A DNA stretch of 62,596 nucleotides from a virus. The stretch covers positions 1-62,596 of IMG/VR virus record IMGVR_UViG_3300014501_000018, one strand, 5' to 3'. How positions within the stretch are numbered: the stretch's first letter is position 1; each line of letters opens with the position of its first letter. Below, one piece after another: positions 1 to 62,596 of this stretch. The notes beneath the pieces were generated by a model. It was not told the DNA's origin and ran no database searches. It worked only from the letters and a program-made list of their open reading frames with translations. Both the position numbers and the translations under genes were made by a program.

Positions 1-123
1 CGGCAGAGAGCGCGGCATGGAGCGCGGCAGAGAGCGCGGCATGGAGCGCGGCATGGAGCGCGGCAAGGAGCGCGGCAGAGAGCGCGGCATGGAGCGCGGC
101 AGAGAGCGCGGCGAATAAAAAGC
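1..123. repeat. Terminal direct repeat, left copy (contig closure overlap)
   Basis: These 123 bases are identical to 62474-62596. The reading frame entering at base 3 is the one that leaves at 62596, so the two copies are most simply one stretch seen twice at the ends of a circular assembly. The overlap lies almost wholly inside a 12-bp tandem repeat, so the true number of repeat units is uncertain. Confidence 0.9.
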
Positions 124-194
124 TGGTTGATACTCAAGTGGAGCTGCAACTGTCAGCGGTTGCTTTGATCGAGCGTATGATCGAAGCAACATGA
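1..194 (+). CDS. Ala/Ser/Trp tetrapeptide-repeat protein, 3' part (continues from contig end)
   Basis: This is the C-terminal part of the gene that starts at 61957. The frame runs through the last repeat units (Ser-Ala-Ala-x) to base 116. A unique tail of about 25 residues follows, ending VALIERMIEAT and a TGA at 192-194. The stop overlaps the next start (ATG at 191) in an ATGA junction, so translation is probably coupled to the HTH gene. Joined across the contig ends the protein is about 236 residues. The tail is amphipathic and may be a final helix. Function unknown. Confidence 0.85.
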   Translation, partial: AESAAWSAAESAAWSAAWSAARSAAESAAWSAAESAANKKLVDTQVELQLSAVALIERMIEAT

Positions 195-451
195 CCCGAG
201 TTTCAAAAGCCGAGATCGAGCGCGCACAAAACTGGCGCTCTAAATCCGGCCTCACCATGACCGAGCTGTCGGACCTGACCGGCTATAGCCCATCGGCGAT
301 CTGCAAGTTCGAGTCGGGTGTGTTCCCGCAGTCGCAGACAACGGCTGAGCACGGTGTGCCGGTCACGGCCTGGCGCCGCTACAAGATGATCTGCATGGCC
401 GTCGACATGCTGACGCGCGCCAACAAATCGATCGAGGATTGGAACTGGTGA
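191..451 (+). CDS. Small XRE/Cro-type helix-turn-helix protein
   Basis: An 86-residue protein. Residues about 12-42 read as a helix-turn-helix: a helix ending SGLTM, then TELSDLTGYSPSAICKFESG, the usual Cro/C1 spacing with Leu-Leu at core positions and Ser-Ala in the recognition helix. A basic helix (AWRRYKMICMAVDML) follows. It lies in ATGA overlap with the repeat protein upstream and the next gene downstream. A DNA-binding regulator is the likely role. Whether it is a Cro-like repressor or a minor accessory factor cannot be read from sequence. It is one candidate binder of the palindromes listed elsewhere in this annotation. Confidence 0.75.
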   Translation: MTRVSKAEIERAQNWRSKSGLTMTELSDLTGYSPSAICKFESGVFPQSQTTAEHGVPVTAWRRYKMICMAVDMLTRANKSIEDWNW

Positions 452-648
452 TGATTAAATCGTCCGAAGCTTATGCGCTGTTACGTAATTGGGATGATTG
501 CTCACTTGCTGTGCGGCTTGAGTGCCACGAAGCAAAACTGCGAACTTGCCATACAGCCGGCGAGACAGCACAAATAAATATTATTGCTGAAGCCGTTGCT
601 GACGTGTGTGTCGCCGTCAAAATGTTGCTAGGGGAGCAGGCAGAATGA
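451..648 (+). CDS. Hypothetical small early protein
   Basis: A 65-residue protein, starting MIKSSEAYALL. ATG at 451 is chosen because it overlaps the previous TGA (ATGA); a TTG 12 bases upstream is in frame but less likely. Mostly helical, with three Cys and a His (C-x5-LECHEAKLRTCH) that could bind metal. No family recognised. It ends in another ATGA overlap with a tiny membrane protein. Confidence 0.6.
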   Translation: MIKSSEAYALLRNWDDCSLAVRLECHEAKLRTCHTAGETAQINIIAEAVADVCVAVKMLLGEQAE

Positions 649-734
649 TCCGCGATCTCCTATCCCTCATTGCCCTAATTAGTTTCATCGCCGTGCTTTG
701 GCTATGGGCCGACATTTTGGGAGTGGGGTTGTGA
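645..734 (+). CDS. 29-residue single-pass membrane peptide
   Basis: Sequence begins MIRDLLSLIALISFIAVLWL, one hydrophobic helix of about 20 residues with a charged N-terminus. Both ends are in four-base stop/start overlaps with real genes (ATGA at 645, GTGA at 731), the best evidence that it is translated. Function unknown. It is one of five such micro membrane proteins on the early strand. Confidence 0.6.
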   Translation: MIRDLLSLIALISFIAVLWLWADILGVGL

Positions 735-946
735 AAAGACATCACAGATGGTCGCCAACCAAGAATGTAAAATCCATTGTGTTTGAACGACGGTGCTTCA
801 ACTGCAATTGTCGCCATCGAACACTAAAATACACTTACGCCCAAATAAAGTCAGGTCAATTGCCTCCTAACTATTACAAACGAGTGGGCGACGAATGTTG
901 GACGCGACTTTTCAAGGTCCCAACTTGCGAGGGCATGACATTATGA
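731..946 (+). CDS. Small Cys/His-rich, basic protein
   Basis: 71 residues from a GTG start that overlaps the previous stop (GTGA). The centre has RRCFNCNCRHR, a C-x2-C-x-C cluster, with further Cys near the C-terminus (DECWTRL, VPTCEG), so a zinc site is plausible. The many Arg/Lys/His suggest nucleic-acid contact. Function unknown. Confidence 0.6.
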   Translation: MKRHHRWSPTKNVKSIVFERRCFNCNCRHRTLKYTYAQIKSGQLPPNYYKRVGDECWTRLFKVPTCEGMTL

Positions 947-1041
947 TCTGGAACTGGTTGATATCCCACGTCGCCTGCGGCTTGGCCGCGGCTATTTTTG
1001 CGTGCGTCGTTCTGCGATGTCAGATTGTTAGGCCGCTTTGA
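943..1041 (+). CDS. 32-residue single-pass membrane peptide
   Basis: Begins MIWNWLISHVACGLAAAIFA. One hydrophobic helix then a short basic end (VLRCQIVRPL). The start overlaps the previous stop (ATGA) and the stop is followed at once by the GTG of the next gene, so it fits the packed early operon. Function unknown. Confidence 0.55.
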   Translation: MIWNWLISHVACGLAAAIFACVVLRCQIVRPL

Positions 1042-1314
1042 GTGACCAAGCCTCTAAAAACGAAGCGGCTGAAAAACGCCGAGCGCATTTTCGACGCGCT
1101 TTGCGCCGCTCCATACGGATTAAAGATGCCCGAGCTGATCGACAAGGTATATGGTGATCGGCCGGATGGCGGGCCGGAGTGGGCCGTGACGTGCATCCAA
1201 GTGACGGTAATGAATTTCAACAGGCGTGCGAAGAAGAACGGGCGCCGATTACGAATTTACAATAGCAGCCGGCGGGGCAGCACCGGGTATCGTTATCAGA
1301 TTTGGATTGTTTGA
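1042..1314 (+). CDS. Probable winged-helix DNA-binding protein
   Basis: 90 residues from GTG at 1042, directly after the previous TGA. Residues about 12-50 form a helix, a turn and a second helix (AERIFDALCAAPYGLKMPEL). The C-terminus has a basic strand-turn-strand ending (RGSTGYRYQIWIV), like the wing of OmpR/PhoB-type winged helices. I infer DNA binding; there is no receiver domain. It lies just upstream of DNA polymerase, separated by one base. Confidence 0.5.
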   Translation: MTKPLKTKRLKNAERIFDALCAAPYGLKMPELIDKVYGDRPDGGPEWAVTCIQVTVMNFNRRAKKNGRRLRIYNSSRRGSTGYRYQIWIV

Positions 1315-1315
1315 T

Positions 1316-3190
1316 ATGCGCCCGGTCATAATTGACTTCGAAAGCTATTACAACGACGACTTCACGCTCAGCAAAATGAGCACTGAGTCGTACATTCGGG
1401 ATAAGCGCTTCGAAGCTCATGGGGCCGCCATCAAATGGAGCCCCGACACCGACGCACGCTGGTACGATGAGCGCCAGCTTCGCTATGTGCTCAAGCAGGA
1501 AGATTGGAGCGATACGTTCCTGATCGCTTGGCACGCTCAGTTTGATGGCTTAATCCTCACCCACCGTTACGATGTGCATCCAAAGATGTGGGGCTGTCCC
1601 ATGTCAATGGCGCGGATGATTCACGGTTCGTCGCAATCCGTCAGCCTCGATAATATCCGCAAGCTTTACGGGATGCCGCAAAAGTCGACGCCATACAATC
1701 TGTTCAAAGGCAAGCATTGGAACGAGATGTCGGAGGACGTGCAGCGCCAGGTCGCTGACGGCTGCGTTGATGAAGTCGAGTCGATCTTTCAACTGTTCAA
1801 GCGTTTTGCGCAAGGATTCCCCGCCGAGGAATTCGAGGTGATCGACTCAGTGATCCGCATGTTCGTCGATCCGGTGCTCGGCGCTGACATGGAGATGTTG
1901 GCAAAACTTTGGACCGACGAGCGCGAGGCCAAGATCAAACGCATGGCGGCGCTGGGACTTCAAGATGATGCGTCGCTGCAGTCGGCGGCAAAGTTTACCG
2001 AGCTGCTTGAGATCGAAGGCATTGACGTTGAAACCAAACCGGGAAAGAAGGGGCCAATCCCATGTTTTGCCAAGAACGACGCATTCATGCAGGACTTGTT
2101 GGAGCATCCCAATGAGCGGATTCGAACGCTGGCGGAAGCGAGAATTGGAGCGAAGTCGACGCTGCTCCAAACGAGAGCCGAGACGTTGGGCTTCATGGGA
2201 CGTAGGGGACCTCTGTGCGTCTATCTGCGCCACTGCGGAGCTGGTACGCTACGACCTTCGGGCGGTGACGGAGCAAACTGGCTCAACTTCAAACGTGGTT
2301 CACCTATCCGACGCGCAGTTTTGGCGCCTGATGGCTGCCTGCTCGCGCCCGTAGACTCGTCGCAGATCGAGTTTCGGGTTGGTGCATATCTCGCCGGTCA
2401 GGATGACGTGATCGAGCAGTTGCGCCGCGGCGAGGATCCCTACGTTGACATCGCTTCCGAGTTTTATGGCGAGAAGGTTTACAAACCCGACAAGAATGAT
2501 CCGCGCCGGCTGGAGATGGAGCAAAAGCGCGGGGCAGGCAAGCAAGCGAAATTGATGTGTCAGTACGGCGCTGCGGGTGGGCAATTCAAGAAAACTGCGC
2601 GAGCCGGGCTCTATGGTCCGCCGATCGATATGTCGATCGAGGATGCCAATCGATTCGTAAAGCTCTACCGCGATTCGAGCCCGGCGATGTGCGCCAAGAA
2701 CACTGGATATTGGGCAGCGTGTGAGCGGCTATTGGCACGGCTTGCCGGCGGGCCGCCGATGGAGTTTGGGCCATTGACGGTGAAGGATCATAAAATCTTC
2801 TTGCCGAGTGGCCAGTATATGGTCTATGACTCTCTCGAATATCATCGGCCTGACGAAGATGAAGAATGCCGGGATTTCGAGCGCGACGGTTACTGGCGCG
2901 TAAAGGTGAAGTCGGGTTGGAAAAAGATGTGGGGTGCCAAGCTGACACAGAACATATGCGAGGCAGTGTCGCGCGTGATTGTTACGCAAGCCATGATACG
3001 GATCAAACGGCAATACGGGTTTCGTACCTTGAACCATCCTTATGACGAGTTGTTGCTGCTGATCCCTGATGACTCCAAGGCGGAAGAAAATTTGGAGTTG
3101 TGCAAAATAGAGATGAAACGCACACCGACCTGGTTGCCGGGTTTGCCGCTTGATTGCGAAGCGGTGTTGGGAAAGAGGTATAGCAAATGA
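1316..3190 (+). CDS. DNA polymerase, family A, with 3'-5' exonuclease domain
   Basis: 624 residues; replicates the phage genome. ATG at 1316 is taken because it gives MRPVIIDFESYY right at the exonuclease motif I (Asp-x-Glu) and follows the previous stop by one base; the frame is open upstream but runs through another gene. Exo II is WHAQFD and exo III a C-V-D-E-V segment, so the editing acids are present. Polymerase motif A is DSSQIEFRV near residue 347, motif B KRGAGKQAKLMCQYG near 403 (the phage-type GK-x-A...YG form), and motif C YDE near 576, where most relatives have His-Asp-Glu. There is no 5'-nuclease domain, as usual for phage enzymes. Partners nearby: prim-pol/helicase at 58862, SNF2 helicase at 5793. 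Confidence 0.95.
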   Translation: MRPVIIDFESYYNDDFTLSKMSTESYIRDKRFEAHGAAIKWSPDTDARWYDERQLRYVLKQEDWSDTFLIAWHAQFDGLILTHRYDVHPKMWGCPMSMARMIHGSSQSVSLDNIRKLYGMPQKSTPYNLFKGKHWNEMSEDVQRQVADGCVDEVESIFQLFKRFAQGFPAEEFEVIDSVIRMFVDPVLGADMEMLAKLWTDEREAKIKRMAALGLQDDASLQSAAKFTELLEIEGIDVETKPGKKGPIPCFAKNDAFMQDLLEHPNERIRTLAEARIGAKSTLLQTRAETLGFMGRRGPLCVYLRHCGAGTLRPSGGDGANWLNFKRGSPIRRAVLAPDGCLLAPVDSSQIEFRVGAYLAGQDDVIEQLRRGEDPYVDIASEFYGEKVYKPDKNDPRRLEMEQKRGAGKQAKLMCQYGAAGGQFKKTARAGLYGPPIDMSIEDANRFVKLYRDSSPAMCAKNTGYWAACERLLARLAGGPPMEFGPLTVKDHKIFLPSGQYMVYDSLEYHRPDEDEECRDFERDGYWRVKVKSGWKKMWGAKLTQNICEAVSRVIVTQAMIRIKRQYGFRTLNHPYDELLLLIPDDSKAEENLELCKIEMKRTPTWLPGLPLDCEAVLGKRYSK

Positions 3191-3348
3191 ACAACGTTTT
3201 CGATTCTCGCACTCTCGTTGAAATTCGCAATCCCGAACCAACCACGCATCCTGATGCCCGGATGGGATTGACCTTGAAGGACATCAAGAAAGATTTTCCG
3301 GTGTCGGAACGGCGGGAGCCGCTGCCTTTGAAATCGAGTAAAGTCTAA
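3187..3348 (+). CDS. Hypothetical small protein after polymerase
   Basis: 53 residues (MNNVFDSRTLVEIRNPEPTT...). It starts in ATGA overlap with the polymerase stop and ends in TAATG overlap with the next gene. Mixed charge, no hydrophobic segment, no motif recognised. The tight junctions on both sides support translation. Confidence 0.6.
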   Translation: MNNVFDSRTLVEIRNPEPTTHPDARMGLTLKDIKKDFPVSERREPLPLKSSKV

Positions 3349-3545
3349 TGAATCTAATTTGCAAAATCATGGGTCACAAAGAATTGCCGACGGAAACGAC
3401 TCAAGCATCTTCAAGCGGCGCGAGTACACAAGTCGTAGTTTGCTCGCGATGCAAGTGCGTGGTTCGAGTAATTATGCAAAATTCAGGACCCAACCCTTGG
3501 GGCCAGATGTGGTCCAAACCCTTCGATTATCCGGAGCGCTTATGA
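3348..3545 (+). CDS. Small zinc-knuckle-like protein
   Basis: 65 residues. Starts MNLICKIMGHKEL; the middle has CSRCKC (C-x2-C-x-C). The C-terminal part is GPNPWGQMWSKPFDYPERL. A single bound zinc is plausible with the N-terminal Cys/His. It is co-transcribed with polymerase (TAATG in, ATGA out). Function unknown. Confidence 0.6.
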   Translation: MNLICKIMGHKELPTETTQASSSGASTQVVVCSRCKCVVRVIMQNSGPNPWGQMWSKPFDYPERL

Positions 3546-3787
3546 ACACTCTAGCCCCCGCCCACATCCTCCCCGACAAGTGCCCACAATGCGGCGAAGT
3601 CGTGCGCAACGATATGTCGGTCGTGACCGATCCCAAGACCCGCCTGCGCACCTCGGGCCACGTCCAGTTCGCTTGCAACTACGAAGTCGAGATTCCCGCC
3701 GAGGGGCGGGCAAGCGAGAATTTACCCGCCGCAGGCGTGGTCTTGCGCGCGTGCCGGAAGGGGCAGATATGGCCGACGCGCACATAG
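3542..3787 (+). CDS. Small zinc-ribbon protein
   Basis: 81 residues from ATG 3542 (ATGA overlap). An N-terminal CPQCGE knuckle plus later single Cys (FACNYE, LRACRK) give a loose four-Cys ribbon. The protein between them is polar. Unknown role; many phages carry such ribbons near replication genes. The next gene begins inside its last codons (3769). Confidence 0.6.
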   Translation: MNTLAPAHILPDKCPQCGEVVRNDMSVVTDPKTRLRTSGHVQFACNYEVEIPAEGRASENLPAAGVVLRACRKGQIWPTRT

Positions 3788-3936
3788 CCGCCATTGGCCG
3801 CCGGCTGGCGGAAGCTTTGTCCGACGTAGCTTACACACGCAAGGACGAGGACAAGAAGCGCGTAGCTCAGCTTAATATGCAGTTGTGCAACGCCGTAAAA
3901 CTAGAAACAACCGAGCAGGAGAAACCTAATGGTTGA
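3769..3936 (+). CDS. Hypothetical small helical protein
   Basis: 55 residues (MADAHIAAIGRRLAEAL...). It overlaps the upstream gene by 19 bases and the downstream one by 8. Predicted mostly helical and charged with heptad-like Leu/Ala spacing. GGGGCAG upstream of the ATG could serve as a weak ribosome site. Unknown function. Confidence 0.5.
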   Translation: MADAHIAAIGRRLAEALSDVAYTRKDEDKKRVAQLNMQLCNAVKLETTEQEKPNG

Positions 3937-4309
3937 CGAGTCCCCCTTCGCCAATTTCGTACCTTCAACCGAAGCGCCAACGGAGCCATCGAAGAATGCC
4001 AGCACGAATAAACCGAAAAAGCGCGGTAAAAATAAAGCCCTCCACGCCGTCGTTTCAAAGATGGCTGAAGTACCTGCACAGCCGCCTGCCGTTGCCAACA
4101 CCGCGAAGAAACCACGAAAAGTTCGCAAGGCCAAAGAGCCTCGAAAGGCACGCGCCATGAAGGTCGAGCTGACAACGGCGCTGGTCGCAGTTGCCGGGCT
4201 TACCGAAGCGGATTGCCAAGTCTTGGAGCACCTGACATCGTTCCTCGCCTCGCACCCCAAGAAATCGCGTAGTCGAGTTATTGGCGCCCTGGCCAAGATA
4301 TTCGCGTGA
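3929..4309 (+). CDS. Lys/Ala/Pro-rich protein with compact C-terminal domain
   Basis: 126 residues. Residues 1-75 are low-complexity, Pro-Ala-Thr with strong Lys runs (KPKKRGKNK, KKPRKVRKAKEPRKARA), like a histone-H1-type tail. The last 50 residues look folded (ELTTALVAVAGLTEADCQVL). Positive charge suggests DNA or RNA binding, an inference only. It ends in GTGA overlap with the nuclease gene. Confidence 0.65.
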   Translation: MVDESPFANFVPSTEAPTEPSKNASTNKPKKRGKNKALHAVVSKMAEVPAQPPAVANTAKKPRKVRKAKEPRKARAMKVELTTALVAVAGLTEADCQVLEHLTSFLASHPKKSRSRVIGALAKIFA

Positions 4310-5007
4310 ACGTTCCGCTACCATCGGACCTGAGCATTCCGCCGTTCCTCGATAGGCGGAAGCTGGTCTATACCTACACGATGTTGTCCGCTTACAAAAA
4401 TTGCGGACACGCCATGTTTCGGCGTTACATTAAGAAGGATATTCCATACGTCGAGACCCCCGAGATGAAATGGGGCAACGATGTGCACACCGCGTTCGAG
4501 CATCGCGTCGGATCCGGCAAACCACTGCCAACGACCATGCAGCAATGGGAGTCGTTTGCTTCTCCGTTCTCGAACCGCGGCGCCATTTGCGAGCAGAAGC
4601 TGGGTATTACCAAGGAAGGTCGCCCCACCGGCTATTGGGACAATGATTGCTGGTTTCGCGGCAAGGTCGACTTGGCGATTTTTCACGACGCTAAGGCGTT
4701 CATCAACGACTGGAAAACGGGCGGGTCTAAATACGAAGATCCGTTCGAGCTTGAAGTCGGCGCGCTCTTGCTCAAGGCAAAATATCCGGAGCTGACGCTG
4801 GTAAAGGGGAGCTACACCTGGCTCAAGGAAAACCGCGTCGGGCAGATGTACGATCTCTCGCGCTTCCGAGACGCCTGGAACGAAATCAATCGCGTCATTG
4901 CCAAGATCGAAGCCGATCGTCAGTCAGGCGAGTTCGAAAAGAACCGGAGCGGGCTTTGCGGCTGGTGCGATTGTTTGGATTGCGAACACAACAATAAAAA
5001 ATCATGA
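4306..5007 (+). CDS. Cas4/RecB-family PD-(D/E)XK nuclease with probable 4Fe-4S cluster
   Basis: 233 residues from a GTG overlapping the previous TGA. Core motifs: GKVDLAIF near residue 119 (Asp), then FINDWKTG near 135 (Asp-x-Lys), the standard PD-(D/E)XK pair. The N-terminus has YTYTMLSAYKNCGHAMF, matching the S-x-Y-x-x-C opening of RecB-type nucleases. One Cys at 33 and four at the C-terminus (218, 221, 223, 226) match the Cas4/AddB pattern in which one N-terminal and three C-terminal Cys hold an iron-sulfur cluster. Likely a DNA exonuclease for recombination or end processing. Not CRISPR-linked here: no repeats or other cas genes are visible. It sits just before Lar-like and VRR-NUC genes. 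Confidence 0.85.
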   Translation: MNVPLPSDLSIPPFLDRRKLVYTYTMLSAYKNCGHAMFRRYIKKDIPYVETPEMKWGNDVHTAFEHRVGSGKPLPTTMQQWESFASPFSNRGAICEQKLGITKEGRPTGYWDNDCWFRGKVDLAIFHDAKAFINDWKTGGSKYEDPFELEVGALLLKAKYPELTLVKGSYTWLKENRVGQMYDLSRFRDAWNEINRVIAKIEADRQSGEFEKNRSGLCGWCDCLDCEHNNKKS

Positions 5008-5195
5008 ATCCCAAGGAATGTCCTTTTTGTGGAAATCAACAACCTAAAATAAACACTTCCCGATGTGGTAGTACGCGACGCGCAGCAGTTCACTGTTCTG
5101 GCTGTGGAGCGACAGGTCCTCGGTGCTATAGCAGGGAATTGGAAAATCCTCTATTTCTATGCGAAGCCATAATTTTATGGAACGATCGTAAATGA
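5004..5195 (+). CDS. Lar-like restriction-alleviation zinc protein
   Basis: 63 residues. The layout is that of the Lar family: CPFCGNQQP at the start, CSGCGATGP in the middle, and the closing EAIILWNDRK. The two C-x2-C pairs should bind one zinc. In known cases Lar reduces host type I restriction by changing the modification activity of the host enzyme. Small proteins with this fold are frequent in phages and not all have been tested. ATGA overlap with the nuclease upstream and ATGA into the nuclease downstream. Confidence 0.75.
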   Translation: MNPKECPFCGNQQPKINTSRCGSTRRAAVHCSGCGATGPRCYSRELENPLFLCEAIILWNDRK

Positions 5196-5482
5196 AAACC
5201 CCCGAGTCCTATACGAGAGACCCCGTTCGAAAATATCTGAAATCGATCGGCGCCTACCGTTTTGCGCCGGTTCAAATGGGTCTGGGCGCCGCGACGCTGG
5301 ACGATCTCTGCTGCATCGCCGGCCGCTTTGTCGGTATCGAGTACAAGGCGCCGGGCAAGATCCCCACACCAAGGCAGCAATTGACAATGCAGGAAATCAG
5401 GCGCGCTGGCGGCGTCGCTGTGTGGGGCGACAACGCGCCAGCGATAATCGAGGAACTAAAAACGAGGCTTGGCTTACCGTGA
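5192..5482 (+). CDS. VRR-NUC domain nuclease
   Basis: 96 residues, the size of stand-alone viral VRR-NUC proteins. TLDDLCCIAGRFVGIEYKAPG carries the Asp (D38-D39) and Glu-x-Lys of the PD-(D/E)XK core. TPRQQLTMQEIRRAGGVAVW is the typical helix-strand that follows. Members cut branched or structured DNA. With the Cas4-like enzyme at 4306 it makes a two-nuclease recombination/repair pair. The 3' end overlaps the opposite-strand membrane gene by 9 bases. Confidence 0.85.
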   Translation: MKTPESYTRDPVRKYLKSIGAYRFAPVQMGLGAATLDDLCCIAGRFVGIEYKAPGKIPTPRQQLTMQEIRRAGGVAVWGDNAPAIIEELKTRLGLP

Positions 5483-5728
5483 ATGCGGGAACAACGACAA
5501 CCCGCTGCCAGCGCCGACCAAGCATTCGAGCAGCATAAAAACGAAATAGATCACGTAGATGCAGACGATGGCCCACAGTATGATGTTGATGACCGCCATG
5601 ACCATGCTGCCGATCCCGCCGAGCTGGGCCGCGACCCAAGGCAGGAACAAGCGCAGGATCGCCACGACGGCGCAGACGATGACCAGCCAAACCAGAATCT
5701 GTTCGACCCAGCTCAATGAAAAGCACAC
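5474..5728 (-). CDS. Small two-helix membrane protein on the opposite strand
   Basis: 84 residues from a GTG with a GAGG site 6 bases upstream; the frame is open further upstream but the sequence there is not protein-like. Two long hydrophobic stretches: VEQILVWLVIVCAVVAILRL and AVINIILWAIVCIYVIYFVF. Size and topology resemble holins or superinfection-exclusion proteins, but nothing decides between them. It is the only leftward gene in the early block and converges on the VRR-NUC gene with a 9-base overlap. No rightward gene lies in 5483-5792. Confidence 0.65.
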   Translation of the reverse strand: MCFSLSWVEQILVWLVIVCAVVAILRLFLPWVAAQLGGIGSMVMAVINIILWAIVCIYVIYFVFMLLECLVGAGSGLSLFPHSR

Positions 5729-5742
5729 GGTACACCTCGCGC

Positions 5743-5757
5743 GCCCCGTGGCGGGGC
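5743..5757. other. GC hairpin between membrane gene and helicase
   Basis: GCCCCG-TGG-CGGGGC is a perfect 6-bp inverted repeat with a 3-base loop. It lies in the leader of the leftward membrane gene, about 15 bases upstream of its GTG, and 35 bases before the rightward helicase start. No T-tract follows on either strand, so it is not an ordinary terminator. It could be a leader structure or operator. Confidence 0.45.
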
Positions 5758-5792
5758 TGGTCCGATAACGCCCGAGCGGTTGAGAAGTTCCA

Positions 5793-7388
5793 ATGCAATT
5801 TTTTTTCGACCAACCGCGCAATCTCTTAATTTACGAGCGCCCTTCACCGCTGGTCCTGCAGCATATCCCCGAGGCTAGGCAATTGAACGGCGCCTATGTT
5901 GCGGTGCCGCGCACTCTCCGAAACAGCCAAGTGCTGCGGTGGCTGAATTACCCGGTCGCGCCGGTCATTACCGATGCGAATTACGACTGGCCGATTGAGC
6001 CCGGCAAAACGCCGCTGCCGCACCAGAAAATAATGGCCAACTTTGGTGTGCTTCATCCGCGCATGTTCAATTTGTCCGACATGGGTACCATGAAAACGCT
6101 GGCGACCTTGTGGGCCGCTGACTGGTTGATAAAGCAATACCCAAATGGCGCATTTCGCGCTATCATTGTTGCTCCGTTGTCGATCTTGGAAAGGGTATGG
6201 GCCAATGCCATCTTCACGAACTTCCTTGGGCATCGTACATTTGAAATCCTCTACGGAAGCGCAGAACAACGTATCAAAGCTTTGTCTCGATCTGCAGACT
6301 TTTATATCGTCAACTTCGATGGCGTCGGAGTTGGCGCCCATACGAGAAAGCGCTTTGAACTTGATGGTTTTAGCCGCTGCTTATCGGAACGCGATGACAT
6401 CAGACTTGCCATTGTTGACGAAGCCAGCGGCTACCGAGACGCCACCACCAAACGACATCGCATCGCGCGGTTGGTCATAGGCAAGCGACCTTACCTCTGG
6501 CTTTTGACTGGAACGCCAACCCCGAACGCGCCGACCGACGCCTACGGCTTGGCAAAAATGGTCAACAACGCTTTTGGAAAATCCTTCACGTCGTTTCGCG
6601 AAGAAACGATGATGAAGATATCCAATTTCAAATGGGTGCCGCGCACCGGGAGCTACGACATCGCGCGGCGGCTGCTCACCCCTTCGATCCGGTTCGATAT
6701 CAAACAAGTGTGGGATGGCCCCGAGCTAACAACGCAGCAACGTCAGGTCGAGTTGACTGCTGAGCAGAAAAAATTGTTCGCCGATCTTAAGCGGGACTTG
6801 CAAGTCGTTGTCAAAAGCGGGCATCCCATAACGGCCGCTAACGAAGCTGCGGTGCGCACCAAATTCATCCAGATCAGCCTCGGCGGTATTTATGATGCCA
6901 GCCACGTTTCGCACCCGGTTGACGCCAAGCCCCGGCTGGACGAACTCAAGGCGGTGTTGGAGCAAGCCCCCGCCAAAACTATCGTTTTTGTGCCCTTGAC
7001 GAACATTGTGAACATGCTGTATAAAGATTTGAAGAAGCGGTGGAGCTGCGAGATAGTCAATGGAGATACCAGTCAGAAGGATCGCTCGCGGATATTTCAG
7101 GCTTTCCAAGAGCTACCCGACCCACGAATTCTTATTGCTGATCCCGGCTGCATGGCCCACGGCCTTGACCTTTACGCGGCTCAGACAGTTATTTGGTTCG
7201 GACCCACAGACCGTACTGAGCTATATTTGCAAGCAAATAAACGGGCACACCGGCCGGGACAAAATTATCCAGTTACCGTCGTTCAACTTGTGAGCAACAA
7301 ATTGGAACAGGAAATTTTCAAACGTTTGGAAACCAACACGACCCTTCAAGGGGTCTTGCTTCAGATGGTCCGGGATAATGTCATTTGA
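5793..7388 (+). CDS. SNF2/Rad54-like superfamily 2 DNA helicase-translocase
   Basis: 531 residues. Motif I is MGTMKT near residue 96, keeping Lys-Thr but with Met where most have Gly. Motif II is VDEAS near 209 and motif III LLTGTP. Motif V reads ADPGCMAHGLDL and motif VI QANKRAHRPGQ near 481, the classic SNF2 ending. The N-terminal 90 residues are a short domain common in phage SNF2 proteins. Likely role: ATP-driven DNA translocation or remodelling during replication and recombination. It overlaps the following HNH gene by 11 bases. Confidence 0.9.
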   Translation: MQFFFDQPRNLLIYERPSPLVLQHIPEARQLNGAYVAVPRTLRNSQVLRWLNYPVAPVITDANYDWPIEPGKTPLPHQKIMANFGVLHPRMFNLSDMGTMKTLATLWAADWLIKQYPNGAFRAIIVAPLSILERVWANAIFTNFLGHRTFEILYGSAEQRIKALSRSADFYIVNFDGVGVGAHTRKRFELDGFSRCLSERDDIRLAIVDEASGYRDATTKRHRIARLVIGKRPYLWLLTGTPTPNAPTDAYGLAKMVNNAFGKSFTSFREETMMKISNFKWVPRTGSYDIARRLLTPSIRFDIKQVWDGPELTTQQRQVELTAEQKKLFADLKRDLQVVVKSGHPITAANEAAVRTKFIQISLGGIYDASHVSHPVDAKPRLDELKAVLEQAPAKTIVFVPLTNIVNMLYKDLKKRWSCEIVNGDTSQKDRSRIFQAFQELPDPRILIADPGCMAHGLDLYAAQTVIWFGPTDRTELYLQANKRAHRPGQNYPVTVVQLVSNKLEQEIFKRLETNTTLQGVLLQMVRDNVI

Positions 7389-7800
7389 ATTGCCGCAACG
7401 TTTTGCCGAAAAGATAATTCCAGAACCCAATTCTGGGTGCTGGATTTGGTTAGGAGCGTTGGACGGAAAAGGCTATGGCCGTGCGAAGATAAAGGGGACT
7501 CGAATCAACGCGCCAGCCCACCGGATGATATTTGAATTAGCGTTTGGCGAGATCGGAAGTAAACTGGTTCTGGATCATCGTTGTAGGGTTAGATGTTGTT
7601 GTAATCCACAGCATTTAGAGCCAATAACGAATAAGGAAAATATTTTAAGAGGCGAATCCCCTTCTGCAATAAATGCTGCAAAACAATTCTGCATTAATGG
7701 ACATTCTTTACTCGATGCGTACATCGTGGATAGCACGCGAAAATGCAGAACCTGTCAGTTATCGAACATGGCTTCTTACTACAAAAGAAAGAACGCGTGA
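7378..7800 (+). CDS. HNH homing endonuclease (HNH_3 type)
   Basis: 140 residues. The N-terminus GCWIWLGALDGKGYGRAKI and the core VLDHRCRVRCCCNPQHLEP, followed by TNKENILRG, are the standard phage HNH_3 pattern with His-Asn-His ligands in place. The C-terminus has a C-x8-H-x15-C-x2-C set that may bind a second zinc. It is visibly richer in A+T than its neighbours, a usual sign of a recently arrived free-standing homing endonuclease. Frame overlaps the helicase end and ATGA-couples to the next gene. Confidence 0.9.
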   Translation: MSFELPQRFAEKIIPEPNSGCWIWLGALDGKGYGRAKIKGTRINAPAHRMIFELAFGEIGSKLVLDHRCRVRCCCNPQHLEPITNKENILRGESPSAINAAKQFCINGHSLLDAYIVDSTRKCRTCQLSNMASYYKRKNA

Positions 7801-8297
7801 TGCCCCGAACAAAAAAACAACCCGAGATCGCTACGCAGGAAGATGTTCGCCCGCTCATCAGCGAAACCGCCGAGCAATTGATCGTCGAGCACAACAAGCT
7901 GGACGAGTTCATCAAAGCCGAGAGCAAGCGCTTCGGAGAATTTTTAAAGCCGCACAAGGATCGTCTCGAAGCGATCGGAAACGATCTTTTGGCGCTGTCC
8001 AATCTGCAAAAATGGGATAGCATCAGGACGGATGCCGGTACGGCTTATCGATCGACGTTGCTGAATGTCTCGGTGTCGCCGGAGGGATTGCCCTACCAAA
8101 CCGACAAGGGCGCCTCGGTAGGCCGCGAAGCCCTTCTGGATTTTGCGCTGGATCACTGGGATGACATCGGCAATGATCTGTTGCTGGTGTCGCCGCAAAA
8201 AGATGCCGTCAAAAAATTCATGGAAGCTAACGACGGAAAACCGCCACCCGGCTGTAAAGTCGGTTGGTTTACTCGGATAAATATTCGCAAGAGCTGA
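7800..8297 (+). CDS. Conserved phage protein of unknown function, helical
   Basis: 165 residues. ATG 7800 overlaps the HNH stop. Residues 35-75 are charged helix (LDEFIKAESKRFGEFLKPHK), followed by SIRTDAGTAYRS and a C-terminal KPPPGCKVGWFTRINIRKS. This layout recurs as a hypothetical protein beside phage recombination or ssDNA genes. No catalytic motif is visible. Confidence 0.7.
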   Translation: MPRTKKQPEIATQEDVRPLISETAEQLIVEHNKLDEFIKAESKRFGEFLKPHKDRLEAIGNDLLALSNLQKWDSIRTDAGTAYRSTLLNVSVSPEGLPYQTDKGASVGREALLDFALDHWDDIGNDLLLVSPQKDAVKKFMEANDGKPPPGCKVGWFTRINIRKS

Positions 8298-8299
8298 TC

Positions 8300-8476
8300 A
8301 TGCCAAAATCCGAACTGATTGATATTGCGGCGCAAGTCCGAGGTGACACCGAAAAAGCATGGCGACTGCATGACGGCACCAAGACGGAGTGGGTACCGAA
8401 GTCTTTGGTTGAACAAAACCCTGACGGAACTTTCACAATGCCAGAGTGGCTGGCAAAAGATAAAGGATTCATCTGA
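8300..8476 (+). CDS. Hypothetical small protein
   Basis: 58 residues (MPKSELIDIAAQVRGDTEKA...). Two bases after the previous stop and ATGA overlap with the next gene. The GAGCTG six bases before the ATG may be the ribosome site. Polar, likely one helix plus a short beta piece (TEWVPKSLVEQNPDGTFTMP). Unknown function. Confidence 0.6.
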   Translation: MPKSELIDIAAQVRGDTEKAWRLHDGTKTEWVPKSLVEQNPDGTFTMPEWLAKDKGFI

Positions 8477-9537
8477 TGAACACCCTTCCCGACTACATCC
8501 AAAATCGCCAGTCTCGCGGCCTCGCCCAGCGCGTCACCCAGAACCTGGGCACGTCGAGCCCGCCTTATCTTTCGATCCTCGGCGGCAAATTCACGCTGGT
8601 CGACGCTGGCGGCAACGAGCAGCCGCTGATCACTTTCGAAGGCGATCCCAGCAAGGTCATGCGTGGCCAGGCCGCCGGGCCTTATGCTGACGTGGTGATT
8701 ATCGACGTGAACGATCACGTCTCGCGCATTTTTTATGATGTCGATTTCGATCCGAACGCGCAGTCATATCAGCCGCCGGCTTGCTTCTCGCATAACGGCG
8801 TCGGGCCTTCAAAATTGTCGGCCAAGCCGCAGTCGCCGACCTGCGCTGCTTGCCCGAATGCGGTGTGGGGCTCGGCTACGTCCAACGTGAGCGGCAAAGG
8901 CATCCCGGCTTGTGCCCAGTATCAGTTCGTGTCGGTGCTGCTGGCGGGTCACGACATGCCGTTCCTGTTCCGCATCCCGCCCAACAGTCTTAAGAACTAT
9001 CGGGCCTATGCCGAGCAATTCCGCGGCCAAAAGTTCGACATGGAGTCGGTGTTTACCCGGCTGTCGTTCATCAGTCAGGGCACACTGGCGTTCATTCCGT
9101 CCGGCTGGCCGGCGCCTGAAATGTTGGCTTTGAGCGACAAGCTGTTCGCCGCCAAGGCGACCGACGCCATGATCGGGCGGCTGGACATTCCGATCCAGGG
9201 CGCTTTGCCATCTCCAAACGCGGCAGCGGCGTTGCCGCAGACGGGGCCAGCTCCTTTCGTTCCGGCTGTCGCCGCAGCTCCAGCGACCCTCCCTGCGGCA
9301 CCCCTGACCGCTACGGCTGGTCCTGCTGCGGCTAACCCAGCGCCTAGCGGACGAGGCCGGCGTCGCAATACCGCGGCAGTTCAGCCCGAGCCGCAGCAGA
9401 TGAATGCTCCGTTCATGGAGCAACCCGCACCGGCAGCACCTGCGCAGGCCGCCCCAGCCTCGTTCGGCATGTCGACCGGCGTGCCGCCCAACCCCGAGGT
9501 TTCCAACATGCTCGATAACCTGTTTGGGCCGGCGTAA
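8476..9537 (+). CDS. Possible ssDNA-binding or replication accessory protein
   Basis: 353 residues. A compact N-terminal domain (1-245) holds a four-Cys set (CFSHNG, CAACPNAVWG, GIPACAQY) like a zinc finger inserted in a beta-rich fold. Residues 250-340 are a Pro/Ala/Gln linker and the protein ends NMLDNLFGPA. A folded core, disordered linker and short conserved tip is the layout of single-strand binding proteins. Position among helicase, nuclease and polymerase genes agrees. The assignment rests on layout and context only. Confidence 0.6.
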   Translation: MNTLPDYIQNRQSRGLAQRVTQNLGTSSPPYLSILGGKFTLVDAGGNEQPLITFEGDPSKVMRGQAAGPYADVVIIDVNDHVSRIFYDVDFDPNAQSYQPPACFSHNGVGPSKLSAKPQSPTCAACPNAVWGSATSNVSGKGIPACAQYQFVSVLLAGHDMPFLFRIPPNSLKNYRAYAEQFRGQKFDMESVFTRLSFISQGTLAFIPSGWPAPEMLALSDKLFAAKATDAMIGRLDIPIQGALPSPNAAAALPQTGPAPFVPAVAAAPATLPAAPLTATAGPAAANPAPSGRGRRRNTAAVQPEPQQMNAPFMEQPAPAAPAQAAPASFGMSTGVPPNPEVSNMLDNLFGPA

Positions 9538-9821
9538 TGCCCGCCAACGGAGGGTTTGCTCAGCGGCTCCAGTCGATCATGAGGGATGGCAACCTCACTG
9601 GAGCCGACCTTGCCCGCTGGTTCGATCGGCCGGATCCGACCGTGCGCGGCTGGATCAGCGGGGCGCACGATCTGGGTGGGGCGCAGCTCGACGTGGCGTA
9701 TATCGAGGCGCAGTTGGGCAAGCTCGAAAAGCTATTGAAGAATAAATCTGGCTTGCCGGTGCCGCGGCTCACTCCGTCCGAACGGATCGAGCACTTAACA
9801 AGTCTCAAGATGGTGCGGTAG
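9537..9821 (+). CDS. Small helix-turn-helix protein
   Basis: 94 residues. TAATG overlap with the upstream gene. Residues 8-43 (LQSIMRDGNLTGADLARWF, then DRPDPTVRGWISG) have the helix, turn, recognition helix and trailing Trp-x-x-Gly of XRE-like domains. The C-terminal half is a charged helix (AQLGKLEKLLKNKSG) and could be a dimer contact. Probable transcription regulator or replication adaptor. Confidence 0.6.
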   Translation: MPANGGFAQRLQSIMRDGNLTGADLARWFDRPDPTVRGWISGAHDLGGAQLDVAYIEAQLGKLEKLLKNKSGLPVPRLTPSERIEHLTSLKMVR

Positions 9822-9824
9822 GTC

Positions 9825-10415
9825 ATGGGCTACTCGGAACAGCGACGATGTTATTTACGTGGAATTCGGACATCCACTAATCCGATTCTTGCTGAACGGC
9901 TGCGCACTCTTTCGCGGTTAGTGGATCAATGGCGAGCGTTTGATCGACGTATGGCAGCCTCCATTAATGACCGCCTCTTTCCTGCGTTCGTAGCTGGTTG
10001 GTTCGCTGGAGTTGTTTGCGGGGCCGTGTATGGATCGTTTCACTGGCATTCCCTTCAAATCGAGATGGGGCGCTTAATACTTCTGTCCGTCACGATCTCA
10101 CAGGTGGTGACTCTAATATGGTCATCTCGGATCGTTCGTCATCAAACGAGCAATCCTGCGCCAGTGAGTGACAGAACCGTGATTAGAAAAATTCTCGAAT
10201 GGCTAAACGGCGATCCGAATTGGATTGATGATTATGACCGATGGAAGGGTAGGGCAATGAAAACTCAACTCGCTTTGATTGTCGGTACGGTCGCTGGGGT
10301 GCTTATAGTTATAGCCGCTTCACTGCTGTCCGGCTCGTGCGCGCTTACCGATCAGTACGGAGGACCGCACATGCTGGTCTGTTTTTGGTTCGGTGATTTT
10401 GTACCCTTCCATTGA
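9825..10415 (+). CDS. Membrane protein of unknown function
   Basis: 196 residues. Hydrophobic segments at about 50-72 (FPAFVAGWFAGVVCGAVYG), 80-98 (GRLILLSVTISQVVTLIW) and 147-170 (LALIVGTVAGVLIVIAASLL), so two or three membrane passes. Lower GC than its neighbours. No family recognised. Could act at the envelope early in infection, an inference from position only. Confidence 0.65.
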   Translation: MGYSEQRRCYLRGIRTSTNPILAERLRTLSRLVDQWRAFDRRMAASINDRLFPAFVAGWFAGVVCGAVYGSFHWHSLQIEMGRLILLSVTISQVVTLIWSSRIVRHQTSNPAPVSDRTVIRKILEWLNGDPNWIDDYDRWKGRAMKTQLALIVGTVAGVLIVIAASLLSGSCALTDQYGGPHMLVCFWFGDFVPFH

Positions 10416-10446
10416 ACGCGCACTAACGCGGCGGCAGCGAGAGAAC

Positions 10447-10566
10447 ATGGATGAGAACGGCGGCCAAGCCATCATCGAGGACGGCGCGATTGTGATCCGC
10501 GTCAGTCTGGATGCCTTACCAATCATGCTTATCCGGTTGTCACACACAAACGCTGAGGCCCACTAG
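10447..10566 (+). CDS. Hypothetical 39-residue protein
   Basis: Starts MDENGGQAIIEDGAIVIRVS, ends NAEAH and TAG directly against the next ATG at 10567. GAGAGAAC precedes the start. It looks like one small beta-hairpin plus a helix. Support is the spacing and its fit between two real genes. Confidence 0.45.
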   Translation: MDENGGQAIIEDGAIVIRVSLDALPIMLIRLSHTNAEAH

Positions 10567-11391
10567 ATGTTGATCCGCTATCTCATTCGAGCAAGCTACG
10601 GCAACGACAGCGTCGCGCTGATCCAATGGGCGCGCGAAGAAGGCTTGTCGGATGTTGTGGTGCTTTACTCAGATACCGGATGGTCGCGCGCCTCGTGGGC
10701 GGCGCGGGTTGAGGAAATGGAGGCATGGGTTCGGTCCCTCGGTTATGTCCCGGCTCGCACTGAGTCCATCGGCATGGAGGCGCTTCTAAGGTCCAAAAAG
10801 ATGTGGCCGCAGCGCCTTATGCAGTTCTGTACGAAGGAATTGAAAATCCTGCCAACAATAGCTTGGCTGGAAAAGAACGACCCGGAGGGCCGCGCTATCG
10901 TTTTGACGGGTGTTCGGCGGGAGGAAAGCGCCAACCGTGCCGACGCGCCAGCATTCAAAGTTAACAGCGCCAATGACGGCGGCCGTTGCGTCATCCAACC
11001 GCTTGCGACCTTCACCGAGGCAGACCGTGACGCCCTATTGCGCCGGGCGGGTTTTGAGCCGCTTCCGCACCGCTCCGAGGAATGCAAGTGCATCAATTCC
11101 GGGCGCAAGGATATTGTGCGTTGGGACGCCAACGATATTGCCGAAATCCGCCGCATCGAAACGGCTTTAGGATTTAGCTCTAAGGGTAAGCCCTGCACCA
11201 TGTTTAGGCCAAATAAGTTCATGGGAGCGACGGGGATCGACGAAATCGTGAAATGGGCACATTCGCCTCGGGGTGCCTACAGGCCACCAGAGCAATCGGT
11301 GGCGCTCTGCGGAGAGGACCTCGCGGAGGCTTTAGCCGGAGAAAATTTGGAACCCGGCGAACCGTGTGACAGCGGATGGTGCGAGCGATGA
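10567..11391 (+). CDS. PAPS-reductase-like PP-loop ATPase domain protein
   Basis: 274 residues. The PP-loop is ASYGNDSVAL near residue 9 (usual form SGG-x-DS), followed by VVVLYSDTGW. VLTGVRREESANRA near 117 is the second nucleotide motif of the PAPS-reductase/DndC group. Several Cys (FCTKEL, EECKCINSG, CDSGWCER) could carry sulfur or metal. Such phage proteins are usually labelled PAPS reductase, but relatives such as DndC act in DNA phosphorothioation and others in base or tRNA modification. With a Dam-like methylase 2.3 kb downstream, a DNA-modification role is possible; no other dnd gene is seen. Confidence 0.8.
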   Translation: MLIRYLIRASYGNDSVALIQWAREEGLSDVVVLYSDTGWSRASWAARVEEMEAWVRSLGYVPARTESIGMEALLRSKKMWPQRLMQFCTKELKILPTIAWLEKNDPEGRAIVLTGVRREESANRADAPAFKVNSANDGGRCVIQPLATFTEADRDALLRRAGFEPLPHRSEECKCINSGRKDIVRWDANDIAEIRRIETALGFSSKGKPCTMFRPNKFMGATGIDEIVKWAHSPRGAYRPPEQSVALCGEDLAEALAGENLEPGEPCDSGWCER

Positions 11392-11510
11392 GAGGCGCGA
11401 CCGAAGAACAATGGTTTGGCCTTTTCACCTTGATCCTGATTTGGGGATTTGTACTTGTGCAAGCCATCAGACTTGCGTGGATGAAATACCATGACAGACA
11501 CAACATCTAG
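11388..11510 (+). CDS. 40-residue single-pass membrane peptide
   Basis: MRGATEEQWFGLFTLILIWG then FVLVQAIRLAW and a basic tail. One membrane helix. It starts in ATGA overlap with the PP-loop gene and overlaps the next gene by 20 bases. Third of the micro membrane proteins on this strand. Function unknown. Confidence 0.5.
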   Translation: MRGATEEQWFGLFTLILIWGFVLVQAIRLAWMKYHDRHNI

Positions 11511-11757
11511 GGCTGTGTGTCTAAACCGGATAAGCATGTTACCAATGGTCATCGAGGGTGCTTGGGCAACCAACAATCTGCCCACGAGGATGAAGATCAC
11601 AAACGTCCAAGAGTTTGCGGCCGACTTGATACACGAGTTAAATGACGAATCTGAGGATGGCAGCACACGTATCCATCGTATGCTCGACAAGGCTATCGAA
11701 AATGCGATTAGCCAAGGCGCCTTCGGGATTGAAGAACATGAGCAACAGGAAGCATAG
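11491..11757 (+). CDS. Hypothetical acidic protein
   Basis: 88 residues from ATG 11491. An internal ATG at 11590 (MKITNVQEFAADLIHEL) would give a 55-residue form and may be the true start, since the first 33 residues look less protein-like. The C-terminal half is acidic and helical (ELNDESEDGS, GIEEHEQQEA). Unknown. Confidence 0.45.
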   Translation: MTDTTSRAVCLNRISMLPMVIEGAWATNNLPTRMKITNVQEFAADLIHELNDESEDGSTRIHRMLDKAIENAISQGAFGIEEHEQQEA

Positions 11758-11793
11758 CACTCGTGCCCCACTATACGATCAGCGAGAGATAAC

Positions 11794-12021
11794 ATGAGCG
11801 CAGGAACCAAAAATCTTATGGCCAATCAGCGCCAACTCGACATGGATGGCTGCGAGGTAGGCGTTTCCCGGCAGGCCCTTGAAGAAACCCTTTCCGAGCA
11901 CACTGCAATGGTCGAGGCGCTGCACATTATACTGACACAGCACCCAGGGCCGGAGTGGGCTTGGGTGCGGACGATCTTAAACCGAGCCGACGGAAATCCG
12001 TCGCTCGTGGGGAGAGTGTGA
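11794..12021 (+). CDS. Hypothetical small helical protein
   Basis: 75 residues. CGAGAGA lies eight bases upstream of the ATG. The centre is a helix (RQALEETLSEHTAMVEALHI) and the end WAWVRTILNRADGN. No recognisable family; typical of short early genes. Confidence 0.55.
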   Translation: MSAGTKNLMANQRQLDMDGCEVGVSRQALEETLSEHTAMVEALHIILTQHPGPEWAWVRTILNRADGNPSLVGRV

Positions 12022-12022
12022 C

Positions 12023-12187
12023 GTGATCGATAACCTGCTCGACCACAACGAAGCCGCCGCAGCTATTCAGACGCTGGCAAACTTGCTTGGTGGTCGATTT
12101 GTTATGAGCCGAAAACGCCTTGCCGCAATGGGATTTTCCAAGAAACAAATCCAAATGCTCGAACACGCATTTGATCTGGAAGAATAG
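12023..12187 (+). CDS. Hypothetical 54-residue protein
   Basis: GTG start one base after the previous stop; GGGGAGAG ribosome site at 12009-12016. Sequence MIDNLLDHNEAAAAIQTLAN, then a basic stretch SRKRLAAMGFSKKQIQML that resembles a short HTH. Unknown function. Confidence 0.5.
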   Translation: MIDNLLDHNEAAAAIQTLANLLGGRFVMSRKRLAAMGFSKKQIQMLEHAFDLEE

Positions 12188-12211
12188 TTCGTTCAACAGG
12201 AGACAGCGCCC

Positions 12212-12376
12212 ATGTATAAGATTGTTCGCCAATCCGACCACCGTATCCTTGCACTGGACGCGACCAACAAGTTGCAAGATGCCATTGGCTTTGATGACAA
12301 ATGGAAGGGCCTAATTGAAAACCAAATCTTCGAGTTGATCGAGGACGGCTACCGGCGTGGCAAAGAATACCGCTAA
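12212..12376 (+). CDS. Hypothetical 54-residue protein
   Basis: Preceded by a good ribosome site (CAGGAGA). MYKIVRQSDHRILALDATNK, then KWKGLIENQIFELIEDGYRR. A small alpha/beta protein with no known motif. Confidence 0.55.
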   Translation: MYKIVRQSDHRILALDATNKLQDAIGFDDKWKGLIENQIFELIEDGYRRGKEYR

Positions 12377-12404
12377 CAACCCGAACGCAACACAGGAGAC
12401 AGTG

Positions 12405-12758
12405 ATGGAACGTGCTAAAAACGAAAATATTGATGCGCTCCTTGGGTGCATAGAAGGGAGTCGCGGCGGCGACAGGTCACTCGATGAAAGCATCGCCGTC
12501 TTTGTTGGGCATAAATTTGAACGCCGCGGCCAAATTCCGCATTACACAACGTCCTATGACGCTTCGATGGCGATGCTGCCCCAAGGGTTTAGTTTTCACC
12601 TTAATTTCGGCGCGCACATGGGAGAATCCAGAGCATATATTTGCCAAAACGACGGCACCGATACTGGCAATCTCAAATTTGAGGGCCGAGCGGGAATTGC
12701 CGATGCCCCTCGCGCAATATGTGCCGCCGCGATTCGTGCTCGCAACGCACTGCGATAA
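12405..12758 (+). CDS. Phage ABA-sandwich domain protein
   Basis: 117 residues from an ATG with CAGGAGA upstream. SRGGDRSLDESIAVFVGH, then PHYTTSYDASMAMLPQG and a closing APRAICAAAIRARNAL match the phage ABA-sandwich layout (Arg-x-Leu-Asp..., pro-x-tyr-thr-x-SxDAa..., Ala-rich last helix). These proteins are common in early phage operons and their role is unknown. Confidence 0.75.
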   Translation: MERAKNENIDALLGCIEGSRGGDRSLDESIAVFVGHKFERRGQIPHYTTSYDASMAMLPQGFSFHLNFGAHMGESRAYICQNDGTDTGNLKFEGRAGIADAPRAICAAAIRARNALR

Positions 12759-12782
12759 GCATCCGAAAGCGAGAGAACTATC

Positions 12783-13001
12783 ATGAGCAACGAAGCCGAA
12801 GTACGCCGCTGCGAGGATTGCATGTATTGGGACAACTCAGTGCAGCGAGTAAACTCACAGGCCGACACGACCGGCGCGTGCCGTATCAAGCCGCCCAAGA
12901 TTGACAAGCGTACCGGCGGCGCTATGTGGCCGTTTACAGAGGACACGGATTGGTGCGGAAGCTTCGCCCGCGACACGACGAAAGACCCGTCACCATTTTA
13001 A
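12783..13001 (+). CDS. Conserved small zinc-binding protein
   Basis: 72 residues. RRCEDCMYWDN has C-x2-C followed by Trp; GACRIKPPK and MWPFTEDTDWCGSF supply the other two Cys. This C-x2-C...CR-x-PP...WP...DWCG-F pattern is a recurrent short phage protein. Probably one structural zinc. Unknown role. AGAGAAC upstream. Confidence 0.7.
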   Translation: MSNEAEVRRCEDCMYWDNSVQRVNSQADTTGACRIKPPKIDKRTGGAMWPFTEDTDWCGSFARDTTKDPSPF

Positions 13002-13041
13002 CGGGCGCTCAGCGTCAGGGATCGTAAATAGGAGAATGAAC

Positions 13042-13284
13042 ATGACAGACTTGGAACAAAAAGTGCTTGATGCTACGCGAGAATGGCTGACTGACCGCAT
13101 TCCTCACTCTCCTGCCTCAAAAGCCCTCGCCGCTGCGGTAGCCCGCGCTTTCCCCGACGACATGGAAACGCGCGAAACCTGCGTATGTCCAGACAAGGAC
13201 GAGTGCGATGAGTGCTTAACGGCTGCCGAGATGGAGGCGCTGATCCAAAAATGGGAACGCGAATCCGCTGCGGTCCCGTCATGA
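13042..13284 (+). CDS. Hypothetical protein with Cys pairs
   Basis: 80 residues. An ATG also occurs at 13036, but AGGAG at 13030-13034 is correctly spaced only for 13042. CVCPDKDECDEC gives possible metal ligands. The N-terminal half is a helical domain (VLDATREWLTDRIPHS). ATGA overlap with the next gene. Confidence 0.6.
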   Translation: MTDLEQKVLDATREWLTDRIPHSPASKALAAAVARAFPDDMETRETCVCPDKDECDECLTAAEMEALIQKWERESAAVPS

Positions 13285-13469
13285 GATACGGAACGCCTTG
13301 GATAATCGAGCGCGAGAAAAGCCGGATCATGCCCGACAACGAGTGGCGGCGGTGGTTTGCATGGTATCCGGTGCGCCTAGATGACGGGACGAAAGCTTGG
13401 ATGGAGGAAGTCGAGTACACGCAGCCTATGCGCTACAACCTGCCGGAATATCGAGCGGTCACGTCATGA
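13281..13469 (+). CDS. Hypothetical small protein
   Basis: 62 residues (MRYGTPWIIEREKSRIMPDN...). Rich in aromatic residues (WRRWFAWYPVRL). ATGA overlap upstream. No motif recognised. An ATG at 13466 overlaps its stop and opens a competing frame (see findings). Confidence 0.55.
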   Translation: MRYGTPWIIEREKSRIMPDNEWRRWFAWYPVRLDDGTKAWMEEVEYTQPMRYNLPEYRAVTS

Positions 13470-13482
13470 AAGCGGAAGAACC

Positions 13483-13695
13483 ATGCTCGCCCGATCCGAG
13501 TTGGCAAATTATATCGCAGACAATTACGGCCGCTGTGACCGCGACAGCCAATGTTATCACGGCACTGATTCACGCGGCCGACTTAACGGTTGTCTGCGCA
13601 TCGGATGGCGCGGTCGCGAGTGTCCGCACTGGCACCCTGTCGAAGCGCGGACGTGGGAAGAACTCAAAGCCGCGGCGCTAACGTGTCGGAAGTGA
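13483..13695 (+). CDS. Small Cys/His-rich protein
   Basis: 70 residues; GGAAG lies correctly before the ATG. GRCDRDSQCYHGTDSRGRL, NGCLRIGW and RECPHWHP give a Cys/His set fit for zinc. A second open frame (13466-13681) covers the same DNA, but its product is low in charged pattern and lacks a motif, so this frame is preferred. Confidence 0.6.
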   Translation: MLARSELANYIADNYGRCDRDSQCYHGTDSRGRLNGCLRIGWRGRECPHWHPVEARTWEELKAAALTCRK

Positions 13696-13699
13696 CGAA

Positions 13700-14215
13700 A
13701 TGACATTGGGATCTCACCAAAAAACGGTCGGCGATACTCAGACGTGGATCACTCCCAAGTGGATCATCGACGCCTTGGGACCGTTCGACCTAGATCCGTG
13801 CGCCGCCGACCCGCGCCCTTGGGATTGCGCACAAACAAACTGGACGGTTGGCGGCCTTGATTTGCCGCCATGCGCCGTCTGGCACGGCCGCGTATGGCTC
13901 AATCCTCCGTTCGACCGCTACGAGGTAGCCAAGTGGGTGAGCCGTCTCGCCAGCCACGGCAACGGCACTGCGCTGCTACACGCGCGTACTGAGGCGGCAT
14001 GGTTTGAACCTGTATGGCGCAAGGCGCGGGCGATCCTTTTCTTGGCCGATCGATTGTATTTTCATTACCCGGATGGCCGTCGCGCGGAGGCAAACAGCGG
14101 GGCACCTGCGTGCTTGATCGCGTTCGGTGCATGGGATGTGAACAAGCTCGTGGCCTCGCGCATTGCTGGCGCGCTCGTTACGGGCTGGACCGATAATTCG
14201 CTAGTTCATCAGTGA
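13700..14215 (+). CDS. Phage Dam-type DNA N6-adenine methyltransferase
   Basis: 171 residues, the usual size. TPKWIIDALGPFDLDPCAAD is the opening signature, VWLNPPFDR is the catalytic Asn-Pro-Pro-Phe motif, and ALLHARTEAAWFEP and ILFLADRLYF complete the fold. It transfers methyl from S-adenosylmethionine to adenine and probably shields phage DNA from restriction or marks it. It sits alone without a matching endonuclease, so self-protection is more likely than restriction-modification. Confidence 0.9.
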   Translation: MTLGSHQKTVGDTQTWITPKWIIDALGPFDLDPCAADPRPWDCAQTNWTVGGLDLPPCAVWHGRVWLNPPFDRYEVAKWVSRLASHGNGTALLHARTEAAWFEPVWRKARAILFLADRLYFHYPDGRRAEANSGAPACLIAFGAWDVNKLVASRIAGALVTGWTDNSLVHQ

Positions 14216-14223
14216 GGACCGTC

Positions 14224-14313
14224 ATGAGCCAATCAGCCTTCGCCTGCTTTTTAATGGGGTGCGCGTTCCTCGTGCTCGGCTTCGCAATGCTCTATATCGA
14301 TATGAAGCGCTAA
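14224..14313 (+). CDS. 29-residue single-pass membrane peptide
   Basis: MSQSAFACFLMGCAFLVLGF then AMLYIDMKR. One hydrophobic helix with two Cys. GAGGACC precedes the ATG. Fourth of the micro membrane proteins. Function unknown. Confidence 0.5.
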   Translation: MSQSAFACFLMGCAFLVLGFAMLYIDMKR

Positions 14314-14331
14314 CATCACACAGGCGACAGA

Positions 14332-14454
14332 ATGTTAGATTGGATCGGCTACCAGCTTATGCTTTGCGGACCATGGCGAGTGACGTGTAATTCGCGCACC
14401 CGCTTCGGATCGTGGTGCCTCGATCGCGCCGGCAGAGGGGTTTATTCACGATGA
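14332..14454 (+). CDS. Hypothetical 40-residue protein
   Basis: MLDWIGYQLMLCGPWRVTCN then a basic end (DRAGRGVYSR). Its stop overlaps the ATG of the coiled-coil gene at 14451 (ATGA). CAGGCGAC lies upstream. Weakly supported, mainly by the junction. Confidence 0.4.
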   Translation: MLDWIGYQLMLCGPWRVTCNSRTRFGSWCLDRAGRGVYSR

Positions 14455-14723
14455 CGGAGCAAACTGACGCGGAAGCCGAATTGGAGCTTCTAAAGAAAGA
14501 CCACGCCAGCTTGGTCGCAATGTTCAACGAGCGCGCCAATACAATCGCGCAACTCGTCGAGGACAACCACTGCATTCCGGAGTTTGAAGCTGAGATCAAG
14601 AGGCTGCGGGAGGTCATCAAGAAGGCGGCGGATAAAATTGATTCTCCGACAAGGGTACCGCGCGTCGAAATGGTCCGGGAGTTGCGCGCAGCACTCACAG
14701 ATGAGCAGGGAGCGAGCAAATGA
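14451..14723 (+). CDS. Coiled-coil protein
   Basis: 90 residues, nearly all helix with heptads: EAELELLKKDHASLVAMF and EFEAEIKRLREVIKKAAD. No catalytic motif. Possibly an oligomerising accessory protein. Both junctions are ATGA overlaps (14451 and 14720). Confidence 0.6.
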   Translation: MTEQTDAEAELELLKKDHASLVAMFNERANTIAQLVEDNHCIPEFEAEIKRLREVIKKAADKIDSPTRVPRVEMVRELRAALTDEQGASK

Positions 14724-14830
14724 GAGATTGTCTGTTCCTGTCAGGGCTGTCGTTTCTGCTGGGCTTCAAGATAGCGGCCTACATGGGCAAGCGCCACCTT
14801 GAGCGCATGAAGCAAATCTGGCGGTCATAA
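14720..14830 (+). CDS. 36-residue single-pass membrane peptide, last rightward gene
   Basis: MRDCLFLSGLSFLLGFKIAA then a basic tail (KRHLERMKQIWRS). Translationally coupled to the coiled-coil gene. It ends 13 bases before the convergent lysis gene, with no clear terminator hairpin in the gap. Function unknown. Confidence 0.55.
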   Translation: MRDCLFLSGLSFLLGFKIAAYMGKRHLERMKQIWRS

Positions 14831-14843
14831 ATGAGACGTGCCG

Positions 14844-15305
14844 CTATTCCCGGAACGCGATGGCGCCAGCTAACGATCGTGCTCGCGTCCGAACAGCGTG
14901 CCCGTCATTACCTGAATTGACGATCCATTCGCCATCGCTGGACTGTCCCACGATCTGCCCGACATGATGATACCAAACGACGACAGCGCCAACATGCGGG
15001 CTCGTCGGCCGGCCCCAATGCGCCCAGTTGCGCGCGAGATTGTATGCCGTATCAGCAACGCCCTTGACCTGGCGCATGTACCAGCCGCACCAGAGCGCGG
15101 GGCGGCCATCGCTGAAATGCCGGCGGGTGAGACTCACCGCGCTTGGCTGCTGCTCACCCCAGAACCCCCATCCGGCCCAAGGTGTGGCGGCGACGGTTGA
15201 GCGGTGATGATGTGCGTAGTACCGATAGTGATGGTGCCTCGAATGAGCCGAAGCAGAACTCGTCAGCAAAGCAAAAACAAGCGCGGTGAAGAATGCCGTC
15301 CTCAT
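14844..15305 (-). CDS. Secreted CHAP/NlpC-like peptidoglycan hydrolase candidate
   Basis: 153 residues. A clear Sec signal (MRTAFFTALVFALLTSSASA) is followed by a His-rich linker. RPALWCGWYMRQ has a Cys at a helix start and PHVGAVVVWYHHVGQIVG supplies the His strand, then SGNDGHAVRTRARSL. Cys, then His on a following strand, is the CHAP/NlpC-P60 arrangement. It is the last gene of the leftward lysis block, with a signal peptide that would take it to the periplasm without a holin. Enzyme class is inferred from motif order. Confidence 0.7.
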   Translation of the reverse strand: MRTAFFTALVFALLTSSASAHSRHHHYRYYAHHHRSTVAATPWAGWGFWGEQQPSAVSLTRRHFSDGRPALWCGWYMRQVKGVADTAYNLARNWAHWGRPTSPHVGAVVVWYHHVGQIVGQSSDGEWIVNSGNDGHAVRTRARSLAGAIAFRE

Positions 15306-15331
15306 CGTGTGTTCCTTTGGTTGATAAAAAT

Positions 15332-15703
15332 TTAATGCTTAGTGGGATGACCTTCTAGATCGCGAAGCCGTTCCTCATGGTCCCTCGCCTCGACGGTGAT
15401 ACTCTGCAGGATGCTGTTCTCGGTCGCGATGTGGTCCGTGAGCGTCGTTTCCAGCTTGATCATCTCGTCCCCTTGCGTTCGCTGCAAAGTTGCTTCGTCC
15501 CCAAGCGACTTCCAAGTGTAGGCACGCTGCTGATCCAGGGTGTCAAACCTCTTATTAAATTCCCCGAGCTTGTCTTGGACAAACCAGCCGATGATCGCGA
15601 GCGCCAGCATTACCATCGTCGTCAGCCCGCGGAATGCCCATGCCGCAATGCGTTCTTTAGTCTCCCCCATTTGATGGGCGAGAGACGTTGTTTGGTCAGT
15701 CAT
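15332..15703 (-). CDS. Single-pass membrane protein with coiled coil
   Basis: 123 residues. A membrane helix at about 25-46 (FRGLTTMVMLALAIIGWFVQ) is followed by a long charged helix ending RDHEERLRDLEGHPTKH. Same design as the protein at 54133. Within the lysis block it could be a pinholin, a spanin-like part or an accessory anchor; sequence does not decide. Confidence 0.65.
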   Translation of the reverse strand: MTDQTTSLAHQMGETKERIAAWAFRGLTTMVMLALAIIGWFVQDKLGEFNKRFDTLDQQRAYTWKSLGDEATLQRTQGDEMIKLETTLTDHIATENSILQSITVEARDHEERLRDLEGHPTKH

Positions 15704-15725
15704 AACTGTTGACCAATTGATGCTT

Positions 15726-16205
15726 CTAATTCGTCGCGGGCGTTGTTGCTGTTGCCGGAGCTGGCGTAGGAGCAGCTACAACAGCTACAACAGGTCCAGC
15801 GGTTTTAGCCAAAACTGCATTCACCGCAGTTGATGCATTCGTGACCGCTGTGAAGGCATTAGTCAGCGTGGAGGCCGGAGTTGATCCAGCTTTTAATCCC
15901 GCTGCCAGTGCAGTCGAGGCGGCTCCAGCTACAGCTAGAGCAGTTTCGGCTGCAGCGATTTCAGGTGCGGCTTCTGGTACCAATACCGCAGCAGTTGAGA
16001 ATGCGGCGTTGATGGTGACCTCATGTGCAGCGATCCAACCAGCAATCGTTGTGAGTTGACCGTCAGCCCAACTTTCAAACGCCTCAACTTCCGTCCAAGC
16101 TTCGTTGATCCAGCCAACAATGTCGGTTATTCCAACCTGGAATTCATTCTCAAAGACTGATAAAGCCGATGGGGCGGATGCCGGTGTCGTTGCGGTGGTG
16201 CTCAT
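15726..16205 (-). CDS. Ala/Thr/Val-rich helical protein in lysis block
   Basis: 159 residues. Residues 15-65 form an amphipathic part (FENEFQVGITDIVGWINEA), 66-130 are Ala-rich helix and the end is a Pro-Ala-Thr tail. No signal peptide. Its ATG overlaps the previous stop (ATGA at 16202-16205). Unknown; possibly a membrane-active or virion-associated protein. Confidence 0.55.
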   Translation of the reverse strand: MSTTATTPASAPSALSVFENEFQVGITDIVGWINEAWTEVEAFESWADGQLTTIAGWIAAHEVTINAAFSTAAVLVPEAAPEIAAAETALAVAGAASTALAAGLKAGSTPASTLTNAFTAVTNASTAVNAVLAKTAGPVVAVVAAPTPAPATATTPATN

Positions 16206-16522
16206 GCGAGTCTGTCCTTCAATTTACTGGTTACGAGACTAAGTGTGGGGGTGAGTTGCTGCGCCAGGACGTTTGCCTGATTAATGGCGACTTGGTTTTT
16301 ATCGACGAGACCGATCAAAGCTTGGATTTTTGGCAAAGCGTCATGAAGTACGGGGATCAAGTCTTTCGCCAACGCCGTCGCCTGGTTGATGTCAGCTTGG
16401 TTTTTTTGAACGAGAGCGACAAGTGTCTGGGCTTTCAAAATAGCGGCTTTGACTTGCGCGATCTCCGCGGCATCGAAACCCTCAAAACCTAATGCCCATT
16501 CTTCGATCCAGTCGTCGCTCAT
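16202..16522 (-). CDS. Helical protein with internal 35-residue duplication
   Basis: 106 residues. Residues 35-59 (VALVQKNQADINQATALAKD) and 70-94 (IGLVDKNQVAINQANVLAQQ) are clear copies of one unit, 35 residues apart. Both carry the KNQ-x-x-INQA core. Likely a small helical hairpin repeat. Coupled by ATGA to both neighbours. Function unknown. Confidence 0.6.
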   Translation of the reverse strand: MSDDWIEEWALGFEGFDAAEIAQVKAAILKAQTLVALVQKNQADINQATALAKDLIPVLHDALPKIQALIGLVDKNQVAINQANVLAQQLTPTLSLVTSKLKDRLA

Positions 16523-16770
16523 TTCTTCGCATCCGGTCCAAGGGGGAATTGCGCAGCGCCGGCAATTGTCGTGCTCTGCGACGCCGGGATCATGTGCAGG
16601 ATACCATTCGCGCCGTTAACAAGCGCATTGAAGATACCCAAGGCTGCGAGAATTTTGGCTGTCATGGCGGCCCCGAACAGAGTGGTAAACTCGGCTCCAC
16701 AAAGCAGCAAGGCGCTGATGGCGAAGGCGCCAAAACTTATGTACGTACCCCATTTGGGACTTACAAGCAT
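16519..16770 (-). CDS. Probable holin, two membrane helices
   Basis: 83 residues. Helix 1 about 10-29 (YISFGAFAISALLLCGAEFT), helix 2 about 36-60 (MTAKILAALGIFNALVNGAN), with a short C-terminal tail. Size, two-pass topology and place two genes from the endolysin fit a class II holin. No charged cluster typical of antiholin is seen. Confidence 0.65.
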   Translation of the reverse strand: MLVSPKWGTYISFGAFAISALLLCGAEFTTLFGAAMTAKILAALGIFNALVNGANGILHMIPASQSTTIAGAAQFPLGPDAKK

Positions 16771-16771
16771 G

Positions 16772-17320
16772 TCAGGCTCCTATGACTCGCTTCATCTCGC
16801 ACAGGAATCGATCTTGCGTTTTTACGTTGCCGTCGCCGGGGTGCACGTCGAACGTGTCGAAAGTGTAGAGGTTCGTTACTGTGTTGCCTGGTGACTTTTT
16901 CCAGACATAAGCGCCGAGCCCGGCATTGATCGGATTGGTGCTATAGGCGAGGTCAGCGAATTGAACGTTCGGGGTAATGCCGGGGTAAGCAGTATCGATC
17001 CCTGCTTGCGCGCCCCAAATTGAAGCTTGGAATCCCCAAATGCCGTTGATAATCCGTGCCTTGTTTTGGAGGTAAACGTAAGCGCCTACAACAGGAGTGT
17101 TACTAGCTCCGAGCGACGTACCAACGATAATGACTTTATCTGTTAGGGGAAGGCTCAGTATCAACGCCACGACATCGTTGACCTGATAGTCACGATACGG
17201 CGAAGCGTGCGTATTGATGTTGGGCAGTTCAGCTTTCATGCGCTGCGTCATTGTCCGCGCACCAGGGTCCGTTACTGGTCCCCACATTCCGTACAGATCG
17301 AAGCCGTGCACATTTGGCAT
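16772..17320 (-). CDS. Alpha/beta-hydrolase-like esterase/lipase candidate in lysis block
   Basis: 182 residues. The N-terminus MPNVHGFDLYGMWGP resembles the first strand and oxyanion region. VIIVGTSLGASN holds the nucleophile elbow Gly-x-Ser-x-Gly with Ser69, and FDVHPGDG gives His160; an Asp in between completes a plausible triad. No signal peptide. It lies between the holin and the endolysin. By analogy with LysB-type enzymes it may attack an outer-envelope ester, but the sequence shows only the hydrolase pattern. Confidence 0.6.
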   Translation of the reverse strand: MPNVHGFDLYGMWGPVTDPGARTMTQRMKAELPNINTHASPYRDYQVNDVVALILSLPLTDKVIIVGTSLGASNTPVVGAYVYLQNKARIINGIWGFQASIWGAQAGIDTAYPGITPNVQFADLAYSTNPINAGLGAYVWKKSPGNTVTNLYTFDTFDVHPGDGNVKTQDRFLCEMKRVIGA

Positions 17321-17345
17321 AGGATAAACTTCTACGTGAAAAGCC

Positions 17346-18008
17346 CTAACTCGTCAAATCCAACTCCGGCTGCTCGAACGGCAGGAAGTCTCCGAAGTCG
17401 CCGAACGCCGTATCGGTGTCGCAGTCGAGATTGGCGAGCCGGGTCACGGCGCCCTGCAGCAGCACTAATTCCGGCGGCTTGAGCGCCAGATAAGCTCTTG
17501 ATCCCGTCCAGCCCATTGACTGCGAGAGCCACGCCAACTGTGCCGATTTTGCGCCGATGACCGCTTTGCACACAGCTCCCGAGCCATAGACCCCGATCTG
17601 ATAACCCGAGTTCATCAGGACAGCCTCGATCGCGGCGAAGTAGGGAAGCACGTATTGGCTGATCTGGCTGGGACTGGCATCGGTGTCGACTGCGAAATAG
17701 ATGCAGGCTCCTTTGGGAGCCCCAACCGTGGGCGCATAATTCAGACAGAACGTAGCATCACGCTTGCCAGCTTGGGCGCTGATAGCCGGAAACGCACCGT
17801 CGTGGGTGAGGAAATCGCCATACCCTTCATGAACCAAGGCGAGCCGGATACCAGCGTCTGATAGCGCCTGGGCCTCGGCCGGCTTAATGCACTTGTCGCC
17901 GGTCGGGTTGATTGCCGATAAATACCGGATGACGGTCTCGATATTATCCGCTTGCAGATGCTCGATCTGCGGCGTGGTTACTTGGTTGGTGTCTATGATG
18001 CTGGTCAT
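17346..18008 (-). CDS. Endolysin, DUF1906/GH25-like glycoside hydrolase
   Basis: 220 residues. VIRYLSAINPTGDKCIKPAE, RLALVHEGYG, IYFAVDTDAS and IGVYGSGAV are the strands of the DUF1906 (Rv2525c-like) TIM barrel related to GH25 muramidases, with Asp in the strand ends. It probably cleaves the peptidoglycan sugar backbone. No signal peptide, so release would need the holin. The C-terminus has a Cys-Asp pair (NLDCDTDTAFGD). Confidence 0.8.
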   Translation of the reverse strand: MTSIIDTNQVTTPQIEHLQADNIETVIRYLSAINPTGDKCIKPAEAQALSDAGIRLALVHEGYGDFLTHDGAFPAISAQAGKRDATFCLNYAPTVGAPKGACIYFAVDTDASPSQISQYVLPYFAAIEAVLMNSGYQIGVYGSGAVCKAVIGAKSAQLAWLSQSMGWTGSRAYLALKPPELVLLQGAVTRLANLDCDTDTAFGDFGDFLPFEQPELDLTS

Positions 18009-18016
18009 TGTACATC

Positions 18017-19267
18017 CTATCGATGAATCTGTGCTAGATTTATAATTCCGCTTGTTACAATAACCCCATCAGCGCATGTGTAAGGATGAATGCCGTCAGA
18101 AGTCCATGGCGAGCACGCCGGGTAGCCGACACCTGCGTTCCATATTGAATTGTTTGTTCCATTTCCTACAACCGAAGCATCGTCAAAATAGTTTACCGCC
18201 CCGAGAGCCATGGTGAGGATAGCAGTATTAAACGCAGCTAACTGACTTTGAAAAGCCGTTACCGTCTGATTTGACGTTGTCGCCCAACCATCTGTTGAAG
18301 TTGTAAAAGGCGTAAGTGTCTCTTGAATGTTTACACCACCGCCAAGTGAATTAGCGGTAAATTCAGCCCAAATGGTTTCCGTATTAGTTTCAAGCTGAGC
18401 CGCTGTTTGGCTGCCGGCAATATCATTGTGCCCGTAATTATTAATGTCGTGCGAGCAGTATTGGTAGAGCATCTGTCGCACAGTGTTGTTGTTAACAAAA
18501 CTAACTGCACTATCGCCAGCTTTCCCCATGTTTATATAACCAAAATATGGTCCAGCGCTCGGGGCCGTAATTCCTTGATCGCCAAGGGCGGTTACACCCC
18601 CGTTAGAACCGTACTGAATGCTATCACCAAGAAGGCAAAGCGCCGGCAATGTAATGTTCGATACGATTGCTGCTGGGGTCATATACCCTAGCCCACTATT
18701 AGTTACCGAATCGCATGAGGCTGTTTGATCGCTGATACCCGATGCCCCGATGTGCATTGCGTCGCCGAGCGACAAATCAACTTGCCCGTTGTTGGCATAA
18801 ACCGCGCCGGCAGAACCGACCCAATACTGTCTGATCCAGAATTCCGCGCCATTTGGGATTCCAATATTCAGGCTGTCCGACAAGAGTAGCGGGTTTCCCG
18901 TCGTTATGTTTCCGGTGGCGGAACCGCTGAACTTTATCTGGGTGCAGGTGCCAGCGGGCCACTCTACCGAAGCTTTTATGGTGGCAGATGGAAAGGTAGC
19001 AAGAAGATCGCTTTGACCAACTTCATTCCCATCTGGCGTGGTGCCAAAATTCGGGACAACTATTTGAAGTGAGGATACTGCATTTCTGGCAAAATGCGTC
19101 GAACGTGACATTATTTGTCGGTTGGTTTGATCATTTGAGTCGTTGATGTATGATCGAGTTGCAAATTGGCCGGTGTAGCTGGATGGGCTTGCAGCGCAAC
19201 AATAATTTTGAGCTGATGCGTGACCTACTAAAAACGCGCTCAATATGATGGAGATTATGTATTTCAT
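18017..19267 (-). CDS. Exported SGNH-type hydrolase/esterase, possible tail-associated deacetylase
   Basis: 416 residues from ATG 19267; this Met begins a Sec signal (MKYIISIILSAFLVGHASAQ). A Met 8 codons upstream also exists. Block I CLLGDSIQYG has the Ser near residue 213, the N block is NNYGHNDIAG near 280 and the last block SDGIHPY near 390 gives Asp and His. This is the SGNH/GDSL esterase pattern; relatives de-acetylate sugars. The N-terminal 200 residues are beta-rich. It sits next to receptor-binding proteins, so action on host surface sugar is likely. A signal peptide is unusual for a virion part. Confidence 0.75.
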   Translation of the reverse strand: MKYIISIILSAFLVGHASAQNYCCAASPSSYTGQFATRSYINDSNDQTNRQIMSRSTHFARNAVSSLQIVVPNFGTTPDGNEVGQSDLLATFPSATIKASVEWPAGTCTQIKFSGSATGNITTGNPLLLSDSLNIGIPNGAEFWIRQYWVGSAGAVYANNGQVDLSLGDAMHIGASGISDQTASCDSVTNSGLGYMTPAAIVSNITLPALCLLGDSIQYGSNGGVTALGDQGITAPSAGPYFGYINMGKAGDSAVSFVNNNTVRQMLYQYCSHDINNYGHNDIAGSQTAAQLETNTETIWAEFTANSLGGGVNIQETLTPFTTSTDGWATTSNQTVTAFQSQLAAFNTAILTMALGAVNYFDDASVVGNGTNNSIWNAGVGYPACSPWTSDGIHPYTCADGVIVTSGIINLAQIHR

Positions 19268-19269
19268 GA

Positions 19270-20817
19270 CTAGTACGAAAATGCGTCGCACGCGCTGTTA
19301 GCAACGCTGGTTGTTCCGGATACCCCGCCGTTTCCAAGCGCGATATCAATCCATATTGGAGTTCCTGGGGTTAGGCCGATTACGTTTCCAGTTACGGTGA
19401 CGGCGCCAAACCCTCCGGAAATTGCTATATCTGTACTTTGATTCGTGCCTATGAGCGTTCCTGTAGTAGCGGCTCCATTGCTTGGCGCCGTCCCTGTTCC
19501 ATAATGTATACCGTATTGGGCACGTCCTACAGTTCCAGAAATTTGCAGAGTTAAATTGAACCCAATATGAACTCTCGCTGTGTTTGGTGTTATTGCGCAA
19601 ACGGCACCAAGCCCCATCATTAAAGCGGTAGATGATGACACGCCGCCGCTACCGGCACCTGGTGTAACTTGAATAGTTGATCCTGCAACACCACACCCCG
19701 CGCCGGCATCGACCGTGTTTCCAGTGCTGTCGAACTTCGTGCAGTCGCCAGAAACTGGCGAACCTGTCGATAATTGCAGTTTGGTTCCAGTTCCTTGCGC
19801 GCTGGCGGCCCCTCCGACAATAGAAACAGTTGCCGGAAACTGATAGATGCTCGCAAACGGCACGCCGGAATCTACAACCTTGTTGGATGTCACGCCAATT
19901 AAGTTGCCGGAAGTAATGCCACTTGTCGGCGTCGTTCCTGCGGTCAAGGTCGTGACCCCGCAGGCCATCCACGATGGCACCCCAGTTCCATTGGTTTCAA
20001 GACAACTATTGATTACCGAGGATAATCCAACAACGGTTGCCCCGGTCGATGAGTAGTAAGCAAGTTGGTTTGCGGTCCCACTCGTAACTGTGCCGCCCCC
20101 GCCGCTTGTCGTGCAGGGGCCGCCAGCGTCGACATGATTGCCAGCCGAGTCGACGCTAATGCAATGGCCGTTGGTGTAAGAGCCGTTGCCGGTTACAAAA
20201 TCGGTTGTGTTACCCGATCGGGTTCCCTGCCCGATAAGGCTTGTGCCATTGCCGACGAGAGGCAAATTAGCTGTGTAGCTGGATGGGAACGGAACGCCGT
20301 TGACCTTGCCGACAGTGGTAACGCCACCGTTCGTGATCGTCATGTCGCCAGTGATAGTCTCGGCACTCGGCCCAGCGGATGTTTGGCCTATAAGAATTTG
20401 ACCGTTGCCCAGCAGGACGCCAGCTAAGCTACCGGCTAAATTATACTGGACAGAATAAAGTGGTGCAGAAACGACAGCAATGCTTTGCGGCGAGCCGTTG
20501 ACGGCAAAATTTAACCCGCCAGTTGCACCGCCGTAATTGAACATCGAAAGAGTACCGCCTCCGGTTTGTGTTGCTCCAATACATATTTCGTTATAGGGGC
20601 CGGTGACTGGACCGCTATTCGCGCAGATGCTTGGGCCGGAAGCCGTTACGCCAATGCTGGTGAGAAAACCTTGAAACGCTGTACCACCGTCTTGAATAAC
20701 ACCGTTGGTCGTCCACATTGGGACGTGGCCGGGCGTTACGTGACCTGTTTGCTGGACCGGCTGAGCAAATATGTTTTGCGTCGTTAAAATTAAAAAAAGT
20801 GCGATCCATCTGATCAT
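19270..20817 (-). CDS. Tail fibre/receptor-binding-like protein with signal peptide
   Basis: 515 residues. Opens with a Sec-like signal (MIRWIALFLILTTQNIFAQ), then GHVTPGHVPMWTTNGVIQDGG, a motif found at the start of phage fibre proteins, also shared with the gene downstream. Gly/Thr/Ser-rich beta repeats fill residues 60-390. The C-terminal 125 residues (YGTGTAPSNGA onward) are paralogous to the C-terminus of the protein at 21323. I infer receptor binding; the export signal is puzzling for an assembled fibre. Confidence 0.7.
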   Translation of the reverse strand: MIRWIALFLILTTQNIFAQPVQQTGHVTPGHVPMWTTNGVIQDGGTAFQGFLTSIGVTASGPSICANSGPVTGPYNEICIGATQTGGGTLSMFNYGGATGGLNFAVNGSPQSIAVVSAPLYSVQYNLAGSLAGVLLGNGQILIGQTSAGPSAETITGDMTITNGGVTTVGKVNGVPFPSSYTANLPLVGNGTSLIGQGTRSGNTTDFVTGNGSYTNGHCISVDSAGNHVDAGGPCTTSGGGGTVTSGTANQLAYYSSTGATVVGLSSVINSCLETNGTGVPSWMACGVTTLTAGTTPTSGITSGNLIGVTSNKVVDSGVPFASIYQFPATVSIVGGAASAQGTGTKLQLSTGSPVSGDCTKFDSTGNTVDAGAGCGVAGSTIQVTPGAGSGGVSSSTALMMGLGAVCAITPNTARVHIGFNLTLQISGTVGRAQYGIHYGTGTAPSNGAATTGTLIGTNQSTDIAISGGFGAVTVTGNVIGLTPGTPIWIDIALGNGGVSGTTSVANSACDAFSY

Positions 20818-21317
20818 GACAAGACAATCCCGGTCAGATAGATATCGGCTGTTGCAGCCGCACCCTGCGCGGTTGGCAGAGAAAAATAGATTGCAAGCGC
20901 ATAGGCATTATTCGGGCCGAGTACGAGCGGCAAGTTGGCGGACGAAAAACGCGCTGTGTTGGCGAACGCAGTCAGGGTTGCGTTGAGCAGCAGATTTGCT
21001 CCAATCAGAGTGGTATAGACCTGCGTATTAGCAACGAGCGGCGAGCCGCCTTTGCTTGCTGCGGGGTAAAATCCACTAGCCGCAGTTGTCAGCGATAATG
21101 ACGGATTGGTTATGATGATCCCGGTGAGTTGAAAAATGCCGATATTCGGCGGCAGTAAAATGGGCTGGTCGGTCGTCGTGTTGAAATTTGTCCCGAGCGC
21201 CGACGCTAGTACTTTGTTTGACGCGAGAGCTGGGCCGGCGTCTTGTAGGACACCATCGGTTGTCCAAGAAGCTAGGTGGCCGGGAGTAACAGCGCCGTTT
21301 TGTAGGATGGCACCCAT
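20814..21317 (-). CDS. Small tail fibre-type protein
   Basis: 167 residues. Near the start it has GAVTPGHLASWTTDGVLQDA, the same fibre motif as the preceding larger protein but without a signal peptide. The rest is a beta-rich C-terminal domain (AYALAIYFSLPTAQGAAATA). Its ATG overlaps the previous stop. Probably a fibre tip or attachment subunit. Confidence 0.65.
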   Translation of the reverse strand: MGAILQNGAVTPGHLASWTTDGVLQDAGPALASNKVLASALGTNFNTTTDQPILLPPNIGIFQLTGIIITNPSLSLTTAASGFYPAASKGGSPLVANTQVYTTLIGANLLLNATLTAFANTARFSSANLPLVLGPNNAYALAIYFSLPTAQGAAATADIYLTGIVLS

Positions 21318-21322
21318 CGATG

Positions 21323-21970
21323 TTAATAAACTTCAAACCCGGAGCATCCCCCGGCGCCGATGCTCGATGTGCCGCCATTTGGTGACGCCACAGAAATATC
21401 AAACCAGTAAGCGTTTCCGATGGTGAGTCCAGTAATGAGTCCCTGTGCATCGATATAAAGAAATTGTGAAAGTATCGGAGTAACACTTTGCGTAGTGCCA
21501 AACGTAGTTTGTGCGGTAGCGGAAGCGCCGTTACTCGGGGCCGTCCCGGTGCCATACCTTCCGATGACTTGGACGTTTACCGCCCCCACACTATTAGTAA
21601 TGGTCTGCGGAAAATCAACATGAACACGAGTACTGTTTACGGGAGTCATCGTGCATCCAAGCAGGCCATACCCCATCGCTACGAACGTGCTGGAGGATGT
21701 TCCAGTTGGCGCTTGAAAATTGACGCTCATTGTCGCGCCGTTAAGTTGTATGCAACCTTTCTGGGTTGGGCTTGCAGTTGTGCACTTCGCCGTCACTGCT
21801 CCGGTGTAAGGACCGCTACCAGTGCCAGTTAGCGTAAGCGTACTGTCGGCGTTATTGAGTGACGATACGTTGGCACCGCCACTCGCGCCGCCTGGATTGA
21901 TAATGCCGTCCGCGAGTGCGGGTGAAGCAAGCAGTAAGAATGTTGCTATAAAGCTATTGATAATCGACAT
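21323..21970 (-). CDS. Exported beta-rich protein paralogous to fibre C-terminus
   Basis: 215 residues from ATG 21970, chosen because it starts a Sec signal (MSIINSFIATFLLLASPALA). A Gly/Thr-rich linker leads to a C-terminal domain with YGTGTAPSNGA, then GLTIGNAYWFDISV and GCSGFEVY, matching the 515-residue protein block by block. Likely a shared binding domain. Overlaps the upstream gene by 17 bases. Confidence 0.65.
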   Translation of the reverse strand: MSIINSFIATFLLLASPALADGIINPGGASGGANVSSLNNADSTLTLTGTGSGPYTGAVTAKCTTASPTQKGCIQLNGATMSVNFQAPTGTSSSTFVAMGYGLLGCTMTPVNSTRVHVDFPQTITNSVGAVNVQVIGRYGTGTAPSNGASATAQTTFGTTQSVTPILSQFLYIDAQGLITGLTIGNAYWFDISVASPNGGTSSIGAGGCSGFEVY

Positions 21971-22358
21971 AAATCGGATCCGAGGATGTTGCGCAGGTTG
22001 CTTGGATTGCTCCACTCGGCACATAAGGAAAATAACGCTGGTAAGAACCGCCGGGAAGCAACAGCATCGCTACTGCCTTGGTTGCCGATCCGCCATCTAC
22101 AGTAATCCAGCAACTATCCGTCGCGTTATTATTCTCAATCGTCAAAGACGCGCGGTTCGAATTAGCGGCTAAAATTTGCTGAAAAGTATTGCCAGTTACA
22201 ATTGTTGTAGAAGCGTTGATCGTTGTCTTGTTGCCAGGACACGGTTGCGTCGTCGAGAACCCGGTGGCGCTATTGTAGCAATCCAGAATGACGTTCGCCG
22301 AAGCCGCGACGGTGCCGGCCCACAATAAGAAAAATGCAACGCATAACCGCCTGATCAT
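21954..22358 (-). CDS. Exported small beta-sandwich-like protein
   Basis: 134 residues. Sec signal MIRRLCVAFFLLWAGTVAASA, then CYNSATGFSTTQPCPGN and SNRASLTIENNNATDSCWIT, and a repeated-strand C-terminus (LLPGGSYQRYFPYVPSGAIQ). Four Cys could form two disulfides once exported. This pattern recurs in rhizobial prophage proteins, as far as I recall. Function unknown; perhaps surface decoration. Confidence 0.6.
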   Translation of the reverse strand: MIRRLCVAFFLLWAGTVAASANVILDCYNSATGFSTTQPCPGNKTTINASTTIVTGNTFQQILAANSNRASLTIENNNATDSCWITVDGGSATKAVAMLLLPGGSYQRYFPYVPSGAIQATCATSSDPIYVDYQ

Positions 22359-22639
22359 TTACGCCTCACGATAATGTTGACGGCTATGACAAAGCTTGCA
22401 TAGCCGCCCAAGCCAACGAGCTGATAGACCGAAGGGTTGTTGGGAATGATGACGTAGGAAAGCCAGAACACGGACGCGACGGTCAGGAGCGAATAAAATC
22501 CGCTGACCATAACTGCGGTTTTTTGCGAAAAAATCGCGAGCAGAACATCGACGAATTTGCTGGGATCGGACTCGGCCGCCGCAGGCGGATTATTGGGCGC
22601 GTCGTTGTCGATGACTTCGAACTGTGGCGCCATGCCCAT
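22355..22639 (-). CDS. Two-helix membrane protein
   Basis: 94 residues from ATG 22639 (GAGG five bases upstream; an upstream in-frame ATG at 22663 is less likely). An N-terminal Pro/Ala-rich stretch, then membrane helices at about 42-65 (VMVSGFYSLLTVASVFWLSY) and 74-91 (VGLGGYASFVIAVNIIV). Could be a second holin or a virion membrane-channel part; undecided. Confidence 0.6.
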   Translation of the reverse strand: MGMAPQFEVIDNDAPNNPPAAAESDPSKFVDVLLAIFSQKTAVMVSGFYSLLTVASVFWLSYVIIPNNPSVYQLVGLGGYASFVIAVNIIVRRK

Positions 22640-22841
22640 TATCCTCGATCGTGGCTTGGGCATCGGCCATGGTAAAGCCGTCCGAAGGATCCTCCGGTTT
22701 ACCCTTGTCCTTGGCGAGGGTAGCGTAGAGGGTCGTTAATGCCTTTAGTGCGTCTACAGCTTCTGTAAACGGCGTTGCGGCCTCGCCCGCGCGCTTGCGG
22801 ATGTCCTTGGCCAGTTCTTCGAGTTCTTGCTTGAGGGTCAT
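22590..22841 (-). CDS. Hypothetical helical protein
   Basis: 83 residues, ATG 22841 in overlap with the stop of the large internal protein. MTLKQELEELAKDIRKRAGE reads as coiled coil. The 3' part overlaps the next gene by 50 bases. Unknown; may be a small partner of the internal virion proteins. Confidence 0.55.
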   Translation of the reverse strand: MTLKQELEELAKDIRKRAGEAATPFTEAVDALKALTTLYATLAKDKGKPEDPSDGFTMADAQATIEDNGHGATVRSHRQRRAQ

Positions 22842-25789
22842 TGGGAAGGCGCCTGAAATTCCGCCTGGCCAACGCCGGCACCAATCGCACCGCCGCGTCG
22901 CATCCAATTTTGTACTGCTTGCCGTGTCATCTCGCGTCCTTGTGGATCGCCCTTCAAGCCTTTTTGCACGAAGCGCATCAGCGTCGGGCTATTCACGACC
23001 TTGGTGACAAACGCATAATATTTACCAAGCGCGGCACGTGCAAGCGGCTCGGCAATGGGCACCTTTGGCAGAAACTCGCCGCCCTTACCAAGCACCGAGG
23101 ACCATGGATGTTCCACTTTAGCCATCGCCGACATCGATTGCGCGGTGCCTTGCGCGTTCTTCGATGACAACAGGAAATCCATTTCCTTGGCGAGCGTTTT
23201 CATTTGCTCGCCGGATACGCCGGGGAACATGATGTTCTGCACCTCGGGCGAAACTTTTGCCAATCGCGTCGATGGCTCTAGCGTACCCATCAATATTCTT
23301 TGTGCCCAGACCTGACGCAGCATGTTGAACTCGGGCGACTTCTCACCGAACCGCGCACCGGCTGCCAAGATCAAATACTCGCTATTGAGAATGCGATCAA
23401 CCGCCTGCGCTGCACCAACAGTGGGCTCATAAATAAAGCCGAGCGGATCGGCTTTGCGACCTTGCGCCATCTGGCGCTGGTGATCACCCGTGATTTTTTT
23501 TATTTCTTTGTTCAATGTCGCCAGTGGATCTCGCTCGGCAGCTTCTTTAGCTGCATTGGCGGCGTCGCGCGCCTTGGCGATGATATCGGTCATGGTGTCG
23601 CCGGGGCGCACCGCGATATCGAGCTTGCCGTTGAGCATGGCAATATTTTGCGCCTGCTGTAGCAGTTTCGCCGAAGCCTCACGTCCATGCACGGCTTCAA
23701 GCATTCCGGAACGTGAGCGTGACAACACTTCTCGCGTAAATGCGTTGCCATCGATCACGTCTGGCACCAGCGATTTAGATGCCTCAAGCATCTGTTGCAC
23801 ATCGGCGGCCTTGACGCCGGCCCAAAGATTAGGACCGATCATCTTGGCAACCTTGCTCGTCAGGTCGGTGCGGCCTTCCTTGACCAGCGTGTCAAACAGA
23901 ACTTTTGGATCGGCCGGCAGCCCCGACTCCAAGCCCTTCATGACGGCCTGGATGCGCGCGTCCTGCAACGGGCGGATTTGCTCGCCGTACCATTTATCGG
24001 TAGCGTCGAGCAGTTGCGCCGCTGTCTTTAATTCTGGAACAGCGTGAGCGTTATGCAGCGCGTCATCAACGTTCTTGGCAAAAAACTTGTAGACACCTTC
24101 GCGAATACCGGGAGTCAGGTCATGATAGTCGATGTTAGACCGGAACCAGGTGCGCAGTTCGTGAAGCTGACCGAACGTCGGCTGCACCGGAGGCTTGAGT
24201 ACTTCGCCGGTTTCCTTGTCGACCGTGCCAGCAAGATCACGCAGCTTTTTTACGGCGTCGGGGTATTTTGCCTGAAACGGCTCAGGCAATTGCTGCAAAA
24301 ATTCTTCGGCAACTTTCGGCAGATCACCAATATCGGGCAAGTGCGCACCCGCGGCACGGTCGGCTTGACTGTAATAAAGTTTTGCGCGCTCGCCAATGCC
24401 CTGGCGGATTTTGACGAGCTTGTCGCCAACAGCGCTCCATAGATCGCCGCTGTTATGACCGGCCTTGGCCGTTCGCATCGCTGCGTCGACATCTTTCGAT
24501 ATGTCCTGAAACCCGACATCGATCAGGCTTTGCGCCGCCTTTCGCGATTCGGCGGCGGTGCGCTCGATCGTTGCCTGTCCCGTTGCTTGCCGCACCGTGC
24601 TGATGGCGCTGCCAAGCTGCTTCTCGGCGATGGCATCTTCGAGTTTTTTGTCGGCGATCGTCTGCGCTTCGAGCCGCTTGGCCAGTATTGCCTCACCGGC
24701 TTTCTGGGTCGACGGCGCTGTTGTCGGATCGCTGATCTTGCCCTCGGGCTTTACGCCGACACTTTCAAGGATATCGCCTGCGGTCTTTTCGTAGTGACCG
24801 GTTGCCGACTGCAGCAACGGCTTTTGCATCCGGAACGCCGGATCGAACACCTCGGCGACGTTGGCGAGATGCGGCGACTCCTTGGCCCAGGTGGAGGGCG
24901 GCACCAACACGCCCTGGTCACGCAGTTTTAGAGCAGTATCCAGCGATTCCTCGTCAGCGCCCAGGAACGAAGCTGCTGCTTTTGGCGCACCCTGCTTGAC
25001 CGCGCCCTTGATGGCGGGCGCTATGGCAGCTAAGCCGCGTCCTACCGCCGTACCAGCCCCGCCGAAGGCACCGGATAGGGCCACTTCCTCGGTTTCTTCA
25101 CCCGCTGAGCGGTCATAGACGCCCGCCAGGCCCATAATTACGTCATTAAAACCCTGCCCTGCGGCACCCCCCGCCGCGCCGCCGGCAATGGCCCCGCCAA
25201 GCGTGCCAGGGCCAGGTGCTACGGCCGTTCCAGCCGTCCCACCAGCGATCTCACCGGCAATAGAGCCAATCGTAGGGGCTGCCGCGGCGGCGATACCAGC
25301 CACAGGCGCGTCGCCAAACCCTTTGGGGCGGCGTAGCGTGCCATCGTCGTCGATATAGAGTTTGCCGGCGCGTTCCTTGACCTTGCCGGGGTAGGACCGC
25401 TCCAGCGCCTTGCGGCGCTCCTTGTCGTTGACGGCCATGTCGTAGAGCGTCTGCGCCGTAAAATCGATGCCTTCGTATTTCGGTTTCGAGCGCAGGTTGC
25501 CGTTAGGATCAAGGAATTGGGCACCTTCGGGGATAGCCTCGTACTGCTCATCGCTCTCGACCTTGTACGGCTTGGTTCGCACGTTGCCGGTCGGATCCTT
25601 GAATTTCATCCCCGGCATCAGCGCCTGATAATCATCATCGCCTTTGACAGAAGGAACCGTAACAGGATCGCGCCCACCAAGATTGCCGCGTGCGAGTTTT
25701 GCCGCCGCCTTGGTGTCGGCGTCCTGCGCCATCGCAGGCTCATCGAGCGCACCCGTTTTGTCTTTGATAAGGAGATCGTCGTCGGCCAT
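22838..25789 (-). CDS. Large internal virion (ejection-type) protein
   Basis: 983 residues from ATG 25789, in TAATG overlap with the upstream stop; the open frame extends 10 codons further. N-terminus acidic (MADDDLLIKDKTGALDEPAM). Two short repeats near 70-110 (GMKFKDPTGNVRTKPYK and GAQFLDPNGNLRSKPKYE). Residues 180-240 are a Gly/Ala-rich hydrophobic stretch (GIAAAAAPTIGSIAGEIAGG) that could cross a membrane. The remainder is long helix. Size, place after two similar proteins and the membrane-active stretch fit podovirus ejection proteins that form a channel for DNA. No lytic transglycosylase motif seen. Confidence 0.75.
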   Translation of the reverse strand: MADDDLLIKDKTGALDEPAMAQDADTKAAAKLARGNLGGRDPVTVPSVKGDDDYQALMPGMKFKDPTGNVRTKPYKVESDEQYEAIPEGAQFLDPNGNLRSKPKYEGIDFTAQTLYDMAVNDKERRKALERSYPGKVKERAGKLYIDDDGTLRRPKGFGDAPVAGIAAAAAPTIGSIAGEIAGGTAGTAVAPGPGTLGGAIAGGAAGGAAGQGFNDVIMGLAGVYDRSAGEETEEVALSGAFGGAGTAVGRGLAAIAPAIKGAVKQGAPKAAASFLGADEESLDTALKLRDQGVLVPPSTWAKESPHLANVAEVFDPAFRMQKPLLQSATGHYEKTAGDILESVGVKPEGKISDPTTAPSTQKAGEAILAKRLEAQTIADKKLEDAIAEKQLGSAISTVRQATGQATIERTAAESRKAAQSLIDVGFQDISKDVDAAMRTAKAGHNSGDLWSAVGDKLVKIRQGIGERAKLYYSQADRAAGAHLPDIGDLPKVAEEFLQQLPEPFQAKYPDAVKKLRDLAGTVDKETGEVLKPPVQPTFGQLHELRTWFRSNIDYHDLTPGIREGVYKFFAKNVDDALHNAHAVPELKTAAQLLDATDKWYGEQIRPLQDARIQAVMKGLESGLPADPKVLFDTLVKEGRTDLTSKVAKMIGPNLWAGVKAADVQQMLEASKSLVPDVIDGNAFTREVLSRSRSGMLEAVHGREASAKLLQQAQNIAMLNGKLDIAVRPGDTMTDIIAKARDAANAAKEAAERDPLATLNKEIKKITGDHQRQMAQGRKADPLGFIYEPTVGAAQAVDRILNSEYLILAAGARFGEKSPEFNMLRQVWAQRILMGTLEPSTRLAKVSPEVQNIMFPGVSGEQMKTLAKEMDFLLSSKNAQGTAQSMSAMAKVEHPWSSVLGKGGEFLPKVPIAEPLARAALGKYYAFVTKVVNSPTLMRFVQKGLKGDPQGREMTRQAVQNWMRRGGAIGAGVGQAEFQAPSQ

Positions 25790-27459
25790 TATTGTCCCAC
25801 GATCGGCGCTTCTTCCCACGCCGGTTTATTGCCGGCCGGGCGCGTTTTGCCCGCCGCAGGAGGGTCAGGCGTCCACTTGCCGGCCAACTGATCCTCCTGG
25901 CTCTTTTGTAGCCGCTGCAGCCGTTCCTTGACTTCGCGCAGCGAGCGCAGCGTGTTGGCCGTGGTGTCACCGAGGCTCAAGCCACCGATAATGTCGTTGA
26001 TGCGATCCGCGTCCGCTGCCAGCGGGCGGCCGGAACGGTCAAACAGCAATCGCTGCGCCGCCGTGCGCAAATACTGAATGTTGCGCATGAACTGTTCGCG
26101 ATCGGTGTTGTTGCCGCCAAAAATATTCTCAACGCGCTCGCCCAGTCTCGTCGCCTTGCCAGCCAAGCCCGCCGAAGCCGCGTGGGTCTCAAGAACCTGC
26201 ACCGCGTCATCGATCGTCTTGTTCGCTTCACCGTACTGCGTCACGTTGCGCTCGACATCGATGCGCTTGCTTGGCGTCATGGTCGGTTGCGCCGCATCGG
26301 CAACCTCGCGCGAGGCACGATCATACTCGGCATCAATCTCTTCGTTAGTCGCATTCGGGTTCTGCGCCTTGAACTCAGCAATCCGACGCGCGATCTCTTT
26401 CTGCTTGGTTGGTGCGCCACCCACGCTGCCTGCTCGCCCAGCAGGATGGCTGATCAAGAAATTCGCCTGATCCTCGGCAGTTGCGCCGGGATGCTCTAAT
26501 CGGAATTGTCGTAGCAAATCTTCCTGCAAATTCTTGTTGCCCTCGCCGATCCCCTGGAGAATGTCTAAACGTGCTCGCGCCTTTTCCTGCGGCTTGGCGT
26601 CGGGGTGCTCTTTATCCCAGGCGTTCGATTCGGCGCTGAATATGGTGCGCCGGATATCGAAGTCCTCCCAGTCCTTTTGAGCTTTCATCACGCCTTGCGC
26701 CGCATTGACCTGCGCCGCCTGCATCTCGATCACCTTGTCGTCCATCCCGGCATCGAGCAGCGCGATTACTTTCTTGTTATCAAACTGCGCCGCGATGGCC
26801 ATCTGCTTGACCTTCCACGACGCTAGGTCGGTGCTCATGATCTTGCCAGCGTCGTCGAACATCTCGCGTTCCATGCCGAAACGCTTCAACGCCAGATTGG
26901 TGTTCTCTTTCCAGGCGTCATAGGCCGACTGGTACGCCTTATCATCGTGCGCGTGAATCGCCATCATCGCTGCCGCCGAGGCGTTCAAAGCGGAAGTCAG
27001 CGGCGTCTTGGTAAAAGCCGAAGCAAGAAGCCCGAAGATCGAGCCAATGGACGCAAAGCTCTCGATCGGGCCAGTCTCTCGCTCTTTTCGTTCCTGATCG
27101 GCGTTCCACATCGGCGGGATGGAGTTGGCGGACTGGCTTTCGGCCGAGAACGCTTTCTCCATCTGCTCGCGGTCGCGCGCCATGCGGCCATTGATCTCGC
27201 CGAACTGCTTTTGCTCGGCGGCGCCGCGCTCGCGCTCGATACCGGCGAGGCTGTCTGTCAAGCCTTTGGTCGCGGCCGGATCGAAGCGCTTGAGGAAATC
27301 GGTGGTGTAGGGCGAGTCGTCCTTGGTTTGCCCGCTGCCCGAAGCGGGCTCGGCATTATAGATATCGCTCGATTGCCCGCGCGGGGGCGGCAGCACGAGT
27401 TTCTTGCCCGAGGGGGTTGTTGCGGTATCGTCCTGATCGTCGGTAATCGGTTCAGGCAT
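25789..27459 (-). CDS. Internal virion protein, helical
   Basis: 556 residues. A disordered acidic N-terminus (about 1-60), then a short hydrophobic part (SFASIGSIFGLLASAFTKTP) near 135 and long charged helices rich in Gln/Glu/Arg. No enzyme motif. Directly upstream of the 983-residue protein in one transcription unit, one base after the Gly/Ala-rich protein. Probably part of the internal core or ejection complex. Confidence 0.7.
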   Translation of the reverse strand: MPEPITDDQDDTATTPSGKKLVLPPPRGQSSDIYNAEPASGSGQTKDDSPYTTDFLKRFDPAATKGLTDSLAGIERERGAAEQKQFGEINGRMARDREQMEKAFSAESQSANSIPPMWNADQERKERETGPIESFASIGSIFGLLASAFTKTPLTSALNASAAAMMAIHAHDDKAYQSAYDAWKENTNLALKRFGMEREMFDDAGKIMSTDLASWKVKQMAIAAQFDNKKVIALLDAGMDDKVIEMQAAQVNAAQGVMKAQKDWEDFDIRRTIFSAESNAWDKEHPDAKPQEKARARLDILQGIGEGNKNLQEDLLRQFRLEHPGATAEDQANFLISHPAGRAGSVGGAPTKQKEIARRIAEFKAQNPNATNEEIDAEYDRASREVADAAQPTMTPSKRIDVERNVTQYGEANKTIDDAVQVLETHAASAGLAGKATRLGERVENIFGGNNTDREQFMRNIQYLRTAAQRLLFDRSGRPLAADADRINDIIGGLSLGDTTANTLRSLREVKERLQRLQKSQEDQLAGKWTPDPPAAGKTRPAGNKPAWEEAPIVGQ

Positions 27460-28575
27460 TTAGGCCGCCGCTGCCAACGTCGTACCTGCGCCGCCAATCG
27501 AGATTTTCGTACCGCCACCCAACGCCGCCGCCATGCTGGCGATCGACTGCATGAGCTGATTATTGTTGGCAGTATCCATATTGATCAGCGCTTGATAAAT
27601 CTGTTCGGAAAGGCCGGTCGAGTTGAGCCCAGCGCTGATCAATTGCGTGCCGGTCGTTGCCAATTGCTGTTCAAGCTGGCCGGCAAGAGCGAGACCGTTC
27701 ATATCGGCTCCGCTCAGTTCTTGCGCCAACGCACTGTTTTGCGTCGGATTGGTGTTCTCGCCATTGGCGGCGTGGTTCTGAATAATGCGCGCCTTGGCGG
27801 CCTGCACCGCCTCGGTGACTTGGGCTTGTTGCCCAGGAGGGAGCGTGCCATTAGTCAGGTACTGCGTCAGTTGTTCGCCGGAAGCCGTCAGCGCCGCGCC
27901 TTGTGCCTGGAGGCCAGGGGCCTCGGCGGCGAGTTGCTTGGCGTTTGGATCGGTTTGGTTGCCGCGCAGCACGTCGAGACCCAGACCTGCACCAGCCGCG
28001 AGAATGCCAAGCGGGTTTTTGGTGAGTGAGCTAACCGCACCAGTTTCGAGTTGGCTGAGAAAACTGGGTGCACTGGTCGCCGCACCAACGTCATTGGTGA
28101 TGTCGCCAGCCGCGACGGCGCTGTCAGCGAAGCCGGGAACGCTTAAAGTGCCAACTTGAGCCGCGGTATTGGCAGCCGCACCGGCTGTTGCACCAAGAGG
28201 GGCAGCGGTGTTGATCGCGGCGAGGGCGGGATCAGTTGCAAACGCCGATGCGTCGTCAGCCGTCAAGCCCAAGGCGCTAAGATCAAGTCCTCCGGTGACA
28301 GCAGTAGCTGCATCAGCCGTACCCGCAGCCGCGCCGCCAGCCAGCAAATCGAGCGGCGCACCAACAGTCGAGTCTACGGCAGTCGCCGCGCCAAGTCCAC
28401 CCAAACCGCCAGCAAGCCCGAGGCCGCCAAGTGCCAGCCCCGCGCCGCCGATCAATTCGGGAATTGTGTTTTTGCCGCCGATATCTTTCTGCGTATCAGA
28501 AAAAATATTCGACGGACTAAGATCGTTGCCGAGGTTGCCGGTATTGCCTTCAAACAAGTCGGTCAGGAACGACAT
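27460..28575 (-). CDS. Gly/Ala-rich internal virion protein
   Basis: 371 residues. After MSFLTDLFEGNTGNLGND there are hydrophobic Gly-Leu-Ala runs (LIGGAGLALGGLGLAGGLGG) near 42-62 and Ala/Thr-rich regions to residue 190, then helical Gln/Asn-rich sequence. The composition matches membrane-inserting ejection proteins. ATG overlaps the upstream stop (28575). Confidence 0.65.
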   Translation of the reverse strand: MSFLTDLFEGNTGNLGNDLSPSNIFSDTQKDIGGKNTIPELIGGAGLALGGLGLAGGLGGLGAATAVDSTVGAPLDLLAGGAAAGTADAATAVTGGLDLSALGLTADDASAFATDPALAAINTAAPLGATAGAAANTAAQVGTLSVPGFADSAVAAGDITNDVGAATSAPSFLSQLETGAVSSLTKNPLGILAAGAGLGLDVLRGNQTDPNAKQLAAEAPGLQAQGAALTASGEQLTQYLTNGTLPPGQQAQVTEAVQAAKARIIQNHAANGENTNPTQNSALAQELSGADMNGLALAGQLEQQLATTGTQLISAGLNSTGLSEQIYQALINMDTANNNQLMQSIASMAAALGGGTKISIGGAGTTLAAAA

Positions 28576-29033
28576 CAGACCCTCGCGAACTGTTGCTGGC
28601 GCGTAAAAATGCGGCCCAGCTTTTCCTTGATCGTCTCGTGTGGCACATTGGTTAGTTCTTCAACAATGATGATCTCGGCACCGAGATTTTTTGCCCAGCG
28701 CTTGAACTCGTCGTAGAACCCCGCCGCCTCGGCAACATGATCCTTGTTCTCCGGGTCCTCTACCAACACGAAACGCTCGCGCACGATCGGCTTATCCGCG
28801 AGGCCGTTTGCCCGCTGCATCTCCGCGAGCGCAACCGAGTGATCTTGCGTCAAAAACAGATGCTCGTTGGTGTCGACCATGCCGCGAAGCCATCCGCCCA
28901 AGCGTTGCTCCGGCAGTTCGAGCGCCGTGACCAGCCGGGGAATGAGCCAACCACCGTGGCGGGACAGATCGCCCAGCTCAAAACGCCGGATCGCGGGGAT
29001 TTCAATGCCTACGCGCTGGGGTGCCAACATCAT
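28575..29033 (-). CDS. GNAT-like degenerate acetyltransferase-fold protein
   Basis: 152 residues. HLFLTQDHSVALAEMQRANG and a closing helix-strand pair (GFYDEFKRWAKNLGAEIIIV, then LGRIFTRQQQFARV) look like a GNAT fold without the usual acetyl-CoA loop. Such proteins occur between tail and internal virion genes in podoviruses. Whether it has enzyme activity is unclear. Confidence 0.5.
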   Translation of the reverse strand: MMLAPQRVGIEIPAIRRFELGDLSRHGGWLIPRLVTALELPEQRLGGWLRGMVDTNEHLFLTQDHSVALAEMQRANGLADKPIVRERFVLVEDPENKDHVAEAAGFYDEFKRWAKNLGAEIIIVEELTNVPHETIKEKLGRIFTRQQQFARV

Positions 29034-29398
29034 GCAATTCCTAAAAGCCGGGAAGCGATAACGTGCTCATCGGAGTTGAAACTGATCCACTCCCGCAACT
29101 GCTCCGGGTCGCGCCAGTCTAAATCCAAAAGGTTATAGCCGTCTATACCCAAAACAGCATCCATCTGGATGTGCATGATGGAGTGCTGATAGAGCCATTG
29201 GTCAAGGTTATCAGGGTCTAACGGGTCCAAAGGGAAGATTGTCAGGCTCGTTGGCGGGGGCGTCGTGGCTGGCGGCACAGGGGTTGAGGTCTCGTAGACC
29301 CGGCGCACGATATCGCGATGATTGGCCATATGCGCGAACGACCACCGCCTGACTTCATCGGGCGTGAGTGGTGTTTGCACGATCTCCGAGAGCGCCAT
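29030..29398 (-). CDS. Hypothetical structural-region protein
   Basis: 122 residues. Starts MALSEIVQTPLTPDEVRRWS. Two similar tryptophan-centred units (LDPDNLDQWLYQHSIMHIQM and WRDPEQLREWISFNSDEHVI) suggest a duplicated helix-loop-helix. Both junctions are tight. Possibly a neck or internal component. Confidence 0.6.
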   Translation of the reverse strand: MALSEIVQTPLTPDEVRRWSFAHMANHRDIVRRVYETSTPVPPATTPPPTSLTIFPLDPLDPDNLDQWLYQHSIMHIQMDAVLGIDGYNLLDLDWRDPEQLREWISFNSDEHVIASRLLGIA

Positions 29399-29401
29399 CG
29401 C

Positions 29402-31696
29402 TCATCCTCGGTACGAAACGCGCGGGTCGTTCTGGATCATGGCGCTCACCAACGACACATCGGCCTCGTTGGTCTTTATCGTCATCCCGGTGAGCACGCC
29501 TTGCTGCCCCACGGCTTGTGGCGGCGTTACGAAATAGCCGGTACCTGACGGGCTCGGGATCGTGTAAGGCTTTGCATTGTAGAACGTCACTCCGGTCGAG
29601 CCGTTGATGCCGACCGAATCGATGTTTGCAATAATGTTAAGACTGCCGGCGACATTGTAGTTCCACACCGACCAGAAGCGGCCCGTCGCCTTGCTGAATT
29701 GATAACCGCCAGGCTCGTCCCATAGCCGGGATTGCACGAGTTTCTGGAAGCCGGTCGACGGCGTGCTGAACATCGGCTTGATCACCAGTCCATCGGTGCC
29801 CCACGCCGTCAAGACCGAGTTGATCTCTTGTGTTGCGATAAAGGTCAGCGGGCCAAAATCCTGAACCGATGCGTACCACTCCTTGCCGTTCCAGATCAGA
29901 AGTTTGTTGACCGTGGTGTTACTCACCGGATCGATGATTTGCGCCAGCACCATCCAGATGCGCTTGGAGAACACCGTCGCCTTAGCCGCTGAGAGCTGCG
30001 TAAGACTGCCAAAATTGGCGACGCTGCCCCATACGCCGTCCAAAGCTTCGCTGACTTTCTGCAAGGCCGAGCCGCGGCTGACATGCACGCCGATGGAGTT
30101 GGCGAGAACCAAGTCCTGCCCGCGCGTCAGGACCGAGTAGGGATAGGGCGAGCCGATCTCGGGGTCGGCGTTCTGGTTGGTGAATGTCGTCGTGGGCGGG
30201 CTGCCCGAAGTCGTAACACCCGAGATGTAATTCATCGACGAGTCGGCGACCAGATAAAGGAAGCCATTGGTGTTGACGAGGCGGATGTAGCTGACACGCA
30301 GGAAACTATCGCCCGAAGTAAAATTGCCGCCACCGTCCGACGTTGCAAAATTGGTGAACGATCCTGGCGCTCCAAAATAGACCGTAGGACCGTTGGCGAT
30401 CCAGGCGCGGCCTTGATAGGTCTCGACCGTTGTGCCACTGACGCCGAAAGGCGCCAAAGTAACTGTGCCCGCGGCGGTCTCGGCCACGTCGGCGATGCTT
30501 AATGTCGGCGCAACATTGCTGCCATATTGGCCGCCATTCGTTATAAGTACGGACGAAATGGAGCCGTTGGTTATAATCGGAGAAAAAGCCGCTTGCGTGA
30601 TGATGCTGGCACCGCCGCCCGATGACACGATGGAAGCCGTATCGCTATAGCCAGAACCGTGAGCAACAATGGACACACTCGATACGTAGTAGTCCCCGAT
30701 GTCGGTAATTGTTGCGACAGGGCTGGGTGAGGCGCCGCGATAAAAACCAGAAAAGGTTATGCTTACGGATGTCAATGAACCGTTGGTGATAAACGCCGTG
30801 ACATTCGCTTGGTTTTGCGGCGTGTTGCCGCCCGAAACCGTTATTACCGCATAAGGTGAATATCCACTGCCCGCCGCGATAATACTAGCGCTGGTAACTT
30901 CGTACTGACTGCCGACAAGAGTGGCGAGCAAATTGACCGATGCGCCCGACCCAACTGCATGAGACATTATTGCTGTGAGAGAAGCGCCCGAACCCGCAGC
31001 CGTTCCGCCTGAAAATATGAGGCTTACATTCTGGCCGGCGAGATAACCCGAGCCGGGATTTATAATCGAAACGCCTGTGACAACGCCATTAGCGATAGAA
31101 GCAGCAAACATGGCACCCGTACCAGATCCACCCGATGCGTTAACAGATGGGACTGTCTGATACCCCGAACCGGGATTCGTCAGTGTGACAATTGGCGAAA
31201 GTGATCCTGCTTCGTAAACAAGTGCCCCATCCCAAATCCAATAACCGTTGGTTTGGTTGGCGACGATGAGCAGATAAGTTTGCCCCCATTGGGAAAAACC
31301 GATATTGGTTATTGCGGGGGTCGTAATTGTGCCCGGCCCAAGAATTTGAGTCGTGATTGCCGTACCAACTGTATTGACGGTTTGCACCGAGCCGTCAGAG
31401 AGGAAATAAACGGCGTATTCGGTTGCACCAATATTATAGAAGCCGAACAGAACGATCGTTCGGCCACCACTGAATGCAGCGCGTAACTGCGTTCCGCCGC
31501 CGGGGAGCGTCCGCAGATTGCGTGGTGCGACAGGCATGAAGCCGTCGATCCAGTAACACATCTCGTCGGGTACACCGGCTCGCGTTGTCGACGTGTTGAT
31601 GCCGCTGAATTTCTCCATGATCTGCGGCGCCGGGAGAGGCGGCGTAAAGGGATTGCCTTGAGGTTCTTCGGCTTTGGGGGGGTTGGCTAGGGTCAT
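29402..31696 (-). CDS. Tail hub/DNA-stabilisation-like protein with inserted GSGY repeats
   Basis: 764 residues. N-terminus (about 1-170) and C-terminus (about 430-764) read as one beta-propeller-like protein (YWIDGFMPVAPRNLRTLPGG, YQGRAWIANGPTVYFGAPG, WNGKEWYASVQDFG), the style of P22 gp10-like tail-hub proteins. Between them, residues about 175-430 hold five or six beta repeats with Gly-Ser-Gly-Tyr (NPGSGYQTVPSV, NPGSGYLAGQNV, AAGSGYSPYAVI, AHGSGYSDTASI). The same repeat occurs in the adaptor at 32488 and the protein at 34515. Its ribosome site lies in the palindrome at 31705-31729. Confidence 0.75.
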   Translation of the reverse strand: MTLANPPKAEEPQGNPFTPPLPAPQIMEKFSGINTSTTRAGVPDEMCYWIDGFMPVAPRNLRTLPGGGTQLRAAFSGGRTIVLFGFYNIGATEYAVYFLSDGSVQTVNTVGTAITTQILGPGTITTPAITNIGFSQWGQTYLLIVANQTNGYWIWDGALVYEAGSLSPIVTLTNPGSGYQTVPSVNASGGSGTGAMFAASIANGVVTGVSIINPGSGYLAGQNVSLIFSGGTAAGSGASLTAIMSHAVGSGASVNLLATLVGSQYEVTSASIIAAGSGYSPYAVITVSGGNTPQNQANVTAFITNGSLTSVSITFSGFYRGASPSPVATITDIGDYYVSSVSIVAHGSGYSDTASIVSSGGGASIITQAAFSPIITNGSISSVLITNGGQYGSNVAPTLSIADVAETAAGTVTLAPFGVSGTTVETYQGRAWIANGPTVYFGAPGSFTNFATSDGGGNFTSGDSFLRVSYIRLVNTNGFLYLVADSSMNYISGVTTSGSPPTTTFTNQNADPEIGSPYPYSVLTRGQDLVLANSIGVHVSRGSALQKVSEALDGVWGSVANFGSLTQLSAAKATVFSKRIWMVLAQIIDPVSNTTVNKLLIWNGKEWYASVQDFGPLTFIATQEINSVLTAWGTDGLVIKPMFSTPSTGFQKLVQSRLWDEPGGYQFSKATGRFWSVWNYNVAGSLNIIANIDSVGINGSTGVTFYNAKPYTIPSPSGTGYFVTPPQAVGQQGVLTGMTIKTNEADVSLVSAMIQNDPRVSYRG

Positions 31697-31704
31697 TTGA
31701 CAAG

Positions 31705-31729
31705 GTTCTCCATAGGTGCTATGGAGAAC
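31705..31729. promoter_or_regulatory. 11-bp palindrome supplying ribosome sites to two divergent genes
   Basis: GTTCTCCATAG-GTG-CTATGGAGAAC is a perfect 11-bp inverted repeat with a 3-base spacer. On the plus strand its right arm gives GGAG six bases before the RHH start at 31733. On the minus strand its left arm gives GGAG eleven bases before the hub start at 31696. It could be the RHH operator, an RNA hairpin hiding both ribosome sites, or both. Confidence 0.75.
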
Positions 31730-31732
31730 GTC

Positions 31733-31861
31733 ATGAAACGCTCAATCGACTTCACCGATCCGCAGATGAAATGGCTCGAACGCCGTTCCAAAGAACTTGG
31801 CATTACCATCGCCGAATTGGTGCGGAGAATTATTGATGAAAAACGAGAAACAAATAAATAA
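31733..31861 (+). CDS. Ribbon-helix-helix repressor, 42 residues
   Basis: MKRSIDFTDPQMKWLERRSK then ELGITIAELVRRIIDEK. One strand (RSIDFT), helix A, the Gly-Ile-Thr turn and helix B are the full Arc/CopG ribbon-helix-helix. GGAG at 31723-31726 favours this ATG over the one at 31721. It overlaps the endonuclease start at 31836 by 26 bases, so the two are one operon. Likely represses itself and its endonuclease through the palindrome just upstream. Confidence 0.75.
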   Translation: MKRSIDFTDPQMKWLERRSKELGITIAELVRRIIDEKRETNK

Positions 31862-32552
31862 AAAATGCGAAGAGTGCCAGCAAGCATTCGTCGCGCATCG
31901 CCCCGATAAACGTTTTTGCTCACGAAAGTGCTACCGCAGGCAGTACGATCGGCATCCCGCCGACACTCGAAACTCGCCGCGTGATGCCGTTTGTGAAGTG
32001 TGCCAAACTCCATTCGTAAAAAACAAACGGCACCAAGTTTATTGCTCAAGCGAGTGTTACAAAAAAGCTTGGCCCGTACTAAACCGAGAAGCGCATAACG
32101 TCGCTCAACGACGCAAGCGTTTAAAACAGCCCGAGTTATTCCGCCAGCGCGACACTGTTTATCATAGGAAACATCGCTCCAAGTTAACCACGGCCTATCC
32201 ATGGGCGTATCTCTTCAAATCCCGAAAAGCGGAAGCTAAGCAAAAAGGAATACCCTTCGCACTCGATAATGAATGGGCGGCGCCCCTATGGGCGCGCGGT
32301 TGCTCCATTACCGGGCTGCCTTTCCAGCCGAACGCTGCGCAAGGCCCATGGCCTTTTTCGCCGAGCATCGACCAAATTAAACCGGGGCTTGGATATACAA
32401 AAGAAAACGCTCGTTTCATGCTTTGGGGTGCCAACGCGCTAAAAGGGGCAGGCAGCGATGCTGATATGTATGCCATCGCAGAAGCCATCACGAAAGTACG
32501 CTACCGATGTGCTGAAAAATTTGTTGAATCGCTCCTAGCCCTCCCAGCATGA
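31836..32552 (+). CDS. Zinc-ribbon homing endonuclease, inverted island
   Basis: 238 residues from ATG 31836. Two N-terminal zinc ribbons (KKCEECQQAF...FCSRKCYRR and AVCEVCQTPF...YCSSECYKK). The C-terminal domain has CSITGLPFQ, then SPSIDQIKPGLGYTKENARF and MLWGANALKG, the Ser-x-Asp-x-Ile...Gly-Tyr...Asn pattern of an HNH-like endonuclease family. It lies opposite to the virion genes; its last 65 bases are antisense to the end of the adaptor gene. It is related to the protein at 35740. Presumed selfish DNA cutting at a rival locus. Confidence 0.8.
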   Translation: MKNEKQINKKCEECQQAFVAHRPDKRFCSRKCYRRQYDRHPADTRNSPRDAVCEVCQTPFVKNKRHQVYCSSECYKKAWPVLNREAHNVAQRRKRLKQPELFRQRDTVYHRKHRSKLTTAYPWAYLFKSRKAEAKQKGIPFALDNEWAAPLWARGCSITGLPFQPNAAQGPWPFSPSIDQIKPGLGYTKENARFMLWGANALKGAGSDADMYAIAEAITKVRYRCAEKFVESLLALPA

Positions 32553-33489
32553 AGGGCAAAAGGAATCTACCATACGGATTGGTGACTCGCCCGACTCGCG
32601 CCGAGTGAGAATATATACCTAGCTGTTTTTCAAACAAATCCAAATGAAATTTTGCCGCGTTATAGTTGTTTAATTCCAAAAAACCAAGATGAGCAGCAAA
32701 GTAACTAATTGCATCAGTCCACGGATCAGGTATTACCTCATAATCCTGATTAGTTTTTAAGTCTTGCGGGAGACAATAACAGTCTAACTCATACTGATAC
32801 ACTTGCGACGGTAATGGATAACAGTAAAAACTGCCGGACGTGCCTTGACCGTACTGTGAAGCGAAGCTCGGTACATAGGAAAATTGGTACGGATACTGGC
32901 GTATTTGCGCCTGGTAGATAGAAAACGAATAGACGGGCAGTGAATACCTGTAGTTCGCATATATAATTGAGATTCCTTGTACCCCGAATACAGATTTTAC
33001 TCCAGGATTTCCTCCCAAAAACACGCCCGAAAACGGATATACTTCTTGCCCGGCGTTCAATTGATTGATCGGCCCAGTCTGCAACGTCACCGAAGCGCCA
33101 GTGCCAGTCGCATCCGTAATTGTCGCCAGCGGCTGAAAATAACCCGAACCACCATACGTGATATCGACGGCCGCGATCGTCCCGCTCTGCACAATTGCCG
33201 AAGCGGTTGCTTGCGCGCCCAACGGGTTCGCGCCCGTACCACTTGGAAAGTCCGGAGGCGTAATCGTGATCGTCGGCGAATTGCTAAAGCCGGTCCCACC
33301 GGCAATGACGCTCGCGGTCACAATCGGGGCCGACACCTGTGTCAGCACGCGGATGCAATAGGTACGCATCGCCACTTCGCGTCGAGCTCGATTTATGTAA
33401 TTGACTAGGTTCTCCGGATTGATCAAATCCTGTTTGGTCTCACGCAAAAATTTCTGCGTCGTTTTCCAATAATCAAACAGAGTAGCCAT
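32488..33489 (-). CDS. Head-tail adaptor-like protein with inserted GSGY module
   Basis: 333 residues from ATG 33489 (a TTG one codon upstream is in frame). N-terminus ATLFDYWKTTQKFLRETKQD, a C-terminal anchor DPWTDAISYFAAHLGFL. It is a paralogue of the next protein upstream (33489-34256). Residues about 55-140, with GGTGFSNSPTITITPP and YGGSGYFQPLATI, have no match in that paralogue and look like an inserted repeat module. By hand count the C-terminal half is near 40% GC but the insert near 58%. Likely a ring component below the portal. Confidence 0.7.
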   Translation of the reverse strand: MATLFDYWKTTQKFLRETKQDLINPENLVNYINRARREVAMRTYCIRVLTQVSAPIVTASVIAGGTGFSNSPTITITPPDFPSGTGANPLGAQATASAIVQSGTIAAVDITYGGSGYFQPLATITDATGTGASVTLQTGPINQLNAGQEVYPFSGVFLGGNPGVKSVFGVQGISIIYANYRYSLPVYSFSIYQAQIRQYPYQFSYVPSFASQYGQGTSGSFYCYPLPSQVYQYELDCYCLPQDLKTNQDYEVIPDPWTDAISYFAAHLGFLELNNYNAAKFHLDLFEKQLGIYSHSARVGRVTNPYGRFLLPFMLGGLGAIQQIFQHIGSVLS

Positions 33490-34256
33490 CAACCAGCCCC
33501 CTGCCCCGAACGCGGCTGCGAAACTCCAAGCTTGTTGATCGAAGCCGGATCAGCCGACTGCTCATACTGCGTCCGGTTCACTGAAGGATTAGAAGCCTGC
33601 CGAGCCCGGTTTAAAAACTCCTTGTAGTAACCATACATTCGCTCGGCATCGGCCGAACGCGCACCCGTCTGCGACGACAGGAACGCATAATAAGCGGCGA
33701 AAAACGTAATCGCGTCGGTCCACAGATACGGGATTGCCTCAACCGTCGCATCATTCACCAGCGGGATCGGGTAGCACACGCAGTCGCAATTGAGCGTGTA
33801 AACAAGATCAGGCGGCGGGTCGATCCAGAACGAGCCCGAAGCCGCCGAACCAGTCGCCGGTGCCGCGGCGCCTTGCGCATACTGCGACCACACCTCGGGC
33901 GGCCCAGCAACGGGCACCGGATTGTTGACGTGAAAGAGATCGAAATATTCCCAGGCGCGGGGCGGGATCCATTGAGCGCCCGACGCCACGCTATAATTGA
34001 TGCGTCGAACGTGAATCGCACCCTGGATGCCCGTCGTTGCCGACGTTCCAAAGTTCAAACTCGAAAATGGATATTGAACCTGCCCTACAACGGTGGCAAT
34101 CGTGCCAATAGCGCGAATGCACTCGCCCTCGCCGGCCAACTGCCCGCGAGCGATGTTGATCCAATTGTCGAGGGTAGCAGTCGGGTAGAGCGTTGTCGGC
34201 GCTCCAGGCAACTGCAACAGGTTTTGAAGGTTAGTTTCGTAGGCCGTCAGTGCCAT
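33489..34256 (-). CDS. Head-tail adaptor-like protein, short paralogue
   Basis: 255 residues. MALTAYETNLQNLLQLPGAP, TLDNWINIARGQLAGEGECI, VVGQVQYPFSSLNFG and LWTDAITFFAAYYAFLS align with the gene downstream, but the GSGY insertion is absent. The C-terminal 40 residues are polar and probably flexible. The gene is GC-rich, unlike its paralogue. Likely neck ring or gatekeeper; two such genes in tandem suggest a duplicated ring. Confidence 0.7.
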   Translation of the reverse strand: MALTAYETNLQNLLQLPGAPTTLYPTATLDNWINIARGQLAGEGECIRAIGTIATVVGQVQYPFSSLNFGTSATTGIQGAIHVRRINYSVASGAQWIPPRAWEYFDLFHVNNPVPVAGPPEVWSQYAQGAAAPATGSAASGSFWIDPPPDLVYTLNCDCVCYPIPLVNDATVEAIPYLWTDAITFFAAYYAFLSSQTGARSADAERMYGYYKEFLNRARQASNPSVNRTQYEQSADPASINKLGVSQPRSGQGAG

Positions 34257-34277
34257 GGCAGAAAGACCTCTCTGCCA

Positions 34278-34514
34278 TCAGTATAGTCGCTTGAGCACCA
34301 ATGCTCCACCGGGGATCGAGCGCTCGGCATCATAAGTGTGCCACAGTTGCGAACCGTCCGGCATCTTTACCAAGAACGCGGTGCCGAGCCGCATGGTCTG
34401 CTGCTCATCGCCTGGAGTCTGACACGCTGAGTCACCGATGGTGAGCTGCTTAGCAAGTTGGAAGCGGCTATCCGCTTCCACTCCTGTTATGCCGATGCTG
34501 AACGTCTCAGCCAT
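34278..34514 (-). CDS. Hypothetical small neck-region protein
   Basis: 78 residues (MAETFSIGITGVEADSRFQL...). Beta-rich with MRLGTAFLVKMPDGSQLWH and a closing GGALVLKRLY. No hydrophobic helix or known motif. It lies between the decoration-like protein and the adaptors, in the same transcript; possibly a small head-completion part. Confidence 0.55.
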   Translation of the reverse strand: MAETFSIGITGVEADSRFQLAKQLTIGDSACQTPGDEQQTMRLGTAFLVKMPDGSQLWHTYDAERSIPGGALVLKRLY

Positions 34515-35693
34515 TTACGGCGCCGGTTGCATCGTCACAATATCGGCGGCGCTGCCCATGGTCAAAGCAAGACCGAGGATATTCACCGAGCCGGTGCCGG
34601 CCAAGCCAGGCGTGGTTTCCACGACGAAGTTTGGCACCGCGTTGGTGTTAAACAAGCCGCCATCATAGATAGTGCCGACCTGCGGAGCCACTGAACCCGC
34701 ACCGATAACAGTGAGACCGACCTGCGCCGGTCGCGGCAGCCATGCGATGCGATTTTGCTCGGGATTGACGATCGAGCCTTGCGGGGGCACGCCGCCAACC
34801 GTGGTGAGCAGAGCCGACAATGTGCCGTAACCAAGCCCGGCGCCGGTCGTAACTGACGCAGCAGTAACGGTTTGCATGGCAAAGCCGGTCAAGCTCGCGC
34901 CCGTACCCACACCCGCGACCGTCAGCGTGAAGTTGTTCGGGTTCGAGAGCGGCGCGCCGTTGTTCGTACACAAGCACGCCGTCAAGCCGCCGCCGGTCAC
35001 AAGCGAAAATGCCAGCGTACCCGCCGTGATGCCGATGTTGATATTTGGATCGGTCGGGTTTGGCAAAATAACGGGAACGGGCGCCGTAGCATAGCCTGCT
35101 CCGGTATTGGTGAACGTGAAGCCGCTAATCGTGCCGCTGGAGATACCGCAGTATCCCGAAGCCGGGACACCGCCTACGCCATTCGGGTTATTGGCGCTGG
35201 GAGGCGGCGGGGGAATAAGCACGATCGGAGGAACGCCGTAGCCTGCACCCGCGTTTGCCGTCACGACGGATGAGAAGCCAAGTCCGCCGCCAACAATGGG
35301 CTGCCAAGTCGAGCCGCCGCCACCAGTGACTGCCACGGTGGTCGACGCCTGCACGTAATTGGTGCCGAGCGCGAAGATCACCGCACCAGTCGGGCATCCA
35401 GTCAGGTTGGCAACACGGACATTGAAGCCATCGCTTTTGACGTAGATCATCGATCGGCCATACGACGCGGCCGACCCCATCGTCCACACGCCGGTAATCG
35501 GGTCCAGGAACTGCAAGACCAGATAAAAACCAAGATGGATATACCAAGTGCCGGCAGGGACCGGAATCTGGTTGCCAGGCCCAACCGCAAACTTGTTGGT
35601 GCTCGCGTCGTAGGGCGCGTAATTCAGTTCTGTGGGATAAAGATACTGAGGAAGGGGTAGATTGAGCCCCGGCCCGCTTAAGGGAGATGGCAT
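34515..35693 (-). CDS. Beta-rich virion protein with GSGY-type repeats
   Basis: 392 residues; AAGGAG lies seven bases before its ATG. Residues 1-125 are a unique beta domain (GNQIPVPAGTWYIHLGFYLV). Residues about 130-290 contain repeats of the same class as in the tail hub (NAGAGYGVPPIVLIPP, NTGAGYATAPVPVILP, TGAGLGYGTLSALL). Position just after the major capsid protein suggests a decoration or minor capsid protein. Confidence 0.65.
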   Translation of the reverse strand: MPSPLSGPGLNLPLPQYLYPTELNYAPYDASTNKFAVGPGNQIPVPAGTWYIHLGFYLVLQFLDPITGVWTMGSAASYGRSMIYVKSDGFNVRVANLTGCPTGAVIFALGTNYVQASTTVAVTGGGGSTWQPIVGGGLGFSSVVTANAGAGYGVPPIVLIPPPPPSANNPNGVGGVPASGYCGISSGTISGFTFTNTGAGYATAPVPVILPNPTDPNINIGITAGTLAFSLVTGGGLTACLCTNNGAPLSNPNNFTLTVAGVGTGASLTGFAMQTVTAASVTTGAGLGYGTLSALLTTVGGVPPQGSIVNPEQNRIAWLPRPAQVGLTVIGAGSVAPQVGTIYDGGLFNTNAVPNFVVETTPGLAGTGSVNILGLALTMGSAADIVTMQPAP

Positions 35694-35739
35694 CGTTTAA
35701 CTCCTTGCCATGAGATAATTTTGGGGATACAAACGTACT

Positions 35740-36354
35740 ATGACCCAAAATTCTAGGAACTGTTTGAGCTGCGGGGCACCACTTCCGGATAACCGGCCGA
35801 AGTTCTGTTCACACAAACACGCGATGGACTGGCACAATTCCCAGCAAGATTGGCGAACGCGAAAAGATCGATTCAGCCGAAACGCTGCAAGGAAACGCGC
35901 ATACGAAGCCGACCCCGAATTTTGGCGTAACAAAACCCGCGCATGGCGCGAGGCCCATCCGGAGCAATCTAAGTTTTTTGCCCAAAAGCAAAAAGAGGGG
36001 TATTGGCGAAAACCGTGGGTAAAAGCCATCATAGCTGCGAAAGGGCGCGCAATAAAACGCAATATCCCGTTCGATTTAACATACGAATGGGGGGAAAAAC
36101 GTTGGACTGGCTTTTGCGAACTCACAGGTATTCCTTTCTCGCCTCGTCGGGGCGCCTCTTCCAGCATCTTCTCACCTAGCCTTGACAAGATCATTCCAGC
36201 CAAGGGGTACGTACAAACCAACTGTCGCTTCATCCTTTTCGGTGTCAACAATCTCAAACACGACGGCACCGACGAAGAAATGTACATGGTCGCTAAGTCG
36301 TTGATTTCACATCTAATATTGGTTCCCGGCGAGGTTATAGCCCCAGAAACCTGA
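35740..36354 (+). CDS. Zinc-ribbon homing endonuclease, second inverted island
   Basis: 204 residues. N-terminal ribbon NCLSCGAPL...KFCSHKHAMDW; C-terminal CELTGIPFS, then SPSLDKIIPAKGYVQTNCRF and LFGVNNLKHDGTDEEMYMVA. It matches the C-terminal half of the protein at 31836 block by block but has one ribbon instead of two. It runs against the capsid operon, with the last 42 bases antisense to the major capsid gene. No RHH gene precedes it. Confidence 0.8.
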   Translation: MTQNSRNCLSCGAPLPDNRPKFCSHKHAMDWHNSQQDWRTRKDRFSRNAARKRAYEADPEFWRNKTRAWREAHPEQSKFFAQKQKEGYWRKPWVKAIIAAKGRAIKRNIPFDLTYEWGEKRWTGFCELTGIPFSPRRGASSSIFSPSLDKIIPAKGYVQTNCRFILFGVNNLKHDGTDEEMYMVAKSLISHLILVPGEVIAPET

Positions 36355-37353
36355 CGACGATTTCGCGGTGATGATGTCGTAGCCGACGACAACCACGCCT
36401 TGCTGCCCGATCTGCCCGAGCGGCACCAGCGAGTAGAAGCCGGAGAAGTCGAATGCCGCGTCCTCGGACAGATACATCGAGGTGTATTTGACGTTGACGC
36501 CAAAGACGTTGCCCTGTGGACAAAAGTGATCGGCGAAGATCGGAACGCCCGAGACAAACAAGTTCGGGAAGCTCGACCGAACCGCGGTGTCCATCGTGAA
36601 CTGCTGCGGCGGAATTTGGTGGATTTGCTCAATCCCGATGAAGTCCAGATTGAGCGTGGCATAGTCGCCGGGATTCATGACCACGAAGGTCGGTGCCTCG
36701 CCGCCCGCCTGGTCAGTGACATACGATAACAGCGTCGCCATCGATTTGCGGGTGAAGCCCACCGTTCCAAGCGAGAACGTGCCCGAGTTTAGATTGATGT
36801 ACTGGCCCTTGAAGGCCGAGTTGCCGGCGTTGTTGCGATTTACGCCGCCGTAGGTCGGAAAGTTCGTGCCGTTGTCGAACGCATCCTGAAAGCTGTTCGG
36901 CAGAAGCGGATTGCCCGAGTTGTTGGTGAACGTCAGGCGAGCCATGTTCTGGCGCGTCACGGCATACACGTCATTCATACGCGCTTTGAGGATCGAGATT
37001 TCGCGATCCGTCGCCTGAATGATCGTTTCGCCGAAGGGTAGCGGGATCGGCACGACCCAATAAGCGAGATTGAATTGCAGGTTCTGAATACCGGGCGTTA
37101 TGACAGGGCTGTTAAAGCCGCCGCCGTAGCCGGTGAACTGGCCCTGCACCATGCTTTGGCCTTGCGCCGGCACCGTGATCTGGTTGAGGCCGCCGGCCGC
37201 GCGCTGTGCGTTGCCGGTCATGTAGAAAAGTGTGGGGCTTCCAAAATAGATTTGTACAAAGAGACGCGGGACGAAAGCGCGCCGTGTGGCACTTGCGAGC
37301 TCATTATAAAGTGAGCCCGCAGCAGGTGCGACGCCAATACCGGGAAGTGGCAA
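36313..37353 (-). CDS. Major capsid protein
   Basis: 346 residues. It directly follows the scaffold gene in the transcription order, the standard place. Contents fit a shell protein: RRAFVPRLFVQIYFGSPTLF near the start, a long middle helix (REISILKARMNDVYAVTRQN), then APTFVVMNPGDYATLNLDF and IPIF-like loops (SGVPIFADHFCPQG), ending in beta (GVVVVGYDIITAKSSS). No cleavable prodomain is obvious. I expect an HK97-type fold but that rests on context. The island endonuclease overlaps its last 14 codons on the other strand. Confidence 0.85.
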   Translation of the reverse strand: MPLPGIGVAPAAGSLYNELASATRRAFVPRLFVQIYFGSPTLFYMTGNAQRAAGGLNQITVPAQGQSMVQGQFTGYGGGFNSPVITPGIQNLQFNLAYWVVPIPLPFGETIIQATDREISILKARMNDVYAVTRQNMARLTFTNNSGNPLLPNSFQDAFDNGTNFPTYGGVNRNNAGNSAFKGQYINLNSGTFSLGTVGFTRKSMATLLSYVTDQAGGEAPTFVVMNPGDYATLNLDFIGIEQIHQIPPQQFTMDTAVRSSFPNLFVSGVPIFADHFCPQGNVFGVNVKYTSMYLSEDAAFDFSGFYSLVPLGQIGQQGVVVVGYDIITAKSSSGFWGYNLAGNQY

Positions 37354-37367
37354 ACTAGCCTCCTAAG

Positions 37368-37973
37368 TTAGCGTCGCGAACTGCCGCGAACTTCGTTGAT
37401 GGTTGCGCCGATACGCTGGGACAAAGCGCCGTCCGAGATGCCGTTCTTGCCAGCCTTCAACAGGCTGTCGACGTACTTATCGTCAGCGTCGTCGGTCGAG
37501 GACGGAAGTTCGGCAAAATTCCAGCCGCCGGTCCCGCTCTGAGACACCGGCATCTGCGGAGGATGATCGCGTTCGAAGATCGCGGCGGCATCCAGCGGAT
37601 CGAGGATGCCCTTTTCCTCCATGATCTTTTCGACGGCCTTGATGCCATCGTCGGTGTAGCGTTGCTCGCGCAGTTTCGCGATGCCGCTATCCTTCATCAA
37701 TTGAAGTTGAGCAATCCGGCCGTCGCGCTCGCGCGCGGCCTTGTCATCCTCGATCTGCTTCTTGAGATCAGCGATTTCCTTGGAAGTCGACGCCTTGATT
37801 TCCTCGATCGGATCCGGCTCGTCCAGCTCGGGAACGTCCGCCTTCGGATCGACGATCTTCTGGGCCTCAAGAACCTTGCGCCGCGCCTTGGGATTCTTCA
37901 ACCACCCCTCGACAGTCTGCCGCAGCTTGGTGTTCTGCTGCAACTGAAGTTCATCAACCTCGACGGTGGGCAT
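37368..37973 (-). CDS. Capsid scaffolding protein
   Basis: 201 residues, highly charged and helical. IEEIKASTSKEIADLKKQIE and DDKAARERDGRIAQLQLMKD form a coiled coil. A Pro/Gly/Ser-rich gap near 140-155 separates a basic C-terminal helix (SQRIGATINEVRGSSRR) which is where scaffolds usually touch the coat protein. It lies 14 bases upstream of the major capsid gene. Confidence 0.8.
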   Translation of the reverse strand: MPTVEVDELQLQQNTKLRQTVEGWLKNPKARRKVLEAQKIVDPKADVPELDEPDPIEEIKASTSKEIADLKKQIEDDKAARERDGRIAQLQLMKDSGIAKLREQRYTDDGIKAVEKIMEEKGILDPLDAAAIFERDHPPQMPVSQSGTGGWNFAELPSSTDDADDKYVDSLLKAGKNGISDGALSQRIGATINEVRGSSRR

Positions 37974-37976
37974 CGG

Positions 37977-38162
37977 TTACTTCCCTACCGTCGAGCCGGC
38001 GTTCGGCACATGATTGATGCCGAGTGCACCGGACTTCATGGTCGACGGCAGATGGCTCTTGCGACCCTGGATGTCGATCTGCTCCATGTCGACACGGATG
38101 ATCTGTTCATCGCTGGTCGGGACTGTTTTTGCGGCGTTCTGAAAAATATTCACATTCGACAT
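37977..38162 (-). CDS. Small capsid-region protein
   Basis: 61 residues (MSNVNIFQNAAKTVPTSDEQ...). IIRVDMEQIDIQGRKSHLPS is beta-like and the end GINHVPNAGSTVGK flexible. A ribosome site (AAGGAGAA) precedes it. Between scaffold and the proline-rich proteins; might be a minor head component. Not recognised. Confidence 0.55.
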   Translation of the reverse strand: MSNVNIFQNAAKTVPTSDEQIIRVDMEQIDIQGRKSHLPSTMKSGALGINHVPNAGSTVGK

Positions 38163-38174
38163 CGCTGTTCTCCT

Positions 38175-38342
38175 TCAAACCTTGTGGCCGTAACGCGGCC
38201 GTTCGGCGTGCACCACCGACCGGGCACCGAAGTCGCCCATCATGGCCGGCACGGAATTTTCGTTCTTCTCGGGCTGCGACTGCGCAACCTTGACCGGCTT
38301 CTGGTCGGGCATGTCGGACATTTTTTCCTTGAAGATGTCCAT
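38175..38342 (-). CDS. Small Lys/Met/Pro-rich head-region protein
   Basis: 55 residues (MDIFKEKMSDMPDQKPVKVA..., ending ERPRYGHKV). The ATG overlaps the stop of the proline-rich gene upstream (ATGA at 38342). Charged and probably unfolded alone. Function unknown. Confidence 0.55.
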   Translation of the reverse strand: MDIFKEKMSDMPDQKPVKVAQSQPEKNENSVPAMMGDFGARSVVHAERPRYGHKV

Positions 38343-38749
38343 CACGCGGCCTTCGGCATTTGCGGAGCGCCCGGCATGGAAGGCGGCGGTGCAGCGCCGG
38401 ACTGACCCGGCTGCTTCATCTGCTGCTGCATCTGGCCGTTCTGCTGATTCTGGATCGCCATTTTCTCGATCGAGTTTTTCTCGGCGGCGTTGCTGGTCGA
38501 TCCTGGCGGAACGTGCTTGGCCAGCGAGGTCATCGACTTCATGAGAGCTTGCCCAAGTTCGGACGTGGCGCCGACCATGGGTAAAATCTCGGTCATCTGC
38601 TTGACTAAAACTCCCACCCGCTGCATCGCCGCGGCCTCATAACCTTTGTTCGGCGTCGGTCCCGTTGCCGGGCTCGAACCGAACGGCGGTTGCTGGGGTT
38701 GCGGTGGCGCACCTTGCGGTGCTGCAGCGGGCGGGGGCATCGGGGGCAT
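38342..38749 (-). CDS. Pro/Gln/Met-rich head-region protein
   Basis: 135 residues. Both ends are Pro/Gln-rich (MPPMPPPAAAPQGAPPQPQQ and QMQQQMKQPGQSGAAPPPSM); the middle is a short helical domain (AAAMQRVGVLVKQMTEILPM). It is located between the portal and scaffold genes, where portal-adjacent accessory proteins occur. No function assigned. Confidence 0.6.
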   Translation of the reverse strand: MPPMPPPAAAPQGAPPQPQQPPFGSSPATGPTPNKGYEAAAMQRVGVLVKQMTEILPMVGATSELGQALMKSMTSLAKHVPPGSTSNAAEKNSIEKMAIQNQQNGQMQQQMKQPGQSGAAPPPSMPGAPQMPKAA

Positions 38750-38757
38750 CGGCGGGT

Positions 38758-38802
38758 TTACTTGCGACCCTTGCGACCCTTGTGGCGACGATTACGAACC
38801 AT
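38758..38802 (-). CDS. 14-residue basic micro-peptide
   Basis: MVRNRRHKGRKGRK then TAA. A strong ribosome site (AAGGAG seven bases before the ATG) and a spacing of eight bases to the next start argue for real translation despite the length. Nine of fourteen residues are Arg, Lys or His. It could bind DNA or RNA, prime the following genes by translational coupling, or be packaged. No such gene product is known to me. Confidence 0.5.
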   Translation of the reverse strand: MVRNRRHKGRKGRK

Positions 38803-38871
38803 TTGGTTCTCCTTCTGGGTGTTGGGTTAGAACGCAGCCGCGCCGATTGCTCGAAACGGCATGGGGGATAC

Positions 38872-38900
38872 TTGACCATCTAAATATTTTTGTGTAATTA
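38872..38900 (+). promoter_or_regulatory. Possible rightward promoter for excisionase-like gene
   Basis: TTGACC (38872-38877), a 17-base spacer rich in A/T and a weak -10 box TAATTA (38895-38900). It points to the HTH gene at 38945 and away from the leftward micro-peptide. The -35 fits the TTGAC core seen at other promoters here; the -10 is poor. Confidence 0.4.
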
Positions 38901-38908
38901 AAGCCTTT

Positions 38909-38925
38909 ACGCACCTGTAGTGCGT
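38909..38925. promoter_or_regulatory. Palindromic operator candidate upstream of HTH gene
   Basis: ACGCACCTGTAGTGCGT is a 6-bp inverted repeat with a 5-base centre. It lies just downstream of the proposed -10 box and 19 bases before the HTH start, the usual place for an autoregulatory site. It differs from the GTAGT-n7-ACTAC family. Confidence 0.45.
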
Positions 38926-38944
38926 TTAAGGTTTTACCGGCTTA

Positions 38945-39205
38945 ATGAAAAAACTCGCCGCAAAAATCCCTGAGAACGAACCGCCTCGTTCAGAAAAAAG
39001 ATTCTGGACCATCAAAGATGCAGCCCGGTATTTAGGTGTCACTCCACAAACAATTTATTGTTGGATCGACCCCAAACCGCACAAACGTCCCTCATTTTTG
39101 CCTAATGGCGCTACACCTCCAATATATCGGTTTGGAACACGCCACGGCATAAGACTTCCAATTAAAGAATTTTTAGCTTGGGTTGAAACTTTCAAACAGG
39201 AGTGA
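38945..39205 (+). CDS. Excisionase/MerR-like helix-turn-helix protein
   Basis: 86 residues. RFWTIKDAARYLGVTPQTIY then CWIDPKPHKRPSFLPNG and IKEFLAWVETFKQE follow the AlpA/Xis-type winged HTH: a DAARYLGV turn, recognition helix TPQTIYCWI, basic wing. It runs opposite to the surrounding head genes and forms a pair with the next gene, four bases away. Likely a local regulator; no integrase partner is nearby. Confidence 0.75.
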   Translation: MKKLAAKIPENEPPRSEKRFWTIKDAARYLGVTPQTIYCWIDPKPHKRPSFLPNGATPPIYRFGTRHGIRLPIKEFLAWVETFKQE

Positions 39206-39208
39206 ATA

Positions 39209-39568
39209 ATGCACATCATCACCATCGGCTGTGCCCCCCTCGCCCTCCAATTCGTTTTCAAAAACAAAGAAACCGCCGATGCAGCGTGGCTCGCAACGAC
39301 CCCCGGCGCACTCCGCGTCGCGAACACGCTGATCACCATCACCGACGATTTTGGCCAAGTCGGTGAATTCTCGCAGTCGGCGATTAGCTGCCGCGTCATT
39401 GAGGACTGCGACCTGTCAAAACGCGCCCACGTCGAGCGCTCACTGCACCAACAGAGAATGCAGACCGATTTCCAGCGTGCGGCCGAGAGCGACCCGCATC
39501 TGCGTGCCGGGATGCGAGGCGGCCCCAGCGTCATCACGCCGTTCATGCCGAACGGGCGCGGCAACTAA
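39209..39568 (+). CDS. Conserved phage protein on inverted island
   Basis: 119 residues. Small beta-rich N-terminal half (MHIITIGCAPLALQFVFKNK, TLITITDDFGQVGEFSQSAI), then a helical charged part (DLSKRAHVERSLHQQRMQTD) and an unstructured end (SVITPFMPNGRGN). CAGGAG sits before the start. The last 4 bases overlap the portal stop on the other strand. Unknown function; seems to belong with portal-adjacent genes. Confidence 0.6.
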   Translation: MHIITIGCAPLALQFVFKNKETADAAWLATTPGALRVANTLITITDDFGQVGEFSQSAISCRVIEDCDLSKRAHVERSLHQQRMQTDFQRAAESDPHLRAGMRGGPSVITPFMPNGRGN

Positions 39569-41292
39569 CGCTTGCCGGCACCGCCGACAAGTTGCTTCTT
39601 GGCGATCTGCTCGCCGATCTCCGGGTTTTCCTGAAGCAACTGCTGAAGCTGTGCCTGTTTGTTTTCTTCCGCAGCCTTGGTCTGGGCCTTGCCTTCCTCC
39701 TTGTTGGGGAACGGCAAGTTGTCCATGACGTATTCCTTGGTAACTACGCCTAGCTTCAACCCGGCGAGAATAAGTTGCGAATTCTCGTCCGAGAAAATCG
39801 GGCTCGATGAATGCGAGTCGACGCTGACACGCCAATCCTCGGGGAGATCGGTCAACAAGAACCCGGTTTGCTCCATCGTAGCAACCGAACTACCGTCGAC
39901 CCAATATTTGCTGGAGTCCTTGGCTTCCTTTAACGATAGCGTCTTATCAGCCGCCGTCGCGACCTGCCGCTCCACCAGCAACGCTCGATCGCGCAAATAA
40001 GGCGACGCCGTTTTCATCAAAGTGCTGGCATGGGACTCGGCACGCACGCCGGGTTCGCCCTTACCTTGCATGATATCCGGAAACCCCGAGAGCCAATTGA
40101 TCTGCTCGATGACGAACTTGATCATCGGCATCATTTCGGGCGGAATTTTTGGCGTCAGATCCTTGACATCCGAGCCTTGCTGAAGATTGACGAAGCCGGC
40201 ACCGCGGAACTGGCCATACTTCTCATCGTCAATGCCGTTGTCGCCGGTAAATGCCAGTATCTTGTCGACCTGAAGCCCAAACAATCGCTTGGCGTCGTCA
40301 CACCATGTCGACAACAACGCCTGCGGTTCGATCAGATCAACCAGTTCAGAGCGGCCCCAGAACCAATTCGCCACTTCGTTCGGTTGGATCAGCGTGTAGG
40401 GCTGCAAGCCGTCCACGCCGGTCAGATTCATCTTCTTGCCAAACGGCGCAATGACGATATCAGGCTCGATCATGATGATCGTGGTGTAGTCCTCGTCATC
40501 CTGCACCCACAACTCATGGACATTGACGACTTCAGCGCCAACCTGCGGTCCCATGATCGCATAATTCGGATCGTTGTTGAGCTGCACGATGCCGCCAGGC
40601 AACGGCCGCGTCGCCCCGGATACGCCCGTCTGCAACGCCGATGTCGATAGCACCTGATGGAAATACGATTGCGGGTCCGACATCGCCTGGCCCTTCATAG
40701 CGTGGCCACGGACCTTCTCGAACAGCTTCTTGGCGTTAGGCAAATGAAAAATCCGCCGCCACACTTCCGGCAGCGTCATCGTCGTGGTCTCAACCATGGC
40801 TGCCTGACGGTCGATCTCGTTCTCAGACTCGTTATAGACACCGAACTGCCACGGCATCACCAGTTTCTTATAATAAACCGGCGTCTGATCCGGACCTTCA
40901 ACCTGCACCCATTGCTTGAGCAAGCAAGCGCCGTATTTCAACGACTGAAACACGCCCAACGCAAAGGCGTGATCGGTATTGGTGCGCTCCCAAGAGCGTG
41001 TCAGCGTCTTAGCAACGACGGCGGCGCGTTGCAGGTAATTCTTTGGATAGGTACGTTCGAAATCAACCGAGAATTTCAACTCGACGGGGCTGAACAGATG
41101 CGACGTGGTGCGATTGAGATGCGTCGTCAGCATGTTGATGAGCGACTTGGTGCCATCGTAACGGCCGGTCTCGGCAATGGCATTCATCAGTCGGCAGTAC
41201 GAAGCGCGCATCCCGACGCTAATACGGCACATCTCAATATGTTCGTTGGCGAAAGCGAGTAAATCCCGAGCGTCCGTTGGGACAGTGATCAC
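39565..41292 (-). CDS. Portal protein
   Basis: 575 residues, placed directly after terminase and one small gene. RASYCRLMNAIAETGRYDGT, the membrane-free helical crown and wing regions (GACLLKQWVQVEGPDQTPVY, LGAQ-free stem with TLIQPNEVANWFWGRSELVD) and a Lys/Gln-rich C-terminal tail (AKTKAAEENKQAQLQQLLQ-like) match podovirus-size portals. It forms the dodecamer through which DNA is packed. Call rests on size, order and helical pattern. Confidence 0.8.
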   Translation of the reverse strand: MITVPTDARDLLAFANEHIEMCRISVGMRASYCRLMNAIAETGRYDGTKSLINMLTTHLNRTTSHLFSPVELKFSVDFERTYPKNYLQRAAVVAKTLTRSWERTNTDHAFALGVFQSLKYGACLLKQWVQVEGPDQTPVYYKKLVMPWQFGVYNESENEIDRQAAMVETTTMTLPEVWRRIFHLPNAKKLFEKVRGHAMKGQAMSDPQSYFHQVLSTSALQTGVSGATRPLPGGIVQLNNDPNYAIMGPQVGAEVVNVHELWVQDDEDYTTIIMIEPDIVIAPFGKKMNLTGVDGLQPYTLIQPNEVANWFWGRSELVDLIEPQALLSTWCDDAKRLFGLQVDKILAFTGDNGIDDEKYGQFRGAGFVNLQQGSDVKDLTPKIPPEMMPMIKFVIEQINWLSGFPDIMQGKGEPGVRAESHASTLMKTASPYLRDRALLVERQVATAADKTLSLKEAKDSSKYWVDGSSVATMEQTGFLLTDLPEDWRVSVDSHSSSPIFSDENSQLILAGLKLGVVTKEYVMDNLPFPNKEEGKAQTKAAEENKQAQLQQLLQENPEIGEQIAKKQLVGGAGKR

Positions 41293-41808
41293 TTACCACC
41301 CCTGCATCTTGCGCGCGACGCGCTGCGCGGCACGAGCGCCGGCATTGGGCTCGATCCCGGTTGTGATCTTGCCATTCACAGCAACCGCACCCTGCGCAAT
41401 GCCTTGGCCGTACTCGGCCCCGTTGGGCTGGAACCCGATATTCATTGGCGAACTCGCCTTCAGGCGCTCCATGGCAGCGTCAGCCTGCTTCATTTCCATC
41501 GACGCTATATCACCATGACGCATATTGTCATTCATATTGGTGATTTTTAGGGCCGACATATCCTCCTTGGTCGAGCCAGTGATCTCGGCAGCGCGTTCCA
41601 CCCGCGTTTCGGAACCCGCCTCGATATCCCGATACGTCTTATCGGTCGCTTTGACCCTGGCGCTGCGCAGCGATGGCATCTGGATAACGCCGCCTCGATC
41701 CGGTATGCCGATTTCCTCCTGGCAGTCAGGAAGCGGGCATCGACGCGGAAAAGGCAGCGCAGCATCCCAGGGGAATGCCCCGCGGCAAAACGGACAACGC
41801 AATTTCAT
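41293..41808 (-). CDS. Zinc-ribbon protein between terminase and portal
   Basis: 171 residues from ATG 41808 (ATGA overlap with terminase). The N-terminus MKLRCPFCRGAFPWD...RRCPLPDC is a four-Cys zinc ribbon. The middle is charged helix and the end Gly/Asn/Ala-rich. Position suggests a packaging or head accessory role. An upstream Met would add four residues. Confidence 0.65.
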   Translation of the reverse strand: MKLRCPFCRGAFPWDAALPFPRRCPLPDCQEEIGIPDRGGVIQMPSLRSARVKATDKTYRDIEAGSETRVERAAEITGSTKEDMSALKITNMNDNMRHGDIASMEMKQADAAMERLKASSPMNIGFQPNGAEYGQGIAQGAVAVNGKITTGIEPNAGARAAQRVARKMQGW

Positions 41809-43721
41809 CGATATCTCCAAGCGTTGCGGGACATAACGCGCTGCTGTACTTGCCGCACCTGACGTTTCTGCGCGAAGAACATATCAAGGTGGTTGCGATT
41901 GAACAAGGCGACTTGATCAACGATCGAGGCGCGTTTCTTAGCGGCTTCGGCCTCGCGAGTGCGACGCTGCGAGATCATGTTGTTCTTAATCTTGGTGTCC
42001 CAGTAATAGGCAGCGAGCGCCGCCGCAATAACCCGGTCGTCGCGCATACTCTGCGGCGCACCAATCGAGTCGCCCTCGCGCGCGATGGTTTTCATTTCCT
42101 CGATCAAAGCCGCAGACCGGATGTGCATCTTGGCAGTCGATATAAAATCGCGCATCCGCTCCAAGATTAAAATCTTTAGCTTCGTGTTTGTCGACCAGTG
42201 CCAATTGGAGCCGGCGCCCATCGCATCGGGACGCGTATAGATATAGGTCTTGACGTTTCTAAAGACGTTGACTAGCCCGCGATCCTCCAACTCCTTGCGC
42301 TGCGACCGATCGTTGTCGATCTGGAATTTGAGCGAGCGCAATTCGTTGAAAACTGACGTGCCGGGACCGTTGATCTCAAGAATGTAGCTGATCTCAGCAC
42401 CATTGCCGTACCAGCCTAAGAGGCTGGCGATCACCCACGCGAGTTGGCGCGTCGTGATCAGCGGCCAAGCATACTCTGCAACCTGATCAATACCGTCAGC
42501 GTAACACCGCCCGATGAAGATCGAGGATCGATCATTGTTCTCATTCTCGCCAAATGCCGGGTCGATGCCCATAACGTATTGTGCGCCCAACTCGGGTTCT
42601 TCCCAAACCTTGAGTTCAATCGAGCGCATGTTCTGAGCAGGATAAATGCGCATGGCAGTAAATTCGTCGCCAGCAATGTACATAAAGGACTTGGCTTTGT
42701 GTTTGACGAAAGCATTAGTCTGGTCGGTGAGCTGCTTCGATCCAAAAAACACCGCTCCTGTTTGCTGAAACGCTTCTTCTTCGGTCCACGCCTGCTCGGC
42801 GAGCATGACGGAATCGTCCTGGCCATCTGAGTCGTCGGCATCTTCTTCATCTCCGTAATTGGGATCAAACTTCCTACGTATCCACGCCAGTTGTTCCGGC
42901 GTAATTTCGTATCCGTATTGCTCCCTAACGGCTTTTATTTTTTCGAGTTCTTTGTCGGTCGGAGGATTGGCACCATAGACTTCGAAATCAGGCGTGTTCC
43001 TACCAATGCTTTGCGACGGCTTCGACCACCAGCCGAGGAAAATGCACTTGCAGTGACGACTATCCTTCTTCGCCTTGGACCAGTCCGTGTACCACTGGTT
43101 ATAGCCCCGAGCCGTCGACTCCTTGATGTAGAGCCGGTCAGGATGGATCTCGGACAGCGACTGCTCGAACGATTTCAAACCTTCATCGTTGTCGTAAGAG
43201 CAAAGCTCGGACAGATGCGCCAGCGTTAGACCTTCGGAACGGCCCAGAGTGCCGCTGGATTTGCTTTTCTTTACGCCGGCCGACATGAAGATCATCGACG
43301 ATTCGTTGACCAGTTCAAGACTGTCGCGGTTGCCGGCTCCGGTTCCTTTGACCTTCGGAAATTTCAAACTCGCTGGCAAATTTTGCAGCATCACCACGAG
43401 TTCTTTACGTGCACTCTCACGATGAGGACTCGTGTCAAACACAAGCGCACCCTTGAGCCCGTTATGAATACCAATCCAGAAAATGCAAAGCGCTCGAATG
43501 ATCGTGCTGATGCCGAGCTGCCGGGATTTAAGAATGTAAATGAAATGGATGTCGGCTTCGAGCGCGTCAAAAATCTGCGTGATACAATCACGCTGACCTT
43601 GATAAAGGTTCTGGCCAAGACAAATCCGGCCTGCGTCTTTGCTGTTAACGAAGCAAGTGTCGAGATACTTGTAGAACGCAAGCTCGACGCGCTGCCTTTT
43701 TGAACTGGCCCATCCTGGCAT
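41805..43721 (-). CDS. terL: Terminase large subunit
   Basis: 638 residues. ATPase part: KSRQLGIST at residues 65-73 is the viral Walker A (K-x-R-Q-x-G-x-S), and LTLAHLSELCSY near 170 the Walker B. Nuclease part: VMGIDPAFGENENNDRSS near 385 gives the first Asp, LEINGPGTSVFNEL the second region and MRDDRVIAAALAAY the third acid. It cuts and pumps DNA into the head. Its C-terminus is basic. No small terminase is clearly recognisable upstream; the winged-helix protein at 44558 is the best candidate. Confidence 0.9.
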   Translation of the reverse strand: MPGWASSKRQRVELAFYKYLDTCFVNSKDAGRICLGQNLYQGQRDCITQIFDALEADIHFIYILKSRQLGISTIIRALCIFWIGIHNGLKGALVFDTSPHRESARKELVVMLQNLPASLKFPKVKGTGAGNRDSLELVNESSMIFMSAGVKKSKSSGTLGRSEGLTLAHLSELCSYDNDEGLKSFEQSLSEIHPDRLYIKESTARGYNQWYTDWSKAKKDSRHCKCIFLGWWSKPSQSIGRNTPDFEVYGANPPTDKELEKIKAVREQYGYEITPEQLAWIRRKFDPNYGDEEDADDSDGQDDSVMLAEQAWTEEEAFQQTGAVFFGSKQLTDQTNAFVKHKAKSFMYIAGDEFTAMRIYPAQNMRSIELKVWEEPELGAQYVMGIDPAFGENENNDRSSIFIGRCYADGIDQVAEYAWPLITTRQLAWVIASLLGWYGNGAEISYILEINGPGTSVFNELRSLKFQIDNDRSQRKELEDRGLVNVFRNVKTYIYTRPDAMGAGSNWHWSTNTKLKILILERMRDFISTAKMHIRSAALIEEMKTIAREGDSIGAPQSMRDDRVIAAALAAYYWDTKIKNNMISQRRTREAEAAKKRASIVDQVALFNRNHLDMFFAQKRQVRQVQQRVMSRNAWRYR

Positions 43722-43752
43722 AGATGGTGCTTAGCCCATTATGAACGATAAT

Positions 43753-44019
43753 TCAACGCCGTCCAAAAGCAGCCTGCTGGGCTTTTTGATCGCCGATCTT
43801 GTCCAAAGCCAGTTGGAGCCTCGTAGAGACTGTCGAGTAGAAGGTGGCCGGATCGGCAGCATTGTCGAGCAGAAGCACCTCTATGGGGTCGCCCTGCCCG
43901 CCTGGAGGGATAATCACGCAGGCGCCGCCAAAACCGGCGTCGGCGTTATGATCGATGCGCTCGGCCATCTTGCGAAAGCGCTCGGCGTTGCTCGGGGGCT
44001 CGTTTACCAGATCAGACAT
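43753..44019 (-). CDS. Conserved small protein beside terminase
   Basis: 88 residues from ATG 44019, which overlaps the KTSC gene by 8 bases; an in-frame ATG at 44031 is possible. NAERFRKMAERIDHNADAGF, then GGACVIIPPGGQGDPIEVLL and TRLQLALDKIGDQKAQQAAF. It appears as a recurrent neighbour of terminase in this kind of phage. Unknown role. Confidence 0.6.
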   Translation of the reverse strand: MSDLVNEPPSNAERFRKMAERIDHNADAGFGGACVIIPPGGQGDPIEVLLLDNAADPATFYSTVSTRLQLALDKIGDQKAQQAAFGRR

Positions 44020-44227
44020 AGCGGTGGGCATATTGGTTCTTGATCTCCGAATTAACGAACTGCCCCACAGACGGGGCCTTGGCGCAAGCTAGTGCCACAT
44101 CCTCGGGCACGTTTTCGTAGGCGCTGGTCCTGCCGCCCTTGGCCCAAGTGATGCGAAGTTCCTGTGCATCGGTGTCGTAGGACACCTCGGACACCATCGA
44201 GCTATAGACCGATTGGGACCAACTCAT
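44012..44227 (-). CDS. KTSC-domain protein
   Basis: 71 residues. VSEVSYDTDAQELRITWAKG, then GRTSAYENVPEDVALACAKA and SVGQFVNSEIKNQYAHRY follow the KTSC pattern (val-x-tyr-asp..., gly-gly-x-x-tyr..., ala-x-ser-x-gly-x-phe-x-n...). The domain is small, beta-rich and of unknown function. ATGA overlaps on both sides. Confidence 0.75.
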   Translation of the reverse strand: MSWSQSVYSSMVSEVSYDTDAQELRITWAKGGRTSAYENVPEDVALACAKAPSVGQFVNSEIKNQYAHRYV

Positions 44228-44565
44228 CACACCCCCTGCTTCTGCGCTTGATCGGTCATGATCTGGTGCAAAATTGGAAGCAGCACCGCATCCGTATCCG
44301 CGATTGTTTCATCTGAAAATCGTAAAAAGGGGACTCGCAAAATTTTTATTTCCTTTGAATCATAAAGCGGATGGCTAGGCGGCACCCGCCAAACGAGAAT
44401 CGAACGCCGGCTCTTGTCATGCTCACCAAGACTCCAAAACTCACCGTTCATCTCAGGCACATACTTGACCTGGCGCGATGGCAATTTGACAAGCTGAAGC
44501 CTTGGCTCGCGAATGCGCGCGTAGCGGTCGGGATGATCCGTAAAAAATTGCGCGTCGTCATCCAT
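44227..44565 (-). CDS. Hypothetical packaging-region protein
   Basis: 112 residues. Starts MDDDAQFFTDHPDRYARIRE; beta-rich centre (LQLVKLPSRQVKYVPEMNGE, RRSILVWRVPPSHPLYDSKE). No motif identified. Overlaps upstream and downstream genes by 8 and 1 bases. Might contribute to DNA recognition but nothing proves it. Confidence 0.55.
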   Translation of the reverse strand: MDDDAQFFTDHPDRYARIREPRLQLVKLPSRQVKYVPEMNGEFWSLGEHDKSRRSILVWRVPPSHPLYDSKEIKILRVPFLRFSDETIADTDAVLLPILHQIMTDQAQKQGV

Positions 44566-44956
44566 TCAACAACTCCAGCGCCCGGCGCATGGCGACATCC
44601 GCCCATTTACGAACCGCCGTCGCCAGTGAGTCACCTGTTATTTTTACCGAGTCCCGCGCAGCATCGCAAAGTTCTTTCGCAGCCTGTTCAGAATGATCGC
44701 GCGCCGATTTTTGAGCAGTACCGACCTGCGATCCCTGCTCGATCATAGCTCCCAGATTGCTATCATCAGCTTTCTCAGCCGCAACACGCCCCGCGTCGGT
44801 GATGGTGTACTGATCACCGCCGGCGATAAAATTCTTTTGTAACAACCCCTTTCCTGTGAGACTGGCACAAGGACCAGCCCAGCGGCCGATCGCCAACAAG
44901 TGCTCCCCCCTCTCCGCGATCATCAGAACTGCCAACTCATCACTGGTTATGGTCAT
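44558..44956 (-). CDS. Winged-helix-like protein, candidate small terminase or regulator
   Basis: 132 residues from ATG 44956 (ATGA overlap). Residues 8-55 (DELAVLMIAERGEHLLAIGR, GKGLLQKNFI, YTITDAGRVAAE) have the form of a winged helix with a thr-asp-ala-gly-arg wing. The rest is helical (SARDHSEQAAKELCDAARDS). A DNA-binding head plus oligomerising helices upstream of terminase is how many small terminases look, but the similarity is only in layout. Confidence 0.5.
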   Translation of the reverse strand: MTITSDELAVLMIAERGEHLLAIGRWAGPCASLTGKGLLQKNFIAGGDQYTITDAGRVAAEKADDSNLGAMIEQGSQVGTAQKSARDHSEQAAKELCDAARDSVKITGDSLATAVRKWADVAMRRALELLNG

Positions 44957-45753
44957 ACCGATATCTCCGGCCAAGCTGCGCTCACCATCTCGAAAGTAGA
45001 AAACAGCACGTTCCAATTCAAACGTGTCGGCGTCACTTTTGTATTCCTCGGCAAATAGGTAGGCAATACTCCGGTGTGGTGCAAAAGAAACGGCTCATAG
45101 CCGTGCTCGCGCATAAAGCCGATCACCTGATCGTGGCTCGAACCGAATTTCGGTAGCGCATCAGCGTTAAGTTCCAAAACAACGTAGGGACACTCGCCCA
45201 AGAATTTAGTTGCCCCGCGCAACGCCTTTTCCTCGGCACCCTCGATGTCCAGCTTCAGCAGCCGCGGTGTCTCGTTATCCGTCACGTAATTGTTGAGTAC
45301 GCCAGCCATCAACGAATCCGTGCCGCGCGTTTCAACATGAGCCGCCAGAGAGTTCTTGCTACCGTCGTGGCACATATGAAGCTCGACGGTTTCCTCCTTG
45401 TCCCACAACGGGCGCGTGATGATGTCGACGTTATCGCACTCGTTCAATATGATGTTTTCTTGAAGTTTAAACACATTATTTTTTCCCGGCTCAAAAGCAG
45501 CAATGTGTCCCTTCGGGCCAACAAGTTTTGACATCAGTACGCTGAAGAACCCGATGTTGGCACCGCCGTCGATAGCGAAGTCCCCTGGCCTTAGCGCTCG
45601 CGCCATAAAGTCGGATACCTCGGGCTCGGGGCAGCCAGATATCCTCAAGGCGTTAAGCAACTCGCGATCCGTCAAGCTGTAGGAATCGACAGCCATCTTC
45701 AGTTCAAGTTCGCGCCCGGCGAGCTTAAAATCTATTTTTAAGATGTTGCTCAT
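44953..45753 (-). CDS. FkbM-family methyltransferase
   Basis: 266 residues from ATG 45753 (ATGA overlap with the TPR gene); the frame is open 57 codons upstream but that part is shadow. Motif I FAIDGGANIGFFSVLMS, then AAFEPGKNNVFKL, and the acid strand LLKLDIEGAEEKALRGA are typical. These enzymes O-methylate sugars or similar groups with S-adenosylmethionine. As the last gene of a glycan block it may cap the sugar made by the others. Confidence 0.8.
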   Translation of the reverse strand: MSNILKIDFKLAGRELELKMAVDSYSLTDRELLNALRISGCPEPEVSDFMARALRPGDFAIDGGANIGFFSVLMSKLVGPKGHIAAFEPGKNNVFKLQENIILNECDNVDIITRPLWDKEETVELHMCHDGSKNSLAAHVETRGTDSLMAGVLNNYVTDNETPRLLKLDIEGAEEKALRGATKFLGECPYVVLELNADALPKFGSSHDQVIGFMREHGYEPFLLHHTGVLPTYLPRNTKVTPTRLNWNVLFSTFEMVSAAWPEISV

Positions 45754-47132
45754 TTGATGGCTGCAACTCGCTCCCGCAACGCTGCCTCGATCTCGGCAAA
45801 GGGTGACGCCCATTGCATATCCGGTCCCTGCCGGAACGTTCGAACTTTCGGTCCCCACAGCACGTTCTTGCCGTCGACCCCGTACCGATAATCTTTGCCT
45901 AGGTACGAGACCGGCACCCAGCACTCGACATCAATCATCATGCACATGTGCGCCAACGCCGACTCGCAGCAAATCACCAGATCGAGCTTTCTAATGATCG
46001 CCATGGTATCGACCGCCGAAGCAATGTAAGGCGTCAGATCCCAGATCAGCGACATGCAGCCGGCATCATACGACTCCTTGTTGCGCTCCGACTTTTGCAA
46101 CGAATAGAGCTGGACGCCCGGCACCTTGTAGAGATCAAGAAACTGCGTCACCGGGATGTTGCGATGCTTGTCGATATCGTTCAGCGGCGATCCGGCCCAG
46201 GCGATCCCGATGTGAAGCTTGCGATCAGGAATGCGCCAATTCTCGGTAAAATCATAGCGATCGATATGTATAGGAGGGACATTGATGATCTCGTCGTCGG
46301 TAAGTCCCAGCGTAGCCGGCAGACTTACAAACGTGGTCCAGACATCGGCCGGCGGAAACGAATTGCCGGTCGGAATCAAGTTCAAATTAGAGATGTCGAA
46401 GAACGCACGCTGGAACAACAAAAACAGTTCTGGCTGAATATAGGCGTGGACAAATTTCGCGCGCTTGCAAGCCGCCGGCAAAAAGCGCGAAAAACTGAGC
46501 GTGTCACCGATACCCTGATCAGCGACGATGTAAACTTGCTTATCTTTTTCACCGTTCCATTTCGGGTATGGATATTGCAGATAGTTGCGAAGCCGGTAAG
46601 CAAAACGAGCCTCGTTGTGCTTCAAGCCCTTGGCCCATTGCTTGTCGAACATATAGGCCATGCCCAAGGCAAATTCGTTCATGGCGTTGTCAGGCGCAAG
46701 CTTGTGGCCACGCAAAGCGCAGGACAGCGCCGTCGATGGCTGATCCATCGTGGTATGGATGACCGAGAGATTAACCCACGTTGCATCGAGCGTGGCATCA
46801 AGCTCGATCGACTTCATGGCAAAGTCGTAGGCTTCCTTGACGTGCCCAAGGCCGTGCAGCCGCCACGACAGATTGCACATCGCCTTGGCCTTGAGCGTTC
46901 GGTCGGTAATGGCCTCGACCGCCTGGCGCCAGCACGCAACAGCCGCCGGATGCAAATTGAGATCGTTATTGTTGTTGCCGTTCCAATACCACGCCTCGCC
47001 CCACGTTGGGTCGGTCAGACAAGCCGAACTGAAAAGCTGGTACGCATGGTTGAGATGCGTCGGGTTTCCGGTATCCTGGCAAGCGTTAACGGCCTGATTG
47101 AAAAAGTCAGTTGCAAATTTACGGTTGCCCAT
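45750..47132 (-). CDS. TPR protein fused to GT9/heptosyltransferase-like domain
   Basis: 460 residues. Residues 25-170 hold tetratricopeptide units (WGEAWYWNGNNNNDLNLHPA, AYDFAMKSIELDATLDATWV, ALSCALRGHKLAPDNAMNEF). The C-terminal half has VYIVADQGIGDTLSFSRFLP, KLHIGIAWAGSPLNDIDKHR and LVICCESALAHMCMMIDVEC, the strand-loop pattern of GT9 (ADP-heptose type) glycosyltransferases with the donor-binding Glu/Ser/His. Widespread in Rhizobiales. Probably transfers sugar to a phage or host target. Confidence 0.75.
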   Translation of the reverse strand: MGNRKFATDFFNQAVNACQDTGNPTHLNHAYQLFSSACLTDPTWGEAWYWNGNNNNDLNLHPAAVACWRQAVEAITDRTLKAKAMCNLSWRLHGLGHVKEAYDFAMKSIELDATLDATWVNLSVIHTTMDQPSTALSCALRGHKLAPDNAMNEFALGMAYMFDKQWAKGLKHNEARFAYRLRNYLQYPYPKWNGEKDKQVYIVADQGIGDTLSFSRFLPAACKRAKFVHAYIQPELFLLFQRAFFDISNLNLIPTGNSFPPADVWTTFVSLPATLGLTDDEIINVPPIHIDRYDFTENWRIPDRKLHIGIAWAGSPLNDIDKHRNIPVTQFLDLYKVPGVQLYSLQKSERNKESYDAGCMSLIWDLTPYIASAVDTMAIIRKLDLVICCESALAHMCMMIDVECWVPVSYLGKDYRYGVDGKNVLWGPKVRTFRQGPDMQWASPFAEIEAALRERVAAIK

Positions 47133-47310
47133 TTTGGTACTTTTTCCTTAGCCCGTTGGCCCAACAGATAGAATGTGAAACGGTGCCCACCAAGCCTTTT
47201 CTATCATGAACATATTCTTGGCTATCGGCACGAAATCGCAACGAGTCGCTTCGCGCGCAACTGGGGCATATGAGCTGGCATAGTTGATCGAAATCTTCGG
47301 TTATTTGCAT
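47119..47310 (-). CDS. Small zinc-ribbon protein
   Basis: 63 residues. MQITEDFDQLCQLICPSCAR gives a C-x2-C knuckle; a further Cys is in HSICWANG. Overlaps the TPR-glycosyltransferase start by 14 bases, so likely translated ahead of it. Unknown function. Confidence 0.55.
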   Translation of the reverse strand: MQITEDFDQLCQLICPSCARSDSLRFRADSQEYVHDRKGLVGTVSHSICWANGLRKKYQNGQP

Positions 47311-47322
47311 GAGCGGTCCGGT

Positions 47323-47508
47323 CTAATGAGCGACAGATTTGTTAGCGGCTAGTCGCCGGCGTCCTTCGCGCACTGCTGGGCACCCGTTGCCCTCGCACTC
47401 CTGGCAAGTCCCAATATCCGTCTCAAGGTCCGGATCGTCATGCTGCGGATCGTGGCGCATTAGCCGGCCATCGACGCAGCGGGTTCTATGAAATTTGGTC
47501 ATTCGCAT
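47323..47508 (-). CDS. Small Cys-rich protein
   Basis: 61 residues (an ATG at 47502 would give 59). GTCQECEGNGCPAVREGRRR has a C-x2-C-x4-C cluster; an earlier Cys (RTRCVDG) may add a fourth ligand. Basic C-terminus. Unknown function. Confidence 0.5.
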   Translation of the reverse strand: MRMTKFHRTRCVDGRLMRHDPQHDDPDLETDIGTCQECEGNGCPAVREGRRRLAANKSVAH

Positions 47509-47514
47509 TGGCGA

Positions 47515-47688
47515 TTATCCCGCAGGATCATTTTTCAAACTCCTGCATTTGACACGTACATTCCCGACCAAAATAGCGGGGATTTCATCCCGGCATGATC
47601 TTAGAGTATGGAAAGACCGATCCACCGGATATTCGGTCCATTTACCCTGCGCATTTAGGGCAACAACAATCATTATCCAGGGCGACAT
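47515..47688 (-). CDS. 57-residue protein with strong ribosome site
   Basis: MSPWIMIVVALNAQGKWTEY then PVDRSFHTLRSCRDEIPAIL and a basic end. TAGGAGGCAACA precedes the ATG, one of the best ribosome sites in the window. N-terminal strand may be partly hydrophobic. Between the recombinase and two zinc-ribbon genes. Function unknown. Confidence 0.6.
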   Translation of the reverse strand: MSPWIMIVVALNAQGKWTEYPVDRSFHTLRSCRDEIPAILVGNVRVKCRSLKNDPAG

Positions 47689-47711
47689 TGTTGCCTCCTA
47701 TTTTACGTCGC

Positions 47712-48422
47712 TCATTTCCCGAGACCGGCCTGCGCACGCTCAATGATGCGCTTGATTTGGAAGCACTCGAAAGGCTGGCCGAGACGATTCTTATAGCCCT
47801 TGTCGTTCAACTGCTTCATGATCTTCCACGATGACATTTTATTTTTTGATAGCTCCAGCACTTCGTCAACGACCGGCTGCTCCGCGGGGATCGGCACGAG
47901 CTTGGAGTCGCGTTTCGAACCAACGACGCGATAACCATAAGGCGCGACGCCGCCGAGATGGCCATTACGCCGACGCTTTCCTTCCCGACCATCCGACATG
48001 CGCTCGGCTATTCGGCCGCGCTCGAACTCGGCAACTAATGCCAACATTCCAAAAAACATTTTAGCGGTGCCGTTTTCAGTAACGGGATTGGTGCCCATAT
48101 CGACAAGAACAAGATCGACGCCGCGCTCCTTGAGCGCTTCCGCGGTGTTGAGCGCGTCAGATGCCGAACGAAACAGGCGATCCATCTTGCTGGCAACAAT
48201 CACGTCGCCTTGCTTCGCCGCTTCCAGCATCTCCTTGCCGGCCGGGCGCCGGTTGAGCGGGATCGTCCCTGAGATACCCTCGTCCGTATAGGTCACGAAA
48301 TCATAAGAGCTGGCGCCGCGGAGATCCGCTATCGCCTTGCCCTTGCGAACCTGCTCGGCGATCGACGTAGTGCCATCAGCCGCTTGCTCGACGGTGCTCA
48401 CACGAGCATAAGAGAGGATCAT
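47712..48422 (-). CDS. Small serine recombinase (resolvase/invertase family)
   Basis: 236 residues from ATG 48422 in overlap with the previous stop. ILSYARVSTVEQ holds the catalytic Ser; VIVASKMDRLFRSASDAL has the Arg pair, and FGMLALVAEFERGRIAERMS the E helix. After the catalytic domain comes GGVAPYGYRVVG and a short HTH (MSSWKIMKQLNDKGYKNRLG). It is too short for a large phage integrase. It may resolve genome multimers or flip a segment; no partner att site was identified. It is the second gene of a transcript with a GTAGT palindrome at its promoter. Confidence 0.85.
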   Translation of the reverse strand: MILSYARVSTVEQAADGTTSIAEQVRKGKAIADLRGASSYDFVTYTDEGISGTIPLNRRPAGKEMLEAAKQGDVIVASKMDRLFRSASDALNTAEALKERGVDLVLVDMGTNPVTENGTAKMFFGMLALVAEFERGRIAERMSDGREGKRRRNGHLGGVAPYGYRVVGSKRDSKLVPIPAEQPVVDEVLELSKNKMSSWKIMKQLNDKGYKNRLGQPFECFQIKRIIERAQAGLGK

Positions 48423-48640
48423 TGCTCGACCCCCATTTTCCAACCTGCATAAGCCGGATATCGCTTATCCGACTGGAACTCACGACCACGATCGAACCAG
48501 CTTAGCGGATTATCCTGCGCTAAATGAAATGCGCCGCGGCTTCTGACATCCTTCCAAGTGCCTGACGCTGCCCAGCCGCACTTGCACGTCGCAACGTGGT
48601 TGCGCGCGTCGGTGCCCTTCCTATAACTCGTCTCGTGCAT
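48419..48640 (-). CDS. Hypothetical protein upstream of recombinase
   Basis: 73 residues. VATCKCGWAASGTWKDVRSR has C-x-C followed by Gly-Trp, then a polar C-terminus (FDRGREFQSDKRYPAYAGWK). It is the first gene after the palindromic operator at 48652-48670, only 12 bases away. Coupled to the recombinase by ATGA. Unknown. Confidence 0.55.
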   Translation of the reverse strand: MHETSYRKGTDARNHVATCKCGWAASGTWKDVRSRGAFHLAQDNPLSWFDRGREFQSDKRYPAYAGWKMGVEQ

Positions 48641-48651
48641 GGCCTACCCTT

Positions 48652-48670
48652 TGTAGTCACCATCACTACA
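48652..48670. promoter_or_regulatory. GTAGT-n7-ACTAC palindrome, site 1
   Basis: TGTAGTCACCATCACTACA, a 6-bp inverted repeat with a 7-base centre (arms TGTAGT and ACTACA). It covers the proposed -10 box of the recombinase promoter and lies 12 bases before the first start codon. Same length and arms as sites at 54105 and 56898. Confidence 0.7.
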
Positions 48671-48691
48671 CCTTGGTTTTGGCGCCGTCAA
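48663..48691 (-). promoter_or_regulatory. Leftward promoter for recombinase transcript
   Basis: TTGACG (48691-48686), 17-base spacer, TAGTGA (48668-48663). The -35 matches the alphaproteobacterial CTTGAC form. The -10 is within the palindrome, so a bound protein would block it. Lies inside the 3' end of the epimerase gene. Confidence 0.5.
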
Positions 48692-49655
48692 GCGTCTTTT
48701 CGAGGTGCTGGGCCACCCGCAATATCCCCTGTTCCAACCAGATTTTTGGCTCGTACATATTGAAGAACTTATACTGATCGGCCACGCGTCGGAACACACC
48801 CTCGGGCTTGGTGGTGTCGGCGACGATCTTGGCCGGGCGCCCGAGGATCTTGCAAGCCAGTTTCGCCAGCTCCTTGAACGAGACGCCGCGGCCGGTGCCG
48901 AGATTGAGCACTTCGCCAGGTGCTAAGCGATCCATCGTAGACAGCACGCCTTCTACAACGTCGTCGATATGAATGAAATCGCGTTGCTGATCGCCCGAGC
49001 CCCAGACAGTCACCGGGTTTTCTTCCTGCAGGATGCGGCGAATGATGCTTGGGAACGGGTAGGTAAAATCCTGGTCCTCGCCGTAGCCACCAAACGGCCT
49101 ATAGACCTTGACATCGAGTCCGTACTTTTCTGCGGCGCTCTTGGCTAGATACTCGCCTGATAATTTGGCCCACCCGTATGTTGAATCGGGACGGCCGATG
49201 CGAAGCGTGTCGAACGTAACCAGCGACTCACCAAGATCGCAATTGCGGTGCTCAGTTTGCAATTCGATCGGGTAGACCGCCGAGGATGAAAAATAAATCA
49301 GCTTTGGCAGTTTTTTACCCCGCACGATCCAATTGAACATGGACGCGTCAATTGCGAGATCGGTCGCGACTGCCAGCGGATCGCCGTCGATCTTTAGCCG
49401 GCCACCAACGATGGCGGCACAGTGAATGACGAGATCGAACTGGTCCGGGGTGTTGGCTTCGAAATAATTACGCACGTCGCCGATACAGTGCTCGAACGCA
49501 TAGAGTTTCTTTGGCGGAAATGCCCAGTCCTCGCGCAGCGCGCTCCCTTGAGCGCAAAGATTATCAACGATGGCGACGCGATACCCGTCGTCAACCAACC
49601 GGCGCGTGAAAGCGCGACCTACAAATCCGGCGCCGCCCGTGATCAAGACCCGCAT
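48666..49655 (-). CDS. NAD-dependent sugar-nucleotide epimerase/dehydratase
   Basis: 329 residues. MRVLITGGAGFVGRAFTRRL is the Gly-x-x-Gly-x-x-Gly nucleotide site. YFSSSAVYP gives the Ser and STYGWAKLSGEYLA the catalytic Tyr-x-x-x-Lys of extended short-chain dehydrogenases. VYRPFGGYG and VWGSGDQQRDFIHIDDVVEG complete the family. It changes a nucleotide sugar that the nearby transferases may use. Which sugar cannot be read. Follows directly (no gap) the small gene at 49656. Confidence 0.85.
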   Translation of the reverse strand: MRVLITGGAGFVGRAFTRRLVDDGYRVAIVDNLCAQGSALREDWAFPPKKLYAFEHCIGDVRNYFEANTPDQFDLVIHCAAIVGGRLKIDGDPLAVATDLAIDASMFNWIVRGKKLPKLIYFSSSAVYPIELQTEHRNCDLGESLVTFDTLRIGRPDSTYGWAKLSGEYLAKSAAEKYGLDVKVYRPFGGYGEDQDFTYPFPSIIRRILQEENPVTVWGSGDQQRDFIHIDDVVEGVLSTMDRLAPGEVLNLGTGRGVSFKELAKLACKILGRPAKIVADTTKPEGVFRRVADQYKFFNMYEPKIWLEQGILRVAQHLEKTLDGAKTKV

Positions 49656-49838
49656 TCATTTCTCCAACTGGCACAGCAGCCGCATTCGCTCCGGCTCGAA
49701 CTTGGGCCAGAAGCGCAAGGTGCCGGCTTTGGTCACGCAGAAGTAGGTCGGCATCGTGCGTCCGGACGCACTGGTGGACTCCAACTGGTCCATTTCTTTT
49801 TCTTTGATCCAGATGATCTCGTGGAAGGGGCCAGTCAT
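49656..49838 (-). CDS. Hypothetical small protein in glycan block
   Basis: 60 residues (MTGPFHEIIWIKEKEMDQLE...). Beta-rich with a C-terminal TLRFWPKFEPERMRLLCQLE. Overlaps the upstream stop by one base and abuts the epimerase. Unknown role, probably co-expressed. Confidence 0.55.
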   Translation of the reverse strand: MTGPFHEIIWIKEKEMDQLESTSASGRTMPTYFCVTKAGTLRFWPKFEPERMRLLCQLEK

Positions 49839-50263
49839 CAGAAAATATTCCAGTTACCTAGATCGGCGGGGAGATCGGCAGCCAAGCAGTCAATCTTCAA
49901 ATCAGTGCGCTGATCCATTTGTTTTGACAGCACGTTCTTTGCCGTGTTCCTCACACCGTTGATAGCGTGCGTCCAACGAAGTCGATCAATCCCGCCACCA
50001 TCATCCCTCGCCTGCGCCTCATTTTCCCAGATATATCTGTTGGTCAGCATGATGGCGAGAACGGCGCGAATAGATTTACCGGATAGACCGCCGCCAGCAC
50101 CATTCGCTTTATCCAACAATATTGTATCGAGATCGCATTCGATCAGGACCATTTCCTCCCGGTACGCATCCCGGTTCTCCGGAATGAATATCGATTTCAT
50201 CAACGTGATCGAAAGACGATCAACCAGCTCAGCAAACGTTGGGAGATACTTACGCTCGGTCAT
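49838..50263 (-). CDS. Hypothetical helical protein in glycan block
   Basis: 141 residues from ATG 50263 (ATGA overlap). YLPTFAELVDRLSITLMKSI, RDAYREEMVLIECDLDTILL and a basic middle helix (KSIRAVLAIMLTNRYIWENE). Related proteins occur beside glycosyltransferases as far as I recall; no catalytic residues recognised. Confidence 0.55.
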   Translation of the reverse strand: MTERKYLPTFAELVDRLSITLMKSIFIPENRDAYREEMVLIECDLDTILLDKANGAGGGLSGKSIRAVLAIMLTNRYIWENEAQARDDGGGIDRLRWTHAINGVRNTAKNVLSKQMDQRTDLKIDCLAADLPADLGNWNIF

Positions 50264-51549
50264 ACCGGGGGAAGGCTCCAATAATCGAACCTAACGTTCG
50301 GCAACCAAGGCTGCGGCTCGCGAGTTTTTAGTCCCATAAAACAGATGCCCGGCGACAACGCCGTCAGCCTGACGTTCCGGTAGCCCGCCGAGGCGGGGAC
50401 CGATAGCTGCAAGAAATTACCCTGGCCCTCGGCGGGCAAATGGGGCTCGGCGTTGTAGCCCGATTGCTCGTCCTCGATCCTCACCTTGCCGCCGTGCTCG
50501 CCACCACTAACGATGAAATCGCAAGGGCCGGAGATAGAGACGTTGAGTACGCAGGGACCGTCATGCAAGGTGAATCCTTCCGGGCCGTGATCCTTGAACC
50601 CTGCACCCGCCTTCCAACAGAAAGGGCCGAAAGGTAAAAAATCACGGATGCGCCAATCGCCCGTGTAGGCGCCGCCGATCTGAGGAATTTGGTGCGGAAA
50701 AATGATGTGGCTTTGGCCGTCAAAAAAGAATGGGTGATGGATGCCAGGCTTCAGTTCGCCGCGTCGGATGCGTTTTAGATTATTTCGGTATAAATCAAAC
50801 TGAGTTGCATTCACTCGAATGCCGCCACCAGGATTCCCGTCAGCATACTTCAACCCGAGCGGGCCAATATCCTGATCCAACATTTCGGCACAGTTAGGCG
50901 TTAGCGCCAACGAAGCAAGACCGTGGGACGCCAGCACCTTGTCGAAGCCCCAGTCAGCCACGAGGAATTGTTGCTCGCCCTTGAAGGCCCAATATTTTGC
51001 GATATCGATTCCGGAAAGCTGAGCGAACACCAATCGGTTCTCGGTGGTCCAGGTGGTGCGATAGTTTTGCAGCACGAGTTCAGCGGCCTTGCGGGTGAAC
51101 ATGATCTGACCCGCGCCCAAATTATGGCAGACAGCGTAGCCATCTCTCTGAATAAGAATGCGATCTTCGTAGCACCGCGCGGACACCGCCCCCACTTCGA
51201 GCCCGTCCTGCTTGCCGCGCTCGAACAAAGCCATCATGTCGTCGAACCAATTGTCGTGGAGAAGTACGTCGTTCTCGACGAGGCCGATGTAATCGTAGCG
51301 CGTCCCATCGCCGATCCCGATCTTCAGAAGCGTGGTTAGCGCATACACAATCGCTGGGCCAGAGCCGCCAAGAATTTGCGGGTGGAACTGGCGGAAATTG
51401 TACTGGCCAGGTAGCTGCTGACCTTCCTTGGTTTTCGATCCGTCTATCCAGTGCAAGTCAAACTTGTCGGGTTGCAACAGCGGTTCGATCGAGCGCTTGG
51501 TTAGCTCGGTGCGATCACACGAGTTGAAGGCTATGGCGACGCGGTTCAT
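50260..51549 (-). CDS. Glycosyltransferase, GT-A type
   Basis: 429 residues. N-terminal VAIAFNSCDRTELTKRSIEP is a GT2-like opening; RYDYIGLVENDVLLHDNWFD carries the metal-binding Glu-Asn-Asp in place of Asp-x-Asp. Residues 1-260 are the transferase. The last 130 residues (PCVLNVSISGPCDFIVSGGE, NFLQLSVPASAGYRNVRLTA) form a beta-sandwich that may bind sugar. Acceptor unknown. Confidence 0.75.
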   Translation of the reverse strand: MNRVAIAFNSCDRTELTKRSIEPLLQPDKFDLHWIDGSKTKEGQQLPGQYNFRQFHPQILGGSGPAIVYALTTLLKIGIGDGTRYDYIGLVENDVLLHDNWFDDMMALFERGKQDGLEVGAVSARCYEDRILIQRDGYAVCHNLGAGQIMFTRKAAELVLQNYRTTWTTENRLVFAQLSGIDIAKYWAFKGEQQFLVADWGFDKVLASHGLASLALTPNCAEMLDQDIGPLGLKYADGNPGGGIRVNATQFDLYRNNLKRIRRGELKPGIHHPFFFDGQSHIIFPHQIPQIGGAYTGDWRIRDFLPFGPFCWKAGAGFKDHGPEGFTLHDGPCVLNVSISGPCDFIVSGGEHGGKVRIEDEQSGYNAEPHLPAEGQGNFLQLSVPASAGYRNVRLTALSPGICFMGLKTREPQPWLPNVRFDYWSLPPV

Positions 51550-52025
51550 GGCCGCTTCTCTTTGGCAGGAGGCGGCAGCAAGGGCTGCATTTTGCCGCTG
51601 GCGTACATTGCCGCGATGTTAGGTTTAATATGCTTCCCCACAGTCATCCCGTCCGGCATGACAATGTGAGCCAAAAACTCATCCTCAAAAGTCGTGATGC
51701 CGGTTTCGACCGCTTCAAGTTTGGCCTTGATCACCAAGGCAAGTGCACGCCATCGTTGCCGACACGCCTGTTCCCAAGCAGCGTAAAACGAATCTGGATT
51801 TCGTTTTTCTCGGCCGGTCGGTGTGCGTTTAAACGCCTCATCCGTCTGCTCGGGAAGTGGCAATTCAAACACGACGCGTCGATCTTGAGCTTCAAACATA
51901 ATCAATGCTCGACCTGGGGCATTCATGAATGCTGTGCTGGTAGCACCGTATCGCGTAATTAGCTTCTCGATCTCAGCGCGAGATCGTTCCGTGGATACTT
52001 CCGTTGAAGCTGCGTATCGAGTCAC
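51546..52025 (-). CDS. Widely conserved phage protein of unknown function
   Basis: 159 residues. ITRYGATSTAFMNAPGRALI, RRVVFELPLPEQTDEAFKRT, EQACRQRWRALALVIKAKLE and TFEDEFLAHIVMPDGMTVGK form a pattern I recognise from many phages and prophages of diverse hosts. It mixes a beta N-terminus with a basic helix, so nucleic-acid binding is possible. Here it sits between two glycosyltransferases. No function known to me. Confidence 0.75.
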   Translation of the reverse strand: MTRYAASTEVSTERSRAEIEKLITRYGATSTAFMNAPGRALIMFEAQDRRVVFELPLPEQTDEAFKRTPTGREKRNPDSFYAAWEQACRQRWRALALVIKAKLEAVETGITTFEDEFLAHIVMPDGMTVGKHIKPNIAAMYASGKMQPLLPPPAKEKRP

Positions 52026-53053
52026 AGAACTTTCTCACAGTCACGATACCAAGCCATCGCCGCTTCCTTGAAATCGTCCGAGAAGATGGGGCAGTTGGCC
52101 ATCAGAAAACGACAATCATTAATGGCGGTGTAGCCAATGCCCGGAAGCTCTTTCTCGGTGACATATTTTGTAAAAGCATCGATGTGCTCCAGCCCAAACA
52201 TCTCAGCCTTGAGATCCTTGAACAACGGGCGCGGCTGGCGCGCATGGAACCCCATCGGCGGACCAAAATACGTATAAAGGTTCCGCTCAGCCATGACGCG
52301 GCGCATCAGCATGGATGCAAAAATATCGGTGTTTCGGCCCTGGTGATTGTAGAACTGCGCGAACGCCGGAGCCAGTTCGCGGCGGAACGCAGTCAACTGG
52401 CTGTTGAAAACAGAATAGGCTTGAGGGTGCACCACGAAGCCGTTGCGCAGCACGTCAGTCACACCGTAGACGATCGGCTTGCGCTCGATCGCGGTGATGG
52501 CGCCGGTATCCGGTACGCCTAAAATTATACCCTGCGCCGCGCCAATTTTTACATCGGTCACGAACGAGTAGCCGCCGATCATTCCCTCGCCGGCCGGGAG
52601 GCCACGCTGGGCAGCGATTGGGTTGGTCAGTAGCCCGGCATCGAACCACTGGTTTGGTGAGCCGAGTTGGAGACCGTCGAAATTGTCATAAAACGCGTGC
52701 GCAAAACCGAACAGATTTTCAGAGTAGTTAGCAACCACTGGAGCTGGGGTCATCCCCATATCATCATCAATGCTGATAATCAGTTCCGCGCCCCACTTCA
52801 AAGCTTTAAGCAAAGCAATGTTGCGCCTTGAGTCGGTGTTCCAACCAAGCAACTCCGAGCACTCGTAGCCGAGATCCTTCTGGCGCTCGGGCGAGTAAAT
52901 CTCGCAATCGGGAATGTCCGCGCAAAAGCTGTACGCCTCAAGCGGCGTCTTGTGATCGGCAGCGACAAAAAATTTTACCGAAGGGTCGAGCTTGCGATAC
53001 AGCTTCAAGACCGTAGGTACGTTGATCGATGTCGTGATTAACGCTGTTCTCAT
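52022..53053 (-). CDS. Glycosyltransferase, STELLO/GT75-like
   Basis: 343 residues. MRTALITTSINVPTVLKLYR and VKFFVAADHKTP resemble the opening of the STELLO/reversibly glycosylated group. GAELIISIDDDMGMTP contains the Asp-Asp-Asp metal motif near residue 96. GYSFVTDVKIGAAQGIILGV and RNTDIFASMLMRRVMAE follow. With the transferase at 50260, epimerase and methyltransferase it makes a sugar-transfer set. Target unknown (host surface, virion or DNA). Confidence 0.7.
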   Translation of the reverse strand: MRTALITTSINVPTVLKLYRKLDPSVKFFVAADHKTPLEAYSFCADIPDCEIYSPERQKDLGYECSELLGWNTDSRRNIALLKALKWGAELIISIDDDMGMTPAPVVANYSENLFGFAHAFYDNFDGLQLGSPNQWFDAGLLTNPIAAQRGLPAGEGMIGGYSFVTDVKIGAAQGIILGVPDTGAITAIERKPIVYGVTDVLRNGFVVHPQAYSVFNSQLTAFRRELAPAFAQFYNHQGRNTDIFASMLMRRVMAERNLYTYFGPPMGFHARQPRPLFKDLKAEMFGLEHIDAFTKYVTEKELPGIGYTAINDCRFLMANCPIFSDDFKEAAMAWYRDCEKVL

Positions 53054-53358
53054 TTGAACGGATTATCTTTGATGAAGGGAGCCCAAAAAATCTTGAACCC
53101 GCGTTTATGTAAAAATCCAGAAACACGCGCCGCAGTTAGCAAACCATTGTTTGCAAGCGCTTCTGACAAAGCCTCTCCTAACGCCTCTAGCTCCGTCAAG
53201 GGTTCCGGCTCGGCAAATTCCAACAACCCTAGCCGTTCCAATACATCAACGATCTGGGAACAATCCACCCACACCCGCCCCGACCCAGTATCGCAAGTAC
53301 CTATCATTGTACTCTTGACCATCGCGTAAGCTTCTTTTTTGGTAAAAGCTTTTTTCAT
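53050..53358 (-). CDS. Hypothetical small protein
   Basis: 102 residues. MKKAFTKKEAYAMVKSTMIG then WVDCSQIVDVLERLGLLEFA and ALSEALANNGLLTAARVSGF. Two helical halves with a similar short domain, perhaps a duplicated HTH-like unit. Tight ATGA junctions. Unknown. Confidence 0.5.
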   Translation of the reverse strand: MKKAFTKKEAYAMVKSTMIGTCDTGSGRVWVDCSQIVDVLERLGLLEFAEPEPLTELEALGEALSEALANNGLLTAARVSGFLHKRGFKIFWAPFIKDNPFK

Positions 53359-53531
53359 TTTTTGACCAACTTGAAGCCGTGTCTGCGCAAGGCACCTATA
53401 ATTGTTGCCGCATCCATGAAACGCTTGGCCATATCGTAATTCTCGTAGTTCCTATATATTGGAAGTACCTCCGCAATCACTTCGCGGCTACCCTCGGGAA
53501 AATCCTCATCTTTAGGAAGCGCGTACTTCAT
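53355..53531 (-). CDS. Hypothetical 58-residue protein
   Basis: From ATG 53531 (ATGA overlap). MKYALPKDEDFPEGSREVIA then KRFMDAATIIGALRRHGFKL. The last helix resembles those in the protein downstream. Unknown. Confidence 0.5.
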   Translation of the reverse strand: MKYALPKDEDFPEGSREVIAEVLPIYRNYENYDMAKRFMDAATIIGALRRHGFKLVKK

Positions 53532-53716
53532 TCGGAAAAATCCACATGCTCGCCTTGTCCTGGCAACGGCCAAACGCGCTTTTTTGAATCAAAATAACGA
53601 GGAAAACCAATAAGACCCTGATGTTTCTCGTCACTTAACAAGTCATCCATTGTTTCCTCGGTGACTTGCATCAATTCCATCTTTTTGCCGGCCGGCGTGC
53701 TCCAGTTGGCTTTCAT
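53528..53716 (-). CDS. Hypothetical 62-residue protein
   Basis: From ATG 53716 (ATGA overlap with the RHH gene). MKANWSTPAGKKMELMQVTE, acidic middle (ETMDDLLSDEKHQGLIGFPR). No family recognised. Confidence 0.5.
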   Translation of the reverse strand: MKANWSTPAGKKMELMQVTEETMDDLLSDEKHQGLIGFPRYFDSKKRVWPLPGQGEHVDFSE

Positions 53717-53874
53717 TTCTTCTTGTCCTGTTGCTTGCGCCACGCAATCCACTTCTCAATTATGTCGTCGACCAGCCACATCAGCGAACAGCCTTGCGCT
53801 TGCGCGCACTTGCGCAAAAACTCCTTCGACCCTGGTTTCATCCGGATCGATGTGGGCAGATCGTGCTTGAGCAT
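53713..53874 (-). CDS. Ribbon-helix-helix (Arc-like) regulator, 53 residues
   Basis: MLKHDLPTSIRMKPGSKEFL: the strand SIRMK, then helix GSKEFLRKCAQAQG, the turn CSLMW and helix LVDDIIEKWIAWRK make a full Arc/MetJ fold. The Lys-rich end may help DNA contact. It is close to the palindrome at 54105 and is a candidate for the protein that binds the GTAGT-n7-ACTAC sites; RHH proteins typically bind such short inverted repeats. Confidence 0.7.
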   Translation of the reverse strand: MLKHDLPTSIRMKPGSKEFLRKCAQAQGCSLMWLVDDIIEKWIAWRKQQDKKK

Positions 53875-53880
53875 TGCTGC

Positions 53881-54021
53881 TTATTGCGGCGCCGTTACAA
53901 ACTCAAAAAATGATTTTGCAACTTCCAAAATTTTAGCTTTATCCCAACCATGAATCTTGGCGAGCATAGCTGCTTCCTGTAAACAAGAAAGCCGAAAAGA
54001 TGCTGACTGACTAATGTTCAT
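53881..54021 (-). CDS. 46-residue protein following structured leader
   Basis: From ATG 54021 with GGGAG six bases before it. MNISQSASFRLSCLQEAAML then AKIHGWDKAKILEVAKSFFE. A small helical protein. It is the first gene after the 54105 palindrome and the long stem at 54044-54101, so probably the regulated one. Confidence 0.55.
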   Translation of the reverse strand: MNISQSASFRLSCLQEAAMLAKIHGWDKAKILEVAKSFFEFVTAPQ

Positions 54022-54043
54022 TGGAAACTCCCTGAGGTAAAGC

Positions 54044-54101
54044 GCCGGCCCCGAGCAGGAGGGGTGAGGGGCTGGGGGGTTTAAACCTGCCCAGGACCGG
54101 C
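54044..54101 (-). promoter_or_regulatory. Long leader stem-loop (minus strand)
   Basis: Arms 54086-54101 and 54044-54059 pair over 16 consecutive positions when read as minus-strand RNA: 13 Watson-Crick pairs and 3 G-U pairs. The 26-base loop (54060-54085) is C-rich on that strand. The same positions on the plus strand would give A-C mismatches, so the structure belongs to the leftward transcript. It begins right after the 54105 palindrome and ends 22 bases before the start at 54021. May be a riboregulator or translation control. Confidence 0.6.
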
Positions 54102-54104
54102 ATG

Positions 54105-54123
54105 AGTAGTGGAACACACTACG
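54105..54123. promoter_or_regulatory. GTAGT-n7-ACTAC palindrome, site 2
   Basis: AGTAGTGGAACACACTACG; arms GTAGT and ACTAC with a 7-base centre. It begins 7 bases downstream of a TTGACA box (54136-54131, minus strand), so it covers the -10 and start region of that promoter. Same geometry as sites 1 and 3. Confidence 0.65.
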
Positions 54124-54130
54124 TTACAGG

Positions 54131-54136
54131 TGTCAA
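54131..54136 (-). promoter_or_regulatory. TTGACA -35 box of leader promoter
   Basis: A perfect TTGACA (read on the minus strand) just inside the 3' end of the membrane-coiled-coil gene. The matching -10 would fall within the 54105 palindrome; no good TATAAT is visible there, so start position is uncertain. Confidence 0.4.
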
Positions 54137-54582
54137 GGCGGAACGGGAACACTCTGTTTACGCGCTACGGCGTTATTGTCGATGATGATCAGCGCCGCGG
54201 CGATCTGACGATTGATGTCAGTAATCTGAGCCTGGATCAGATCGATGCGCTTGTCGGTCGCCACGATGACAGCTTGGAAAGTGCGATCCTCGACGGGATC
54301 GTGCGCCAGTCTGGAAAATGTATCAGTCTGCTGTTTTTCCAGGGTTGTCACCCGCGCACTCAACCCCTCCAAGTGCAACTGGATACCGTCGAGATAGGCT
54401 TTGTGCTCAGCCTTCGTCAGATATTTATCGAAGGATTGCCGGTCATAAGTTTCGGTTTTTTCGACGTTGGCGAATTGGGTTTGCGCCACGATCCACTGCG
54501 CTGAATTCAGCAGCCCAACAATGATCACTGCGCCAACAATGGTCGTCCACGAAAGTTGTGGCTCACCTGCTCTCTGGTTCAT
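54133..54582 (-). CDS. Membrane-anchored coiled-coil protein
   Basis: 149 residues from ATG 54582. A membrane helix near 12-33 (LSWTTIVGAVIIVGLLNSAQ), then a long charged coil (GLSARVTTLEKQQTDTFSRL, RIDLIQAQITDINRQIAAAL). Design matches the protein at 15332. Unknown role; could tether a complex to the inner membrane. Confidence 0.65.
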   Translation of the reverse strand: MNQRAGEPQLSWTTIVGAVIIVGLLNSAQWIVAQTQFANVEKTETYDRQSFDKYLTKAEHKAYLDGIQLHLEGLSARVTTLEKQQTDTFSRLAHDPVEDRTFQAVIVATDKRIDLIQAQITDINRQIAAALIIIDNNAVARKQSVPVPP

Positions 54583-54766
54583 CCGGGTTATCCCCCGCAC
54601 CAACTTTCATCGACAAGATTTTTGTTCGCACCGGCCCACAGCTCGGGCAGGTAAAATTCTGCAGCGCCAGATTTTGGTTGCTCGGATGTGGCTCAAACTC
54701 GAACAGCATGAGAACCTGCCTGTGGCAGCGCGGGCACGTATCCAAGACCCGATTACTAAAAACCAT
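54563..54766 (-). CDS. Small zinc-ribbon protein
   Basis: 67 residues. DTCPRCHRQVLMLFEFEPHP and FTCPSCGPVRTKILSM give two C-x2-C knuckles 29 residues apart, a classic four-Cys ribbon. Overlaps the next gene by 20 bases. Unknown role, could bind nucleic acid or a host protein. Confidence 0.65.
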   Translation of the reverse strand: MVFSNRVLDTCPRCHRQVLMLFEFEPHPSNQNLALQNFTCPSCGPVRTKILSMKVGAGDNPDEPESR

Positions 54767-54823
54767 GATAGCTCCCCCAGCGCCGGGGATACTACCATGG
54801 TTTTTTGAACGTTTGGAACCGGC

Positions 54824-55279
54824 CTATTGGGCGGGGGTGCCGCCAACAAGATTGGGCACTTTCCAGCCCGGCTTCGGCTCGTCAGTGACGGGCACGATCG
54901 GCTCGTCAGTAACCGGCGGGGTAAGCTCGACCTTGGCCTCGGCTCGCCGATATGCCTTGGACCCGACGGCGCCCTCGACCGTGGTGACGCGCTCGTCCAG
55001 TTCCTTGATCTTCTTGGACTGATCCACAGGCGCATTCTCGACGGCGACGATGCGCTTGGCGTTCTCGTCGCGCGTGGACGCGAGACTCGCGATCGACTGG
55101 GTGTGATCGTTCTGGATCTTCTCAACTGCCCCAAGCCGCGACTTGGCTTCGAGCGTAAAATGCTCGGCATTCTTCAGCCGCTCGTTCTGCGCCACAACGA
55201 TGTCGATAAGTTGCAGCGTGGCCGGCTCGTCGAAATGCTCGGCCTTGAGCGCAGTAATGGCGTCGTCGAACTTGGTCAT
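54824..55279 (-). CDS. Coiled-coil protein
   Basis: 151 residues from ATG 55279. KNAEHFTLEAKSRLGAVEKI and QSKKIKELDERVTTVEGAVG show heptads, with a flexible Pro/Val/Thr/Glu tail holding two copies of PVTDEP. A GTG at 55375 would extend it by 32 residues. Upstream there is a hairpin GCCCGC-n5-GCGGGC (55297-55313). Function unknown. Confidence 0.6.
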   Translation of the reverse strand: MTKFDDAITALKAEHFDEPATLQLIDIVVAQNERLKNAEHFTLEAKSRLGAVEKIQNDHTQSIASLASTRDENAKRIVAVENAPVDQSKKIKELDERVTTVEGAVGSKAYRRAEAKVELTPPVTDEPIVPVTDEPKPGWKVPNLVGGTPAQ

Positions 55280-55365
55280 TTGCGTTTGTCCGTTTGGCCC
55301 GCGCTTTGCGGGCGGGTTATAGGTGTGGTCGTGGACAACGCTCGGAATCGTTATTCGTTCCAAAA

Positions 55366-55980
55366 TTAGCGCCACTGGACCCAGGACGTGCTGACCGTCT
55401 GCGGCGCCGGCTGCTCGAACGCAAACGTGTAGCCATCCAGAAGCTTCAGCGCGTCCTTGCGCATCTCGATCTGGTCGGCCATCAGGCGCAACTGCGCTTC
55501 GAGCGGCGGCACTTGGCCGGCGAGCGAGAGTTTTAGCACATCAGGCTTGTCTGATTTTTGGCGGGTGAACCGCTTCTCGACGTTCTGCCACAGCTTGATG
55601 GTCTGCCGCAGTTTAACCTGCTGGTTCTCAGCTTGGAGAATGTCGGTGCGGAATTGCTTTCGCGCGATGTCGATGAGATTAACGGTTGTCGGGTCGGGAC
55701 CTTGGCCGTTGGCGAACATCTGCACCACCGTCACGAAGAACTGGACCAACAGATTTAGCGGAGCGTCGACCGGGCTCTGCTCGGGAATGTCGCCGGTTGC
55801 ATCGTATTTTTGACGGCGGATCGGATCGCTGAGTACGAGATAGGCGCGCGAGACTTTTGCAAATTGTTCGGCGGTGCCGCCCTTGTCGGGATGGGTCTCT
55901 TTTGCTTTCTTCTTGTAGGCGCGTTTGATCGTGGCTGGGTCCGCAGCTTTGTTTACTTCGAGAGTTTCGTAAAGGGTCAT
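55366..55980 (-). CDS. J-domain (DnaJ-like) protein
   Basis: 204 residues. Residues 1-65 are a full J domain: TLYETLEVNKAADPATIKRA, YKKKAKETHPDKGG with the His-Pro-Asp motif, and LVLSDPIRRQKYDATG. It lacks the Gly/Phe, zinc and client domains of DnaJ. The helical C-terminus (KLRQTIKLWQNVEKRFTRQK) is unique. It probably recruits host DnaK to a phage task such as replication complex remodelling or capsid assembly. Confidence 0.85.
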   Translation of the reverse strand: MTLYETLEVNKAADPATIKRAYKKKAKETHPDKGGTAEQFAKVSRAYLVLSDPIRRQKYDATGDIPEQSPVDAPLNLLVQFFVTVVQMFANGQGPDPTTVNLIDIARKQFRTDILQAENQQVKLRQTIKLWQNVEKRFTRQKSDKPDVLKLSLAGQVPPLEAQLRLMADQIEMRKDALKLLDGYTFAFEQPAPQTVSTSWVQWR

Positions 55981-56192
55981 TTTTGGTGCTCAATTATTTT
56001 TACCGAGCCGTTAACGAGGTAATGAAAGGAAACCGACTTGCGCTGCATATCTTGTAGCATCGCAGAACGTAGCGAAATGCCACCCTTAATCGGGAAGTGG
56101 TGTACAATCCAGCGCAGCCCGTCTTTATTTCGTTTGACGGGTTCCACCAGCGGCTCGTGCCAAATGTTAGCCAATTTTTGATAAAGGCTCAT
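55977..56192 (-). CDS. Hypothetical small protein
   Basis: 71 residues from ATG 56192 (TAATG overlap). MSLYQKLANIWHEPLVEPVK, then KDGLRWIVHHFPIKGGISLR. Alpha/beta pattern with no known motif. Coupled to the J-domain gene by ATGA. Confidence 0.55.
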   Translation of the reverse strand: MSLYQKLANIWHEPLVEPVKRNKDGLRWIVHHFPIKGGISLRSAMLQDMQRKSVSFHYLVNGSVKIIEHQK

Positions 56193-56437
56193 TACGTCGG
56201 CATCCAAATTTCTTGCAACTGATTTTCTTCGTAATGAATAATGTTATCCCTGCCGGTGATCCACCAAATTCGACCTTGCCAATAAACCTTCTGGACTGAA
56301 ACAGTGATCGCGTCATCAACGCCCAGCAACACCGGCCCAAAAGATTTAACCGGCATCAACGAGGATGCGCGCACGATCGCTGGCGCCGTGGCCGTGAAGG
56401 CGATCAGGTTTTTGATGAATTGGCGGCGGGGGATCAT
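56192..56437 (-). CDS. Small Tat-signal protein
   Basis: 81 residues. MIPRRQFIKNLIAFTATAPAIVRASS is a twin-arginine signal (R-R-x-F-I-K) with an Ala-x-Ala type end; then SLMPVKSFGPVLLGVDDAIT and a beta C-terminus (VYWQGRIWWITGRD). Tat substrates cross the inner membrane folded. Such small proteins recur in alphaproteobacterial phages as I recall. Role unknown; possibly a periplasmic effector. Confidence 0.65.
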   Translation of the reverse strand: MIPRRQFIKNLIAFTATAPAIVRASSLMPVKSFGPVLLGVDDAITVSVQKVYWQGRIWWITGRDNIIHYEENQLQEIWMPT

Positions 56438-56649
56438 TTTACTTCGACCTTAAACGGGATTCCGTAGATGCAGCCTTCTTTGACCAGCTCGGTGCTCGGC
56501 AGACGCATTGTTAGTTTGTTGCACTCGTCGCGCAGGAAACAGCCGATTTGATCCGCGGTCATCAAGTCGGTTGTGAACGTCACGGTTATGGGTTTGGTGA
56601 TGTTGTTTGCTGCGAGCCAGTGGTGAAGTCTTGCGAAGGTTTCAAACAT
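56434..56649 (-). CDS. Hypothetical small protein
   Basis: 71 residues from ATG 56649; the frame is open well upstream but that region belongs to the next gene. MFETFARLHHWLAANNITKP then ITVTFTTDLMTADQIGCFLR. Alpha/beta layout, no motif. ATGA overlap with the Tat protein. Confidence 0.6.
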   Translation of the reverse strand: MFETFARLHHWLAANNITKPITVTFTTDLMTADQIGCFLRDECNKLTMRLPSTELVKEGCIYGIPFKVEVK

Positions 56650-56875
56650 GTCTAGGCCACCCTGGAAGATTTTTGTAACAAACATTTCCGCAACGCTGAG
56701 GGTAGATCGAACCCGGCTTGTTAGCACGCGCTTCGATATCTGGTCGCGAGCACACAGCATAATAAGTCGACACCTCGCAGCCCGCGCGCGGCCCCGTGAC
56801 GAATTCCATTCTGGCCCCACAATGGTCGCAGACTGTGAAGCAAGCGGGATTTGAGTCGTTAAGCGGACGGCGCAT
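56642..56875 (-). CDS. Small zinc-binding protein, first gene of long leftward unit
   Basis: 77 residues. CFTVCDHCGARMEFVTGPRA has C-x3-C-x2-C, and later Cys (AGCEVSTYY, VCSRPD, RCGNVCYKN) complete possible metal sites. Directly downstream of the 56898 palindrome and its promoter. Overlaps the next gene by 8 bases. Confidence 0.6.
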   Translation of the reverse strand: MRRPLNDSNPACFTVCDHCGARMEFVTGPRAGCEVSTYYAVCSRPDIEARANKPGSIYPQRCGNVCYKNLPGWPRHV

Positions 56876-56881
56876 TCCAGC

Positions 56882-56911
56882 ACAGTAGCACGGCTCGTGT
56901 AGTTACAGCAA
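56882..56911 (-). promoter_or_regulatory. Leftward promoter of the long unit
   Basis: TTGCTG (56911-56906), 18-base spacer, TACTGT (56887-56882). The -35 lies inside the 56898 palindrome. Transcription would start almost at the ATG of 56875, giving a leaderless or very short leader message. Moderate match only. Confidence 0.4.
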
Positions 56912-56916
56912 CTACA
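56898..56916. promoter_or_regulatory. GTAGT-n7-ACTAC palindrome, site 3
   Basis: TGTAGTTACAGCAACTACA: a 7-bp inverted repeat with a 5-base centre, sharing the outer arms TGTAGT and ACTACA with site 1. It lies 22 bases before the start of the first gene of the long leftward unit. Confidence 0.7.
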
Positions 56917-57213
56917 TTTTCGGCGGGATTTTTAGGGGAAAATTTTTCAGAATTCCTTGGGGGGCGGTGAGGTTGGGGTACCCGAGATTCAATTTGCCGC
57001 GGGGCCTTCGGGTCGAAAAATCGACCAAAAATGACGTGGCAGATCGTCGCACCGCTATCAGTTATCGACCTCGGTGGTGCAAGTCACCAGTAGTCGACCG
57101 GCGCTCGGTCTCGCGTAATGCCCTGATAAACCATGCGGATTCGGGGTTTACTTGCAGTCTTGTAAGATCGCAAGCGATTGAACGGCTTGGATTAGTCCAG
57201 ATCTAGCGAGACC

Positions 57214-57582
57214 ATGCGACGCGAGGGGCAGCTCGCCTCGGTGCGCGCTATCTTGGCCGGCATGAATGAGAACGAATCGACAGAGGGCAGTCCACAAAGG
57301 CACCCTGCCCCACTTCCGATTGATACTGCTATCCGAAGGCTTGTGCCAAGCGGTCGGCGCCGAGACGTGCTCGCCTTGTTTCAAAACCGCGTCACATGGG
57401 CTGCAATTGCTCACTGGCGCAAAGGTCGAGTGAAACCGCCACAATGGGCCGTCGATTGTTTGCGAGACTACATCGCGCCCGTGCTTGCCATCGAGGCCAA
57501 CACAAAGCCGAACGGCGCCGCTCTAATCGCGTGGCTCAAAGCACACGGCCGGTACCCTGCAAAAGAAAAAGCCGCCGGTTAG
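57214..57582 (+). CDS. Probable HTH regulator (repressor candidate)
   Basis: 122 residues; ATG 57262 (MNENESTEGS) is an alternative start. After a polar N-terminus, RRDVLALFQNRVTWAAIAHW then RKGRVKPPQWAVDCLRDYI reads as helix-turn-helix with an unusual Trp-rich recognition region. The end is AALIAWLKAHGRYPAKEKAA. It is isolated between two leftward units at a divergent control region, the normal seat of a phage repressor. Its last 20 bases double as the arm of a leftward terminator. Confidence 0.6.
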   Translation: MRREGQLASVRAILAGMNENESTEGSPQRHPAPLPIDTAIRRLVPSGRRRDVLALFQNRVTWAAIAHWRKGRVKPPQWAVDCLRDYIAPVLAIEANTKPNGAALIAWLKAHGRYPAKEKAAG

Positions 57583-57590
57583 GGCGGCTT
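57561..57590 (-). terminator. Intrinsic terminator, leftward
   Basis: AAGCCGCC-n6-GGCGGCTT is an 8-bp stem (57569-57590). On the minus strand it is followed by TTTTTCTTTT (57570-57561). It would stop transcripts from the promoter at 57660-57688 before they run into the regulator gene antisense. Confidence 0.75.
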
Positions 57591-57653
57591 AGTCTCGCGA
57601 CGAATTGTGTGCCGCGTGCTATCTTGAAACGCGCTCGCCAGTAATCCCTAACA
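57562..57653 (-). ncRNA. Candidate small RNA, about 90 nt
   Basis: It has its own promoter (57688-57660) and its own terminator (57561-57590), and is insulated upstream by another terminator (57705-57729). No start codon with ribosome site and useful frame is present. Only the last 20 nt are antisense to the regulator gene at 57214. Function unknown. Confidence 0.55.
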
Positions 57654-57659
57654 ACCGAA

Positions 57660-57688
57660 TATCTACTCTTTCAATTCCCCAAAGTCAA
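57660..57688 (-). promoter_or_regulatory. Leftward promoter, TGAAAGAG family, copy 3
   Basis: TTGACT (57688-57683), 17-base spacer ending TTGAAAGAG, then TAGATA (57665-57660). It shares spacer end and spacing with two other promoters (58246 and 58622). It reads into the candidate small RNA. Confidence 0.7.
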
Positions 57689-57704
57689 TACCCCAATACA
57701 AAAC

Positions 57705-57729
57705 AAAAAGCCGCCCCGTTAAGAGCGGC
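57705..57729 (-). terminator. Intrinsic terminator after gene 57752
   Basis: GCCGC-n10-GCGGC stem (57710-57729) followed on the minus strand by TTTTTGTTTT. It ends the leftward message of 58190-57752. Confidence 0.65.
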
Positions 57730-57751
57730 CTTTGTGTCGTGTTGACGGGTG

Positions 57752-57979
57752 CTATGCACGTTGTCCCAATTCGCAAGCTTCCCACAATTCCACAAACGTT
57801 GACGCCTTGCTTGCCGCGATTCGTTGCTTGATCTCGCCACGCCCGAAGTGCGGCTTGATTTGATTAAAAAGCATTCGTGTCGCGTCTTGCTGAAACGAAT
57901 TAGGAAGCGCCGACCAGTCGCGACGGTTTATCGCGTCAGTTATAAGCTTTTCCACCCATGTCTGGATTTGCACTTCCAT
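57752..57979 (-). CDS. Hypothetical small protein
   Basis: 75 residues. MEVQIQTWVEKLITDAINRR then DATRMLFNQIKPHFGRGEIK and STFVELWEACELGQRA. All helical. One base after the previous stop; a terminator follows. Unknown early protein. Confidence 0.6.
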   Translation of the reverse strand: MEVQIQTWVEKLITDAINRRDWSALPNSFQQDATRMLFNQIKPHFGRGEIKQRIAASKASTFVELWEACELGQRA

Positions 57980-57980
57980 G

Positions 57981-58190
57981 TTATGCGCTCAAATGCCAAG
58001 CACTCCGCGCCGCCTCGCGCAGATCGTGCAAACGCCGCAGTTCCGATCCTTCCTCACCTTTGCCGCGAGGCTCATAGCGTGCCTGGCCGGCATCCTTGCC
58101 GAACTTGCGCTGTAGTTCTTCCGCCCACCTATCATCGGCGCTTTGGAACGTCTTAAGTTCTGGCGTGTATGGAAAGGCTTTATTGCTCAT
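57981..58190 (-). CDS. Hypothetical early protein
   Basis: 69 residues. MSNKAFPYTPELKTFQSADD, then GKGEEGSELRRLHDLREAAR. GGGGAAAAG precedes the ATG. Its message starts at the 58246 promoter with a hairpin (58212-58239). Basic/acidic helical protein; similar short proteins occur in related phages as I recall. Confidence 0.65.
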   Translation of the reverse strand: MSNKAFPYTPELKTFQSADDRWAEELQRKFGKDAGQARYEPRGKGEEGSELRRLHDLREAARSAWHLSA

Positions 58191-58211
58191 TTGCTTTTCC
58201 CCTATCCCTTA

Positions 58212-58239
58212 ATCCCACGACCTGGATTGATCGTGGGAT
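58212..58239 (-). other. 5'-terminal hairpin of an early message
   Basis: ATCCCACGA-n10-TCGTGGGAT, a perfect 9-bp inverted repeat. Its outer edge (58239) is where the promoter at 58246-58274 should start transcription, so the RNA would begin with this hairpin. A stabilising 5' cap-like structure is likely. No T-tract follows. Confidence 0.6.
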
Positions 58240-58245
58240 ATTGCT

Positions 58246-58274
58246 TGTTTACTCTTTCACTTTGAGGGAGTCAA
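58246..58274 (-). promoter_or_regulatory. Leftward promoter, TGAAAGAG family, copy 1
   Basis: TTGACT (58274-58269), 17-base spacer ending GTGAAAGAG, TAAACA (58251-58246). It overlaps the 3' end of gene 58271-58576 and serves 58190 and 57979. Confidence 0.7.
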
Positions 58275-58576
58275 GCACGCTTAATAACCATTTCATCGCC
58301 GTCGAAAGCCTTAACCGTGTTCAGCCCTTGGTGCGAAAAATCGTACCGCACAAACCAAGCATGATCCTTCTGCATCACGCTGTAACCTAAATCGAACTGC
58401 CGAGCCGCTTGGTTCATCTTACGTTTTGTCGTTACTGATTTCCAACCGCCAGTCCGCAGAATAATGCACTCATGATCAAATTCCACGATTGGCGTCGAGT
58501 GGTAAGTGACCGTCGTGTTGCCATTCTTATATCCCACCGTCGTCGCGTAGTTCGAAAGCTTATTCATGCGAGGCAT
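58271..58576 (-). CDS. Conserved small early protein
   Basis: 101 residues. GNTTVTYHSTPIVEFDHECI, ILRTGGWKSVTTKRKMNQAA and DLGYSVMQKDHAWFVRYDFS form a compact alpha/beta protein whose TGGW-x-T/S-x-TTKRKMNQ pattern I recognise from many phages. Function unknown. GGGGG lies five bases upstream of the ATG; promoter at 58622-58650. Confidence 0.75.
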   Translation of the reverse strand: MPRMNKLSNYATTVGYKNGNTTVTYHSTPIVEFDHECIILRTGGWKSVTTKRKMNQAARQFDLGYSVMQKDHAWFVRYDFSHQGLNTVKAFDGDEMVIKRA

Positions 58577-58596
58577 AACTTCCCCCTATCTATTTT

Positions 58597-58612
58597 GCGG
58601 CAAAATCGCCGC
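58597..58612 (-). other. 5'-terminal hairpin of second early message
   Basis: GCGGC-n6-GCCGC inverted repeat. It begins about three bases after the expected start from the 58622-58650 promoter, so this message also opens with a hairpin. Confidence 0.5.
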
Positions 58613-58621
58613 GTGACAATT

Positions 58622-58650
58622 CATATACTCTTTCAATTATTGGGTGTCAA
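58622..58650 (-). promoter_or_regulatory. Leftward promoter, TGAAAGAG family, copy 2
   Basis: TTGACA (58650-58645), 17-base spacer ending TTGAAAGAG, TATATG (58627-58622). It is the best match of the three to the sigma-70 consensus. Drives gene 58271-58576. Confidence 0.75.
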
Positions 58651-58669
58651 GCCCGCCCCGTCGTGACGG

Positions 58670-58861
58670 GTGTGAAGCGTGAAGGGTTTTTTTCACATCG
58701 CTAGCTTTTATTATATATCGCGTATGTACCATTTTAGGTTAACAAGAAATTGTAGCCACGTAATAATTTACTAATATCTATTCATACTATTCACACTATT
58801 CAATAATATAATAAAAACAATGGTTTCTGCGTGAACAGTCTGTGAAGGCTGTGAAGGGTTT
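58670..58861. other. AT-rich, repeat-containing probable replication origin
   Basis: No gene. Three contiguous 9-bp direct repeats of the form (T/A)CTATTCA(T/C/A) lie at 58777-58803, next to an A+T stretch (TAATATAATAA). GTGAAGG-type motifs flank the region (58670-58690 and 58840-58860), one forming GTGAA-n8-TTCAC. It abuts the 3' end of the prim-pol/helicase gene. AT-richness plus short iterons beside an initiator-like gene is the usual origin layout. Confidence 0.55.
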
Positions 58862-61237
58862 TTAGTCGCTATTCCAGTTTTTGGCCTCGTTGTCCCAATT
58901 CCATTTTCCGTATTTATTTTCCCAGTGCGCGCGGTGCTCCAAAAGCGGCTTTAATCGCCACTGATTCCCGTTTCTGCGGTGTAACCGTTCACCGCCCATG
59001 TCCCCCACAAAGCGCCCAATTCGGGTTGCGTTTGCATCTATGGCACGGGGGGCAAAATCGCGCATCATGTTCAAAAGTGCGGTGCTCGTTACCTCGTCGG
59101 TCTCGACGTTTCCAGGGTGTGTTTTGAGAAATGGCATCCACCCATTCTGCAGCACGCTCTCCCACCATTCCGCGATAGGCGGCAACGACCTGGCTTTCTG
59201 GAGCTGGAGCGCCGCGGTGCGGATAATCTGGCGCGGGTGCCAGTCGCCTAGATCGAAATGCAATAAATCGTGGAGCATCGCCGCCAAGCCACCAGTCGCC
59301 ACCTCGTTATGGAGTGCATCAAAATACGCTTGATTGCCTATCTGGTCCGGCGCCACATCAAACACCGCATAGCGTCGCTCGTCGTGCGAGGCCGGCACGG
59401 CCCACTCGGCATTTGCGGTCATAAGCAGATGCAGCCGATTTTCCCATTGCGTCGCGTCGACGCCCTTTTGCTCGATCATCATCACTGGCTCGGTAATGAT
59501 CGCCTTGAGTGTAGCCTCACCTTGCTTGTCGCCTGCCCAGAACGCTTCATCGGCGTACAGCAAAAGGCAATTGCGCATGTGTGCGTTGAAAGAGCCAATA
59601 AGGTGTTTTTGGTGCGAGACGTGCAGACCGTGCTGCCCGAAGATTTTGCGCAACGCATTGGCGAACGTGCCTTTGCCGCTACCTTTGCCGCCGCGGAACA
59701 CCAACGCCGCTTCCGCGCGCTGCCCGGGGTTTTGCACGCACCATGCCGCGAAGCGCAAAATGTACTCGGCCGAGGCACGATCGCCACCGGCCAGCACAAA
59801 GCCGATATGGCGCCGCATCAGCGTCCACTCGCCTGCAGCGGGCTCGACCGCGAAGCCGGTCCAGAGATTGAGCACGTTACCCGGCAGCACTGCCGGCGCG
59901 CCTGGCACCAGATCCAGGCCTTCGAACGAACGGCGGTGCGGCCAGCTCGTCCAGTATGCGCCAATAGGTCGCATCTTATCCTCGACCTTAACGTAGCGGT
60001 GCGCGTAGCGTTCGTGAAACGACTTGAACGTCTGGAACGAGGGGATTTTGACGGCCGAGTCGGCTTTGCTCGATACCCACGACATCACCATGCACTTGCC
60101 GCCGAGGTCGCCGATTGTCTGATAATGCTGGTTCAGTTCTATAAGCGGGTTGCCTGGCACCTGCCCCGCGAACTCGGGCGCGGCTTGATTAAACTGTTCC
60201 GCAAACTGTGGTAAGCTAGCGTGACCATTGACCTTTTCGGGGGTTGCCTCTTGCGCCCAGCCGAGGTCCATCGCGGCTTTGTAAATGGATGCAACAGTCG
60301 CCCTAGAGCCTTGATAATCCCGATTAAATCCCGCCCACCGTTTCTCTAAATCAGCGCGTCCTTTGTAACCGCCGTCACCCGCTACCAGCGGGTCGCCCTT
60401 GCTGGTCCGCGACCATTCATCCCAAATTTCAAGCCCATAGTCGGTCCCGTTAACAATCCACTTCAAGTCATGAAGCGCCGCGCCAAACGAAAACCACGTC
60501 GCCCCGTCGATAGCGGCGTCGATGACCGCAAGTGCCGATCGGAGCCTGTTTGCTTCCGCTTTGGTGAATGGAACGGCCGTTGCCGTGAGATTGGCGACGG
60601 ATCGAGCGGCCAAGCCGCGGCCGGGGCGCGCTGGGTCTCTTGCCGCATTGACTTTTAAGTCAACTAACCCTGCGCTCGGCGGTGCTGCCTGCCTGGCGCT
60701 ACCCTTCCTGCTGGAGACCCACAGCGCGACCCATGCGGGGGCGTCGGCGAGCGGGATCGAAGCGTCTATCCATTGGTACAGCGCGCCGGAAGGGTGCACT
60801 GACGGCGGCAGGACGACATAACCGGAGCTGCCTCGCACGTCGAGATGCTCGCCTTTCACTTGGCTCGATCGAACGCCTGTGCCACGGTAATAGAGGTGTA
60901 GGCCGCCGTCGCGGCCGGTCTTGGCGGTGAGGGTACGGGGCAGCGGCCAAGCGCCGTAGGATCGCGCTACCGCTTCGAGCTGAATGAGCCCCTCGGGACC
61001 ATCAACGTCGAGCACGACAAGCCCGCTGGCGCCGGTACTCAGCCCGATGTTTGCTTGCGGCGTTGCCGACCACCAACGCTCGATCTGGCCCAGATCCGCC
61101 GTAGCGTCTAAAAATCCCTTGCCGCCATTTTTCTTACTTATTAACGGAAGTTTGGAGCGAGGCGCTAAACCAAAGACGCACCATGATCGACTCGCGTATT
61201 GTAGTGCATAATCAACGAGGGCCATGCCGGGGCTCAT
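58862..61237 (-). CDS. Primase-polymerase fused to superfamily 3-type helicase
   Basis: 791 residues. Residues about 5-180 form a prim-pol (AEP) domain: KLPLISKKNGGKGFLDATAD, GLVVLDVDGPEGL (catalytic Asp-x-Asp) and GGLHLYYRG (His strand). Residues 220-330 resemble the PriCT-type linker (WFSFGAALHDLKWI). The helicase has Walker A RGGKGSGKGT near 515 and Walker B LLYADEA near 560, with MTANAEWAVPASHDERRYAV as sensor/Arg finger area. It would open the origin and make primers for the family A polymerase at 1316. ATG 61225 is an alternative start. Confidence 0.9.
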   Translation of the reverse strand: MSPGMALVDYALQYASRSWCVFGLAPRSKLPLISKKNGGKGFLDATADLGQIERWWSATPQANIGLSTGASGLVVLDVDGPEGLIQLEAVARSYGAWPLPRTLTAKTGRDGGLHLYYRGTGVRSSQVKGEHLDVRGSSGYVVLPPSVHPSGALYQWIDASIPLADAPAWVALWVSSRKGSARQAAPPSAGLVDLKVNAARDPARPGRGLAARSVANLTATAVPFTKAEANRLRSALAVIDAAIDGATWFSFGAALHDLKWIVNGTDYGLEIWDEWSRTSKGDPLVAGDGGYKGRADLEKRWAGFNRDYQGSRATVASIYKAAMDLGWAQEATPEKVNGHASLPQFAEQFNQAAPEFAGQVPGNPLIELNQHYQTIGDLGGKCMVMSWVSSKADSAVKIPSFQTFKSFHERYAHRYVKVEDKMRPIGAYWTSWPHRRSFEGLDLVPGAPAVLPGNVLNLWTGFAVEPAAGEWTLMRRHIGFVLAGGDRASAEYILRFAAWCVQNPGQRAEAALVFRGGKGSGKGTFANALRKIFGQHGLHVSHQKHLIGSFNAHMRNCLLLYADEAFWAGDKQGEATLKAIITEPVMMIEQKGVDATQWENRLHLLMTANAEWAVPASHDERRYAVFDVAPDQIGNQAYFDALHNEVATGGLAAMLHDLLHFDLGDWHPRQIIRTAALQLQKARSLPPIAEWWESVLQNGWMPFLKTHPGNVETDEVTSTALLNMMRDFAPRAIDANATRIGRFVGDMGGERLHRRNGNQWRLKPLLEHRAHWENKYGKWNWDNEAKNWNSD

Positions 61238-61241
61238 CCAC

Positions 61242-61271
61242 TTGACGAGATGGAGCGTTCTCGGCTAGGCT
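61242..61271 (+). promoter_or_regulatory. Rightward promoter of candidate small RNA
   Basis: TTGACG (61242-61247), 18-base spacer, TAGGCT (61266-61271). It lies immediately upstream of (and divergent to) the prim-pol start. Transcription should begin near 61278. Confidence 0.55.
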
Positions 61272-61277
61272 CGTGAG

Positions 61278-61347
61278 GTCCTGTCTCCACCCCACGTTCC
61301 TCCCGGAACGCACGCCCTCGGCCTTCACCAGCCGGGGGCGTTTTGTT
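61278..61347 (+). ncRNA. Candidate small structured RNA, about 70 nt
   Basis: From the promoter above to the terminator at 61347. Two consecutive hairpins: CGTTCC-TCCC-GGAACG (61295-61310) with the pyrimidine run CCTCCC at its loop, and the terminator stem. No open frame. The CCUCCC loop could pair with ribosome-binding sites, as in alphaproteobacterial sRNAs that expose CCUCC motifs. It lies in the leader of nothing obvious, since the next rightward gene starts 126 bases later. Confidence 0.55.
61312..61347 (+). terminator. Intrinsic terminator, rightward
   Basis: ACGCCCTCGGC and GCCGGGGGCGT pair over 11 positions (one G-U) around an 8-base loop, followed by TTTTGTT. It is one of the strongest terminators in the window. 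Nothing upstream on this strand but the candidate small RNA needs it. Confidence 0.8.
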
Positions 61348-61472
61348 ATGGTTGTCTCATTTCGTAAATCCGTCAAGAGATTTCAGAGGCTTACGCGATA
61401 ATTGCATTTTACTCTTTACAAAGGCATTGAGGCGTGTCATAAGGTCCGTTATCGAGAAAAAGGGGATAGGAC

Positions 61473-61790
61473 ATGGACCAGGACAAATTCGAGACGCCGG
61501 TTGTTTTCCGCAAAGATCGCAAGAAAAATCCGGAGATCACGGCTGTCATGCCGTGCGAGCCGGCCGATGTTGCTGGCCACTATATGACTTGTTACGTGCA
61601 CGTCGGGCAGCATGGTTCATGTGGGATGCAGTGGTATCACGGCACGCGCGCTGCGAAGCCCAGTGAGTACGCTGATCTGCTCGCGGAGTTGATCGGTCTC
61701 GGCTACAAGCCAAAAGTTTACAAGCGCATTCAGCCGGCGCACCGCAATGCTTTCAACGCCGAAGTTGATCGGCTGCGTAAGCGCGCATGA
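61473..61790 (+). CDS. Conserved phage protein, first rightward gene
   Basis: 105 residues. ETPVVFRKDRKKNPEITAVM, HYMTCYVHVGQHGSCGMQWY and EYADLLAELIGLGYKPKVYK make a compact alpha/beta protein with the recurrent C-Y-x-H-V-G-Q-H-G signature of a widespread phage hypothetical. GGGGATAGGAC precedes the ATG. A weak promoter (TTTACA near 61415, CATAAG near 61438) may drive it. Confidence 0.75.
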   Translation: MDQDKFETPVVFRKDRKKNPEITAVMPCEPADVAGHYMTCYVHVGQHGSCGMQWYHGTRAAKPSEYADLLAELIGLGYKPKVYKRIQPAHRNAFNAEVDRLRKRA

Positions 61791-61969
61791 CCCGCTCAGA
61801 AATTTGCAAACGCAAAGCCCTTTGGGCTGAACGCAAGTGCAATGAAGCCGCGGCTTCCGACAAGCCGTGGGCGTTGCGCAATCTGCGACTCTATCAAAAC
61901 TACGCCTCGCGTTTTTGGGGCGAGTATTTTACTGAATTAAAATTGGGAGATATAAAATGCAAATCGTAG
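61787..61969 (+). CDS. Hypothetical small protein
   Basis: 60 residues, basic helix (MTRSEICKRKALWAERKCNE) followed by a second helix (WALRNLRLYQNYASRFWGEY). ATGA overlap upstream and a 13-base overlap with the repeat protein downstream. Unknown. Confidence 0.6.
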   Translation: MTRSEICKRKALWAERKCNEAAASDKPWALRNLRLYQNYASRFWGEYFTELKLGDIKCKS

Positions 61970-62596
61970 TCAATGCTGAACGCCTTGCCAAAATCACAAA
62001 ACTATATTCAGGTTCGCACAACCCGAACGGCAAAATGTGTGCTATGGAAGCTGTGGCCTACGTAGCCGGCGAGCCATGGTCGGATCATCCCGAATGTGCT
62101 TGTCCTGTCATCGGCGCGTTCATGCGCGCGTGGAACGACGCACTGTCCGACGCGGATCGTGACCGATTGCTCTTGCCGCTCATTCCTCGGCTTGTTGGTA
62201 CGAAGGGTAGCAAAAAACTGGAAGCGCGCCGTGCTACGATGTCGGCCGACTGGTATGTACGGGTGCAAGTGCCGGCTTGGCTACGTCTCGCTGGCCTAAC
62301 TGAGCACGCCAACAAACTCGCTGCGTTTCCTGAAATCACAAGTTTTGCCAAAACGCCGTCGATCTTAGCAGCGCTTCAATCCGCTCAAAAAGATTCGAGC
62401 GCGGCAGAGAGCGCGGCATGGAGCGCGGCAGAGAGCGCGGCATGGAGCGCGGCATGGAGCGCGGCAAGGAGCGCGGCAGAGAGCGCGGCATGGAGCGCGG
62501 CAGAGAGCGCGGCATGGAGCGCGGCATGGAGCGCGGCAAGGAGCGCGGCAGAGAGCGCGGCATGGAGCGCGGCAGAGAGCGCGGCGAATAAAAAGC
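61957..62596 (+). CDS. Ala/Ser/Trp tetrapeptide-repeat protein, 5' part (continues at 1)
   Basis: From ATG 61957 (GGGAG seven bases before). Residues 1-147 are a conserved folded part: KMCAMEAVAYVAGEPWSDHP, ECACPVIGAFMRAWNDALSD and TMSADWYVRVQVPAWLRLAG. Then come 16 Ser-Ala-Ala-x units, x being Glu, Trp, Arg or (last) Asn, all helix-formers. The frame leaves at 62596 and resumes at base 3. With the 194 bases at the left end the product is about 236 residues. The same N-terminal pattern with Ala/Trp repeats is known to me from other phage and actinobacterial hypotheticals. Function unknown. Confidence 0.85.
   Translation, partial: MQIVVNAERLAKITKLYSGSHNPNGKMCAMEAVAYVAGEPWSDHPECACPVIGAFMRAWNDALSDADRDRLLLPLIPRLVGTKGSKKLEARRATMSADWYVRVQVPAWLRLAGLTEHANKLAAFPEITSFAKTPSILAALQSAQKDSSAAESAAWSAAESAAWSAAWSAARSAAESAAWSAAESAAWSAAWSAARSAAESAAWSAAESAANKK
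62398..62589 (+). repeat. 12-bp in-frame tandem repeat, 16 units
   Basis: Units are AGCGCGGC(A/G) plus GAG, TGG, AGG or AAT. The fourth codons read E W E W W R, repeated twice, then E W E N, so there is also a 72-bp higher-order repeat. Near-identity of units suggests recent expansion, and the copy number may vary between genomes or be collapsed by assembly. Confidence 0.95.
62474..62596. repeat. Terminal direct repeat, right copy
   Basis: Identical to 1-123; see the left copy. Removing one copy gives a circle of 62473 bases. Confidence 0.9.

Follow-up and report, generated by a model that had tools for sequence, protein, structure and literature searches.

Genes of the locus

The window, that is, the whole stretch of DNA analysed here, is the IMG/VR virus record IMGVR_UViG_3300014501_000018 (positions 1-62,596; 62,596 nt, 62.6 kb). 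The genes described below are all located on the minus strand and encode, in the order of their translation, a putative scaffold, the major capsid protein, a protein of 392 aa, adaptor 2, adaptor 1 and the tail hub, followed by further genes. The gene here called scaffold (37368-37973) lies upstream of the major capsid gene (36313-37353), whose product scored 58.4 bits against the NCBIfam model capsid_maj_Podo, below its cut-off of 80, and served as the anchor for relatives. Relatives were gathered with the capsid protein, which led to 147 of them in IMG/VR, and with the hub, for which a BLAST search with the whole protein retrieved 135 phage records. The adjoining order of adaptor 1 and hub is kept in the relatives.

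The hub (29402-31696; 764 aa) does not belong to any Pfam family. Its AlphaFold2 (AF2) model (pLDDT 87.5, pTM 0.73) retrieved the nozzles of cyanophage A4 (4e-17), T7 (gp12, 5e-14), SU10 (gp17, 1e-13) and P22 (gp10, 2e-9) in a Foldseek search. Judged by this model, the hub is confirmed as a propeller nozzle of the T7 gp12/SU10 gp17/P22 gp10 type, with a propeller-type core at residues ~25-164 and ~417-760 and an insert of GSGY repeats in between. Adaptor 1 (32488-33492; 334 aa) is an SU10-type head-tail adaptor that matches Pfam SU10_adaptor (PF24175) over residues 145-299 with 43.1 bits (cut-off 27). Both names, hub and adaptor, had been given in a first-pass annotation and hold up in these searches; the Foldseek matches also agree with its statement that the repeats divide a propeller in two. 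Adaptor 2 (33489-34256) is a paralogue without the repeats and provides an internal control.

The 392-aa product of the gene between the capsid and adaptor genes (34515-35693; AF2 pLDDT 83.8, pTM 0.80) is an all-beta protein and will be referred to as the third protein. Searches for known decoration proteins in Pfam, PHROGs and PDB folds returned nothing except the repeat, and the AF2 model gave no fold match in the PDB with E <= 0.001. The earlier name "decoration-like" therefore lacks support from family or fold and goes back solely to gene order.

The GSGY unit and its occurrence in three proteins

The three proteins share a degenerate unit of ~37-40 aa, present six times in the hub, twice in adaptor 1 and about four times in the third protein, and they are the only products of window ORFs of at least 80 aa that match the repeat profile. 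The repeats are located where the first-pass annotation had placed them (hub residues ~164-416, adaptor ~49-146, third protein ~95-283). More precisely, the hub insert covers residues 165-415 (30452-31204), with six units according to the alignment and to DSSP of the model; the single pair of adaptor 1 covers residues 56-146 (33055-33327), and the units of the third protein, four by strand pattern, cover residues 101-283 (34845-35393). The repeats are real, but the literal form that had been proposed for them, (N/A)-x-GSGY-xxx-P-x-(V/I), occurs exactly only once in the three proteins, in the hub (TNPGSGYQTVPSV). The majority deviate from it, for example with GTGF, GAGY or GSGYLAGQNV, and the pattern therefore has to be handled as a profile. 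The repeat consensus (41 letters) was derived from a hub-repeat profile iterated within the family.

We built a test profile exclusively from the hubs of other phages, with the window and its two nearest relatives excluded. This profile found the window hub (E 1.7e-16) and adaptor 1 (E 1.9e-7), each as a whole protein, and, more weakly, the third protein through one unit only (E 3e-4). Shuffled sequences (500 each) reached best scores of 3-7 bits compared to 48.5 and 19.5, which rules out composition as the source of the matches. In profile-profile comparisons, the hub insert was linked to the adaptor with a probability of 96% (E 1.6e-9) and to the third protein with 95% (E 3.2e-8). DSSP assignments of the AF2 models revealed the same A-B-C order of three strands per unit in the hub and in the third protein, although the two were predicted independently. 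The profile, the profile-profile comparisons, the shuffles and the common strand pattern agree with the earlier claim of one module in three virion proteins, and the units are homologous. It is hardly credible that G/S/T-rich low-complexity sequences merely converged here: the composition bias is strong and the third protein is weakly linked to the hub-only profile, as convergence would have it, but shuffles of the same composition stay at or below 3-7 bits, profile-profile E values are 1e-8 to 1e-9, and both the strand register and the pairing rule described below are fixed. Recent copying among the three genes at the DNA level was also considered and is ruled out, as repeats in the DNA amount to no more than short matches of 71-74%.

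The module consists of 44-47% G/S/T/N and carries very little charge: charged residues make up 2.8, 3.3 and 0.5% of the repeat regions compared to 11.1, 14.0 and 6.7% of the rest of each protein. The pair of ~80 aa has no convincing match in Pfam, NCBIfam or the PDB, and sequence searches for a lectin or any other solved fold were negative. With regard to an Ig-like nature, only one of 20 pairs matched a Pfam Ig/Big model (Big_9, at 0.001), and the hub model has six strands with an internal repeat according to DSSP. BLAST searches of phage and plasmid records with module sequences as queries returned no matches, probably due to the low-complexity filter, and a text search for the module signature found nothing. 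One BFVD match bears the name E1 FCCH domain; a search for papers on this link gave nothing relevant. The module is best read as a beta domain of ~75-80 aa with hardly any charge, built from two units of three strands each and always used as a pair.

Insertion of the module and variation among relatives

In adaptor 1, the module is a clean insert relative to both a paralogue and a distant homologue. Adaptors 1 and 2 align over their length (hhalign, probability 100%, E 3e-41) with a single gap of 91 residues, which corresponds to the GSGY pair; adaptor 2 does not match the repeat profile. The adaptor of a distant relative (L009) lacks exactly the same stretch, and that of another (L010) has an unrelated stretch of ~80 residues where the pair would be. 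The site therefore takes different modules. Among 45 relatives, the corresponding segment (residues 48-152) is nearly constant at 104-108 aa.

The hub insert, like that of T7, is flanked by conserved Tyr and Trp residues, near-invariant Y152/W155 on one side and by Y426 and the invariant W432 on the other, and follows two strand groups of the propeller in the DSSP assignment of the AF2 model. Because of this strand order and these flanks, our best guess is that it occupies the nozzle-domain slot of T7 and SU10. It can be divided into three pairs: residues 165-246 (30959-31204; aligned with two-unit relatives), residues 264-332 (30701-30907), of which the second unit is degenerate, and residues 333-415 (30452-30700), the latter two defined by profile, alignment and DSSP.

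In 82 distinct hubs, the insert lengths fall into five classes with none in between, namely 9-13 (21 hubs), 79-82 (3), 159-181 (13), 235-282 (43) and 312-317 aa (2). We read these classes as zero, two, four, six and eight units and never an odd number, with units counted from profiles and alignment, degenerate ones judged by eye, and the absence of odd counts drawing partly on closely related proteins. The spread of the fourth class is due to loops; the alignment still gives six units even for its longest members (L061, L091). Among the first 40 hubs compared, the distance between the invariant G164 and P416 is 8-12, 78-81, 158-180 or 242-281 aa, and the hub outside the insert measures 474-510 aa with two exceptions. 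One hub (L085) has an empty site at the usual position and four units after residue 73 instead. On an unrooted tree of the hub core, at least 11 changes of unit number and four changes between presence and absence are required.

An extra gene directly follows the hub gene in all 12 phages with zero-unit hubs and in three of the 16 with six-unit hubs. It was considered as a replacement of the nozzle module, but with only five changes and two supported independent pairs on the tree, the basis is too thin for a link to zero-unit hubs, and we dropped this idea.

None of the relatives found (59 sequences compared) lacks the units in its version of the third protein. Therefore, an insertion cannot be demonstrated here and, as far as can be seen, the units are integral to this protein. 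The earlier picture of a module spreading into loops of three proteins thus stands for the hub and the adaptor, where relatives or a paralogue without the repeats (zero-unit hubs with an intact core, adaptor 2, the L009 adaptor) exist, but not for the third protein. For the same reason it is very improbable that the repeats form part of the core fold in every family, a view refuted for hub and adaptor, even though neither the third protein nor adaptor 1 of near relatives is ever without them.

Spread, possible role and comparison with known systems

The module is not confined to this virus. In profile searches, which the first-pass annotation had proposed, 16-19 PHROG families match it, nearly all named head, connector, baseplate, fibre or structural proteins. 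They include PHROGs 460, 701, 19630, 708, 2885, 4406, 438, 5342 and 17885 (E down to 7e-20), a set of head closure, baseplate, fibre and structural proteins largely from cyanomyoviruses. Cyanomyovirus S-ShM2 has four module-bearing proteins, compared to three in the window: Hc2 (gp14), a structural protein of ~6200 aa and two baseplate wedge proteins. The pair profile also matched bacterial genomes: 12 of 399 in a sample of one phylum, 71 of 397 from the order to which an Acetobacteraceae MAG belongs, and 63 of 388 from the phylum of a Verrucomicrobia MAG. Prophage-like carriers comprise DUF3383 and Phage_sheath proteins, cement proteins of the E217 gp24/XM1 gp53 families and beta-helix tailspike-like proteins. 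Prophages of the Acetobacteraceae-MAG order have two module ORFs ~4 kb apart in about a dozen genomes. Cellular carriers are Verrucomicrobia proteins with signal-peptide-like starts and a TadE/G-like protein in which, reading the motifs, six units look as if they interrupt a probable von Willebrand A domain. These TadG-like and secreted proteins rule out a virion-only module, and its basic function is therefore not specific to nozzles.

The pairing rule also holds elsewhere. The 71 arrays located away from locus ends, which are not fully independent of each other, had an even automatic count in 66 cases (59 with two units, four with four and three with six). The remaining five were counted as odd automatically, but have two, two, two, two and eight units by reading. 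Since the search profile was a pair, single units may have escaped, but arrays of three or five should not have.

Taken together, we consider it reasonably probable that the GSGY pair, inserted in loops of virion proteins, represents a mobile surface domain of two repeats, that stacked pairs form a distal nozzle arm in the hub, the length of which varies by pairs, and that the domain has a contact or spacer role. A surface position is likely because of the two slots, one at the nozzle tip and one at the junction of helix bundle and fibre dock, and because of the prophage carriers, whose cement and sheath proteins belong to families of surface proteins and so point to exposure. In the hub, the three pairs would most likely stack into a distal arm of the hexameric nozzle, since they appear to be located where T7-like and SU10 nozzles carry tip or Ig-like domains. 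Among related phages, a chain of zero to four domains at the distal end would then set the length of the tip. In adaptor 1, the pair appears to lie between the N-terminal helices and the SU10_adaptor region, where SU10 and T7 have an outward fibre dock; placed between helix 2 and the strand leading into the fibre-dock region of a 12-fold neck ring, it would point outward. On the surface, the pairs would most likely serve as contact or spacer domains, weak but repeated, that face the host envelope, their contact function being a guess.

Two other explanations have to be weighed against this reading. The module might be an adhesion domain with low affinity for extracellular polysaccharide, host envelope glycans or mucus, its many copies adding avidity. 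Its very low charge, the 44-47% G/S/T/N, its presence in cement, sheath, tailspike and secreted proteins, and comparable proposals for Ig-like and BACON domains (PMC11476376, PMC6949934) would suit such a function, but we identified no conserved aromatic or acidic patch and no lectin fold match, and find it possible though rather doubtful. Slightly better placed, but still short of an even chance, is a purely structural filler that does not bind to the host at all: pairs would stabilise neck and tail where adjacent subunits meet or where hub, adaptor and third protein touch. The window, S-ShM2 and the prophages each combine several module-bearing proteins, as expected if modules touch each other, the nozzle domains of SU10 are in mutual contact and stabilise its tail (PMC9509320), and the number of pairs in the adaptor is fixed. 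However, the number of units ranges from zero to eight in the hub but does not change in adaptor and third protein, so the hub modules have no fixed partner, and bacterial secreted, adhesin-like and TadG-like proteins contain the module as well. For the hub, a structural role in nozzle arm length is at least as likely as adhesion; for exposed modules in general, weak adhesion has about the same likelihood as a role as spacer or stabiliser. More speculatively, the GSGY pair could be a new two-repeat fold serving phages and bacteria as a mobile surface domain, with the number of pairs in the nozzles of this podovirus group acting as a stepwise tail-tip ruler matched to the depth of the host surface layer; we regard this as unlikely.

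The reading of a mobile surface domain has practical consequences. The module occurs in head, neck, sheath, baseplate and tip proteins of cyanophages, prophages and uncultured phages without a name in the databases consulted, and treating it as one domain would put misannotations right. For example, the nozzle of the L010 phage bears the GenBank label "baseplate wedge initiator", probably due to the repeat. The pairing rule makes for a sharp structural prediction, gain or loss of whole pairs would alter the length of the tail tip, and related podoviruses with zero to eight units offer a natural series for comparing nozzle length with host surface.

Promiscuous virion domains are a known kind; new here is the GSGY module with its clean pairing rule. 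The PHROG families mentioned above hold the same repeat, but as whole proteins in which it is neither split off nor named. In SU10, four Ig-like domains are located between propeller blades 2 and 3, where they touch one another and keep the tail stable; during ejection, they swing outward and straighten to form, together with short fibres, a nozzle of 277 A (PMC9509320). In T7 gp12, the tip domain emerges from a loop of blade 3, with Y146, Y281 and W297 providing its packing (PMC6702177). Like SU10 gp17 and T7 gp12, the hub has extra beta domains in the nozzle propeller, apparently at the same slot and, as in SU10, several in a row. Unlike those domains, to which we found no sequence similarity, the GSGY module has an internal two-fold repeat with GSGY turns and no consistent Pfam Ig match, and its number varies by pairs among close relatives. 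With the promiscuous Ig-like virion domains (Fraser et al. 2006, as cited in PMC11476376), six of which are found in the phi29-like phage Phanie (PMC11476376), it shares the occurrence of one domain across unrelated virion surface proteins, variable copy number and a presence in bacteria; it differs in being another sequence family with an internal duplication, for which we found no Pfam model. The BACON repeats of crAss-like phages are likewise tail-associated tandem domains with evolving copy number and a proposed host contact (PMC6949934), but their sequence is unrelated, and in the GSGY module the unit of variation is the pair.

A neighbouring gene and an insertion site of the hub

A fibre-like gene lies directly after the hub gene in locus L041 (9443-10240), and its N-terminal region of ~130 aa is conserved among its homologues. 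This gene accompanies all hubs without GSGY units and is rare with six-unit hubs, a distribution reflecting few independent changes. We looked for a fibre-like gene of this type in the window and did not find one. The hub of a further locus (L093:15382-18288) carries, besides six GSGY units, an additional insert of ~190 aa without such units. It follows the position equivalent to window residue ~680, and this site is another insertion-tolerant loop of the hub.

Other genes of the virion region, and probable lysis or envelope genes

The number of adaptor paralogues is variable, because four loci (L006, L037, L076, L082) contain additional copies of adaptor 2, two or three in tandem, located between the third protein and adaptor 1. 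In the window, the 3' end of the adaptor 1 gene is overlapped by an HNH/endonuclease VII-like gene (31797-32552, +) beside the hub, and the adaptor 1 product has a tail of ~25 aa (residues 310-334) that is absent from close relatives. A second such gene (35740-36354, +) is located beside the capsid and third protein genes. Both match phrog_3322 and are encoded on the strand opposite to the neighbouring virion genes.

Elsewhere in the window, a gene with an Rv2525c-like glycoside hydrolase domain (17346-18008, -) adjoins a lysophospholipase L1-like esterase family member (18017-19291, -; phrog_8480). These two genes likely have lysis or envelope functions.

The GSGY module in other proteins

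Loci L236-L249 (e.g. in genomes G1241, G1126 and G1013) are prophage-like clusters from the order of the Acetobacteraceae MAG. They carry one GSGY pair in the capsid cement protein and a second in a DUF3383 (sheath-like) protein, encoded ~4 kb from the cement gene. Thus, the pattern of one module in several virion parts is repeated in a phage unrelated to that of the window. A bacterial TadE/G-like protein (L183:652-2892) also contains six units, inside a region that, judged by its motifs, resembles a von Willebrand A domain. Finally, a podophage nozzle (L010:9314-11302; MW202753.1) is labelled 'baseplate wedge initiator' in GenBank, probably a misnaming via the repeat common to the nozzle and cyanophage gp7.
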